A DNA stretch of 64,000 nt from Centroberyx gerrardi (Eukaryota; Chordata; Actinopteri; Beryciformes; Berycidae), in contig NC_136003.1 of assembly GCF_048128805.1 (NCBI RefSeq), positions 21,095,340 through 21,159,339 on the forward strand. Reading direction: 5' to 3'. Made by a program: the position numbers and the translations under genes. Position 1 is the stretch's first letter, and every line of letters begins with the position of its first letter. Below the pieces are notes generated by a model that saw nothing but the letters and a program-made list of their open reading frames with translations, did no database searches and was not told the origin of the DNA. Of this stretch, positions 1 to 64,000 are shown piece after piece.

Positions 1-1317
1 GCCAGCTCTGTCCTTCACTAAATCGCTCCACAACCTGCCCCAAATTTTTAATTTGTTGCATTATGTATCTAGTGCTAGTAACCATTACAATTTTGTTGTT
101 TTTGTTGGATTGGTTTGTCAGTAAGTCGCAAAAAGAAACTTGCCACAGGAAGTTGTAATGCACCGGTTTAGCTGTTACCATGACGATGTGAAAAGGGATA
201 TTGTGCCATACCTCAGCTAACATGTTCTGAGTTTACCTCTAATTCACTCCACAGTCTATCAACAGATTCTCATTGACTGACAAGCACTGTACAATGAATG
301 GCAATTGATATTATGAACTCTTGTCCCCCCACCCAAAGGAATATAATAATCCTGTCTGGGCTGAGATGCCAGGAGGAGGTGTGGTTATATAAATTAGGCT
401 TGGAGTGGAGATTACAGATAAAAAGATAAACACTTTATTTCCAATCTGGGCTCGGAAATGAAAACGAGGAAACAGAGGGGATGAACGGGAAACGGAAAAG
501 ATGCTCACAGCAGCGCTTCAGTAAAACAAAAAGGAAAATGAGCTCAGAAACATGTAGGAGAGATGTAAGAAATGGACATTTGAAATTTGACATTTCATTT
601 TTACTTTACATTATGATTTAGTCCATCTCTCTCCCATGTCCAGCAAAATAAGAGCCTAAAAGGTACAACACACTTTTTCCTGTTAACAGTGCTGCAACAG
701 CAAACGTCTCACGTGGGTTCATAAGCTTCAAAGGCCAGCAGCTTTTTAACAGCTAAGCACCCACACTAAGAGTTTCACACATGGTGCAGTAAAATGTAAA
801 AAGACACTTTCCGGTGTGCGCAGTCCTGGTTGTTTTAGAAGTTTTTCAAACAGATACAGCATGTTAAATATCGCTGGTGGATATTGTAAGCTCATATTAA
901 TTCAGTTATTTCATTAGAAAACATAAAGCCTAAACTTCTGCTTATATGCTTATTATGCAGTTCTTCTTTTGTTGTGAAGCAACAATGTGGGTTACCATTT
1001 TCAGAGGATGTGGTTATGAACATGGGTTGGGCTAAATTTATCTGCTTTATAAAGGCCGAGTAAGTAAGACTGGAGTAAGTAGGCGAAAGAGGTACAAGTG
1101 TGAGCAGTGGGAGCTTGTGACACAACAGATGTTTCTGTTGTGTCACAATAGAAATTAACGTTTGAGTTCATTCTGAGAGTTCCAGAATTTTAAGGGTTTC
1201 ATTCAAATTCATGAGATTATCCACATCTGAAATAATGTTAGCCCTTCACATAGAATATGATTGCTGGCATAAAATAGAATAGAATAGAAAAGTCATTATA
1301 CAATATTATGGAAGTTA

Positions 1318-1440
1318 TCAGAATAAGTTTTATTGGCCAAGTAAGTCTGCATATGCAAGGACTTTGACTTGGTGGGTTGCTTCCGTAGGTCACATTAAAC
1401 TTAACACAACACAAAATGAATAAAAAGTAGCATATAAAAA
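1318..1440 (-). repeat. LINE 3'-tail fragment
   Basis: The segment contains the phrase TTTATTGGCCAAGTA followed by a GACTTGG motif, a common dispersed sequence in fish genomes. A diverged copy of the same phrase occurs at about 34190, where it sits at the 3' end of a longer LINE fragment with recognisable reverse-transcriptase coding sequence. By that comparison this copy is a short 3' tail on the minus strand. The family name is not certain. Confidence 0.5.
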
Positions 1441-3278
1441 ATGTAAAAGTAGAAATTTAGGGAGTAGGTCCCAGGTAACTAAGAGGGACTGTTGTAGGTC
1501 TTAGGTAATAAAAGAGCTTTGTTTACAAAGCAGCAACATTTTTGAGTATCATGCCTACTTTTGAAATATTTATTCATGAACTTCAGGCAACACCTTTCTT
1601 TGAAAATGGAAAGAGCATTTTCAATATTTGGATATAGCATTTTGAAATGACACCCTTCATATTAAGGTTGTCATTCTAAATGCGTGTCACCACAGGGGTA
1701 AATGAGAAGCACATGTTTTGCGCTCGCCACTGTAAACCTGACACTGATATTATTTTAGTCCTTTACCTCATGTCATGCATTAAGACCCGGTGCTTCTACC
1801 AGACTACTAAGTCTCCAGCCTGACCTCTCAGCTCAGGGTTTGTCAGGAAGTTGTTGAGACAGCTGGGCCACACTGAGGTCCCTCCTCATTGTTTGAGTAT
1901 TCAGAAAGAAACCAAATGAAAACAAACATAGCCAACACAAAACATCCAAAACTATATACGTACATTATCTGTATGGGCAGGAAGAGGGCTGGGAGATAAC
2001 AGGATAAGCCCTGGATGCCTGCCAGGATTCTGTCTATTGGCTGGAAATCACCCTAAAGAGCTGAGTAAAACTGAAACTGTGGCGAAACACTCGTTCTTTC
2101 AAAATAGTCATTCTTTGTTACTCACTCCCTTGTCAAAAATTCCTAATTCCAAATAGGTCTGGAGTGAAATGATGAATTATGAGAAAAAAGAGAGAAGTAA
2201 CATTGTGCATTTCATTTGTGATACTGAACACCTGGCATACATTTGATTTGTTGATTGTCTTGGATTATTTCACTTCATGTACTGAGGGACTTTTGCTTCT
2301 ATGTTTCACCACACATGTTGAGTTCAATCTGTTACCAATGTACAGCGCCTAATGACTCCAGAGCCCGTGCTGTATACGTGGCGTACTGTAGCTAAACCGT
2401 AGAAGGTTGTATAAAATGCTACACAGTGAAAAGACCCCATCATGTGTCAACCGCAGTTCCCCCTTTTTGCTCTTTGCGTGGTGCAAAATATTGTTAGATA
2501 GATAGATAGACCTTAGAGAGAGGTACAGCAGGTTTCATGTTATTATTCATCCCCACCTTTTACAATAACTCTGGTTTCCTTTCTACGAAATCTGCTTTCC
2601 AATACATTCCATGTTTCACGCCCTTGTTAGTCACAGGAAAGACTTTGTGTTATCTCCCAATTTCTGCCCTATATCTGAGCTGGACTGGAGGCTACAGTAT
2701 GAAATGTTACAGGAGCCTTCGTCACCAACTGATGACCTTTACCTTACATTTTACAGTTCATTTGCATAGACCGTGCACCACCTCAAACTGTTGAAGAATA
2801 CTTCCCTGGCACAACAAGGTGTTCTTCTTGTTAAAACAGCCACTCCTGGCATGTTTACTGCAGAGGGGAGTACAAGTGTGATAGTTAATCAGTTGGGTGC
2901 TCAGTCATCAAAAACTATCAAATCAAACAACCCCAGTAAAACAGTAATAAGACAGCACTCCATCCATGAAGAGAGACACTTCAAGTCTTCATTTCACTTG
3001 ATTTTAATCCAGGGTGAGGTAAAAAAAAATAATAATCATTTAGCAAACATGCTGACAGGCTATTAACGGGCTATTAACTGAGAGCTTTCATCAGAGCAAC
3101 TGGCAGGATTTTACTGCCAGGATTTTTACTGCCAGGAATTTGTTAGGTAATGCCTGTGTCAATACCACTCAAGGTCTAGTCTAGTCATGTTTATTTATAT
3201 AGCCCTTTATCACAAGCATTTACATACTATTATATTTACATATTTACAGACTTTACATACCATCATGTGCATACTGTA

Positions 3279-3494
3279 TATACTGAACAAAAATATAAAT
3301 GCAACATGCAACAATTTCAAAGATTTTACTTCGTTGCAGTTAATTTAAGAAAATCATTCCATTGAAAGACTAACAGGGATGTAAACAGATTTGTGCACAA
3401 GATTTGGGAGAAATAAGCTTCTCGTGGATGGGATATTATATTTTAGCTGATGACACATGGGACCAAAACTTTGCATGTTGCATTTATATTTGCT
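3279..3494. mobile_element. Internally deleted Tc1-like DNA transposon
   Basis: The left end begins TATACTGAACAAAAATATAA and continues with GCAACATGCAACAATTTCAA, which I recognise as the terminal inverted repeat of a widespread fish Tc1-like element. The right part keeps the matching inverted end (CCAAAACTTTGCATGTTGCA followed by TTTATATTTG). The roughly 1 kb transposase region is missing and the two ends are joined into about 215 bp. The outermost right terminus is degraded. It is a non-autonomous remnant. Confidence 0.75.
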
Positions 3495-4867
3495 ACATCA
3501 TATGCCATCCTGCACACACACTGCAAACACACTCACACCTATGTGCAAAATCTAACCCAACTTTTGGACTGTGGGAGGAAACCACAGCACCCAGTGAGGC
3601 AGCATTGCTAAACTACAGAGCCACTGTGCCACCCAGATCTGTAACACCAGTCCCAAATGCCTACTGTCTGTCACCATGTTCCCAGGCCCACACAGCACCA
3701 AGCCCACCTCATTGTTCAAAAGTGTGGAATACTTAAATAATAACTAACTCTACCCGTCTATGACGAGTCCGGCGCTGGACAAAAGCCGTGGGACATTTCA
3801 TGGGCAGACCTGAAAATGACCTTGCAAGAAAAGTCGATGAAAACGCAACGATTGTTTTGTTCTGTGAGGTACTGTTGCAAACACGTACAGCATATCAATG
3901 CTTCATCACATTTTTAACTCTCCCACCACAACCGGGTCTATATATCAGTGTGGTCATGTGCATTGTGGGTTGCACACATGTGACCCAGGTACAGCGACAA
4001 CTAAAAGGTGAGATGAAGAAAAGAACATTCTGTCTCTTTATGTACAGTAACAGTCAGCAGTTGTATTTCCTCTTTCTTCCCTCTGAGCACTATAGGCGTC
4101 ATTTCAATGTTGCGTATATGCTTTAGCTCTCATAGCCCAGGATGCTTTTTGGCTATATATAGCCCAGCTGTAAGCAGTAAATACATTATTATATATTTAA
4201 ACAATGCATAAACAAAGCTGTAAATGTCCAAAGTATGCACCAGTGCAGTCCATATGTACAAGATAATGCTTTATTTTTGTCATATTCCCCAGAAAACGTA
4301 GTCTAAGATGAAGACTTCTATTGAACATTAACTTTTAAACCCTATCTAGCCTCATTTTAGCCTAGACGTCTTTAACCATTTAATCTTTTAAACGGCTAAT
4401 CAGTGTAAAATTGCTCAGTGTTCTAGTCATGGGATCCACTGTAGAATTTCTGAAGAAAAAAAAAGAAGATATTTACCACAATTGCTTCATTGTAAATGCA
4501 CTATCTTCTGTAGTTCTCACTACTATGTCTGGTTTTTCAGCAAACTAACAGCAAGCCATGACCTAAAGGTTGCAGCAGTGTCTAATCTTGCTGTGGTTGT
4601 TCACATATTGCAGACACAAGTCTGTCTACAGTTTATGGGAAACTCACTTTTGAAAAACCAACTCACTCTCAGAAGACTTAATTCATACATCTATGTGAGA
4701 GTGGAGAAAATAGACCAATGGAGGTGTGTATATGTTTGTTCCTCTGGGCTTTCCAAATGAAGCTTAAAATTGTTACCATTGTTATATTGTTATGGGCAGA
4801 TGCAGTCAAAGGCAAAAAGGACTAAGCCATATACATGTCATCATCATCAGCGCTCTCTAAAACAATG

Positions 4868-4870
<3 letters not shown>

Positions 4871-4912
<42 letters not shown>

Positions 4913-4963
4913 TGGGTGTGTGTGTGTGTGTGTGTGTGGGTGTGTGTGTGTGTGTGTGTGTGG
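4871..4963. repeat. (GT)n microsatellite
   Basis: About 90 bases of GT dinucleotide interrupted by a few GGGT units. It creates artefactual Cys-Val and Thr-His reading frames on the two strands, which are not genes. Confidence 0.97.
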
Positions 4964-5545
4964 AGCAGAGGAGAAACGCATAGAGAGATGAGGATAAGGC
5001 ATATATATATACATATACATACATTGGTCATTATGGAACTATAGTAGAGAGTTTTGACACTTCCCCTCTCCCCCACCCAAGGGAGAGGGCAAGGGCAGCA
5101 GTTGCTGAAGGGCACCACCACCACCACCACCACCCACCCCTTTCTCAGAGGCGTGACTCAGAGAGAGTGAAACCCTGCCCACAAAATCCAGCATGTCAGT
5201 TCCCCAGACAGAGATTCAAAAAGCAAGAGAGTGAGGAAGAGGCAGAGAGTGTGGGAGAGGCCAAGGCATGAGATGAGACTGCCTGTTTTGGGTTTTTGTT
5301 TATTTTTTATTTGGTGATATCAGCACTTCTCCCACACAGCAGCCTCACTTGACCGGTGGATGCAGATGTCATTCCTTTGCGGGTTCTCACTTCAGTGAAA
5401 CAACTGGGAAAACTTTTGGGGGAAAAACTCGAGAAGGAAAGAAGAGAGCGGGATCTACATCATTTGAAAGAAGAGAACGTTTTCCAGGGTTTCGCTCCGG
5501 TGGTTTTTTTTTTTTACTGATAGGGACAGCGGGTCTCTCTTCACC

Positions 5546-6442
5546 ATGACGAGCAGAGGGAACCTCCTGATGCTGGGTGAGTCCCATCTGACATCCGTTA
5601 AACACAGTAGCCCCGACACTGTGGAAAATCTTCTGTGCTGAAAGAGGGGGAAAAAAATATTCAGTGGTTGGAGGAGGGAAGCCAACTGGCTGCAGCAGAA
5701 CTTCGAGTACTAACTTTTAAGTGGGTAATGATCTGTTTCTCTTGGTCAACACGGGCCGGCACGCTTAAGAGATTTAGACGACTGAAATGTTACAAATTAG
5801 AACAAAATTGTATGGAACTTTTGGTATTCAATTCAATTATAAGTTCAGAAGCATACTGTATGATCATATTTGTCAGTGACACATAATCTGATCTGTCTCA
5901 CTGAAGATGGAAAAAAGCCTGACGTATACTCAGGCTTCTCTCTTCCTCTATTTCTCTCTCAATCGCTGAATGTCTTTGATAACTTGTTTACTATCTGGTC
6001 ATTAAATCTTTTAGCAGACTATATGAAAACCACAATTCACAAGCAGCTCACGTATGTACGGTTAGTTCTGTAAACAACTTTCCAGTGAGACCAAAATCCA
6101 CCAGCAATCTTGGGAAAAGTTACACTGTTGAAATAATAAAAAAAAAAGAAGTGAGAAACACAAATTGTCACAATTCAGAATTCAGCTTTACTTTTACAGG
6201 CACTTGGAGCCTGAAGCCCGCGTGAGGGAAGGAAGACAAATAAATTGGGAGCAAAAAGAAAAAGAGTGATGCTGAACACAGCAGCTTTTCTTCAAAAAAT
6301 AACCCACTGTCTGGGCCCCACTCCACAGAGGACCTCTGTTCCCCTGCCTTTAAAGAGATATTTTTACACGATGAGCTCATCTCACAGCACCCGCTTTGCC
6401 TGATGCCTGATAGTGTCCGCAATAACACACAGACACACATAT

Positions 6443-6488
<46 letters not shown>

Positions 6489-9400
6489 CTGCCTTCAGAC
6501 AAAGAAACATTGACTGTGCGTTGCCATGCAATCACAACAAGGTGACAACACTGAGAGATTCTCACTAGTGTGATGAGTAAAAACGCTCCACAATGCTAAT
6601 GGTGATTTTACAGAGTGATTATACACATTTGAGGTCATTCTGTCACTGGTTCTGCATTTTGCCCAGTCTACACCATGATGCCAGCTGTCCACACAGGGAC
6701 AGAAGTTATCCGAAAAGCCTTTGGAGAGGCCACTGGAAAGTTCCTGTCACACTCACAGATGCAGTGGAACTGAACAAATCACGAGTGCACAGTCAAATTT
6801 TATATTATGTAGGTTTTACATTTACTGAATGACATCATCAGAACCAGTTCAGCCTCAACAGTTTGTCCCTAATTCAAACATCTGAATTAATTAGCTATTT
6901 CTTTTAAGAATCAGACTGGATTCAACGTAAATACAGAAAAGCGGTGGGGGAAAAAAAATGTAACCTGAGTCCCTCTTCCTGTTATCGGCACATTACACCC
7001 ATCTGGTGTCACTTAGAGAACTGACTCTGCAGCCTCACAGCCTGAGGATATAAAGGTATTTTCTGCTTGTGCCATGCCAGCTGATGCTTCCTCATACAGA
7101 GGAAGCAGAGTTCTCCGGACACCAGCGTACAGTTCGGGGGGGAATTGTGGGCGAAACCTGTGTGCAGATGCTGTAGGAACAATCTGAGGAAATGAGGAGA
7201 GAGAATGAGGGCATTTACCTTTTTCTGCAGGGCCTTGTTAAAACTTGGAACATTTCTGATGTAATTCATGTGGTCAAATTGACGCTTTAATTTGCCTGTA
7301 TCTCCACTGAAATATCTTGAAATTGTAGAACTGTAGGCTGACAGGCTCCTGCTTGCCTTGCAGCTCTCCACCTGTCCCTGGCCATGGTGCTGTCATACCC
7401 ATCCTGCCCTATAGGATATAACATCAAGGACCAAGAATGTGTTGGTATGAAAAAAAAAAGCTTTTATTCTAACCTGGGATATCTTACTCATGACCCAACA
7501 TGACAAAGCAGGCATGTTGTGGGAGGTAGTTTTTTTTTGTTGTTGTTGTTGGTGGCTTTCATGAATTATTCATCTTTGCATTCAGAGGTTTAAAATGGTA
7601 TGAATTGTTTTGAATTATTAATGATTGAATTGAAAGAGTACATTTTCACCAAACTTTTTCTGATGTGAAATGGGTCTGCTGTGAAATTTAAATGAGCTCG
7701 GGTTAATGGTGCTTGGTCACATTTAGATTTAGATTCATCTCTAAAGTATTTTCATTCAAGCGTTGATTTCTGTGATGCCCTTCTTTCTTTCCACATCCCT
7801 CTTTCTGTGCTTTTGGTCTTAGATTATGATGAATGTGCTACTGATGAGGACTATCCTGAGGCTAACCCATGTGGGGAGAATGCAGCCTGTTTAAACACGG
7901 AGGGCAGCTTCTACTGCAAGTGTGAAGACGGTTACATATCATCATCACAGAGTGTGACTTTTTCAGCCGGCACACCTGCAACATGTAAAGGTAACTGGCC
8001 TTGTCCTTTTGCATCACTGACTGCAGAGACTGTTCCATACGTTTGGTCTGTGTTTCCTCCAAATATGAAATGCCTGTCCTTATCTTTTGCATTAAGATAT
8101 CAATGAGTGTGTGGAATCCGGAGACATCTGTGGACCTAATGCCAAGTGTCACAACGCAATCCCACTCTACTCCTGCATTTGTGATGCCGGCTTCATCTCC
8201 AGTAGTGGAGCAGAGAGTTTTCGCAGGAGTGAAAATGTTACATGTAGAGGTAAGATGCCAACGAACACCCTCACTATAAGCAGCGCATGTGGTAAGCTTG
8301 ATTCACTAGTGAGTGTTCTTTCCAAGAGCAGCAGTGACACACTGTTTGTGATCTTGATATATGTGTTCAAAGATGAGATGACACCTTATGTGTCTGTGTG
8401 GTGGTTTCCTCTCTCAGCCGCTCTCATCTACACTAAATGTCTTCCTCCTCCTCATATAGATATCGATGAATGTCAAGAAGAAAACCCTTGTGGGCAGAAT
8501 GCTGCGTGCTTCAACACCCCGGGCAGTTACTACTGTGTCTGCAACACCGGCTTTGGATTGAGATCTGGCAAATCTCATTTCTCAGGGAATGCGGAGCAAT
8601 GTGAAGGTAAAGTGCTATGACATGCAGACATGACACTGCAAAAAAAAACAATTGAACAACTCATTTCATCTAGTATTGAGTCTTAAAATCTTTTTTTTTT
8701 TCTTAAGACATAAGAATTAATTTTCTTGGATCAAGTGACATGATCTTAATGTTAGTGGATAGTGGAGTGATCTGCCTTATTTCAAGATAATTCTAGAAAC
8801 AAGTGAAAAAGTTAAATAATATCGTCCCACTGGCAGATTTTTTCCCCTTTTCGGGGGGTTTTGAGCTGATAATGAGATTTTAGGACTCAATACCAAGTAA
8901 AATGACTTACTAAGATGACTATTTTTGCAATGTAGTTTAGTGGCAATGCACTAACAGGATTTTTATGAGCAGTAAGAAATGTCAAGGACCATTTTGGATA
9001 TGAACATTTGAGTGGACCAGGACATTTATTGTTCTCTTAGTAATGATTGAAACACACAGTGAAACCATTTTCCTCTCATTGATTCACTTCCATTTTAGAC
9101 ACATGTGTGATTGATAAGACAATCTGCGGAAATGGAACCTGCCACCGCGGAGACAATGGCCATTACTGTGCGTGCCATGCAGGGTTCACTAACTATGGCA
9201 ACAAGGAGTCCCGCTGTACTGGTGAGAATTACAGTACAACTCAATTTTTTCAAACATTCATTATGTTACCAGTTTTGTTTCCAAGTACCACATTTTCATG
9301 AGTTATGTGCTGTAGCATCCTCATAATATGTCTCTGGTATGGCCAGTTCAATGAATCTCCCCTCCTGTTTCCTCAGTGTTGAACTGTGATGTATTCAAGC

Positions 9401-11632
9401 ATGAGGACAGTCTGGAAGAGGTATACACTCACTATTCATATATTCAAAATATCCACTATACCAATAAAATCACTGCTTCATACTTCTCTCTCTCTATTTT
9501 ATTCGCTGATTCCTAGAAACTTCCAGGTGTACAAGACGTTGTGAGCCAGTTGGCGTCCAGCTGTCTGGAGCTTACTGAGAGTGAAAGTCCCACAGAGCTG
9601 GATGGAGAGGGCCTTCTACAGGTATTTCTGCACAAAAATGAAGTGAAATGCAATTTGAATATACAAAAAGCTGCCAGTGCTCCACAGCCAGCACGGAAAT
9701 AGGAGGTGCTACCCCCCCCCCCCCCCCCCCCCGGCTCTGTCACATGGTGTAGACATGCCTTTGCACAACACTGTGGTCTGTTTAGGCTGAACTGAGATGG
9801 TATGCAGCCTGAAAGTCTCTGTCAGTCTGACTCTGTCTCCCTTTTCTCCCCCCACATGCTGCTCCTCCCCCTCCTCCCTTGTGTAGAGACTGTTGTCTAT
9901 GGTAGATGGGCTCTTGTCCAACGTAGCCTTCAATGATAACAGGAAAGTCTCCGCCTTTCTGGACGTGGTGGAGAACGCTCTGAGGCTGATAGGGCCGTTC
10001 ATCAAGCCCCCCGGGACCAACAGATCCAACACTCACACAGGTTAACAACAAATCAACATACAGAAGCAGAAGAATTTATCTTCGCTTTCTTTGCTTTTTT
10101 GCTTTAGTATTTGCTTTCCTGTTCTCTGAGAGGCATGCAACTCAGTCATAACTGTTTGTTCCATTACAAAGACAATTTGTTCTTCCAAGAGGTCAGTTGT
10201 GTAACTTCACATCAAGGCACGGCTCGTAAATTTCTCATTTGTTGAAGTCATCTATGTGCTGCCAAGTAATGCATGTTTGTAAAGCCTGATCTGTGTGTCT
10301 GGGTCCAGATTTGGAGCTCTGGGTACGCAGGGGGGCGGTCTTACCCCAGGGAGCCGTGACTTTATCCTCTGAGCATGCCCAGCTGGATATCCAGTCAGAG
10401 ACAGCCGCTGGAGAGGCCTCCTTCTACCCAGGTCATCATCATCAACATAATTATCACACTTGTAACCACTTTCATAACCTCATTTAATCCATAGATGTCC
10501 ATTAAAGGGAATGAATGTCCACTTAACCCAGTGTGTCCCTGTGTGATTGTTACAGGCTTCACAACAGTGTCCCTGCTGAGCTATAAGAACCTGGAAGACT
10601 CCACCGATGGCTTCTTCGGTGGGATGAAGCCACCATACAACAAAACCTTCAAGATCAACTCCAAAGTGGTGACTGCGACCGTTAGTAACAGAGACACAAG
10701 CCACCTCAAAGAGCCAGTCATATTAACTTTCTACCACCTGCAACAGGTAGGGAAGAAAGCAAAGTCCCCATGTTTGCATGCAGGAGTCTACGATCAATCG
10801 GGATGAACGTTACATCTATAATGAGATAACTGTCGCAGTCTCTGTTCATACTGGTGCCTTAATCTGCTTCACAGACAAACGAAAGCAACCACACCTGTGT
10901 ATACTGGGATTCCACGGAGGAGGGTGGAGCGTGGTCGCCTCGTGGCTGCAGCGTTGTGGAGTCCAACGCTGAATACACTGTGTGCTCCTGCAACCATCTG
11001 AGCAGCTTTGCGGTGCTCATGGCCCTCTATGAGATTGAGGTAAAAAAAATTCTCTGTTGCACTGGTTACACACCATAAAATGAGTCGGAGTCAGATTTGT
11101 CTCAAAAGTAAATAAATGCACAGAACAAGTTTCCCAAATGTATATCACAACTAACACATTTGTGGATCAGAGGACTGCTCTCTGCCAGAACCGTCTCAAA
11201 AATCCACAAATAAATGCAACCGAATCCACACATCAGGTGTCGGGTGATTTGTGAATACAGATTTGACAACCTGTTAATTTATGCAAAAAAAAAACTCGCA
11301 TACTGTAAACACTTCAAATGCTATTTTTATAATATTAATATATAACTTTGGAAAAATAAACTTACAACTTGGAAATATACTATATATGTGGGCTTGTTTC
11401 ACATTTATTCAAGTTGCATTGTATTTATTTGTAGAATAAATAGTTTGACATTTATTCAAGTTGGGTGGCATTTGTTTGTGGACAGGAAAATACATTTGTG
11501 ATCATCCGTGTTTATTTACGAGTCATGAAACTTGTTTTGTGCATTTATTTATTTTTGAGACAAATCTGACTCCATACTGATAGCACTCACAAGCTCAAAG
11601 TTCAGTTCTTGTTTATGTATTGTTGTAACCCT

Positions 11633-11673
<41 letters not shown>

Positions 11674-13886
11674 CTCCCTCCCTCCCTCTCTCCCAATAGG
11701 ACACGTTTGAGTTGCAGCTGATCACCTGGGTGGGCCTCTCCCTGTCTCTACTGTGCCTCTTCATCTGCATCCTCACGTTCTCGCTGGTCCGCTCCATCCA
11801 GAGTCCGCGGACCACCATTCACCTGCACCTCTGCATCAGCCTCTTCATCGCCAACCTCGTCTTCCTTGCAGGCATCTCCCGCACAGAGAACCGTGTAAAT
11901 ACAAACACAGCGGCAAAATCCTATTTCTGTCAAAGGGTGTGCAGACTGCTTCCAATGCAGAGTGCACTGAAAAAAATCTCCATCTTAACAAGTCATTTAG
12001 TCTATTATTGAGTCCTAAAATCGTAATTTTCTTAAAATATTTGAAAAAATCTGCCAGTGAGGTTAGATAATTTCACTTGTTTCCAATGCAAATCAACTTG
12101 TTTCAAGAATTTAGTAGAATCAAGTGTCATTTTCTTGATAGTAGTGCAGTGATCTGCCTTATTCTGACGATTTTCTGATGATATTGACAATCATTTCTAG
12201 AAAATTCCTGAAACAAATTAAACTGCATTGGAAACAAGTGGAGTTATCTCACCTAACTAGCAGAATCTTTCTCTTGGTTTAAGAAAAATAAGATCTGAAG
12301 GCTAAATATGAGACTAAATGACGTGTTAAGATGGATTTTTTTTTGCAGTGTGGGACTAGATGTTTGAAGTAACTGCAGAGCTACTGAATGATTTATGTGT
12401 GTGCTGTACAGTTGTAAACAACAGTACAGTAAGCAGTTTCTCCCTCTCTGTCACTTCTCAGCATCCTTTGTCTGTTATTTCCACTGCTGTGTTCCTGATC
12501 CTCTCCTCTCTCTCCCTGCTACATTAGACCGGCTGTGCAGTGGTAGCCGGTCTGCTGCATTATTTCTACCTGGCATCATTCTGCTGGATGTGTCTGGAGG
12601 GCGTACAGCTCTTCAGGATGGTAGTGCTGGTCTTCAACACTACCTTCAAAAGCCTCTACATGATGGCAGGCGGCTACGGAGTCCCAGCTGTAATTGTCGC
12701 TATCTCTGCCATAGTCAATGCCAAGGGATACGGCACCAAGAGACAGTGAGTTCCCATTACTGGCATTTGCCTTATTTCTAATTCATGCCTTAATAATATC
12801 TAACCTTTGAAAGACTCTGCCCTGCTCAATAAAGTCTTGATATGTATTCTAGTTGCTGGTTGAACTTGGAAGGTGCATTCATCTGGAGTTTCTTCGGTCC
12901 TGCCTGTCTCATCATCATTGTAAGTAATAAGAGTTGAGTGATACCTCTAAAATTGACTTCAGTTTTTGTTTTTAACACATAATCTCCATTGTCTTTCAGG
13001 TAAACATTTTCTTCTTTCTGATCACTGTGTGGAAGTTGGCACAGAAGTTCTCAAGTTTGAACCCCGACCTAAACAACTTGCGGAAAATTAAGTGAGTTCA
13101 TCAAAATCAAACCAAACACATTTCACGCTGATACTTGCAGTACCTCAGATTTGACCCATGTGTGTCTTCGTTGCCTCCTGCAGGGCGTTCACCATCACGG
13201 CAGTGGCTCAGCTGTGTGTGCTGGGCACCATGTGGATCTTTGGTTGTTTCCAGTTCGAGGGGGGCACAGCAGCCATGTCGTACCTGTTCACCATCCTCAG
13301 CAGTCTGCAGGGGGTCCTGCTCTTTGTCATGCACTGTCTGCTTTCTAAGCAGGTTTGTCACACTCCTCCCAAACATCAGAAGAGCGCAGGCAAATGAGCA
13401 ATAAGCTCTACAATTATGAATTCAGATCAATTAATATTCTCCTTTGCCCCCTGCAGGTGAGGGAAGAGTATGGAAGCTTCCTGTCCAGTTTCTGTGCACC
13501 TCAGAAGAAAAGGTACTCCGAGTTCAGTTCCTCCCAGTCGAGCAAAGCACAGGTGAGCAGTCTTACAAACTGAGTATTTCACTGTAGTGACTCTGATGCA
13601 GGCAGAATGACTGTAATGTTGAGCTGAATTCTCCAATAATTTAGCAGCACACAGTACCACCACCTTAACCAGTATCATCAAAATGCAACAGAATCTTAGA
13701 GATTTGCTGAATTCATGATGATATATAATATATAACTTATTGGGTTATCATTTCATTCTCATAAGTATTTAAGCTATACTGTAAACCTATTTTCATCATC
13801 TGCAGACAAATACAAAGAGGTTAGAAACTAAAGATCTCCAACCACAAAGCACAACAACAAAGTCAGAACATACACAGGCTACTTGA
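5546..13886 (+). CDS. adgre5: Adhesion G protein-coupled receptor, CD97/ADGRE5-like, 19 coding exons
   Basis: Exons: 5546-5576, 7364-7444, 7823-7990, 8097-8249, 8460-8606, 9099-9221, 9377-9420, 9517-9621, 9887-10040, 10309-10431, 10556-10746, 10875-11039, 11700-11894, 12528-12745, 12853-12919, 13000-13091, 13184-13352, 13457-13552, 13806-13886. The join gives 800 aa in frame. A signal peptide (about residues 1-22) is followed by four EGF modules, one per exon. The first three start with calcium-binding signatures (DYDEC, DINEC, DIDEC). A GAIN domain ends in a GPS with paired Cys and Trp and CNHLSSF, predicting cleavage between Leu482 and Ser483. Seven transmembrane segments then run from about 500 to 770, with a short cytoplasmic tail. 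Such receptors act at the plasma membrane in leukocyte adhesion, and the new N-terminus left by cleavage is the tethered agonist. The start has a good ACCATG context. EMR-type paralogues are the main alternative, but proximity to ptger1 favours ADGRE5. Confidence 0.9.
6445..6487. repeat. (CA)n microsatellite in intron 1
   Basis: Pure CA dinucleotide run inside the first intron of the adhesion GPCR gene. The flanking intron (5577-7363) shows no other clear element. Confidence 0.97.
8634..8933. mobile_element. Foldback MITE, hAT-like (copy 1, intron 5 of adgre5-like)
   Basis: The left end reads CACTGCAAAAA and the right end TTTTTGCAATG, so the termini are imperfect inverted repeats. The interior shares with the copy at 11965-12350 the phrases ATTGAGTC, CAAGTGACATGATCTT and GTGATCTGCCTTATT. 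There is no coding capacity. The two copies are clearly diverged, so neither insertion is recent. Confidence 0.7.
9712..9732. repeat. Poly(C) tract in intron 8
   Basis: A run of about 21 C residues in the intron between the exons ending at 9621 and starting at 9887 of the adhesion GPCR gene. Length is likely polymorphic and prone to sequencing error. Confidence 0.95.
11635..11669. repeat. (TC)n microsatellite near a splice acceptor
   Basis: A CT-dinucleotide run followed by CCCTCCCTCCCT lies 30-65 bases upstream of the acceptor at 11698-11699, which precedes the exon encoding the first transmembrane segments of the adhesion GPCR. It forms an extended polypyrimidine tract. Confidence 0.93.
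11965..12350. mobile_element. Foldback MITE, hAT-like (copy 2, intron 13 of adgre5-like)
   Basis: The element begins CACTGAAAAAAAT and ends TTTTTTTTGCAGTG. Its arms form a long inverted repeat: ATCTTAACAAGTCATTTAGT near the left end matches, with one mismatch, the reverse complement of the sequence just inside the right end. GTTTCCAATGCA also pairs with TGCATTGGAAAC further in. No coding capacity. Same family as 8634-8933. Confidence 0.8.
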
Positions 13887-15417
13887 AGCAACATTTTTAA
13901 TTTCTCATTGTTGAAAGATGCCTGCATTGTCCACCAAGCAACAGTATTTTTAAATCAGCCCATTAATTTAAGCAATTAATGTGGGTGTGAGCAGCACAGT
14001 GTGAGATATGATCCGTCTCACCATTTCCTCTGTAATTAGATTGCTTAAGAGACATTTAAGACACATAATGGATGCAGGACCTTGTGAAAGTCTAATTTTG
14101 GAGCCATTTCAAAAGCAAACTTATAATTCTTTTCCGGAGCTCGGAGATAAGGAGGGAAAGTAGGTGGTGTGAAGTGAAGCATGTTGTATCTTGGTGATTG
14201 AGCAGAGCCAATCTGCATAATGAAAGAGCGCTGAGTGAGTCTATCATGACTGATTGGGTTGCCTATATAATACCTTCTGTCATCCTCAGACATCCAAGAG
14301 CATCCAGAACACAGGAGAGTCTCATATCTGAAGAGCGAAGGAACGACCTGGGAACGATGAATTTGTGTTCCATCTCCTGGAAGATTTACAGTGAATGTCC
14401 TCATGTTTTAGCCAATACACACGTTTGGCTCGCTGCAACATATTGTGAATAGTAGGCTACTATTCTTTAGCATTAGTTGGCCTTTACATTTTAAGCTGGT
14501 CTAAGAGAACTGTAATATTTTGTAAATGAAGGACTTCATTCCAAAATGCTATATATCTATTTTTTTTGGGGGGGGGGATCTGAAATTCACCAGTCAATAT
14601 TTCAAAAACACAGATCATTCTATCCTTTAAAACCTGCATATGCTAATATTTAAGCAAAGGTGTTAAGATGATCCATGACTTAAACAGTAACACATAGTGT
14701 GCTTTACTTTCATGCCAGACATTTTGTGAAAATTTGTTTGTTTGTTTGTTTGTTTTCAAATGGGGGATATTGCATTTTGGGACAAAACTCTCCAAATGTT
14801 TTCTATGTATTTTCATGTGTGGAAAAAATATGTATATGACTGATTTTGGACGCAAAAAATCCAGCAAACTGATATTATCAAGACCTGGTTTAATCAGGTT
14901 CACCTAATCATCCAGGTACTTTATCGGACCAAAGACAATCTGAAAGACAATCTGAAAGATTTTCTAACAAAGGCAAGCACTTTTTTCTTATCGTTTGTGT
15001 TTTTGTTTGTTTTTCCTTTACTTTTTTCCTCTTCTGTATATTTTTTCCACTGTATTTAAAATATTGTTTAAATAGACAAAGATGGATTTGAAATGTATAT
15101 TTGTGCGTATATTGCTGTAAATTTCTGTATAAAGCTGAGCAGGTTACAGCATTCCTGCTCCAGGCATGTTAAATGTATTGGATTTAAATGTATGAATAGA
15201 CATGGGGTGTATTATAGATAATCAGTGTCTTAAACTTTGAATGTTCAATATTGTTATTATTGTCTGTCAGAATATTGACTCTGTTGGAACCACTGGTATG
15301 TGGACAGAACAAATTATGTTTGTGTTAATTTTTCACATTCTTTGCTCAAAATAATGATCTTTTTGTTTTGTATTCCCTATTTACATTTTCTATATGTTTC
15401 ATATTGTAAATTATTAT

Positions 15418-15423
15418 AATAAA
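15418..15423 (+). terminator. Polyadenylation signal of the adgre5-like gene
   Basis: An AATAAA in an AT-rich setting about 1.5 kb after the stop codon at 13886, followed by a T-rich stretch. It is the best candidate for the end of a 3' untranslated region running from 13887. Confidence 0.55.
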
Positions 15424-18400
15424 TGTTTTAAGTGTTAATTGTTTTCAGCGTTGATTCCTCTCTAGGAAAAAAATATCACTCTGGCACCAAGGTCTCCCCA
15501 CTATTGCCTTTGAAATAATTCATTTAATCTAGAAAATAAAAATCTAGAGTTTTTAACATCTGAGGGAGAAAGATATCCTGTTTTGCTCCCTGGATCTTCA
15601 TGTCAGAGAGCCCAGTTTGTGAAATGGGAATTGATGGCTTTACTGAAATTCTACTCAGGCAGAGATTGGCAGAAACAGACAACAGGAAGGAATTAGAGTT
15701 CAGAGTTTTGTCGAAAGAGCAAACACAAGGTCATTACTAACCCCACGCTCCCGTATTGATTTTCTAACCCTTCTGCTGTCTTCTATCAGTAATCCATGTC
15801 TATCACGCTGTCCCATAGCTCTTTGCTTACTGCTACAACGCTCATCCGGCTTGTTAACTTGCAAATCAAAGGGCAGAGAGCAATACAGACAGAGGAAATG
15901 GAAGATCGCTCCATTGCTCCTCTCTTCTCTTCATTCCTATTTATTTCCTCCAGTGGCTCAGAGGCATGACGGTCTCAAAGGCAACTCTGAATCTCAAAAC
16001 ATGTACTTGACTTTTAAAACAGAGCAAAACAAACCTTAAGTAGCCCCAGCAACACATTAGATGTGTCAGGGAAGATGAGACAGAGTCAACTCAAACACTA
16101 GATTAGTGAGGTAGTCTGGATTGACATTTTCACTGAAACTCACAAAGTAACAAATAAAAACTCTTGGAGAGAGTTCCTGTGGAAAGTATAGTCAGCCATT
16201 TTTTTCAGAACTCCTCTTATAGTGAATAGGAAAGATCCAAATCAGACAAGTGCTTGGAGAGAGTGTCCTTAGATAACTTTTTGAAGAGTTTTTGATGTTA
16301 CATTACCAAGAAACCCGATGATTGCCGTTCTAGGTGCTAGGCCAGAAGAAGTGAAAGACAGGAAAAAAAAAAAGTATTTACTACAAATTCTCTTAGTGAT
16401 TGTGGAAAAAGCTCTAACGTTAAGGTGGCTCAAAACAGAACCTCCAACTTGCAAAGAATGGTTGACTGTTGTAAGAGGAATCTACTCAATGGAGAAAATA
16501 ACACACACATTAAGATTACAGAACACACAATTTAATGAAAGGTGAACAATTTGGAGAGAAAAAATGGAAGAAAGCTGGGATTGAACATTGATAAACCTGT
16601 TGGTCTTCTATCCTGTCTAGACTATCTGAATTACACCCATGTAACAGTATGGATGGGATGATTACTCATGTAATGGTTGACAAGGTGGAATGTAACCCAT
16701 TTATTTTTATTATTATTATTATTATTTATTTATTAATTTTTTTTCCTAGAGGGGTGGGGGGTTTATTACAGGGAAAAGGGGAAGAGACATGTTGGTGTAT
16801 AATTGTACTCATGCATATTATTTTCAATAAAAATATAAGTTGCAAAAAAAGAAACAGAGTATTGCTTCTTTAGCCATTTGCAAAGCCTGTTCGACTCAAA
16901 GTTGATGCACCTCTAGGGTTTCTGTGCAGCTTCTGACCGCATCTCTTCAGAAGCACAGGAGCAGTTTCTCTTTGAAGCGAGCAACCATTCTGCACCTTTC
17001 ATTCCTTGAGCCTCCTATATGAAAAGCTTCAGTAAAAACATCAGATTTACTAAAATATCCGCCAGGTTCAGTGTTGTGTTGGGGTGACTTTGTGTAAACG
17101 ATTTGTAACCTTTCATCCAGGCAAGCAAAGAGCATCATGGTCCTTCGAGCTCCTCTGATGTCTGTCTCTGTGTCCTCTTTTATGCCCAGAGATCTTTATA
17201 TGTGACAGTAGATGATGATATTTATCCAAACTGAATAACAGAAACAATTGTCTTATTGTTTTAGGAAGAATAAGACAATTAAATAAGAATATTTTAGCAG
17301 TTGCAGACTTTGAACTCATCTGTTCAACTGCTCGCAATATCGTCAATATACAGCAAAAAGAAGGTGAAGGCTGGCATCGTCTCTGTTTCAGAGTTTACTA
17401 AAAGAGGAGCAACAGAGGAGATGAATGGATGGAGGGAACACATCCAGAGAGGAAGGTCGAGCGTGTAGAGATAAGATAGCAGCCACAGAAGACAGAGAGA
17501 GTCAGACAGGGAGAAAGAGAGACTGGCAGAGAGACAGAGAAAGAGGAGAGGGGAGACAGAGAGCAGACGAGTGTGTGTGTGTGGACAATAGGGATGATTG
17601 ACTGTGGCGAACCAGGCAGCTCTGCAGACAGGAGAGACACGCTGAGGCAGCAGGTGGGTAACACTCTTCTTCTCTCCTCTGTTCTGTGCCATTCCAAACA
17701 ATTCATCAACAAGTCATCTAAAGGTAAGTTTCATTTACTATTGATAACCACGCTCATGTTCATTTACTTTTTGATAACATGCTTTACACATTTGTATCTG
17801 GTAGTAAATCAGTGAAAGCTGAAATATAGACTGACTATACAAAATAAGGAACACTTTATCTTTCCATGAAATAGACTAACGAGGTGAATCCCTAGGAAAG
17901 CTATGATCTCTTAATGATTTTGTCTATTAAATCCACTTTAGTCATGAATGGGAGGTGTATGAGAGGGAGAGGAGACAAGTTAAAGAGGGATTTTGAAGCC
18001 TTGACAATTGAGGCTATTGAAAAATGGATAGTGCAAAAGGAGCACTAACCCAATTTTAGCAGGGCATTTCTAATTTTCTGTACTTTCTGTGTAAGCCCTA
18101 ATTATTATTAGCATCTTGATCACGCCGTAGTTGTTGAGGAATGAAACCCTTTGTTTGAAACATAAAGTAATAAGAAGTCAACAAGATTCAGAGTAACAGA
18201 GGCTTGTTGTGTGGGAAAAGATACAGTAGCCGGCATCACTCGTCCGTCTGAAGCATTTGCATGGCAAATGACATGATGGGTTTGACATGACAAGTTTCTT
18301 TCATCATTGGTCACATTCCGCCTGTCCTGAACGGAGCTCCTGAAATCCTTTTAATCAGGCAGAGCCCTTGTCATGTATTCACACTCCCCGGGGAAATTGC

Positions 18401-19643
18401 TGCTTGTTAGCTGTCACCTGCCTGTTCTCTCTGCTGGTACGCTGACTGTTGATAAGGCAAGAGGGGAGAGAACGCAAGTGGAAAAAAATACAAATTAAAT
18501 GTATTAAAAGTATTGCTGTACAGTACTGGCATGGACATAAGGGGAGCAGTGGAGGTAATTAATTTTCACTGAAGCACCAAGCAGCCTTCTCCGCCCATCA
18601 GGGGGTCTGTGACTTTAAATTGCACATTTTAAGTATAAATTAGTGTGAAAGTCTAAAATAAAAAATGTATTTATTTATTTATTTACTCCCTTATTTTATT
18701 TGGGCTGAATTGCTTGAGGAGTGAAAACTTTCTCTTATGAAAATGACTCTCTTGGGGCGTTGAAAAGTATAGGTTGAACTTTCTGTTAGAATAATAAAGC
18801 CCACTGTGGTTCATTTTGGGATGGTAATGGGATGAGTTCATTTTCTAGTCACTGTCTAGTATTGGGAAAACACAGTTTAATATCACTATGGAATTCAATA
18901 GAGATATCGGACCGGAAAAACTCAATAAAAAGTGCAGCATCTTAAGTTTCACATAAAGCATCAAGAGGGTGATAAATAATTTATTTTTTCTTTGAAACCC
19001 CAGGAACTAGACTCAAATGCCAACTCTAAGGAAAATGTGTATAGAATCAGAAGCAAAGTCCACCAAAGAAAACACTTTTGTATCAATAGTACTATAAACT
19101 TATTTCAGACTAAAAATTTGCTTTTGTGGCAGGACTTTTACTTTTCTCTAGATTTGCATTAATGACTTTTTTAATTTACTTTCTTATCAATGTTAGTAGT
19201 TTAAAATCCTTCTCAGAAGTCATCAGAAGTTAGTTACATTAGTTATAAAAGCAGTGTGTTGAAAAATCTCTTCCCAGGAAAGCATGCCCCTGGAATCCCT
19301 GGGCTTTGTTAGAGAAAAGTGTCCTTTTTATGATTTTCACCCCGTCTCTAAGAGAGTCTGTGCACGTCACTGCTGTGCCCCTGTGGACGGGCTGAGATTC
19401 AAATCATTCTGGAGAGTGAGACTTCATTAACCTCTTGCAGACGTTTGGACATTGAGTAGAGAGGCAGAGGCAAGGCTGTTGTTGGCAGATTCCCTCAAAC
19501 TGATAATTCTCATAATTCTCCACTAGTTTGGTTTCAATATCTTGCCCACAAAGCATCAGCGAGGGAAATGTGATGTACCCAACTCAAGAAAAGGATATTT
19601 ATTGTGAGGTGTTTTTGTATCCCATATTTTATACCCATCTCTA

Positions 19644-19656
<13 letters not shown>

Positions 19657-19690
<34 letters not shown>
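19657..19690. repeat. (CA)n microsatellite
   Basis: CA run preceded by a short CT run, in the spacer upstream of ptger1. Confidence 0.95.
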
Positions 19691-19697
<7 letters not shown>

Positions 19698-20070
19698 CAC
19701 AAACTGACAAAAACTCATTGCATCATGACAGTTCAGCCAAAGCAAAAACACTGGCTGAAACCAAGTAATGAGTTAAGGAAACTGTCAAAGAGAGCAGCTG
19801 TGGAGCTGTTATGGTGAGGTTCCAGAAAGGGTAAAAGATAAATGAGCAAGGTGTGTTTGTGGCAGGTCGAAGATGTTAAACAGGTGCAAGAAATGTGCTG
19901 AAAAGGAGAACAATTTTCATGCAACGGGCATACACAATGTCTGGTCAGAGGATATGTTGTGCAAACAAACCACATGAAAGCAGCATGAAACAAAAATTAC
20001 ACAAGTTTCCTTCATTGCCACACTACAGGGCTGGTAGAAGTTGTTGAACAATTTGTTAAAAATCTTCCAG

Positions 20071-20232
20071 TGGGACGGTCCTGGTGGCTCAGCTGGCCAA
20101 GGCGCCTACCATTTAACCGCAACATCTTAGGTTTTGAATCTGGCCTGGGACCTTTGTCGCATGTCACCCCCCAGTCTCTCTCCAAATTTCTCTACTGTGA
20201 CTGTCTAATAAAGGCAGAAATGCCAACAAAAT
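20071..20232 (+). mobile_element. tRNA-derived SINE
   Basis: A GGTGGCTCAGCTGGCCAAGG segment matches a pol III A box. About 35 bases later, AGGTTTTGAATCTGG is a decayed B box (expected GGTTCGAATCC). The 3' part, TGTCTAATAAAGGCAGAAATG, is the tail of an abundant percomorph SINE. It lacks a tRNA cloverleaf and is not a functional tRNA gene. Confidence 0.8.
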
Positions 20233-20870
20233 CCTCTGATCCTTAAAACATCCTCCGAACAAGAGATACAGAAATGATCCCATTGTTGGATGCTCAGCTT
20301 TCACGGGTCATTCCCATGATTATTCATATTTCTGAGAGTTTGCTTGTGTGAGAGTGCATGCAGGCATTCAATCCAAGCAATCACATATGTGCCCGTGCTT
20401 GAATGATGGGTAAGGGAAAACAGTGGGTAGAGTTTCAGAAAAAGAAAGAGGCTCTGGCTCTGGCTCCTCTTCATTACTGCCTGTGCAACAGCAGCTCTCC
20501 TAATTATGGTCCAAATCCTCGAGAGCCATTGGCAGACCAAACGTACTTATAATAATCAATCATCGCGCTTCCCAGTGAAGCATGTGTCAAAGCATTCATT
20601 AGTGCATGATAGCGCATTTAAGATTTCTCTGTTGTACCGCAGTGTATGAATTACTTAAGATGCCTAGAAATTAGCAGAGCAGAATGAGGTAAAGATATTA
20701 GTTAGAAATTATGGCTCAATAGCTTTGAATCAATGCACAAAGACTTTAACAATTCAACCAGGCTCTGCACAGGTGCTGATCGGGAGAAATATTTATTGAA
20801 AGTAGTTTTAACTTTGCCTGTAATTCTCCGTAGATGACACTGAAGCTGAGGACACCTTCTCTGCTGCATC

Positions 20871-22178
20871 ATGGCTTCTCCCTCCTCTGCACCTTCCATC
20901 CTCCACCACGAGTCAGAGATCAACTCCTCTGAATACCCAAATCCCCTGTTGCTAAATAGCAGCACCTCGCTACCCATCAGATCTTCAGGCTTAGGAATGT
21001 CCTGCTTCACCATGACCTTTGGCGCCATCTCCAACATCACTGCTCTGGGCATCCTGGCCAAATCCCGCGTCCGATTTCGCCGCCAAGCCAAAGCGCCGTT
21101 TCTGCTGTTGGCAGGGGCATTGCTATTGGCTGATCTCGGAGGTCACGTGATCCCCGGTGCCTTTGCCATGTATGTGCACATGGATCATAGTCAGAGGTAC
21201 AAAGTGGCAATGCATGCCATAGAGCCTGCCAAGACTTTCTGCCAGATCTTTGGGGCAAGCATGGTGTTCTTTGGCTTGTGCCCTTTGCTGCTGGGCTGTG
21301 CCATGGCAGTGGAGCGCTGTGTGGGCATCACCCAGCCGCTGCTCCACGCCGCCACCATCACAGTGACTCTCGTCCGCCGAGTTGTGCTGCTTCTGTCCTC
21401 TCTCGCCCTCCTGCTAGCAGCGCTGCCTCTATTCGCTGTCGGCACTTACGCTCCCCAGTTTCCCGGCACCTGGTGTTTCTTGCCCCTCCACGGCCCGCGA
21501 TCTACAGCGGACACCAACCTGGCCCTGGCCTTCTCATGTCTGGGCCTCACAGCGCTCACACTCTCCCTGCTCTGTAACATCATAAGTGGCCTGGCATTGC
21601 TGCAGGCCAGGGTGAGCTCCCACAATGTTAAGCCAAAGTCAGCGGCTCGGTGTCACCGTCATGCATCGTCCTCATCCTCATCCTCTTCCTCCTCTTTCTG
21701 CTCACTGGATGTGGAGATGATGGCACAGTTGGCTGTGATCACTGTGGTTTCCTGTGTGTGCTGGAGTCTCTTTCTTGTGAGTACTGTCACTTAACACCAG
21801 CTGTTTAAAGGTTTTTTCCACCCTTAGTAGCCACTTGATGTATATTTACAGTCCCTAATAGTTTCTGAATATTGTAAATGATACAGTACTACATTCATAA
21901 GTGATTATGTGTCTCTCTTATATTAACAGATCCACATTCTTGTGTCAGTGATGCAGTTTTACCAAAGCTCCAGTGCCTCAGTCCCTCAACCAGAGGGGTT
22001 AACTCTACTGGGTTTACGTATGGCCTCCTGGAATCAGATCCTGGACCCCTGGGTTTACATCTTACTAAGGAGAGCAGTGCTGTACAGAGTTTGCTGTGCC
22101 CTCCACACAGAGGGATCCACTACGGCAGCAGGCAGCTCCTGTGCAGACTCACGCAGGCAGATCCCCAGTCTGCATTGA
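20871..22178 (+). CDS. ptger1: Prostaglandin E2 receptor EP1 subtype
   Basis: Two coding exons, 20871-21776 and 21930-22178, join in frame to 384 aa (human EP1 is about 400). It is a class A GPCR that binds prostaglandin E2 at the plasma membrane and in mammals raises intracellular calcium. Visible marks are seven hydrophobic segments, the prostanoid-receptor second extracellular loop motif FPGTWCF, ERC in place of DRY at the end of TM3 (AVERCVGI), and in TM7 the signature [17 protein letters not shown], whose Arg is the usual contact for the ligand carboxylate. The intron falls in TM6, as in other prostanoid receptors. The third intracellular loop carries a run of ten serines (codons near 21667-21700). 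EP3 or FP are less likely, since the TM7 and following segment match EP1 best. Confidence 0.93.
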
Positions 22179-22445
22179 CACTCTTGAGCATTTGTCTTAT
22201 GGATTACAAAAGATTAATATTTCCCTCTTACTTGTGTATAAGACTATAACACCTTTCTTAATTATTTCCAACAAGGGTAAGTGAGGGTCATGCTGTGCCA
22301 GCCAAAAGTCTGTAAGACTGCAGTATGAACAGAGCATAAAAAGGGGTTTAACCCATCTCACAACATTTATTTTGTAGTATCTACCGGTGTCCTGTAGCCT
22401 ACTATCGATTCGACACAACGGGCACCTGAAAATTCTGGTGGTTGA

Positions 22446-22451
22446 AATAAA
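22446..22451 (+). terminator. Candidate polyadenylation signal of ptger1
   Basis: AATAAA about 270 bases after the ptger1 stop codon. No other strong candidate lies between 22179 and this point. Confidence 0.4.
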
Positions 22452-23881
22452 CTGAAGCAATTGGACGGGGTGAATATTGTCCAATCAGATTTGAGAAAGG
22501 CATGACGAGCGTCCAGTTCATCAAATGGCTGAGCTCGCTGAGGAGACTCACACCCAATGTGGGCGGTGCTCCGGTTGCAATGACACCATTCAATATGGAG
22601 TACAGAAAATAGCCTGATTCACTCTACATTTTCCAATTCTCATTCAGATTTCGAACAAATCTTCCAGTCGTTCAGAAATTATCACCGCTCTCCCTTGAAC
22701 GCCGGGCTCCGGGACTCGCTCACGTATGTTTGACACGTTCTCAAATGTCGTTTGGATGTGAAGCGTTTACTACTATAACAACCGCGTTGACAAGCAGTGA
22801 GCTATGAAACTATTGTAACACTTCGAAACTGATAGTTTACTGTTAAAACGCTACATTGTTTCCATCCAACGCTCTCGACATCCGGAGGTGGATTTGAATA
22901 CAGCGACTACACTTTCCGTTTAATTAACTACAACTTTTGCAGACAGGGTTAGTGGGTGAAAGGTGACATCGCTCCAGTTCGCTGCTGATTGGTAGGTAAG
23001 TTGTTGTCTACATTGCATGCATTTAGATTTTGCGCAGTAGCGATGCTGTGCATACATACACTAACCAAGCACTTTATTAGGAACACCTTACTAATACTGA
23101 GTAGGTATCAGCTTTCAGCTCAATGTCAACCGGCTACTAAGTGCCATCCGCCTCAAGGTTCGCTGTGTTGCATTCTGAGATGCTTTTCTGCTCACCACAG
23201 TTGTAAAGAGGTTATCTGAGTTAGCCTTTCTAACCAGTCTGGCCATTCTCCTCTGACCTCTCTCATCAACAAGGCGTTTCCGTCCGCAGAACTGCAGCTC
23301 ACTGGATGTTTTTTTGTTTTTCGTACCGTTCTGTGTAAACTCTAGAGACTGTTGTGCGTGAAAATCCCAAGAGATCAGCAGTTTCAGAAACACTCAAACC
23401 AGCCCGTCTGGCACCAACAACCATGCCACGGTCAAAGTCACTGAGATCACATTTTTTCCCCATTCTGCTGCTTGATGTGAACATTAACTGAAGCTGCTGA
23501 CCTGTATCTGCATGATCTTAGGCATTGCACTGCTGCCACGTGATTGGCTGAATGGATAATTGCATGAATAAGCAGGTGTACAGGTGTTCCTAATAAAGTG
23601 CTCGGTGAGTGTAATTTGACCTGTTGTGACATCCATTCGTGTATGTTGCCCGGATGTGAGCTGGTAGACTCTGTTCCACATTGCCTGCATGTTGATATGT
23701 GTTTATTGACAACTTTAGCGGTTTTCCGGGTGTTTGATATCATTCTTTTAGATATTACATAAGCTAAGTTACTTGTCTATACAGTATACCATTCAACCTC
23801 CTGAGTTAAACCCATGTTTGTCTCAACTTATGTCCATCCCGTCCCAAAAACCCATCTTTCCCCATTTCCTCCATGACAAGA
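22452..23881. other. Spacer and 5' region of slc27a1
   Basis: No supported coding exon. The region contains a Tc1/mariner-type non-autonomous element at 23057-23613, ending about 270 bases before the slc27a1 start codon. The interval 22650-23000 is less AT-rich and could hold promoter or 5' UTR sequence, but I see no decisive motif. Confidence 0.5.
23057..23613 (-). mobile_element. Non-autonomous Tc1/mariner-type element with transposase N-terminal remnant
   Basis: The left terminus TACACTAACCAAGCACTTTA (continuing TTAGGAACACC) is matched by the inverted right terminus ending GTGCTCGGTGAGTGTA, so the inverted repeats are about 30 bp with TA at the outer edges. Inside, on the minus strand, is a short frame starting at 23463. 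It reads MGKKCDLSDFDRGMVVGA and continues with a helix-turn-helix stretch (SVSETADLLGFSRTTVSRV) typical of Tc1/mariner transposase N-termini. The DDE catalytic region is absent. Total length is 557 bp. Confidence 0.82.
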
Positions 23882-29000
<5,119 letters not shown>

Positions 29001-30020
29001 GATGGAAGAGCTAGTGGGGCAGTCAGGGTGCCTCAGCTGGACAGATGCTGCAGAAAGAGAGCATACATTTGTATGCTGGTGTCGGCATCAGTCTGAGTCT
29101 TTCTGCACCTCCTCCCTGGATTTTAACCATTCAGGGACCCTAGATGAAAGGGCTACTTAAATAGGCAGCCGCAGCACTGTTGCAGGTAATGTTTTAACAC
29201 TGTATGAATAACACACCAGGACATAGTGTGAGGGCATTTATTCCCTTGTACTTTAAACATGTCCTTCTCATAGTTTAGCCAAATGAACACCTCAAAAGCC
29301 TTTGAGCTTCACCGACATGAAGTGAGCATCCTGCGGATCCCACTTGAAATAGGATACATGTTACAATATGAAGATTTGTCTGCTGGTTACGACAGCATGG
29401 AGGGGTATCAAGGAAAGCTCTGTGTTACAGGGTATGCTCCCTTAATGAAATATTCTGAAAGAATAATCACGTCTGTGTGGGTTCAAGCAATACTTGAGCG
29501 TGAAGTTATGGAGTTACTGCTGTGTGTCAGGATGAGGCTGTAAAGAGTGGAATGCAACATGCAGTACATGTGGCCGCTAGATAGGACACTAACCTTAGAG
29601 GTTTTTAATGCAATGTTACATATTGATGGAAAAACTAAACCCACTTACTTATCATGTTTGAAGTAATGAACAGATTGCACTGGCACTGGTTTGCAAATAC
29701 ACACTCATTGTTCCTGTATGTGCCTTATATGAATTTTTACATCTGTGTTCCAAAATATTTGTGTTTAATGCTTTTCCTGGAAAAGAGCTCAAAAGAAAGT
29801 GGAAATCACAGTAATAAATCTTTAGATTCAAGTCTTACAAAGCTCAGTCACACACACAGCGATCGCCATCCTATGTAACTGATGTCTTATTAGTACATTA
29901 ATGTAGGTATAAATAATTGTGAACCTAAGCATAATTTCAGATCTCCCGGCATACATTTGTTTGGTTGTAACCCAAATTAAATATTTTAAAACATGTTTGT
30001 GTTTGATTAATGTCATTCAT

Positions 30021-30026
30021 AATAAA
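30021..30026 (+). terminator. Polyadenylation signal of slc27a1
   Basis: AATAAA about 1.0 kb downstream of the slc27a1 stop. It lies only about 35 bases from the opposing signal of the convergent TRIM gene. Confidence 0.6.
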
Positions 30027-30057
30027 ACTTTAGAGATCTTGCGCTCATTTTTCTTAC

Positions 30058-30063
30058 TTTATT
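30058..30063 (-). terminator. Polyadenylation signal of the TRIM gene
   Basis: TTTATT on the plus strand reads AATAAA on the minus strand, about 170 bases past the TRIM stop codon at 30234-30236. Confidence 0.5.
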
Positions 30064-30233
30064 AGCTATCTAGTACTGTGGCTTGCCCTTTGTACGGACA
30101 CAATCATCTCTCAGGGGAAACAGAAATGACCTATTCTTCACAAGCTTAATTAAATAGCAGCCCTTGATTTCTTCCATTAGATAATAGCTTTCTTCTGTAT
30201 TGTGATGCAAACGCTGCTTGTCTGCATGGTGAA

Positions 30234-33073
30234 TTAGGACTCCACTGATAAGGATATCCTTGTGGGGAGGATTTTCAGTGGATGCTCTTTGCAGGCAGTG
30301 CAGAAGTATGGAAAGGCTCTGGGTGTGATGATATCTGTGAAGGTGTAGAGGGGCGTTCTCTCTCCAGGGTCGAAGAAGGTCACCTTGCCTCGGTCCATGT
30401 CCAGCACCACTCTGACCACTTGTGGCTCCTTGGTCATGGTCAGCGGGGCCCACGGCGCGGTGCAGGCCTTATGCTCTCCGTTGCGAAACCTTATAGTCCA
30501 GAACCCCTCTGCCGGCGTCAGAACGTGCTTGCCCTTCCTGTTGATGGACTCGCTGGCTACACCCACCACCCAGTAGGTGTTGTCCTTCACCTCCACATCC
30601 CAACTGTGGCGCCCAGAGCGAAAGCCCTCAGAGGCCAGCATCTCGGCACTGATGTCGAAGCGTTCTGGATTGTCTGGCAGCTTGAAGATTTGAGTGCAGC
30701 TCTGCACAACTGTCAGATCCTCTGACAGGATGAAGCAGCTAGCTGCTGTGTTGGGATCCAGAACCACAGGAGCTTGGGGAGCAAAAGAGGCACAAGTGAA
30801 TGAGCGTAAGGGAAAGAGCTGACCAATATGAGATGACCAATATTGCTGCTAAAAGAACTCACTGTATTTAATTATACTCTTCATCTTCTCCCACACTTGA
30901 TATCTCAGAGAGCCCAAGTGCTTCGCCACATCAATCAGAGCACCGGAAATCATTTGTGGTTCCAAGGGACTTCGCCAGGTTCTGAAATGATACAGTGGAA
31001 TTAGTTCTCTGAATTGTGTGAATTGTTTCATTAAAGCTATCTTAAAAAATAGGCCTGCTTGGGCCTTAGATGTGACTATAACGCACATACCTCTTTATTG
31101 TGTCCTTGTAGTTCTGAAAACCAAATGGGAGAGAACAACTTTCACCATGTGATGTGCATATGTATGTATAATGACTTTGGTTTAATTCGATTTGTATTTC
31201 CAAGCATCAGTCTTATTTACCTTTAGAAAAGGGATGTCTTGAGATCTCATCTCCTGCTCCGCTATTCTGATGGTGTTGGTGAGAGATGTGACTTCATTGC
31301 TCATCTCCTCAATCTTCTGGTTGATTGTCTGATTCTTCTGATCCTCCTCAGCCTTTAAAGCAGAAAGTCTGGCAGCCTCTTCTTCTTTCAGGAAGTTGTG
31401 AAGGGCTTCAAACCCCTCTTTGATCTGTCTCTCAGTATGCTCAGCTTGGGTCTGGAAAGAGACATGATTGAAAGGTAATCACTCCCCCCTCTCTCTCTAG
31501 TATGTTTAAAGTAGCATTTGGTGCTGATGGAACTGACAGTACCTTGACATGCTCTGCCGTTTGCTCGCAGACCATTTTCGCCTTCTTGTACAGCTGCAAC
31601 TTCTCTTTCAAAGGCAGCAGTGCGCTCTTCAGTTCCTCCTAGAAGGTCAATGACAAGGCATCAACACTTAAACACAGGGTCAATCTGGCAGGCAGTCAAG
31701 CTGTCAGCACAATGTGGGCCTTTCAGCTGCCACACACTCTTCCACGGCAGCATTCCCCTACAAATGCAAAGCTGCACAATACAGCATTGAATTAAAGAGA
31801 CAAATCTATAGAACTGGATAAATGCCCTGGCAACATTAGCAGAGCTGGATTCATGCAGCTGTGAGAATCCAGAGAGGGACACAAGGTGGCGGCCAATAAA
31901 TTCATTTCACATTAGCCTCGATGCGCTCACGGCTTTCCCCGTCTTAAGAAGAAGTCAAGGAGGGCAGGTGGAGAGAGCAGAATGAATAGTGTCACACATT
32001 GGAGAAACCTTATGGGAGTCTAGTTTCAAACTCCTCAGGGGCCCAAGCACTGGCTGACCAAAAATATAAATCTATTATTAGAATGTTAATGAACTCTGCC
32101 AAACACCTTCACAGATAGCCATGTGTTAGAGTATATCAGGTTCAGAGAAGCACAAAGCTGCAATAAAAAACACAATAAGCAGTGCATTTTCTTAAAAGTT
32201 GATAAGTTGTAAATTAAACAAAATAATGTCTGGGTACAATGCTTGTGGAATGATGAATATACTAATATATATATACTAAGTAATCGTAATCTTTAGCATG
32301 CCACTCTATTTTAATTCCAAGGGCTGGCCAGTATTATTGTAGACCCCAGGTAGTATCACCATTTTTTTTTTTTTTTTTTTTTTCATTTTGAAAATCTGGT
32401 CTAAAAAGTCATACATCTAACACAAAAGACCAACTGCAACAATGCAAGATACACTTAAGTTTTCAATAGATATTTTTTTTCCAGTTGCAAATATCAGCAA
32501 GAAAGAGAGGGAAAAGCTTGAATTCCAATGGTAACCAAAGATTTCCAGAGCAGCTGATGTCAGAGGTTGACTCTTGATGAATCATATCAAGGGATACATT
32601 TCAAAGAATCGAAATGCTCTACCAAAGTGAAAAATCACTTAGAGGTGACTTCGACCATGTGTCTTTTTCTTGCCTACCTTACAGTCGTGAGCCCCTTCCC
32701 CAATGGGGTAGAGCCTGTGCCCGATGTGTGCAGCTGCTTTCTCACACACAGCACAGATAGGCTCCAAGTCTTGCAGACAGAAGAGGTTGAGTTTTTCTCC
32801 ATGCTGCGCACAAGCCTCTGGGTCATTCTTGCTCCTGTCCTCCTTGAAGGATTCGCAGGCCTTCTCCAGCACACTGCTCACCACTATGTGCTCCATGGAT
32901 GAACGGCGCCAGCACAGAGGACAACAGCGTGAATCCCCACTGCCTTGTGTGTCCCAACTGTCCTTAAGACAGGCTTTACAGAACCGGTGTTTGCAAGTGA
33001 GCACCACCGGCTGATTGAGAATATTTCCACAAATCGGACAAGAAAGGTTGTCTTCAGCACGTCTGGTGGCCAT
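30234..33073 (-). CDS. Class IV TRIM E3 ubiquitin ligase (RING, B-box, coiled coil, PRY-SPRY)
   Basis: Six exons read on the minus strand: 33073-32678, 31638-31543, 31451-31221, 31113-31091, 30981-30863, 30772-30234. They join in frame to 467 aa. The 96, 231 and 23 nt internal exons are the classic TRIM pattern. The RING has ligands C12, C15, C27, H29, C32, C35, C51 and C54. The B-box 2 (about residues 87-121) has the CxxH, C, D, CxxC, H, H pattern. A coiled coil is encoded by exons 2 and 3. A complete PRY-SPRY follows ([32 protein letters not shown]). Family members ubiquitinate targets, often in innate immunity. The SPRY recognises the target. It resembles the teleost TRIM39 or nuclear factor 7-like group, but no exact orthologue can be named. 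Intron 1 (31639-32677) is non-coding and contains a poly(T) tract near 32.36 kb. Confidence 0.9.
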
Positions 33074-36000
33074 TCTTCTCTAGAGGGCTTTAAGGACAAG
33101 GCAGGATCAGATATGGTTACAACGCCCCTCCCACGCTTCAGGGAGGCTGCCTCATCTAAAGCTCAGTAATGCTTGGAAATAAGTGTCAATAACTCAGCTC
33201 CCACAGGAATATCCCGTGTTGTGCTGTGTTATGCTGAGCATGCACATTGCACATATTCAAATAAATACCGCCCTCAGAATAAAACGCATCAAGATATTGT
33301 ATCTGACTAGACATGAGCCAGCAGTAGCTTGAATAACACAAGGATGATCGCAGAGAAGAGGGTGATGGTGAGATATTTGCACTCAAGATGACCCTCTGAT
33401 ACCAGTTATGCTATGGTCGCCTCTAAGTTATACGAGAAGTGTGTTGAAGCAACATGTCGCAGTGGAATTAGAGGGTTTATTAAAGACTTTCAGGTGAAAC
33501 AATATCCAAAATAACTCAGTGAGGATATAAATAGAGTCCATTTGGGTTGAGGTTGGGTGAGTAAGGAAATACTCTGCTGACCATTGGAAGATTTTTTTTC
33601 ATTTGACACTCTATTCAAAATCCCATATAGTCAAACCCATAGTAGTATAAAAACAGTATACACAGATCTCATATTATTCTAGGTTTCCAGTGGTTCTTGA
33701 CTAACACTGAGATTTCTTTTTTCTCATTTGAGGTTAGCCAGTCTGCACAGTCTGTAGACTTTACTTATTAATTAACAGCTACCTCAAAGCAAGATGTGTG
33801 CTCAGTATCAACACATTAATTTGTTAACTTTAAGAGCAATTAACAGTTAGCTAATCTTGTTTGTACTGTAATCCAATATTTTGTAGTGGGAGTAAGTTCA
33901 CAAGGATCAACGCTGCACCAAAAATAGAGCAAGAGAGAGAGAGGGGGTCGGGAAAGAAAAAGCTCTAGGAATACAACTCAAACATGAGCTAACTGTGCAG
34001 GCCAGTATTGCCTCAGCTGTAGAGTAAACTCTATATACAGGGAGGTTTGTTTTTGTGCCCTCGCCTCTCACACATTCTATGTTAAGGTTCAAAGTCTATT
34101 ACAAATCAGGCAGGACAGTCTTTAGAGCCTATCTGCTCCCAGAACTACTTTCAGCTGTTGAGGACTCATCCACAACAACAGTAGATCAGAATCAGGCTTT
34201 AATGGCCAAGTATGCAACACATACAAGGAATTTGACTTTGGTTAAAAGCCCCAGCTTCCGTTCCTTAACATTCATACTGTGCATACATAACACTCACACC
34301 TACTCCACACATATATACTTTCATACCATGCTAAGACATATACTTACTTTCTTATATAGGCCTATACACATACAACGGCAATATATACACATACAGTATA
34401 ATGACATTAGAGTCATTCATCTGGCATCAGTGCAGGATGTGGGATTATATAAACAGAGTGCAAATGTATGCAGTAGTGCAAAAATAGGTATTATTTATAG
34501 TTATAAACAAATCAAGTGTCCAGATTTATTTGTTCATGACTTCATGTGATGGCGTGTGGAAAGAAACTGTTACGGTGTCTAGTTGTTTTGGCCTTCAGTG
34601 ACCTGAGGCGCCTGCCAGAGGGAAGGAGTTCGAATATGTGATATCCAGGGTGCGAGGGGTCGGCAGTGATTTCCCCTGCTCTCTTCCTGGCTCTGGAGAT
34701 GAGCAGGTCATGGAGGGTGGGCAGGTCAGCTCCTATGATCCTATCCTATGACAGACTCTATGATTGCTGAGTGGCAGGTTGAACTTTTTTAGCTGGTGAA
34801 GTGCATCCTCTGTTGGGCCTTTTTTTTTTTACAATGGAGTCAATGTTGGCTGCCCATTTTCAGGTCCTGGTTAGATAGTGGTTCCCATCACTGTTTTGTC
34901 CAGTATGGGAAGAGGGGGCATTGGTGGGGGGATCCTCATGAAGGCCACCGTCATCTCCATTGTTTCGAACGTGTTGCGCTACAAGTTGTTGTGGCTACAC
35001 CATCGGACCAGCTGTCCAACTTCCCATCTGTAAGCAGTCTCGTCACCATCTTGGATGAGACCAATGACTGCTGTATCGTCTGCGAACTTCAGGAGTAGAT
35101 AGTAGATGTGAAAATGTCCATCATTCTCTCTGAGAGCTATGGATTAATGTGTGTATCTGGAGCAGGCCTGACTATGGTTACACACTCAGTGATCTGGTCA
35201 GAGGTTTTTCCCTATAGATGTTAATATGGAAGCTGGAAGAATTTAGAGATGTTCAATTCAATAGTACTGCAATTCAAAGTTGATACATCCAAATGCATGT
35301 CTACCTTCCCCCCCAAAACCCCTTAAATGATCATTATAAGGGATAACTGTATGTCAAGATGATATACTGAATCAAATAATGTCCTTCAGCTACAGACAGA
35401 CACACTTAGTTGATCATGTCTGTTTCACTGAGATGATAGGTGAGTCCAATAACAATCATTTGGCCATGACTACAATCTATGTAGTTTAGAGAGTTACATT
35501 TGTGTCCTTGCATCACTTTCTGTTTGTTGTTATTTTCTACCACACCTCCTCCTCTCCACCTTGAGCGCTCCCTGACCAAATAAGTGATGGCCTCGTCGAC
35601 ATGCCGAGCAAAGATTTGATTTGTGTCCATGCCATTGTTGGCTCCAGACCAGAGCTACTGATAGTAACAGCCGGCTAAGACGAGTCAACAAGCCCCTCAT
35701 GGACACTAAATCCTGCACACACTTTATGCTGTCAATTTAGCAGTTGCTCTGCATGCAGTCTCTGGGCAGATATAAACCTCCTTTTGATTACATGTTTCTT
35801 GGTTTCTGTATAACTTAAACATTAAAATATCTGACTTTAATGTTTTATATTACACTTATATGATATTCCACACTCCATAATAATAATTTTCCATGATGTA
35901 GTTTGAACTTTTTACAGTTGTTCTATTTGACCTAGTTGAATTAGACTATTAACAGCAGTTTTAATTTGACAAAAGTTTTTTTACAGTATTTCGGTTTTAA

Positions 36001-36565
36001 AATAACTTTCATTGTGAAGTAGTAGCAGTTTTTTGTAATAAAAATTACATCTAAATGATTGAGATTAAAAAGAATGGGGAAGGACAAATGGATTGCTTTG
36101 CTCTGTGTGTGTTTGTATGTGTACACACAACTACATATGTGTGTGCATGGGAGAGTGTATGTGCATGTATGCACACACACCCTCTATGCACACGCACAAT
36201 GAGGAGATGGTAACAGCCATATTACAACATAGCCTAAGGAGCCCTTGAGGGAGAGCAGGCAGTCTCTGTGAAAGTGAAAGTTTTCCGCAGAATATCTTTA
36301 CACATTTTCCATTTCAAAATGCTGGTTTTTCCAGATCTCATTTTCAGTGTTCAACGTTATGTATGCTCATAGTGGCTGGGCAACATGTCAATTACGCCTT
36401 AACACTGCAGCTGAAGATCATTCTTCACAACAAAAAATAAAAAGATAGAAAATGGCAGTTGGTCTACAACAACATAAAATCTGTCCTCATCTGTATCTGG
36501 ATAGAGCAAGTTTTTTCCATACTTTAAGTGTAATTCCTAAACTTTAATCCCCACACTAAGCTTAC
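33074..36565. other. Region between the two TRIM RING/B-box exons
   Basis: I looked on the minus strand for coiled-coil, 23-nt or SPRY exons belonging to the upstream RING/B-box exon and found none. The main content is a LINE fragment at 34184-35100. The remainder is AT-rich unique sequence with short CA/TG stretches near 36.1 kb. Confidence 0.6.
34184..35100 (-). mobile_element. Truncated non-LTR retrotransposon (LINE) with reverse-transcriptase remnant
   Basis: On the minus strand the right part encodes LKFADDTAVIGLIQDGDETA (the FADD box of reverse transcriptase, 35051-35090 region) and continues with a WC motif and NNL, as in the L2/CR1-like LINEs of fish. In-frame stops follow. The left part is the 3' untranslated tail ending near TTTAATGGCCAAGTATGC, shared in diverged form with 1318-1440. 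It is 5'-truncated and decayed. The exact clade is uncertain. Confidence 0.72.
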
Positions 36566-36913
36566 CTTACAATCTTCGAATGCCTCCTTTATCAAATACA
36601 CTCTGTGATTCTTATGCAGGCCTGACTTGCGGCACAGAGAGCACACGGGCTCCAAATCCACTACGCAGAACAGAGACAGTTTCTCTCCGTGGTCTTCACA
36701 TGTTTTCTGTGGAGGTCCATGGTTCTCTTCAAAGCAGAGAGGACACTCTCTAGTACCATGTTGTACCCAGAACGCCTCTAAACAAGAGCTGCAGAAGCTG
36801 CAGCCACAGTAGATGCAGCTGAGCACCAGTGGAACCAGGAAGATTTCCCCACACACCGCGCAGGAGGACTCGTCCACACCCTTACATGAGTTGTCCTCCA
36901 CATCGTCCTCCAT
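36566..36913 (-). CDS. Second TRIM RING/B-box first exon (alternative first exon or partial duplicate)
   Basis: One exon of 116 codons begins MEDDVEDNSCKG and ends in EDCK at a consensus donor (AAG then GTAAG). This is the same phase and position as the first exon of the TRIM gene at 32678. It encodes a RING-like module followed by a B-box 2 with all usual ligands (CEDHGEKLSLFC, then CSLCRKSGLHKNH). The RING is odd. The usual CxH is CGC, so the His ligand is replaced by Cys38, and the loop between the second and third ligands is about three residues longer. No coiled-coil or SPRY exons follow before the neighbouring TRIM gene. Either it splices over about 4.9 kb into that gene's exon 2 as an alternative first exon, or it is the surviving head of a broken tandem duplicate. 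Confidence 0.65.
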
Positions 36914-37960
36914 CTGTGAAAGCTAATGCAAGACTGAAGGGTCTCTGCCAGGCAGCAAGATCTATGTCCCCTATGTGTGTACACTATGTACCATGGGTGT
37001 GCAACCACTTATAGTCATGGGGTCGGGGTCGGGGGGGTCTGTAAGGCACAACTCAGCCCAGCTCCTCTGGTTGCACCATAAATCAACATACACTTTAAAA
37101 GTACACTGACACAGGTTTTAAGTTCAAAGCATGCAAATGAAAAATTGGAGAGGGCACAGAAATGTTCAGAAAGTCATAATTTCTCCTCAGTGGAGTATGG
37201 TGGAAAGAATGAGTATTTTGTTGAGCTACAATAATGTTGGGCAAGTAGTTCTGCAGCACTCAATTCACTGATATAAAGGCTTGTCATATTATCAAATTAT
37301 TCATATGTTGAAGATTGAGTTAAAATTCAGTTTCTTACTGTATAACCTTAAATACAAAATACACACAGTTTTAAACACTTTTACTATTGTAAATGGCATT
37401 TGGTAGAATCCCTAAAATGTTGTCCAAAACTCAGTGAGCTGAAAAAGTATTTGACATTTTGGCTCTGCACTCTTATCTCTCTGGATTTCAAATGATGAAG
37501 ACTTTGAGATTAAAGGACAATTACTTTTCATTTACGGGTATTTTCTTCATTATCAGTACAATTAAAGATCTACAAAAAAAGACTACACAAAGATTATATT
37601 CGCAATTTTTTCTATTCATTAAAAATATCATATAACGTCATATTCCTGATAACAAAACATTACCAGCACTGTAGACGATGTTACTGTTCATTCACTACAA
37701 TAAGGCGAACTGTCTGTACTTCAACCTCATGGTCATTGTATAAATCTAAAGGCAAAGTTAATAGAGTGCATTAACACAATGTGAAAAACTATCAGTGACT
37801 TAATAGACTACATTTGGAGCTCAGTGTATAATTAGCCTAATCAGAGTGATTAATCAAGAGCAAAACCTTGACTAGACCATTTTAAAAGGCTGTAGGCAAT
37901 GTAGTGTGTAACGTAATGAGACAGGGAAACACTTGTCATTGGTTGCTACCCCCCCCCCCC

Positions 37961-38007
<47 letters not shown>

Positions 38008-39069
38008 TTCTCCGACATTTCTATTAGCACATTTTGTTTGTTATATGAACACTGGAACAATAGGTTTTTAATCACATGGTCCACTTTATTGATTTTTACA
38101 CAGGAATGACAAAAGTGCTAGTCTTTCTTCAAAATGCAAGACAAACAGATATAGTATTAAAAGAAGAAAGGGGGAATACATATCAGTTGAGAAATGACCT
38201 AAGAAATAAGAAATGTAATCAAAAGCTGGAGGTGGATGAGGTGGAGTTTCCGACCAACAAGGCTTTAAATAAAAACAGCAAAGAAGAATGGCAAGAGGTG
38301 TAACAACATACCCAGAATTTATGCCAAGAGTTCAGCCATCTACGCGTTCCAGAGTTGACAATCTCAGTTAAGCTACGTAAATACTCCACATATTTCTTTT
38401 GTAGCTGAAACGAGATTAAGACAACCCTGAATGTAAACTCTCTTCTTATCGAGTACACCATTACAAAATAGTTCACATGGAAATTAAATGGCAGCAGTAG
38501 TGTGTGCTATATATAACATTGAGAGGCATGTGTTTGACTTGAAGCGTTGTGAAGATTTAATTTAGCGGAAAACATCCCAGGTAGTGACGGGGCATAATGG
38601 AAATTTAGGATGTGGCCGTATTGTCACCACCAACAATCATGTTGTATGAACTTTTATGTGTATCCTCCAAATCCTCACAGAAAGTGGTAGCTGTACTCAT
38701 TTGTCTGTATATAGTCTACAGTGTGTTAAAGTATCTGTTTTACAGTTCCTTTCAAAGTATTATTTGTATCTCTCCATCACATAACACTCCTTAATATCGG
38801 TCAGTAAATTCATAAAAGATATCACTTGTTTCTTGACTATGTATAACCAGTGCTTCTCTTCTTCCAGTGATAACCAGTTTTCAACATACTAATTTAATAC
38901 TTTTTGGCTTCAATAGCATCTTGACAATCTTTTCTTTCTCACAATTTATTTCTTATACATATACTGTATATATATATAATTTCTCTCTTTCTCATCATTA
39001 ACCACCCTTCTTTCATGCTCCTCCCCCTGTCCTCAAGGGTCAGAGGTCACGATGTCAGGCACAATGACA
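36914..39069. other. Spacer and probable vac14 3' UTR
   Basis: No supported coding exon. A compound C/CA microsatellite sits at 37949-38006. On the minus strand AATAAA occurs at 38945-38950 and again at 38085-38090, so the vac14 3' UTR could be about 0.1 or 1.0 kb long. Confidence 0.5.
37949..38006. repeat. Compound poly(C)/(CA)n microsatellite
   Basis: About 15 C residues run directly into about 22 CA units, in the spacer downstream of vac14. Confidence 0.96.
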
Positions 39070-41439
39070 TCACATCAGCTTCCTGTCAGGGTGGTCGGTG
39101 GCGCGTCCGGAGCGCTGGTGTCGGACTTCCAGGTGCTTGCTCTGGACGCGGTCGAAGTGCTGGAGCAGCTCGCTGTAGTCCATTTGGGCGTGAGAGGCAC
39201 GTTTGGAGGCGGCTTGCTGTTTGGACTCCATGTACTTGGATTCATCCACAGTCCTCATGAGTTCCGGGTTGGGGACGCAGCGCAGGCGGTGGGAGAGCAG
39301 CTGGAAGGCCTGGCTCTGTGGCAGCAGCATCAGCAGGCCGTACAGCGCCTTGATCAGGTAGGGGTTGTTCTCCACGTCTAGGAGCTGCAGACGCAGGTAG
39401 GTGAAGATGGGGCTCTCTATGAGCTGCACCAGCTTATCTACCTCCATCAGGAAGTCTACAGTCACTTCCAGATCTCCAAACTTCTGGATGAGATCATAGG
39501 CGTGTCTGTAGTTCTGGGTGAGGAAGCAGAGCGATACGGTGGCCACGGGGTTGTGGCACCAGGAACGATACAGGCAGCAAAACAAAGCGCAGCTCTCCTG
39601 TGTGCGCAGGTCTTTGAGCTGGTTGCGCAGCTGGAAGAGCTCAGCAGAGGTGAGCAGAATGGTGTTGAGCGTCTGGACCATGGTGGAGGCAAACTTCAGA
39701 TCCTCCTCCTTCAGCAAGATGTCAGCCATGGAGTGGAAGATGTTCTCCGCATGAAGCAACAGACACAACTGCCGGATGATGAAAGCCCCTCTATTCTCCA
39801 GAAGCTTCCTCTCCAGACTGAAGCGTTTCAGCAGGTTGATCATGAACTTGTAGAAGTAGGAGTTCATGCTGGGAGTGGAGGGGGACGACTCGGCTGCCTT
39901 GGAGCCCGCGCTGGGCTGCTGCCCCGGCTTGGCCCCCTCCGGGACCTTGAGCACCAGCTTGTTGTCGGTGTTGTCGCAGGAGCCTGCGAGGTCTGTTTGG
40001 CCAGCGGGGGACGACGCTATCTCAGCCAGCACTTCCAGATCCTTCAGTATTACCTCGTCAGACTCGTCGGACAGCGTCTTCAGCAGCATGGGAAACAGGC
40101 TGTCGGTGTGGCGGAACATCTTGCGTGGCGTCTTGATGTAGAGGTGGTAGAGCCATTTGAGCACAGCGATGCGGGTCATCATGCCAGTGGAGGAGTCATG
40201 GAGGTGGCGGTCCAGCACCTGAACGATGCCGTCCAGGTCCAGAGTTACCTGGGGCCTGTCAGCAGTCGCTGGGGTAAAGAAGCTGATATTGCTGAAACCA
40301 ACAGATTCTTGTGACGCGTTCAGCATGTCGTTGCCGTCTGCCTCCGTCTTTGGCAGGCCGTCTTCCCTGGACGGTGATCCTGTGCCGCCTCCTTTCTCCT
40401 CCTCCTCCTCATCGTCCTCGGGGGTGACCAGCTTCATCAGACTGTGGTTACAGGCACTGGCTGCTTCTTTGGTGCTCTTTTTTCGGTCATCGTAGGAGAG
40501 GCAAGGCAGCACTGCGGTGAGGATGCCAGAGGAGTAGGGGAGCACCACCCTGCCTGCGAGCTGGATGAACTCTCTCATCCAGGTCATAGCTGTCAGCTGG
40601 ATCAGGTCATTAGTGAGTTTGGTCTCATCTGCGACCTGGCAGTGGATGACCAGGATGTTGGCCATCTCAGCAAACTTCACGCTGGAGGGCGTCTTCTTGA
40701 TCTCCTTCAGAAACTCTCCCAGCACCACCTCGCACGTCCTGCGGATCTCTTTGCTGTTGTCTCCCAGGATCTGGAAGAGTCCGTCCAGGATCTCAGGGAG
40801 GTAGTCCAGCAGGTTGATGTCTGGCACCGACTCCAGAACCAGGATCCAGGAAATGATGAACTGCCGAGCGTACTGATTGTTGGAGTAGATTCTCTCTCTC
40901 AGCAGGGGGACAAACGCCACCAGGTCAAACTTGTTACTTTCAGTCACTATATCCTTCAGCAGTCTGTCCAGGAGCTCAGATCCACTTTTCACATTAGGGT
41001 CTGGATCTGCCGCAAGCTTGCTGAGACCGTCAAAGAGCAGGTTGAAGTGGGGCAGCACAGCTCCCCGGGCCACCTTGACTATGTTGTACAGGGCCTCGCA
41101 GGCGTAGTAGCGCAGCCGGCTGTCAGAGTCATTGAAGCACGTGAGCACAGGCTCGATCAGCTCCTTCAGATACAGACCCGAGTCCTTCCCGAGGGCAATG
41201 GAGCAAGCTGCCAGTCCGATGAGACCTCCCTTGCGGCTGTGGGGGTGCTGGGACAGCGCAAACTCCGAAGCCAGGATCTGGATAACATGCCTAATCTGAG
41301 TGGAGTTGTTCTGGGCCACAAACTCCCGCACCAGTTTCTCAATTTCTAGGGCAGCGACTTTCCTCTTCTCGTACAGTTTATCATTTAGCGCCCTAACGAT
41401 GTTGGGTGTCAAAGGCGAGAAGTCCTTCTCCGTGTTCAT
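39070..41439 (-). CDS. vac14: VAC14, scaffold of the PIKfyve-FIG4 complex, encoded by a single exon
   Basis: One uninterrupted frame encodes 789 aa (human VAC14 is 782). The protein is made of HEAT-like repeats. It multimerises and holds the lipid kinase PIKfyve and the phosphatase FIG4 together on endosomes and lysosomes, controlling PI(3,5)P2. The N-terminus [20 protein letters not shown] and blocks such as [34 protein letters not shown] and [20 protein letters not shown] match vertebrate VAC14 almost residue for residue. The C-terminus keeps the [20 protein letters not shown] segment. A variable acidic and serine-rich linker lies around residues 345-390. Vertebrate VAC14 normally has many introns, but here none is seen. 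The frame has no damage, so it is probably expressed. A zinc-finger gene starts 325 bp away on the other strand. Confidence 0.95.
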
Positions 41440-41764
41440 CTTCGAAGTTGTGGTCGAACCGGAGTCCGTCTATTGAAATCTACGTCGATACGGCGGAGAA
41501 GACGCTGCAACATTTACCGTTTATTAGAAGAAGATCTCGGTTTCATGAGCGAAAGCAGAAATGCTTTTATAATACAACGCAGCTGACCGGTTACGTCCGC
41601 CGGAAGGTACGTCACGGTTGTTACATTTATTTGGGTCCCCCTCTGCTCGAAGAAAAATTAGCCGCACTACATAATTGGCTACCTAAAATCCTTGTTTATG
41701 GTTTAAAAAAAAAACGCGAATTAGCTTTCTTTAGCTAGTGAAGTGAGTCGCAGTTGCAGCAGCG
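41440..41764. promoter_or_regulatory. Candidate bidirectional promoter between vac14 and zinc-finger gene A
   Basis: The two start codons are 325 bp apart and face away from each other. The interval contains an ETS-type CCGGAAGG (41600-41607) next to a CRE-like TACGTCAC (41608-41615), plus several CpG dinucleotides. No TATA box is evident. ETS and CRE pairs are typical of housekeeping bidirectional promoters. That this promoter serves both genes is an inference. Confidence 0.55.
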
Positions 41765-44034
41765 ATGTCAAACAGCCTCTCTTTCCACACACAGCTCTCC
41801 TGCATCATGGAGACGATGGTTAGGTCTGCACTGACTCAAGTGTGCAGGCTGGTGGATGAAGACTCGGCTGGGCTCCGGGCGGAATTATCCCGGCTCCTGG
41901 TTGCTAATGCAGCCCTGACAGAAAAACTGAACAGTTTGCAGTGCGAGTTGACGGTCGTGAGAAGCGACGGCCCCAAGCTGTCTAAAAGTTCTCGTACAGT
42001 AGGTGTACAAACTACTGGAGGGTCCAGAGACAGGGATGGACACGGTATCTACTTAGTTTTGTTACACGGTAACATTAGTTCATAACAGTAGCAGTCAACT
42101 TGGCTTCTGTTTTTAATGGTATGATCTAACAGTCAGCTCATCTGACTTTTCCTCAGTAACTGGGCCTCCGACCATTGAAGGAATCTTTGGAAAGGATTGG
42201 TGTATGGATTTGTGGAACGACAGCAACCCATATAGTCTGGAAACAGTCAGATACTCAACACAGAGCTCAGATAAGGTGAGGGGGAACCTGACCTAGACTT
42301 GGGTATTAAATATTTGATATCATTATGGACCTCAGAACTAATGAAGTGTGTTTACATGCACCAGCATTCCGGATAACAGCTCACATCCTGGTTTAAGTAT
42401 GAGGACAAGCTGTTTGAAGACCACAAAAAACAACAGTACAATAACAAGAATACATGTCTCAGTATCCAAAATCACTTTTGCTTTATCCAAATTCTCATAT
42501 TTGGAAAGAACACATCTGGGGTGTTGCACACAGGGCATGATTTTACAATCACAATCACACCTATGGAAAAGTATTAATATTCTCAATATTACAATGGAAG
42601 CTGTGTTAATGCACACCATGAAAAGCAACAGTACATGGGGAAAGGGAGTGTATACATGGCCCGGTATCCTGACTAACACCGGTATGTCCCAGGCAACTAA
42701 TTTGGATTTCACATTATCAAGAGAACATCCATGTTGCTGTAAATGAGCCAACTCATATATTATAAATTGTATGACGTATTTTGTATCACCTAAAAAGCTA
42801 ATAAAAAGACTGAACAGACATTTCAAACATTGAATACTGGAGAATCCTAAATAATGCGATATTGGTATGCATGAAAACATACTCATTGCTGTCAGTGTTT
42901 GATAAGAGTTTTACATTCTGTTTTCTCTAATTTGCAGTCAGTGGTGCCGCTCTCTGATCAAATCGCTGTAACCGAAATCAAAGAAGAAGATTATGAGGAG
43001 GAACTTGCGAGCACCTGCCGACAGGAAACACTAAACACAGAAGGTAAAGAGAACGAAGAGGCATTGACATGAGGTAGTGCTGTACTCCCACCAGCTTCAG
43101 ATGCTATCTCAGTGTTTGTTTCCTGTATCTTTTTGCAATAGAACATGAAGAATGCCTGGCTCAGGAAGCAGAAGAGCTGTCCATTGAGTTCTCAGCTGAC
43201 GACAGCAGGCTGTCATTTGACCAGGAGGAAGAACAGGTTTTGTCTGCAGGTGGCCTCGGAGAACCTTCCATGCAGCTGATATCCAGCAACGATGCAGAGG
43301 AGGTGTACAGTACACACATCATTCCAATCGATGAGGAGGAGGAGGATGAGGAGGAGGAGGAGGATGAGGATGAGGATGAGGATGATGATGGTGTACAATT
43401 CATTCAAGAAAGTCAAAAGGAACCATCGATGACCGCTGCAGATGAACCCAGCCAAAACGAACAGCAAACACTACCAGCAGACTCTGAAAACAACACTGCT
43501 CCTGACAGAGACACATGTGACAGCTTTAATATATTTCATTTACAAACCACCAGCGGCACAAAGAAAGACAAATTCACTTGTGAAATATGTAGCAGGACGT
43601 TCTTCCACAAGGGCACGCTAACACACCACATGAAAACACACAAATCAAACTTCTGCCAAATTTGTAAGCAGCATCTCCCTCACAAGAGCAAATTCAAAAC
43701 GCACACCTGCGTGCCTCCGGTTGCCTCTCAGAGAATCAGAAACTCGTGCGAGTTGTGCGGGAAGACCTTTACAAATCCATCTGCTCTGAGGATACACTAC
43801 CTTGTCCACACCGGAGAGAAACCCCACAGGTGCACATTATGCGGGAAAAGGTTCACCCAGAAAGGCAATCTGAAATGTCACCTCCGCATCCACACTGGCG
43901 AGAGACCGTTCCACTGTGGTAAATGTGGAAAGACCTTTACGCAAAAGGTGAACCTCAATCACCATTTAATGGCTCACAGAAACAGGGAGGTGGAGGGGGA
44001 AACGCCCAGAGATAGAAAACAAATTAAACATTGA
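41765..44034 (+). CDS. C2H2 zinc-finger protein A (acidic linker, four to five fingers)
   Basis: Four exons, 41765-42044, 42157-42275, 42938-43043 and 43142-44034, join in frame to 465 aa. Residues 1-65 form an amphipathic, probably coiled-coil N-terminal module starting MSNSLSFHTQLSCIMETMV. Exon 2 has IEGIFGKDWCMDLW, shared with gene B, and exon 3 an IKEED motif typical of fish zinc-finger genes. Exon 4 has a Glu/Asp-rich run (43331-43390), then the fingers. Finger 1 is FTCEICSRTFFHKGTLTHHM. The second is an aberrant C2HC unit (CQICKQHLPHKSKFKTHTC). Three canonical fingers follow with TGEKPH and TGERPF linkers. It is probably a nuclear DNA-binding regulator with unknown targets. Confidence 0.88.
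43331..43390 (+). repeat. GAG/GAT trinucleotide coding repeat
   Basis: About 20 consecutive GAG or GAT codons in zinc-finger gene A encode an acidic Glu/Asp stretch. The run is a likely site of length variation. Confidence 0.9.
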
Positions 44035-44325
44035 TGTCTGCAATGTGTTACCTGCTTGTGGTACAAGATCAATAACAATGTTCATCTGAATGCATCATGT
44101 ATGTCTTCACATGTTAGCATACAGGCAGTGATCATATCATTTGTATTGACTTGTAATCCTTAGTTTGGTGCTGACAAAGTTTCTGTTTCAGGAGTTCTGC
44201 CATTGTGTGGTGCGAACTGTTCTTTTCTTTTCAAATTGTTTATTGGTATTTTCCAGTAAGGCAGTGTTTTAGCTCTTGAGTGTTTCAGTTAATGACAGTA
44301 GTTCTACTTTTTCTTCTGTCTTCAC

Positions 44326-44331
44326 AATAAA
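44326..44331 (+). terminator. Polyadenylation signal of zinc-finger gene A
   Basis: AATAAA about 290 bases after the gene A stop codon. Confidence 0.6.
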
Positions 44332-46039
44332 ACACTGATACCGACACTGTGGACCTGAAGATTGTTAAGTTTTGGAATTTCTTGGATAATGCACTTTCCA
44401 CTTTCTAGAAAGTGGGTTTTTCTCCTTATCTAAATTCCAGCTGTTCTGAACTTAAAGAATTCATTGAATACGTCCTGCTTAACTGGACATCAATTTTATC
44501 AGTGTAGTATTTTCATATGTGAATGGAATCATCTGCGTTTCAACAACCCAAGTCTGAGAGGGCTTTATAAAGATGGTATGTACGGACTTGGGTGAGATGA
44601 AAAAATAATTTAACAGGGATAACTCAATTGGATCAGTGTGTTCTGTTCAGGTGATGGACATTGTCACAGGTAGGATAGGTACATAGGTACAGATTGTACA
44701 GATTGTACTCAGTACAGCTCTGTCTGGGCATGATGACAATTTACAGAATAAGAAGCATGACGTAATCTCTTGAATTGAAATGTTTAACATTTAGAAAAGC
44801 AATGAAACTTGACATGTCACACATTTCAAAAAGACAACTCTGTGAAAAAACAAAACGTACGAGTGATGCTTCGGAACTCAAGTTATCCTTACAGTTTACA
44901 CTTAAGCTATCTGAACACAGCTTGGACACCATAGACAATACATCATTTGTCTAGCTACAGTAATGACACAGTAATACGGATGTTATTTAGACCAGAACAG
45001 TTTCTGGAACCCTTCAGTCAGTTGAACATTATGTGACCATTTCACGTCAGCATTTATTGATAACAGTCATGTTTTTCAAAGAGAGAGACCTCATTTTCTA
45101 CCAGGCTTAAAGCCAAGAAGTGGGAAATGGCCTATAGATAATGTAAAATGGTGGTGTGGTGAGGGGAATGAGTGAGGAGGACTTACTTTATTTTAGATAT
45201 GAAGTGGTAGTTTTCATTCTAAGTAGAATTGTGTGCAAAACGGGGCACTTATCCAATATGATTATTTTCTTATCTTTTTACATGGGTCTGCTGTCTTTTG
45301 TGAATTGAAGCATAAGACTGGTGTATGTATAAGCTTTTACACCAACCCTATAAACACATGCGGTGGAGGAATTCAAAGTGGAGTTTTTTCAGTTCAGTTT
45401 GGATAATCCCATATACATATACTTACAGTCACTGAAAACCCTACAAAATTAAGTTTTGCGATGTTCCTAGCAAACTTGTCTGATCAATGACAATCTGATC
45501 TTGACTTGTTGAGAGCATAGTCAAATTGTTGAAGACTTAAGTGGCAGGATTCATTATGGATTCATTATATGGGAGAAACAAGATGAAGAACATGAAGAAC
45601 ACTGCTTATCCACTTTTCCAACTTAACATACATGCTTTTAGACTAGACGTGAGGTTGAACTTACTGGTACAGCCAGGCTCAAATTAATGAATACCAACTG
45701 AAATATGAGTTAGGTGATGTGATAAGAGTGGGAAGACTTTTCACTTTTTTTGGGCTGCTGCTGCTGGGGGGCGGATGAATACCACATCATTTGACAACAC
45801 TTCTTACATTTGAAACACTTATTTACCTCATATAAATGAAAAACATGGCTGTCAATAAAACAGCTATGTTCACTTTGAATATTTAAAATCTACATTTCTC
45901 CTTTACGTTTGAGTATTCTATAGGCAAACTGGCACGATTTGGACTACAATATTGAGAGCACTTTAGTGGAAAACGTCTCAGTTCTGGTCACAGTTGGATG
46001 TATCACCAACCACAAATGAGGTTAATGAGGTTTAGCTAA
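44332..46039. other. Spacer between convergent zinc-finger genes A and B
   Basis: No coding exon or clear repeat. The part near 46 kb is presumably the 3' UTR of gene B. The nearest minus-strand AATAAA that I see is at 45053-45058. Confidence 0.45.
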
Positions 46040-49038
46040 TCAATTGAAACACTGGTGTTGATTAAAACCGTACTTGTATGCATAACTTTTCCCACAGTCC
46101 ACACAGCTGTACGGCTTCTCCCCGGTGTGTGTTCGTAGATGAATGTTCAGAGAGCTTTTCTGGGAAAAACTTTTGCCGCACTCCGGACAGCTGTAGGGCT
46201 TCTCTCCCGAGTGTACGCGCTGGTGCAGCTTCAGGTACGTTTTCTGAGCGAAGCGCTTCCCGCAAACTGTGCAGCTGAACGGTTTCTCCCCAGAGTGTCG
46301 CCTGATGTGGACTTTCAAACTGCTCAGATAGTTGAACACCTTCCCACAGAATAAGCACTCAAACTGCTTTGATGTCTTCGAAGGTCTCGGCTGGCCGGTC
46401 GGTTCTTTGGTTGCGTTCATGTGCATATTGTTCATATAGTCCGAGTATTCACCAGTGGCTGGCGCAGGATTTGCGCCGTCAACCAGAGTACCCAGTGTTG
46501 CGTCTTCTATTAAGTTGTCCATAAGTGTTGGCTGTGTGCCTTGCTGCGTTTGACTGCCAGCAGTCATCGGGAAGCTGTTTAAATCCCCCGGGTGAAGCCG
46601 CAGCTCATTGACAGTTCTGTGAAGCGCTTCCTCAAAACTTGCAACACCTGTCAAATTAGAATAAACACAACCTAAATCACAGAAACGGTTGGGATCACAA
46701 TATGTATATTTTTTAACAAAAGCCTAACTTACACTTTCTGTTATCTGCGAGCCTCATCTGGTGGCCGATGGGCTGATCGTCATATGTCTCCTCTTTGACG
46801 AAGATTAGATCAGGCTCTCCGTCTATCAGGTCTATTGCCTACCAAACAAAGCATGTGACAAACAGTACTGAACACAGACAAAGATCATTCAGTCGTCTCA
46901 GCTCACCTGCTGGTAACAGAGGATACAGATAGAGAAAATAAAGACCACTTTCAATGTCTAGTCTTGTTTATTTATATACTCTTTCAATATTTTATTACCT
47001 AAACAGATGAATTATTAGTGGGGCCATAGCTTAAAATATGCTTAAAATATGCTTAAAATAAACTGTTTTCCAGACCCTTTTCCTAAACATTTTGATAGAA
47101 AAAGTGGCAATTTAAAAAAAATCCCCTGATATTCCATGTCTTTCCCCAAGAATGTATTATCATTATGTCCTATCATGTTGTCATATAGATAGTATACACC
47201 ATGTTCATCCTCATACTGTCAGTTTTCAGGCAGTGATTCAGTAACCACTCGTGTCCTGTGGATGGAGCTATTGTTATTACCCTGAGAGAAACCACTCCAA
47301 TCAGAATAGAAACGCTCCACAGCAGCGTGAGGCATGATCACTCAGAATGACTTTGTATTTCTTGTATTTGTAAATCCATTTACTTTGTCCTCTGAGGAAA
47401 TGACTTAATCTAAAATATGACACGAAAATGGACCCCCTGCTTTCAATATATGCGCATCCGCTCATTTACTAAGGTTTTTTTTTTCCTAATTTTCTCAGTT
47501 TCTTGTGTTCCCCCTAAAATAGTTTTGGTAATGGAGGCGGGGGTAATTTGCACTGGAACCGGGCTTCGCTCTCTGTCTTATTTCCTGCAGTACCTGTTAG
47601 TTTAAAAATGTCTCTGAATCAACAGGGGGAAATACTCCTGTAACTGACTATACTATAAGTAGATCAAAGATTTTATAATCAAAAGCCAAATTATTTGCTG
47701 ACCTGTGGTCCCATGTCTCTCACAGCAGCACACTCCAGTGTCTCTTTCCTCTGAGGGGGCAGTTTCTCTTCTCTCCACAGATCCATGCACCAGTCTTTTC
47801 CAAAAACACCCTCGATGGCTGGAGAAGGCTGCTGCTGCTCTGGAAAGAGAAGCAGGGATGTAATGGTAAATAAACCGGCAGGTGAACCTCCAGCTGCTTG
47901 ATCATCATGAGACAAAAAGCCACCACCAATATACACCAAGATCAATTATAGTTTCAAAAAAGCATTCATTTGAGCTATCCTAAAACACAGCTGACAATGC
48001 AGACTTACACACATTTCTCTACATATACATATTCCATCTGTACACCTGATAATGTGAACAGCTAACAATACACACTTGCTGACCTGAAATATCTGTCAAC
48101 AAAGATACTTTATCGTTATTTATTTGTTGTAGCATTCTCGATATCATCTGTTGTTGCATTTCTAGAGGAATGTTACACATGACCTTATCTTATTTGCAAC
48201 TACATTGTACATACCGGTAGTTATGCTGTACTTTCTCTCTGTAACTGCTAGCTTACCTCCTTATCAGTACTTTCCCATGGACTTGTTTATTCCACTGTAT
48301 AAATGGCCTCTTTTTTCCGTTAGTGCAGCCTCAGACTTGCTCCATCTCTGTATGCTGTACCCATATGCATATGCTTAATACAACTTGATACTTGAACAAC
48401 ACCCAACCACACTGAGGTTCTTCATGAAAATTCCTCCTCACATTATATCCTCAATGCTCGACTTATTCTATTCTTATCCTGCTGGAACGACCCAATTTCC
48501 CCATGGCAACCATTAAAGTTTCATCTGAGCGAATCTAATTTACACCCGTTTGATATTGCTTTCTATGATGTGTGTATGAACTTACATCATTAAGACTAAA
48601 GAGGTGGGTAAATTGAGTTGAGGTGGGTGTAGCCTCCACTATAGGCTACATCCCTGAGGAGAATGGACAGTTATAATGATGGTTGAACTCCCAGACAAGA
48701 CGTTACTTTGTACTTTGCTATCCAAGCCTCTATAGCTTCTAACACAAACCTCGGCCAAATTTCTCTGCGCCCTGGCTACCAGCCTGCCGACGGTTGAAGG
48801 TGTCGGGGTTAGCAGGATAGTTGTGCACCTCCCTCGCTGCTCTCAGCTGGACCTCCAGTGAGTAACATTTCTTCTTCAGCGCCTCGTTCTCCGTCTTGTG
48901 TTGGGATATCTCGGTGTGGAGGACGGAGGAGCATTCATCAGCGAGGTTGCTTATTTCAGCCAAGGCTGCCTTCGTTAGCTTTTCCAGAATGGCTGCTAAC
49001 TGCGTGCGGAAACTTCTGTTTGTGGTGTCGCACATCAT
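46040..49038 (-). CDS. C2H2 zinc-finger protein B (four fingers)
   Basis: Four exons on the minus strand, 49038-48750, 47839-47703, 46838-46733 and 46647-46040, join in frame to 379 aa. The N-terminal module begins MMCDTTNRSFRTQLAAILEK and contains a heptad-rich stretch. Exon 2 has IEGVFGKDWCMDLWREE, nearly the same as gene A. Exon 3 has the FVKEE motif. The last exon holds four fingers joined by SGEKPF, SGEKPY and TGEKPY linkers, beginning FECLFCGKVFNYLSSLKVHI. The fourth finger ends HQCFN, so it lacks the last His (C2HC at best). An in-frame ATG at 49194 would add 52 residues. I chose 49038 because the paralogues start at the equivalent place. Confidence 0.87.
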
Positions 49039-49474
49039 GTTGACAGGGAGAGACCGAATATTTTGAAATTTTGGCAAGATTTCCTGCGTAGCGACGTTAC
49101 TTGTGAGTCCAGTGATCGGTTCTCTCTCTGCCGCAAGGAATTGTGGGAAAACGTCAATGTGCGCGTCGTGGACGAATCTTTCATTTTGATCCAATCAGAG
49201 AACCTGATTACCCGGGGACCCATGAACAGTAACTCCTACGAGGGGTCGAGCTAACAAAAATTAGATGATAAAAGCTGCATGTGGAAGTCTGTATATTAGT
49301 TGAATGCCTTATCGGGACAGTTATGAACAACAACATGGTGTCAGTTGATATTGGCACTTTGAGTTAAGAACAGCCAGAGGTTTAAAACAGCTGGACACAA
49401 CAACTCTGGTTAAGGTCCATGAGTAGATTCTGAAAGCAATGACAATTTTCTGAGCATTTTGAAAAGCCTGTACT

Positions 49475-49772
49475 TTTTTAAACCTTTATTTATCCCCAGG
49501 GAAAAAAACAACTAGGCAGCATCGCTCTTTTCAATGCTCTGCTTCACATTCACACCTGGGAGCTATAGTACAACCACAGTCTTGAGCAGCTTCACTGGAG
49601 CAGCTGGGGGTAAAATGCTTTGCTCAAGGGCACCTTGACAGTAATTGTTAAGGGAGAGGCAAGCATGACTCATTCACTTCCCCCACCCATATTTTCCAAC
49701 CGGTCTGGGAAATCGAACCAGCGACATTCTGGTCACAAGCCCAGTTCACTAACCTCTCACCTACTGCTGCTT
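49475..49772 (-). mobile_element. tRNA-derived SINE (minus strand)
   Basis: Read on the minus strand, the head GTGAGAGGTTAGTGAACTGG resembles a pol III A box region. It is followed by TCGCTGGTTCGATTTCCCAG, a near-consensus B box. The body contains CCCTTGAGCAAAGC, common to percomorph SINEs, and the tail is GGGGATAAATAAAGG followed by A-rich sequence. It is about 300 bp and looks full-length. Confidence 0.75.
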
Positions 49773-50689
49773 TTTAGCTACTTTTAAACTCCTAGTCCAA
49801 ATAATACAAAGCCTTATTGAAATAAGCTACAAAGAGAACCCCCCAAACCTTGGGCTGGTAATTACTCATCAAATGAGAGAACATTGTCCACAAAACAAGT
49901 AATTTGTGGTTGACTGATTGTTTGACTGACTGACTGATTGATTGACTGATTGATTCATTCATTAATTGGGGAGTTAAACACACACAAAGTCTTAATGATT
50001 GTTGCTCAAAATTAAGTATACCTCTGTATTTTGTGAGCTGCCCTTACAAAATTGTCCATATAAGTACTTACTGACTTGAATAAAATGTAGCTGAAGTACC
50101 AGTACTTCTGCTTGAGTAAACTACGTCGTATTATTTTGTCCTCTGAAAAGTGTAGACCCACTGACCACTGTCCCCTCTAAAATATGGAAATTGTAATATT
50201 GTTACATGCAGGGCTCTCAGCTGCTGAGTATAGCCACATCTGAGCAGCTTAGAAGCAGCATTGTCATTATGATTTTGATTCCTGTTCATTGATAAATTTG
50301 TAAATCTGTTTTGTCTGACCCACACTACTGGTAATTGATCACAACGAGCTAGACAAACCTTAACATCTATTGTTGAAGTGAATGAGTTCGAAACAGTCAA
50401 TTCACAAAAAAGTGTTGGATTTCCCATCACTAAAGTGTTGTGTATTGATACTGTAGCATTAAAGAGTAAAATATCAATTTCGGACAGTGTGGGATGGGAA
50501 CCGTTACACTCTATGGAGGGAGATGATGATTGGAAGGTTTAAATATAAGCAGCAGAGAACTCACTTGACAGCTTAGACTGCCATACCAGCAGATCCACAT
50601 GTTGCTTATTCATCACAATATAGAACATGATGGAAGTAAATGTGGGTTATACACAATTGTCTAACACTCAAATCTGAAACAAAGATAGC

Positions 50690-50695
50690 TTTATT
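50690..50695 (-). terminator. Polyadenylation signal of zinc-finger gene C
   Basis: AATAAA on the minus strand, about 40 bases past the gene C stop codon, implying a very short 3' UTR if used. Confidence 0.5.
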
Positions 50696-50733
50696 ATGCA
50701 TAAAATAATATTTCAGTTGCACGGCGGAAGAAA

Positions 50734-52380
50734 TTACATTTGACCGACAGCAATGTTTGAAGTGGTTCCATGTCTGGTTGTCCCACTAAATATAGGCGCT
50801 CTAGATTCACTGCCATACATGTGCACACTAGGATCTATATGTACTGACAGGTGTTTTTTCAGATTGCAATTCTTTGTGAATCCCTTGCCACATTTGATAC
50901 AAACAAAAGGTTTCTCTCCGGTGTGTGTGCGTTGATGCATATCGAGAGTGCATTTCTGAATAAAGCCCTTTCCACAAATAGGACAGCGGTATGGCTTCTC
51001 CCCAGTGTGTGTGCGCTGGTGTGTGTACAGATGCCCTTTCTGCGCGTATCGCTTTCCACACAGCGTACATCTAAACGGTTTCTCCCCCGTGTGACTTCTC
51101 TGGTGTATTTCAAGCTGGCTAAAACATCTGAAGCTCTTGCCGCACTGCAAGCAGCCGAACCTCTTAGCGGCCGAGCTCCTCAAGCTGTGAATCTTCATGT
51201 TCTTTGCCATGCTTAGGCTTTGGGAGGCAAGGTTTCGACCCAAGCTTTTCCCAGCCTCTAGGTTTGTGTGTGCAGCAGGTGTAAGCTGTGCGCTCTGAAA
51301 CTCTGGGTGTGCAGGTGGATTCCACTGCGTTTCCTGCCTCCCTGGTCCAGCTACAGACGACTGGCTGCTCGGGGTCACGAAGCTCTCAGCAAACATAGGC
51401 TGTTGTTGTTCTGAGATGGGTTTGGGACACTGGATCACATCTGAACTCCTCTTGTGGGCATCTGTGACCACTTCACTCCCTGTTGAGAGCACATAAGCAT
51501 ATTACACTTTGGAGCATTATTTGTAAAACAGATTCTATGATGCAAAGTAGTTTCTTGAATAAGATCCATGCACTCTTGTTTGACTTGTTTGACAGCCGGT
51601 ACACTGTTGTAATACATTGTTGCACAACCCAAACATCAAAGCAACACTCACTCTTCTCACTTGTCCTGTCTCGCTCTGTTCCGTTGTCTCTATTGTTGTC
51701 TACCTCTGATGGCTCCTCCTTTACCACTATCAGCTCAGGCTGCTCTTTCACTGGATTTGGGAGCTGCTGAGAGAACAGTATTATGAAAGGCGACCATCAC
51801 ACAGGAGCATGACAAAACAACAGCATGACATATTATGATCAGTGCAGAACTTACTTCAGCTGCAGAATGCTCTTCTGCTTGATGCAAACAACTCATCTCA
51901 GTGGAGGAACATATGCTTTCCCATGGACTCTCACTAGGATGCAATAAACTCCAGATTAGATGAAAAATCAACCAGGTAGTTGACAGCAAAGGTCATGATG
52001 GAGACATATTTTGCTACAGTGCCAGTATAGACACAGCTACTCTCTATAGGCTATACATAGGAGTCAACCTACCTTTTTATTGCAGGTCTTGTCCTGTTGG
52101 GCTCCAGTCTCCCACAACTGTTTTCTGAATCGTCTCTCAGCCTGGCTGTTATGGAGCGTCCTGCTGCGTCCTGCCTGCGCCCTTGTGCAATATAAAGCAA
52201 ATTCTCCATCAGCTGCAGTTTCTCTGTCAGCGAGGCAATCTCGTTCCGTCCTCGAGTTATCTCTATTTTCAGCATCTTTGACTCGATCTCGACCAGTTTG
52301 CTTATTTCCAGCACAGCTGTTTTTGATAATGCATCCATGATGGAGACGAGCTGTGACTGGAAAGAGAAGACTGTCGACAT
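50734..52380 (-). CDS. C2H2 zinc-finger protein C (four fingers)
   Basis: Four exons on the minus strand, 52380-52073, 51933-51855, 51766-51652 and 51479-50734, join in frame to 415 aa. The N-terminal module starts MSTVFSFQSQLVSIMDALSK and is followed by a heptad-rich stretch, aligning with genes A and B. Exon 2 replaces the GKDWCMDLW segment with a shorter SESPWESICSSTE sequence. Exon 3 has the IVVKEEPSE motif. Four canonical C2H2 fingers with TGEKPF and TGEKPY linkers begin FGCLQCGKSFRCFSQLEIHQ. An upstream in-frame ATG at 52407 would add nine residues. It is probably a nuclear DNA-binding protein. The first intron is in phase 2, whereas A and B use phase 1. Confidence 0.87.
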
Positions 52381-53421
52381 GGTTTCCGATAGAGACACAA
52401 CACGCACTGAGCAGAAGGGTTGTTACAGTCAGGAGAGGTGATATTTACTGCCAGATATCTACACTGTAATAAACGATAAGCGATATGTATGCATGCCTAG
52501 AAGATGAGCGTGTGTGTGTCCAAACTACAGTGTTGAAAAAATGGCAACATTGTTTCCATCTACCGGGTGGGAGGATGCATCACAAGCATGGTCTTTTATA
52601 TTGATTATATCTTATTTCATTAACTTCACCATCAATCAATGTTCTGTAGAACACTCAAAAGATCAAGGAAAGTATATTATTCATCGCGGGAGATTTTTTT
52701 AAGTCAGTCGAAAAGCTAACTTTTATGTCCCTCTACGTACTATCCTGAACTCCACTGACCAGAATGCAGCGTGGTCTGAAGTCAGAATGTGATTGGCTAA
52801 TGAAAATTCGGTTCAGGAAGTAAAAAATCGGATTACTTTGCCGACAGAAAATCCTCCTCATGATACCCTCCTCTTGAAATCCTCAGTGGGTAAAGAAACT
52901 TCATTTTCTGAAAACTGTAGTGTTAGCATTCATATGTCAGATGCTGCCTCGTGTTGCTAATGCGGAGGTTTGTTTGAGCTCTCCAGAATAAAGCCTCGTT
53001 TTTTTACCATTATATTACCGATAGTGGTTAATGCAACATGCTGTTGGGTCAGTAGGGGCTAGCAGACTTATCCCCGACCTCATACACTTGACAGTATAGG
53101 GTCCCTCCATGAAGTCAGCATCCCAATAGCACTAATTTGCTCCATTTACCATAGTCCAGGCCGATTTACGACTCTCAAACAATAGTACCATAGTAAAATT
53201 TAGTAGTTAGTTAACGGTTACATTAGTTAAGTTTACCTTAACATATCAACACCCAGCTTCTCAACAATAGGCTGCTTATGTACTTTATTAGAAGACTGAG
53301 AGTGCTACTCTTTCCAGACACATGATGACTTGCAAAACTGTGTGGTAAACTGACTTCCTTGTATGTTGCTCAAGTCTGTCCTGTCCCTGTCCAACCAGTC
53401 CTTCACTCAGACAGTAGAGTA
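52381..53421. other. Intergenic region between zinc-finger gene C and pgls
   Basis: The two genes are divergent with about 1.0 kb between start codons. No coding exon or obvious repeat is present. It presumably holds both promoters, but no decisive motif was identified. Confidence 0.45.
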
Positions 53422-56259
53422 ATGGCTGGCAGAAGAGTTGTGGTGTTCCCCTCCTCGGCGGAGCTCGGCCCGGTGCTGGCTCGGCTGGTGGCGTCCCGGG
53501 CTCAGAAGGCCGTCTCCTCCCGTGGCCGGTTCACCCTGGGCCTCTCCGGAGGCAGCCTCGTGTCCATGCTGGGCAAGGAGCTGCCTGCCCTGCCGGACTT
53601 GGACTGCAGCAAATGGGTTGCCGGGTTCTGCGACGAGCGGTTGGTTCCCACCGATGACCCTGAGAGCACCTATGGGCTGTACAAGGTATTCATTTCTTTG
53701 TTAGATTAATGCCTGTTGTCCTATCAGGCCAGAGTAATAATTAATGCTTTTGCTGCTTTTCCAGAATCAGTTGTTTTCCAAGATCAACATCCCTGACAGC
53801 GGGATCTTGGCCATCGACTCCTCTCTGCCAGTGAAGGAGTGTGCTGAGGATTATACCTGCAAACTGAAGAAGGTGCAGACATTTGTTACGTGCTATAACT
53901 TCCCACCGCACTGTGACAAGCTCTGGCCCCAAGAGGCACGGGTTCTTAGACTTTATTGTTGCTGAAAGAGTGTTGTGCTGCTTTTAAACACGCAGGCCTT
54001 CCCAGACGATGACATACCTGTGTTTGACCTGCTGCTGCTGGGTATGGGGCCTGACGGACATACATGTTCCCTCTTCCCAGACCACCCTCTCCTGGAGGTG
54101 AGAGCCATGCTTATCTTCACTGAACTTGCGCCACACACAATGTTTTATGATCCATACGTTCCCATCCATCGGTTCCTGTGTGTAAAGAAAATGCAGTTAA
54201 AGGAGGCGTTTCTTCATATGGATATAATTAAGGCCTTTAACATGCTATTCCTATCTAGTCTTTCCTAAATTCCTAGTCTTTAATAAGTTCCAGTTTATAG
54301 GTCCCAATTAGCTTCTGTAGTATCTCTCCCATGACTGCATGATTATTACTAAAATGATAATCCCAATTATTTTGCTAGATGTGCTAGATTAGGTTTAATG
54401 ATTTGAGGGACAAAATGTACTGCTCTTTTTGCATCTTATATCAGCATCTTAACTATTTTGAAGTACAGAAGACATTCTAAATGAAAGGAAATGTTTCAGT
54501 ATTGCCAGAATGCCAATATTACACAATTGTTAATTGTGCAAACTATCATCATTATATATGCATACAGTATTAATTGTGCAGTCCTAATTTATACTCGTAA
54601 TGGAGCACAACCTCTCCTGAGCTTGTTGAACAGTTACGTACATATTTACGCACAGTAAATGTAAGTTCTTACGTCATTTCAATTGTCTTGGGAAGTTCCA
54701 TCAATACTTGTGTAGATGAACAAATCTCTCCCAAAGCCCGAGAGCAGTGAACTAAGACTCAAACCTGTGATGTCTTCAGTGACCTCAAGTCATCTGCGTT
54801 TGACCAGTTAGCCACAGGAATAAGGAAAATACACCACCAAACAACTAAATGGGCCCAGAAATGCAAGGAACATCGCCTAGTGTTGTTTTTCTTTAAGTAA
54901 AGGGGTCCAAGGAAAGACTGTTGCAGTGATCAGACACTGAGTGTTCAAAATCTTAGGAACTCTAATATTGCTCCTTCTGACCTATCCATGTCTCAGTTGT
55001 TTCATGGCTTCAAAATCCCTCTTTAACCTGCCTCCTCTTCATATACATCTATCTGTGACTTAAGAGGATTTGATAGATTAAATCAATACAGGATGGATCA
55101 TAACTTTCTTTGAGATGCACCTGTTTTTTCTATTTCATGAAAAAAAGCAGGTGTTCCTCATATTTTGCTGACTCGGTGTATGATACCAAAACAGACTGTC
55201 CTGAACTATCTTTGAACATCTGGATGTTAATCATGCTGGACAAATGTCATGCTATTTTAGGAATCTCCTTAAATTAACCACTGGTCATTAGGTTGAAGGG
55301 TTCTGGGCATCCTGCAAATACTTCTGTAAATATTACATTTCAGTTATAGAGATGGAACGTTTTTTTCTGTAGGAGACATATGAAACACATTATTCAATTT
55401 GATTCTTATAGGCCTACTAATTAAGGTCTGGAGGCATGTCTGGGTTTGGTCTTTGCTGTGGTTCTCGATGTGCTAGTCCACATGAACGATGTATGTCATG
55501 CCTGTACTTTTCAAGACACTCCCCTAACTATGTATGGATCATTCATAGGTTTAGGTTTTGGCACATCTTTGAACTTGTGGATTCCCTGTTGTTCTGTGTG
55601 GATCTTCATTACATGTCTGTAAATCACTTTGCCTCATGTCACATCATATTTTTGTCAGTTACAAAGTAGTCTTAGGTTGTGGTTCTCACACTGGCATTTT
55701 TCCGGTGACTGTGTATACATTATGTATACATTACGCAGTATAGATGATTGGTTTGGGTTTGGGTGTACCCCGAATTTAGGAAACTGAGAAGATTGTGGCC
55801 CCCATCAGTGACTCTCCCAAACCACCGCCACAGCGTGTGACCATGACATTCCCAGTGGTGAACTCGGCACGCTGTGTGGCCTTTGTATCAACAGGGGGAA
55901 GCAAAGCACCTGTGTTGAAGGTAACACATGCAGCATCTCTCATATTGAACATACACAACATTCAAAACAATACCATTTCAGATTCAGGAACTTAAAACCC
56001 TCACATATCCACGGCACGGACATGAGATGGGCTCTGCATCGTCTCTGCTGTATTATATTACTGAGCTATGTAATATTATAGGTATTGTAACTTTGTGACC
56101 TTGTTCTTGCAGGAAGTGCTGGAGGGTAGAGAGGGTCCAGCTCTCCCGGCAGCTCGTGTCGTCCCCACCGAAGGCGAGCTCTTCTGGCTCATTGACGACC
56201 CAGCAGCTGCCTCCTTAACTATCCAGGTAGAGAGGCCAGGCTCAGGGGCGAAACTGTAG
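53422..56259 (+). CDS. pgls: 6-phosphogluconolactonase
   Basis: Five exons, 53422-53685, 53765-53872, 53996-54097, 55780-55920 and 56113-56259, join in frame to 253 aa (human PGLS is 258). The cytosolic enzyme hydrolyses 6-phosphogluconolactone to 6-phosphogluconate, the second step of the oxidative pentose phosphate pathway. Family motifs are the N-terminal [21 protein letters not shown], and the active-site region [20 protein letters not shown]. The segment [20 protein letters not shown] is nearly identical to the mammalian enzyme. The start at 53422 gives [15 protein letters not shown]; an upstream in-frame ATG at 53359 would add 21 residues and is less likely. Intron 3 (54098-55779) is 1.7 kb and holds no recognisable gene. 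Confidence 0.96.
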
Positions 56260-56479
56260 AGTTTTCCATCTGCGTGGCCTGAAGAACAAAGGCAGCAAAT
56301 CAACACTGTTTTGAAAATGCGAATGAAGACGCTGGAAAAGACACATTCCTACTTTCACTTGAAGTGTTAATGGTTTATCTAGGCCGGTGAGATAAATATC
56401 AAGGGTGAACAATGGGGAAAATTTGAGGAGGCAAATGTAATTTCAGTGCTAGTGTTGGCACTGATTGAACGTTACTGTT

Positions 56480-56521
<42 letters not shown>
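56480..56521. repeat. (GT)n microsatellite
   Basis: GT run in the probable 3' UTR of pgls, with AATAAA signals downstream at 56611-56616 and 56771-56776. Confidence 0.95.
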
Positions 56522-56770
56522 GATCATCAGAGGTCCAGCTTTTTTTCTCAAGACAATTTTGGACTAAGTGATTTATTTTCTTGTCTGCAAAGATGATGAA
56601 AATATGTATTAATAAAAAAGATAAAGGTCACACTGTGACCGCATAACTTACATGCTCACACAAAAATTATACTCATACCGGGACCTATGTGTTGCTTAGC
56701 AACCATGTTGTTAGCTACTGCTTTTCTTGGCGGAATAACATCTAATTTTATTGAACCTTTAGCAATTCAA

Positions 56771-56776
56771 AATAAA
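56771..56776 (+). terminator. Candidate polyadenylation signal of pgls
   Basis: AATAAA about 510 bases after the pgls stop codon. A second one at 56611-56616 is also possible. Confidence 0.45.
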
Positions 56777-57036
56777 CGTTAATTGAACATTTGTGTTCTT
56801 TCTTTTTTAATGCACTCACGCTCACTAGTCCTTCCCCTTTAAGATCGCAGAAGATCACTCCCCTTTAAAGCTGAACTTCGCAGTGTTGTCACATCAGGGG
56901 CTGCGGCGCATATTTTGTCTATCTGTGATGACCTCGTATACTCAGAAAGAGACAACTCGTGAGGCTTTTCTATAGCAGTGTGTCTCTTCACGACCCACCT
57001 CGACTTTCTTTTTTGAATATAATAGTGTGTTTTGCA

Positions 57037-60000
57037 ATGCACGGACTCGCCGCCCTCATCCTGACGCTCCTGTCCTGCAGCAGACCTGCCTGGGGATATT
57101 TCGCGGAGGAGCGCTGGAGCCCCGAGTCTCCGCTCCTCGCTCCCCGGGTCCTCATCGCCCTCATCTGCCGAAACTCGGAGCACTCTTTGCCGTATTTCCT
57201 CGGAAATATCGAGCGTCTCAATTATCCTAAGGAACGTGTGGCACTGTGGTAAGTTACGAACTGGGAAATCTAAGTTACAGTTTGCTAGCTAGCTAGTTAA
57301 CAGTTAGCTAAGGAGTAACGGTAACGTTAACGTTCCTGTTGGCAGTTAACGTTTAAAAGTTTTCAGCTCTCTGGCAATTGGACGAATTTCCCTAAAACTA
57401 ATGGTAGTTCTTGATGAAAGTGTGCATTGTTGTTTTTCGGTCTACGTTTGGTGAAATAAAAAAGGGGGTGGACCCGCAGAGGATGACCAGGTAATGCTAA
57501 CTTAGTATGCGTTTAAGTTATCCAAGTTGTGCACATTTTGGTTAAAGTGTCGAAATATCTTTAACACATTCAACCAAGCAAGAAGACCCCGAAGAATTAA
57601 CGTCGAGGTCAGACCAGGCATGTATATTCATGCCTGTAGTTTGCTGGTCCGGAGCAGAGGTTAGGGACCGCGATGAGCGCCTTTGGTCACTCAGTCGGTT
57701 AGCCATGCATTCATCGCCTGTATACGTGGAGGGGAGGAGGGCAGGGGATTCTTGCGGCCAGGAGGGGTGCTAATTCCTCGTTGTGGGTATTTGCTTTACA
57801 GACAAATCCTAGAAGACTGGATCGGGGCGATGTCTGCATCCGTCCATCCATCCGTACTGTTTGACCTCTTCTCGGTCTGCTAAAGGAGGGATTCACAAAC
57901 GTTTTCATGCCAAGGACCACCAAATAGATACTCTTTAGGCCACAGACCGCCATCTGATTGAGCTGAGATCCGAGAGAGAAAACGTATCCCTATACATTCT
58001 CTCCTTGTGCTAACTATTGAATAAAGTAACCATATATTTAACTAATCCTAATTTTGCTGGAGCCCTCTTGAGGACCCCTGGTGGTCCCCGGACCCTACTT
58101 TGGGAACCCCTTGTGCTATAGCAGTGCATTTGAAAGGTAGTGAGACATGAACTAACCTCAGTGTTATGCAGATCCTCAGTAGGACGTGAGTGCATGTGGG
58201 TCAGATGGAGTAACCATACGAAATTCACTTTAATTCTGTTTTAAGGGAGGATTGAGGGAAATACAATGGGACAAATAAAAGTTTGTCTAGGGGCAGGGCA
58301 ACCTGCAATATTCACTCTATATGCTAGCATACATTATAGAAAGTAGAACCTCTTTGTACAGAGCAAGACATGGTGAAGCATGGCTCACAGTACTTGTGCT
58401 GTAGCTGTAGGCTTTTTACCACCTTTCTGTCATTCTTGACAAAGTTATCTTCCTAAAGTAATTATGAAGTGGGAAGTGCAAATGGATGTTATACACTTCA
58501 TAAACATCCGTCTATGATGAGCAGGTTGTAGTTGAAGGAACTAAATGGGAGGGGTTTCTCGCATAATAACCAAACAACATGCTGCAACAGCCCACCTGTG
58601 CTTATTCCCTCAGCACTCTGTGCAGTTTGCCTGACTGCCTGGCAGGCTGAGAGAGGTATGCTCTTCACTCAGCAACTTGATGAACGGGTTTCAGTCTATT
58701 GAGGGTCTTTGTTTCAGTTAAATCGTTCAATTGCTCCTGCTCTTGTTTGGTGGGTAGAAAACGTGTAATTGTGTCTCATGTGAGGACAGTTTTGTTTGGA
58801 CATGTTCTGTAAGCATATTAAGCTGCATCTGGAAAAATACAAACAGCTGTTTGACATTATAAACACTACGTGCTGTAGTCTTATTAAGTTTGTTGCAGCC
58901 ACTTGCAGGCATGCCATTGCCTCAGCCTCAGAATTGGCACAAGTGTCATTTAAGTCTTTGGTGTCTGCAATTAGGCCTACATCTCTGTTTCAGTGGAGCA
59001 ACGATAGACCAAATGTAAGGGAGATTCCACTGCTAGATGCCTGTTGAGAGCACTAGTAGTGAAACCTGCGCTTTTAAACAAATCTGAAAAGCAAAAGAGT
59101 TGTTTGAGTTGAACATGAGGCAGGCGGTTGGGTGTAATCCAGAGTTTGAGGATGTTGAAGGATGGACAGCGGGGGTGAGGGGAGAAATGGTTTAGCAAGG
59201 AGCTGCAGTGTTCTCACAGATCCATGTGATATCAGTGCAGAGAGCCTGGTTTGGCTGCCTGCCACCTGTGGACGATACAAACTGTGCTGCAGATGTGTCT
59301 GTTTTGGAGCAATGACTATAGACCTACAGTGCACTAAATGTCTGAAGAAAGGAAGGCCGTGGATGTGTTGTAATATGATCCCGCACCTTCCTGACACAGA
59401 GAGCCAGGCCGATGGAATGACTCTGAGTTTAACACGTGGCTTCATTTAGAGCCTCTGCAGAATTAGATCAAACATGCAAGCTGGCATATTTGTCTTCACG
59501 CATCTCACACATGGCTTGAGCCAGTTCCATTCATTTTCCCATTCTCGGCTATTGCAAACCTAGCGGTTTCACTTCTATAATGTTGCTTCTCCTGCTTCCT
59601 CAATGCTGGGAACCCTATCCTAAATTCAAACGGATGTTCAATGGTTTTTGGGTTGTAATGTTAGTATCATTCAGCGCTTCTGTTAGTTCCCACAGCTGCA
59701 AACAATGAGCTTACAAAAAATGAACAGTAGGCTTTTGTTATTTGAGTAGTGGTATAGTCTTTCAACTCTTGTCTCAACTTGAATCCAGTCTGGCACTAGT
59801 GCTACATTCAGCCATTGTTGTTAGCTTGTAGTTAATATGCTCCCCTTCTGATGCACAGTACAGTAAATTGTGATCACTGAAGTTGTGTTTTTAATGTATT
59901 GACAGGGTAGCAACTGATCACAATGAGGACAACACAACAGCCGTGCTGCGTGACTGGCTTGTCAAGGTGCAGAACCTTTACCACTATGTGGAATGGAGGC

Positions 60001-63000
60001 CAAAAGAGGAACCCAGGTCAGTTACTTTCTAGTGTTACTGTGGAAATTTTGCTTTGTCAGTGGGCTCACAGAACTAATAAAGACTGACTGGTGTTTGTAT
60101 CCAAATGTCTCTTGCAGAGGTTATGAGGATGAAGATAGTCCAAAGCACTGGACGAACCTCCGTTACGCGTATATTATGAAGCTTCGGCAAGCAGCGTTGG
60201 AGTCGGCTCGTGAGATGTGGGCCGACTACTTCCTGGTGTGTCTACATGACTACTCCTTACAGGCACAAAAGAGGGAACAACAACACTCAAAGCATGTCCT
60301 TTTTAAGAATGAGGGCAACGATTGTACCCAGAGCGAGTTACTGTACAATGAGAGCAACAGTACAATAAGTACAAGGGTCAATTCCAAAGCGGCGTGACAG
60401 CATCTGGAGCCTTTCTTACACTGCTACAAAGCTTGGTTCAGCTTAAATCGCATTTTAAAACACAGCTTCTTGCTCATTTCTATTTGTATTCCGTAGCCTA
60501 ACCCACATTGTCTAGTTCAGCAGGGTATAATTTTGAAGCAGAGTAGCCTACATCCAGAACTGAAATCATTTTGCTCTAGAAATTATCCTGCCGTCTTTGG
60601 AAATGCTGTCAGCCTTCTCCCTTGAAAACAGACCTTGGTCACTGCCATGTAAATGAATGGTCACCTCTGTTTTTCATAATTTCACTTCTGTTGCTCCATT
60701 TAACCTCCTTTTATGGTTTGTCATACACACTTTTGTTTCTATTCACTCACAATTTACTCTATTTCTTCTCTTTTCCTTTTCTAGTTGGTGGACTGTGATA
60801 ACCTCCTCACCAATCCCGATGTGCTCTGGAAGCTCATCAGTGAGAATAAGACCATTATTGCCCCAATGCTTGACTCTCGCGCAGCCTATTCCAACTTCTG
60901 GTGTGGCATGACCTCCCAGGTACTGTTTTGATGCTTGGGTGTGCGTGTTTGTGTAATGTCAAGAGCTCAGTTGCTTTAATGAATGCTCTCAAGTCCTCAC
61001 TGAACTGTGAATCAACGTGGTCTTTTTCAGGGTTACTATAAGCGCACGCCTGCCTACATACCCATGAGGAAGCAGGTGCGGAAAGGCTGTTTTGCAGTGC
61101 CCATGGTCCACTCCACCTTCTTGATAGACCTCAGAAAAGAAGCGTCCAGACAGCTGGCCTTTCACCCCCCACACCCAGACTACAGCTGGGCTTTCGATGA
61201 CATCATTGTGTTTGCCTTCTCTGCTCGTATGGCAGGTATTGCACAATACAGTGCAGAATCCACAATATAGAGTTCTTTACATTTTGCTTCTGACATTTTA
61301 TTGATTATCCCAATTCTAAGAAAACATTTTTTTTTGTACTCTGCTCTCTGCAGATGTGCAAATGTTTGTGTGTAACAGAGAGACCTACGGTTCCTTCCCT
61401 GTGCCGCTACGATCCCACAATACTTTGAAAGATGAAGCTGACAGCTTCTTGCATTCCCTGTTGGAGGTTAATGGTGAGTGGCATGCATTCAAGCTGAGGG
61501 CTTTACGGTTGCGTCCAACTCCTTTTTTCGCCGGCTTTAAGTTCTCATTCTGCTTTCTACTGCTTTTTCCAATGTTAGCTCTCAGCATGGGGTTCTATTT
61601 ATCATTCATACCATTTCTGCATCCATCTTCCCTCTCACCGTATAGTGCGAAATCCCCCAGTGATGCCTTCCAAATACATACCTGTTCCTAGCAAACAACC
61701 AGACAAACTGGGCTTTGACGAGGTGAGTAATGAGTGTCGTGAAGATGGCAGCTGCAAAAATGGCCCTCTGTCCACTTCTGTGCTGAATGCCTCCCTCTCC
61801 TGTTAGAAATCTGGAATTGCGTTGACTGGCTTGGTTCTTGCCCTGTGTGCAGGTGTTCATGATAAACTTGCAGAGGCGGACTGACCGCCGAGACCGCATG
61901 CTGAGGACATTGTACGAGCAGGAGATCGCTTGTAAGGTCATTGCAGCTGTGGATGGAAAGTAAGTTCACCCTGTTTTTAAAGAATCCTTCGCACTCATTT
62001 AGTACTTGATAATCATAGGTGTCTGTCCCTGTCTCATTACTCTTTTTTTTCACGTACATTCTCTTTTGGCGTTTCAGAGCAATGAATATCAGTGAAATTC
62101 ATACTATGGGCATCCATATGCTGCCTGGCTACAGTGACCCTTATCATGGCCGCCCACTGACTAAGGGAGAGTTGGGGTGCTTCCTTTCCCACTATAACAT
62201 CTGGAAAGAGGTCAGCCACATACACCATGCTTAGGCACCCCAAAAAAATAAGAAATACAACAGAAGATTTGTGACCCAGATGGATGGGTGAGTCACTGAC
62301 TAATCTGTGTCTGGCCCTAGGTTGTGGAGCGGGGTCTGCACACCTCCCTGGTGATTGAAGACGACCTGCGTTTCGAGATCTTCTTTAAACGTCGCCTGAA
62401 GAACTTGATGAGTGAGGTGGAGAGCGAGGGGCTGGACTGGGACCTCATGTGAGTGTGTATTATTGACACAAAGGAGATTTTTAATTTTACCTTAATTTTC
62501 CTGGGTATTCAAATGCATAAACATTTCTCACACCCGTTTCTTTCTTCCAGATACATTGGTCGAAAAAGAATGCAGGTGGATCACCCAGAGAAAGCCGTGC
62601 CAAATATTCACAACTTAGTGGAGGCAGACTACTCATATTGGACACTAGGCTATATGATTTCATTACAAGGTGCCAAGAAGCTCTTGAATGCAGAGCCACT
62701 AAAGAGGATCTTGCCGGTGGATGAGTTTCTCCCCATCATGTTCAATAAACACCCTGTGTAAGTGTCTGTGTTTGTACATCAACTGGTAGAACTAACAAAT
62801 ATTTGTGTTCAGGAGTTTTGCCAGTTTTTTGTTGTTTCTTGACATTATTCCCCCCTCTTCCCACAGCTCTGACTACATGGACCAGTTTGAGACTAGGGAC
62901 CTGAAGGCCTTTTCGGCAGAGCCTCTTCTGGTGTTCCCGACCCACTACACGGGCGACACAGGCTACATCAGCGACACCGAGACCTCCACTGTGTGGGACA

Positions 63001-63134
63001 ACGAGAAGGTCCGTACGGACTGGGACAGAGCCCGCTCAGGCAAGACCCGGGAGCAGGCAGAGATCAGCTCAGAGGCCCAGAACTCAGACGTCCTGCAGTC
63101 CCCTCTGGACAGTACGGCACGGGACGAGCTATGA
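57037..63134 (+). CDS. colgalt1: Procollagen galactosyltransferase 1 (GLT25D1)
   Basis: Twelve exons: 57037-57248, 59906-60016, 60118-60235, 60785-60919, 61031-61235, 61354-61473, 61646-61722, 61853-61959, 62078-62210, 62321-62448, 62551-62757, 62867-63134. They join in frame to 606 aa (human about 622). The ER-lumen enzyme adds galactose to hydroxylysine in collagens. Visible features are the signal peptide [20 protein letters not shown], an N-terminal glycosyltransferase domain with DCDN in the place of the family's DADN metal/sugar motif, and [22 protein letters not shown]-terminal GT25 domain follows, with [10 protein letters not shown] and [15 protein letters not shown]. The protein ends RDEL, the ER retention signal of the family. 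Intron 1 is 2.66 kb and contains an hAT-like MITE. Adjacency to pgls matches human 19p13.11. Confidence 0.96.
57885..58113. mobile_element. hAT-like MITE in colgalt1 intron 1
   Basis: The left end GGGATTCACAAACG and the inverted right end (GGGGTTCCCAAAGT as reverse complement) form short imperfect terminal repeats. The interior CCCCTGGTGGTCCCCGGACC is the hallmark of a common fish element of this kind. About 230 bp, no coding capacity. Confidence 0.62.
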
Positions 63135-64000
63135 GACGGTTCTGGACGAGAGCCTCGGGGAGATTCAGAGGAGCTTTGGGCAAACCGACGTAGTTTTTCA
63201 ATTGTCTTTCATCTTTCAAATTTCTGATTTTGCATCATCGCAAGGATGTGATATCAGAGTTTGTGGGGAGATTTAATTTATCCAGATGTGACAAGTTAAA
63301 AAGGGATCAGTTACATCTTGTATCATCATGTATTTTCTGTTGTGCTGTCCGTTTTTAGTTTTAACTTCATAAAGGCACTAGACTTGCCATTTGGAATGGC
63401 ATTTGCAGTACCCAACCTCTGTCTGTCATACAGAATGGAACCAGCAGATAATGTAATTGGACTGTTACATTTCAGTAGCTTCATTGGACAGTTGCATTTC
63501 ATTGTCTTGATTCGACAATATGCTGCAAATTGCAATCATGTTCTCTCTCAGTCTCTGAAGACTATGAATTGATTATAGCCTTATTTCACTGAGCAAAATC
63601 AAGACTGAACAAGGCAGACCTTTTAATGTCTAAAATTAACCTGTTTATTATTCTAAATGTATTTGTGTCTTGCGAAAAGACGAAGAGGAGGAAAATCTGC
63701 ATGTTTTTGCTTTACTTTGATCTTTATCATTTTCTCTTTTTAAACCTAAACATGTTTGTCATTTGCATAGTCATTAGCCAACACTTGAGATGCTTGAAGA
63801 ACAACTTTACCAAAGCAACAAAAGGCACAAGCAATTACAGCTCAGTAGCTGTCAACTCCTAATCGTTGATTTACAGTGCTGCTGTATATAGCATTGCTGT
63901 TGGGGTTTTTTATTGGCCCCGCTGCTTTTGGTTAGTTTCCAGACTAACGCCTCCAACCAGTTGCTGATGTGGTTATAGGCGAGACTGACCACAGTAAACG
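63135..64000 (+). other. Probable colgalt1 3' UTR
   Basis: AT-rich sequence following the colgalt1 stop, with no reading frame of interest and no AATAAA recognised before the window ends. The transcript may extend beyond the window. Confidence 0.5.

Follow-up and report, generated by a model that had tools for sequence, protein, structure and literature searches.

The results of this work suggest that, within the genome of Centroberyx gerrardi, vac14 is very probably a functional retrogene that took the place of its parent (i.e., an orphan retrogene, a case of retrogene replacement). What we observe is an intact frame with complete domains, matched only once in the assembly and situated away from the ancestral neighbours of the gene; retroposition predicts just this combination, a coding sequence free of all introns at a new location. 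An earlier note on this DNA had put forward the reading of a parent-replacing retrogene, and within this genome it is supported by the single intronless match and by the non-ancestral site.

The vac14 coding sequence is a single uninterrupted exon on the minus strand, at 39070..41439 of the window (i.e., the whole 64-kb stretch of DNA that was analysed, C7:21095340-21159339), and it consists of 789 codons followed by TGA, the frame being 799 amino acids long when measured from stop to stop. Judging from the base composition of this frame alone, 789 codons would be free of stops by chance with a probability of about 3e-13. The protein belongs to the VAC14 family, with both the Fab1-binding HEAT region and the C-terminal Fig4-binding region present according to Pfam. 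The first (PF12755, Vac14_Fab1_bd; profile 2-97 of 97, E 8.3e-46) lies at 40951..41238 on the minus strand, as computed from residues 67-162 of the query, which was the vac14 protein minus its start codon, and the second (PF11916, Vac14_Fig4_bd; profile 1-179 of 179, E 3.6e-80) at 39274..39810 on the same strand, as obtained by subtracting the window offset of 21095339 from its position in the genome profile search (C7:21134613-21135149). Since both domains are matched nearly end to end, neither contains a read-through intron, and a consensus scan of the frame found no strict splice-donor/acceptor consensus. The continuous 789-codon frame that had been claimed beforehand is thus borne out at its stated coordinates. 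VAC14 of vertebrates has many exons and acts, in the lipid machinery of endosomes and lysosomes, as the scaffold holding PIKFYVE and FIG4; it is essential in mammals, where endolysosome function and neuron survival need it. A retrogene is expected to have its coding sequence without introns, and this is how the continuous frame compares with a many-exon parent.

Searches with the vac14 protein gave no match in the PDB sequences and no NCBIfam family, and, as one would expect of a gene from a fish, no relative was confirmed among 590 and 593 pattern stretches from collections of bacterial/archaeal and of viral contigs. Two open frames run opposite to vac14 on the plus strand (39382-40314 and 40378-41349, of 310 and 323 amino acids); they were set aside as genes, being probably shadows of a GC-rich coding strand with high GC3. 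The GC3 itself, 0.767, was rejected as a mark of a retrogene, given that 10 neighbouring exon pieces span 0.513-0.784.

The genes surrounding vac14 tell where the copy now resides. The plus strand upstream carries an adhesion-GPCR-like gene (with EGF and 7tm_2 domains by Pfam), a prostaglandin-receptor gene that comes nearest to EP1, and an acyl-CoA-synthetase-like gene (AMP-binding by Pfam) recognised by eye as SLC27A1. Downstream lie a PGLS-like piece (6-phosphogluconolactonase), which is over the Pfam cut-off and has a partial match under that of NCBIfam, and, beyond it, a fragment of the procollagen galactosyltransferase 1 gene. Human SLC27A1, PGLS and COLGALT1 are neighbours on 19p13.11, which places vac14 inside a block that lacks it in human, the 19p13-like block of the earlier note. 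The space between the SLC27A1-like and PGLS-like genes (30234-52444) holds three TRIM-type pieces, vac14 and several C2H2 zinc-finger genes, and seems, by eye and from the Pfam matches, to be an insertion-prone island. The TRIM-type pieces, all on the minus strand and recognised by Pfam, are a PRY/SPRY at 30234-30848 and RING plus B-box at 32639-33079 and 36524-36922, and probably make up two genes. Among the zinc-finger genes beyond vac14, Pfam supports the one at 43078-44034 and the others were recognised by eye. Two of the 10 window pieces scanned by Pfam matched no family, the Rfam and tRNA scans of the window gave nothing, and open frames at 23299-23776 on the minus strand, upstream of the SLC27A1-like gene, resemble by eye a fragment of a Tc1/mariner-type transposase.

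This is not the company that VAC14 kept ancestrally. In human its other neighbour is HYDIN, and the COG4/IL34/HYDIN neighbourhood is that of 16q22. According to a published gene-order comparison that excluded teleosts, human IL34 is flanked by FUK, COG4 and SF3B3 in one direction and by MTSS1L and VAC14 in the opposite one, the ghost shark has FUK, COG4, SF3B3, MTSS1L and VAC14 together in one region, and the coelacanth has MTSS1L and VAC14 elsewhere, away from IL34 and COG4, so that the neighbourhood of VAC14 is not fixed in every lineage (PMC7717901). What this comparison gives of the parent site in outgroups is the position of the gene in human and ghost shark. Profile searches of the C. 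gerrardi assembly placed COG4 at C1:17.32 Mb, IL34 at C4:25.16 Mb and Hydin at C4:26.53 Mb, and vac14, on C7, is on neither of these contigs; IMD-domain genes occur on C4 and C1 among other contigs, and one is also on C7. A retrogene should occupy a site different from that of its parent, and this difference is seen here by way of the ancestral neighbours (COG4, IL34 and Hydin), the parent itself being unseen. COG4 is accompanied, within the surrounding 200 kb, by a G(o) alpha exon, TRADD, mitochondrial aspartate aminotransferase and genes of the FtsJ methyltransferase, THAP and GFO/IDH/MocA types, a set that fits human 16q. More broadly, the block at C1:17.24-17.44 Mb resembles human 16q in CTCF, TRADD, GNAO1, COG4, GFOD2, THAP11, CMTR2 and GOT2, where matches back up TRADD, G(o) alpha, GOT2 and COG4, and the others were recognised by a general domain or by eye.

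Retroposition may leave marks at the insertion site, and the earlier note had reported neither a flanking poly(A) tail nor a target-site duplication. A run scan and a test of shared 9-mers against background agree with it: there is no poly(A) run of at least 8 on the expected side of vac14, the sole A/T run of at least 8 in 36901-42500 consisting of A at 41705, which is 5′ of the gene and so in the wrong place for a tail, and there is no target-site duplication above background, as the flanks share one 9-mer against a mean of 2.8 for random pairs of regions. Both marks are expected to decay with age; here they are either gone or never existed. The case for retroposition rests on the full absence of coding introns and on the relocation, and it implies an old event. 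The distal vac14 AATAAA signal is closely followed by a pure CA repeat of 21.5 copies (37963-38005), conceivably a tail that was converted or else a GU-rich downstream element. The lack of both marks would also fit another history, in which vac14 moved as ordinary intron-bearing DNA and cDNA-mediated gene conversion later removed all its coding introns in place, and a precedent for the move exists in the coelacanth, where the gene is also relocated (PMC7717901). This history, however, calls for two rare events, the second of which would have had to remove every coding intron up to both ends, where a single retroposition accounts for the new site and the intron loss alike; we consider it improbable, if the best of the alternatives.

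Whether the copy replaced its parent depends on what else the genome holds. The search covered one C. gerrardi assembly, whose completeness is not stated and which comprises 278 contigs with 778,876,752 bases. The VAC14 protein has 1 match in it (E up to 0.001), which is the window's own copy at C7:21.13 Mb, and the PF11916 profile (E up to 10) exceeds its cut-off of 25 bits in 1 place, again vac14 on C7, with 273 bits. The 2 matches of this profile under the cut-off (19.2 bits on C6 and 16.5 bits on C18) are, from those scores, taken as chance. The same kind of profile search recovers multi-exon genes exon by exon, with 4 matches for COG4 and 3 for IL34, as well as 31 for the IMD domain in ten places and 1 for Hydin_ADK, which runs over two stops; these positive controls are all profile searches, whereas the single-match result of vac14 also includes a protein query. 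The earlier note had asked whether this genome also has a vac14 with introns; none was found, under conditions in which multi-exon genes are detected. Closer inspection gave the same picture: no second copy within the 64-kb window (best tblastn E 3.9), no remnant better than E 2.0 at the protein level in the 200 kb around COG4 (5,000 of the 200,000 bases being N), and none better than E 3.7 near IL34 (10 loci, seven of them at IL34). The IL34/IMD loci comprised 40 kb beside IL34 and six short loci (three IL34 exons and three IMD exons), with 2,500 bases of N, within the 10,000 of one IL34 locus. With no parental relic found, the RNA route rests on the absence of introns and the new site.

An orphan retrogene is one whose intron-bearing parent is gone, and this is the state of the present assembly, some stretches of N being unread. 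Those stretches, which fall in both the COG4 and IL34 regions fetched, and the unstated completeness of the assembly leave some room for a functional retrogene alongside an intron-bearing parent that is missing from the assembly or hidden in what was unread, in which case nothing has been replaced. Nevertheless, the contigs concerned are long (38.96 Mb for C1 and 37.27 Mb for C4), COG4, IL34 and Hydin were each found in one place, and a many-exon gene would have to be absent whole, all of which makes such a hidden parent a slim prospect and leaves replacement of the parent as the reading we prefer.

How the copy would be driven is suggested by its 5′ flank. Its ATG (41439) and that of a C2H2 zinc-finger gene (41765) are divergent and 325 bases apart. 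The zinc-finger gene extends over 41765..44034 on the plus strand, its last exon lying within 43078-44034 (Pfam zf-C2H2); the frame from 41765 and the piece at 43078-44034 were joined as one gene by eye. The head-to-head gap from ATG to ATG (41440..41764, strand unassigned) is, by its CpG ratio, a candidate shared two-way promoter: the observed/expected CpG of 1.58 in 41440-41766 is the highest of the window: when 3184 windows of 327 bases are compared, a single one reaches it, at 41441 and all but identical with it, and the seven such windows with at least 25 CpGs all overlap 41440-41766. That the highest ratio falls in the head-to-head gap suggests a promoter common to vac14 and the zinc-finger gene, and the CpG-rich gap points to an unmethylated germline promoter, possibly two-way, a function that we infer from its composition. 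Motifs in the gap include an ETS site and, oriented with vac14, a TATA-like and a CCAAT element, all single matches and, where tested, not significant; an ETS-CRE-like motif at 41600, with 2 mismatches, was dropped as evidence, since one or more matches turn up in 26 of 100 shuffles when up to 3 mismatches are allowed. A scan of the vac14 5′ flank for bacterial promoters and terminators, with models unsuited to a vertebrate, gave nothing. At the other end, a candidate 3′ untranslated region occupies 38085..39069 on the minus strand, with AATAAA signals found by motif scan at 38950 and 38090 (120 and 980 bases past the stop). That vac14 could be a recent, unselected processed copy, intact by chance, is scarcely credible, because its 789 codons are intact although the copy is probably not recent (no poly(A) tail or duplication remains), because it is the only copy found of a gene that is essential in mammals, and because its 5′ flank is CpG-rich.

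If vac14 is indeed a parent-replacing retrogene, its history might be pictured as follows, where we infer the RNA route, the order of the events, the promoter, the expression of the copy and its being needed. A spliced vac14 mRNA would have been reverse-transcribed and its cDNA inserted on the ancestor of C7, between the SLC27A1-like and PGLS-like genes, where the copy would have come to lie head-to-head with the zinc-finger gene and may now be driven by the unmethylated, CpG-rich, two-way promoter in the gap. The many-exon parent, in the COG4/IL34/HYDIN neighbourhood (human 16q22), would have been lost later, so that the one-exon gene would make all the VAC14 of the cell. One might extend this to a whole clade within the ray-finned fishes, which might run PIKFYVE-VAC14-FIG4 on a retrogene that captured the CpG-rich promoter of a zinc-finger gene, the many-exon gene of this indispensable scaffold having been lost afterwards; we offer this tentatively, as an idea with a little less in its favour than against it.

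Were the reading true for C. gerrardi, vac14 would show, as a natural experiment, whether an endolysosomal scaffold gene depends on introns and on its native promoter; vac14 models in such fishes would be without splicing control, and the gene would be put in the wrong place when gene orders are compared. Were the clade-wide reading also true, splicing control within the vac14 coding sequence would be gone and its expression would be tied to a fast-evolving neighbour.

Retrogene replacement is a known kind of event, and none of the open full texts searched presents vac14 as a retrogene, an intronless gene or a retrocopy; annotation databases may well show a one-exon vac14. The gene is unnamed in the main text of a sea bass single-exon study and of a zebrafish retrogene study, unnamed in the text of the VGP phase I preprint, which lists ray-finned fishes with those lineages where retrocopies under selection make up the largest share (PMC13320880), and unmentioned in a review of orphan retrogenes (PMC5408686). 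That review counts, from another study, 25 human orphan retrogenes (e.g., CHMP1B), in which, as proposed here, a retrocopy keeps the function once the parent is lost or broken; they differ in being human, whereas vac14 is a fish case. Ray-finned fishes have an intronless rhodopsin and Opn4, which arose by retroduplication and, like vac14, are intronless genes at a new site. Their description reports that teleost opsin parents survive with changed expression, in contrast to the vac14 parent, which was not found here, and that sterlet and paddlefish have lost the intron-bearing rhodopsin (PMC10339062). The closest known case is SYCP1 of amphioxus, where a single-exon copy supplanted a parent with many exons and acquired a two-way promoter, in what the paper describes as a rare kind of replacement (PMC5803294). 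It shares with vac14 the single coding exon, the new site, the loss of the many-exon parent and the two-way promoter (a candidate one in vac14), but it is a meiosis gene, with a newly evolved spliced 5′ UTR and measured expression (same paper), whereas vac14 is a fish gene for a scaffold of general endolysosomal use.
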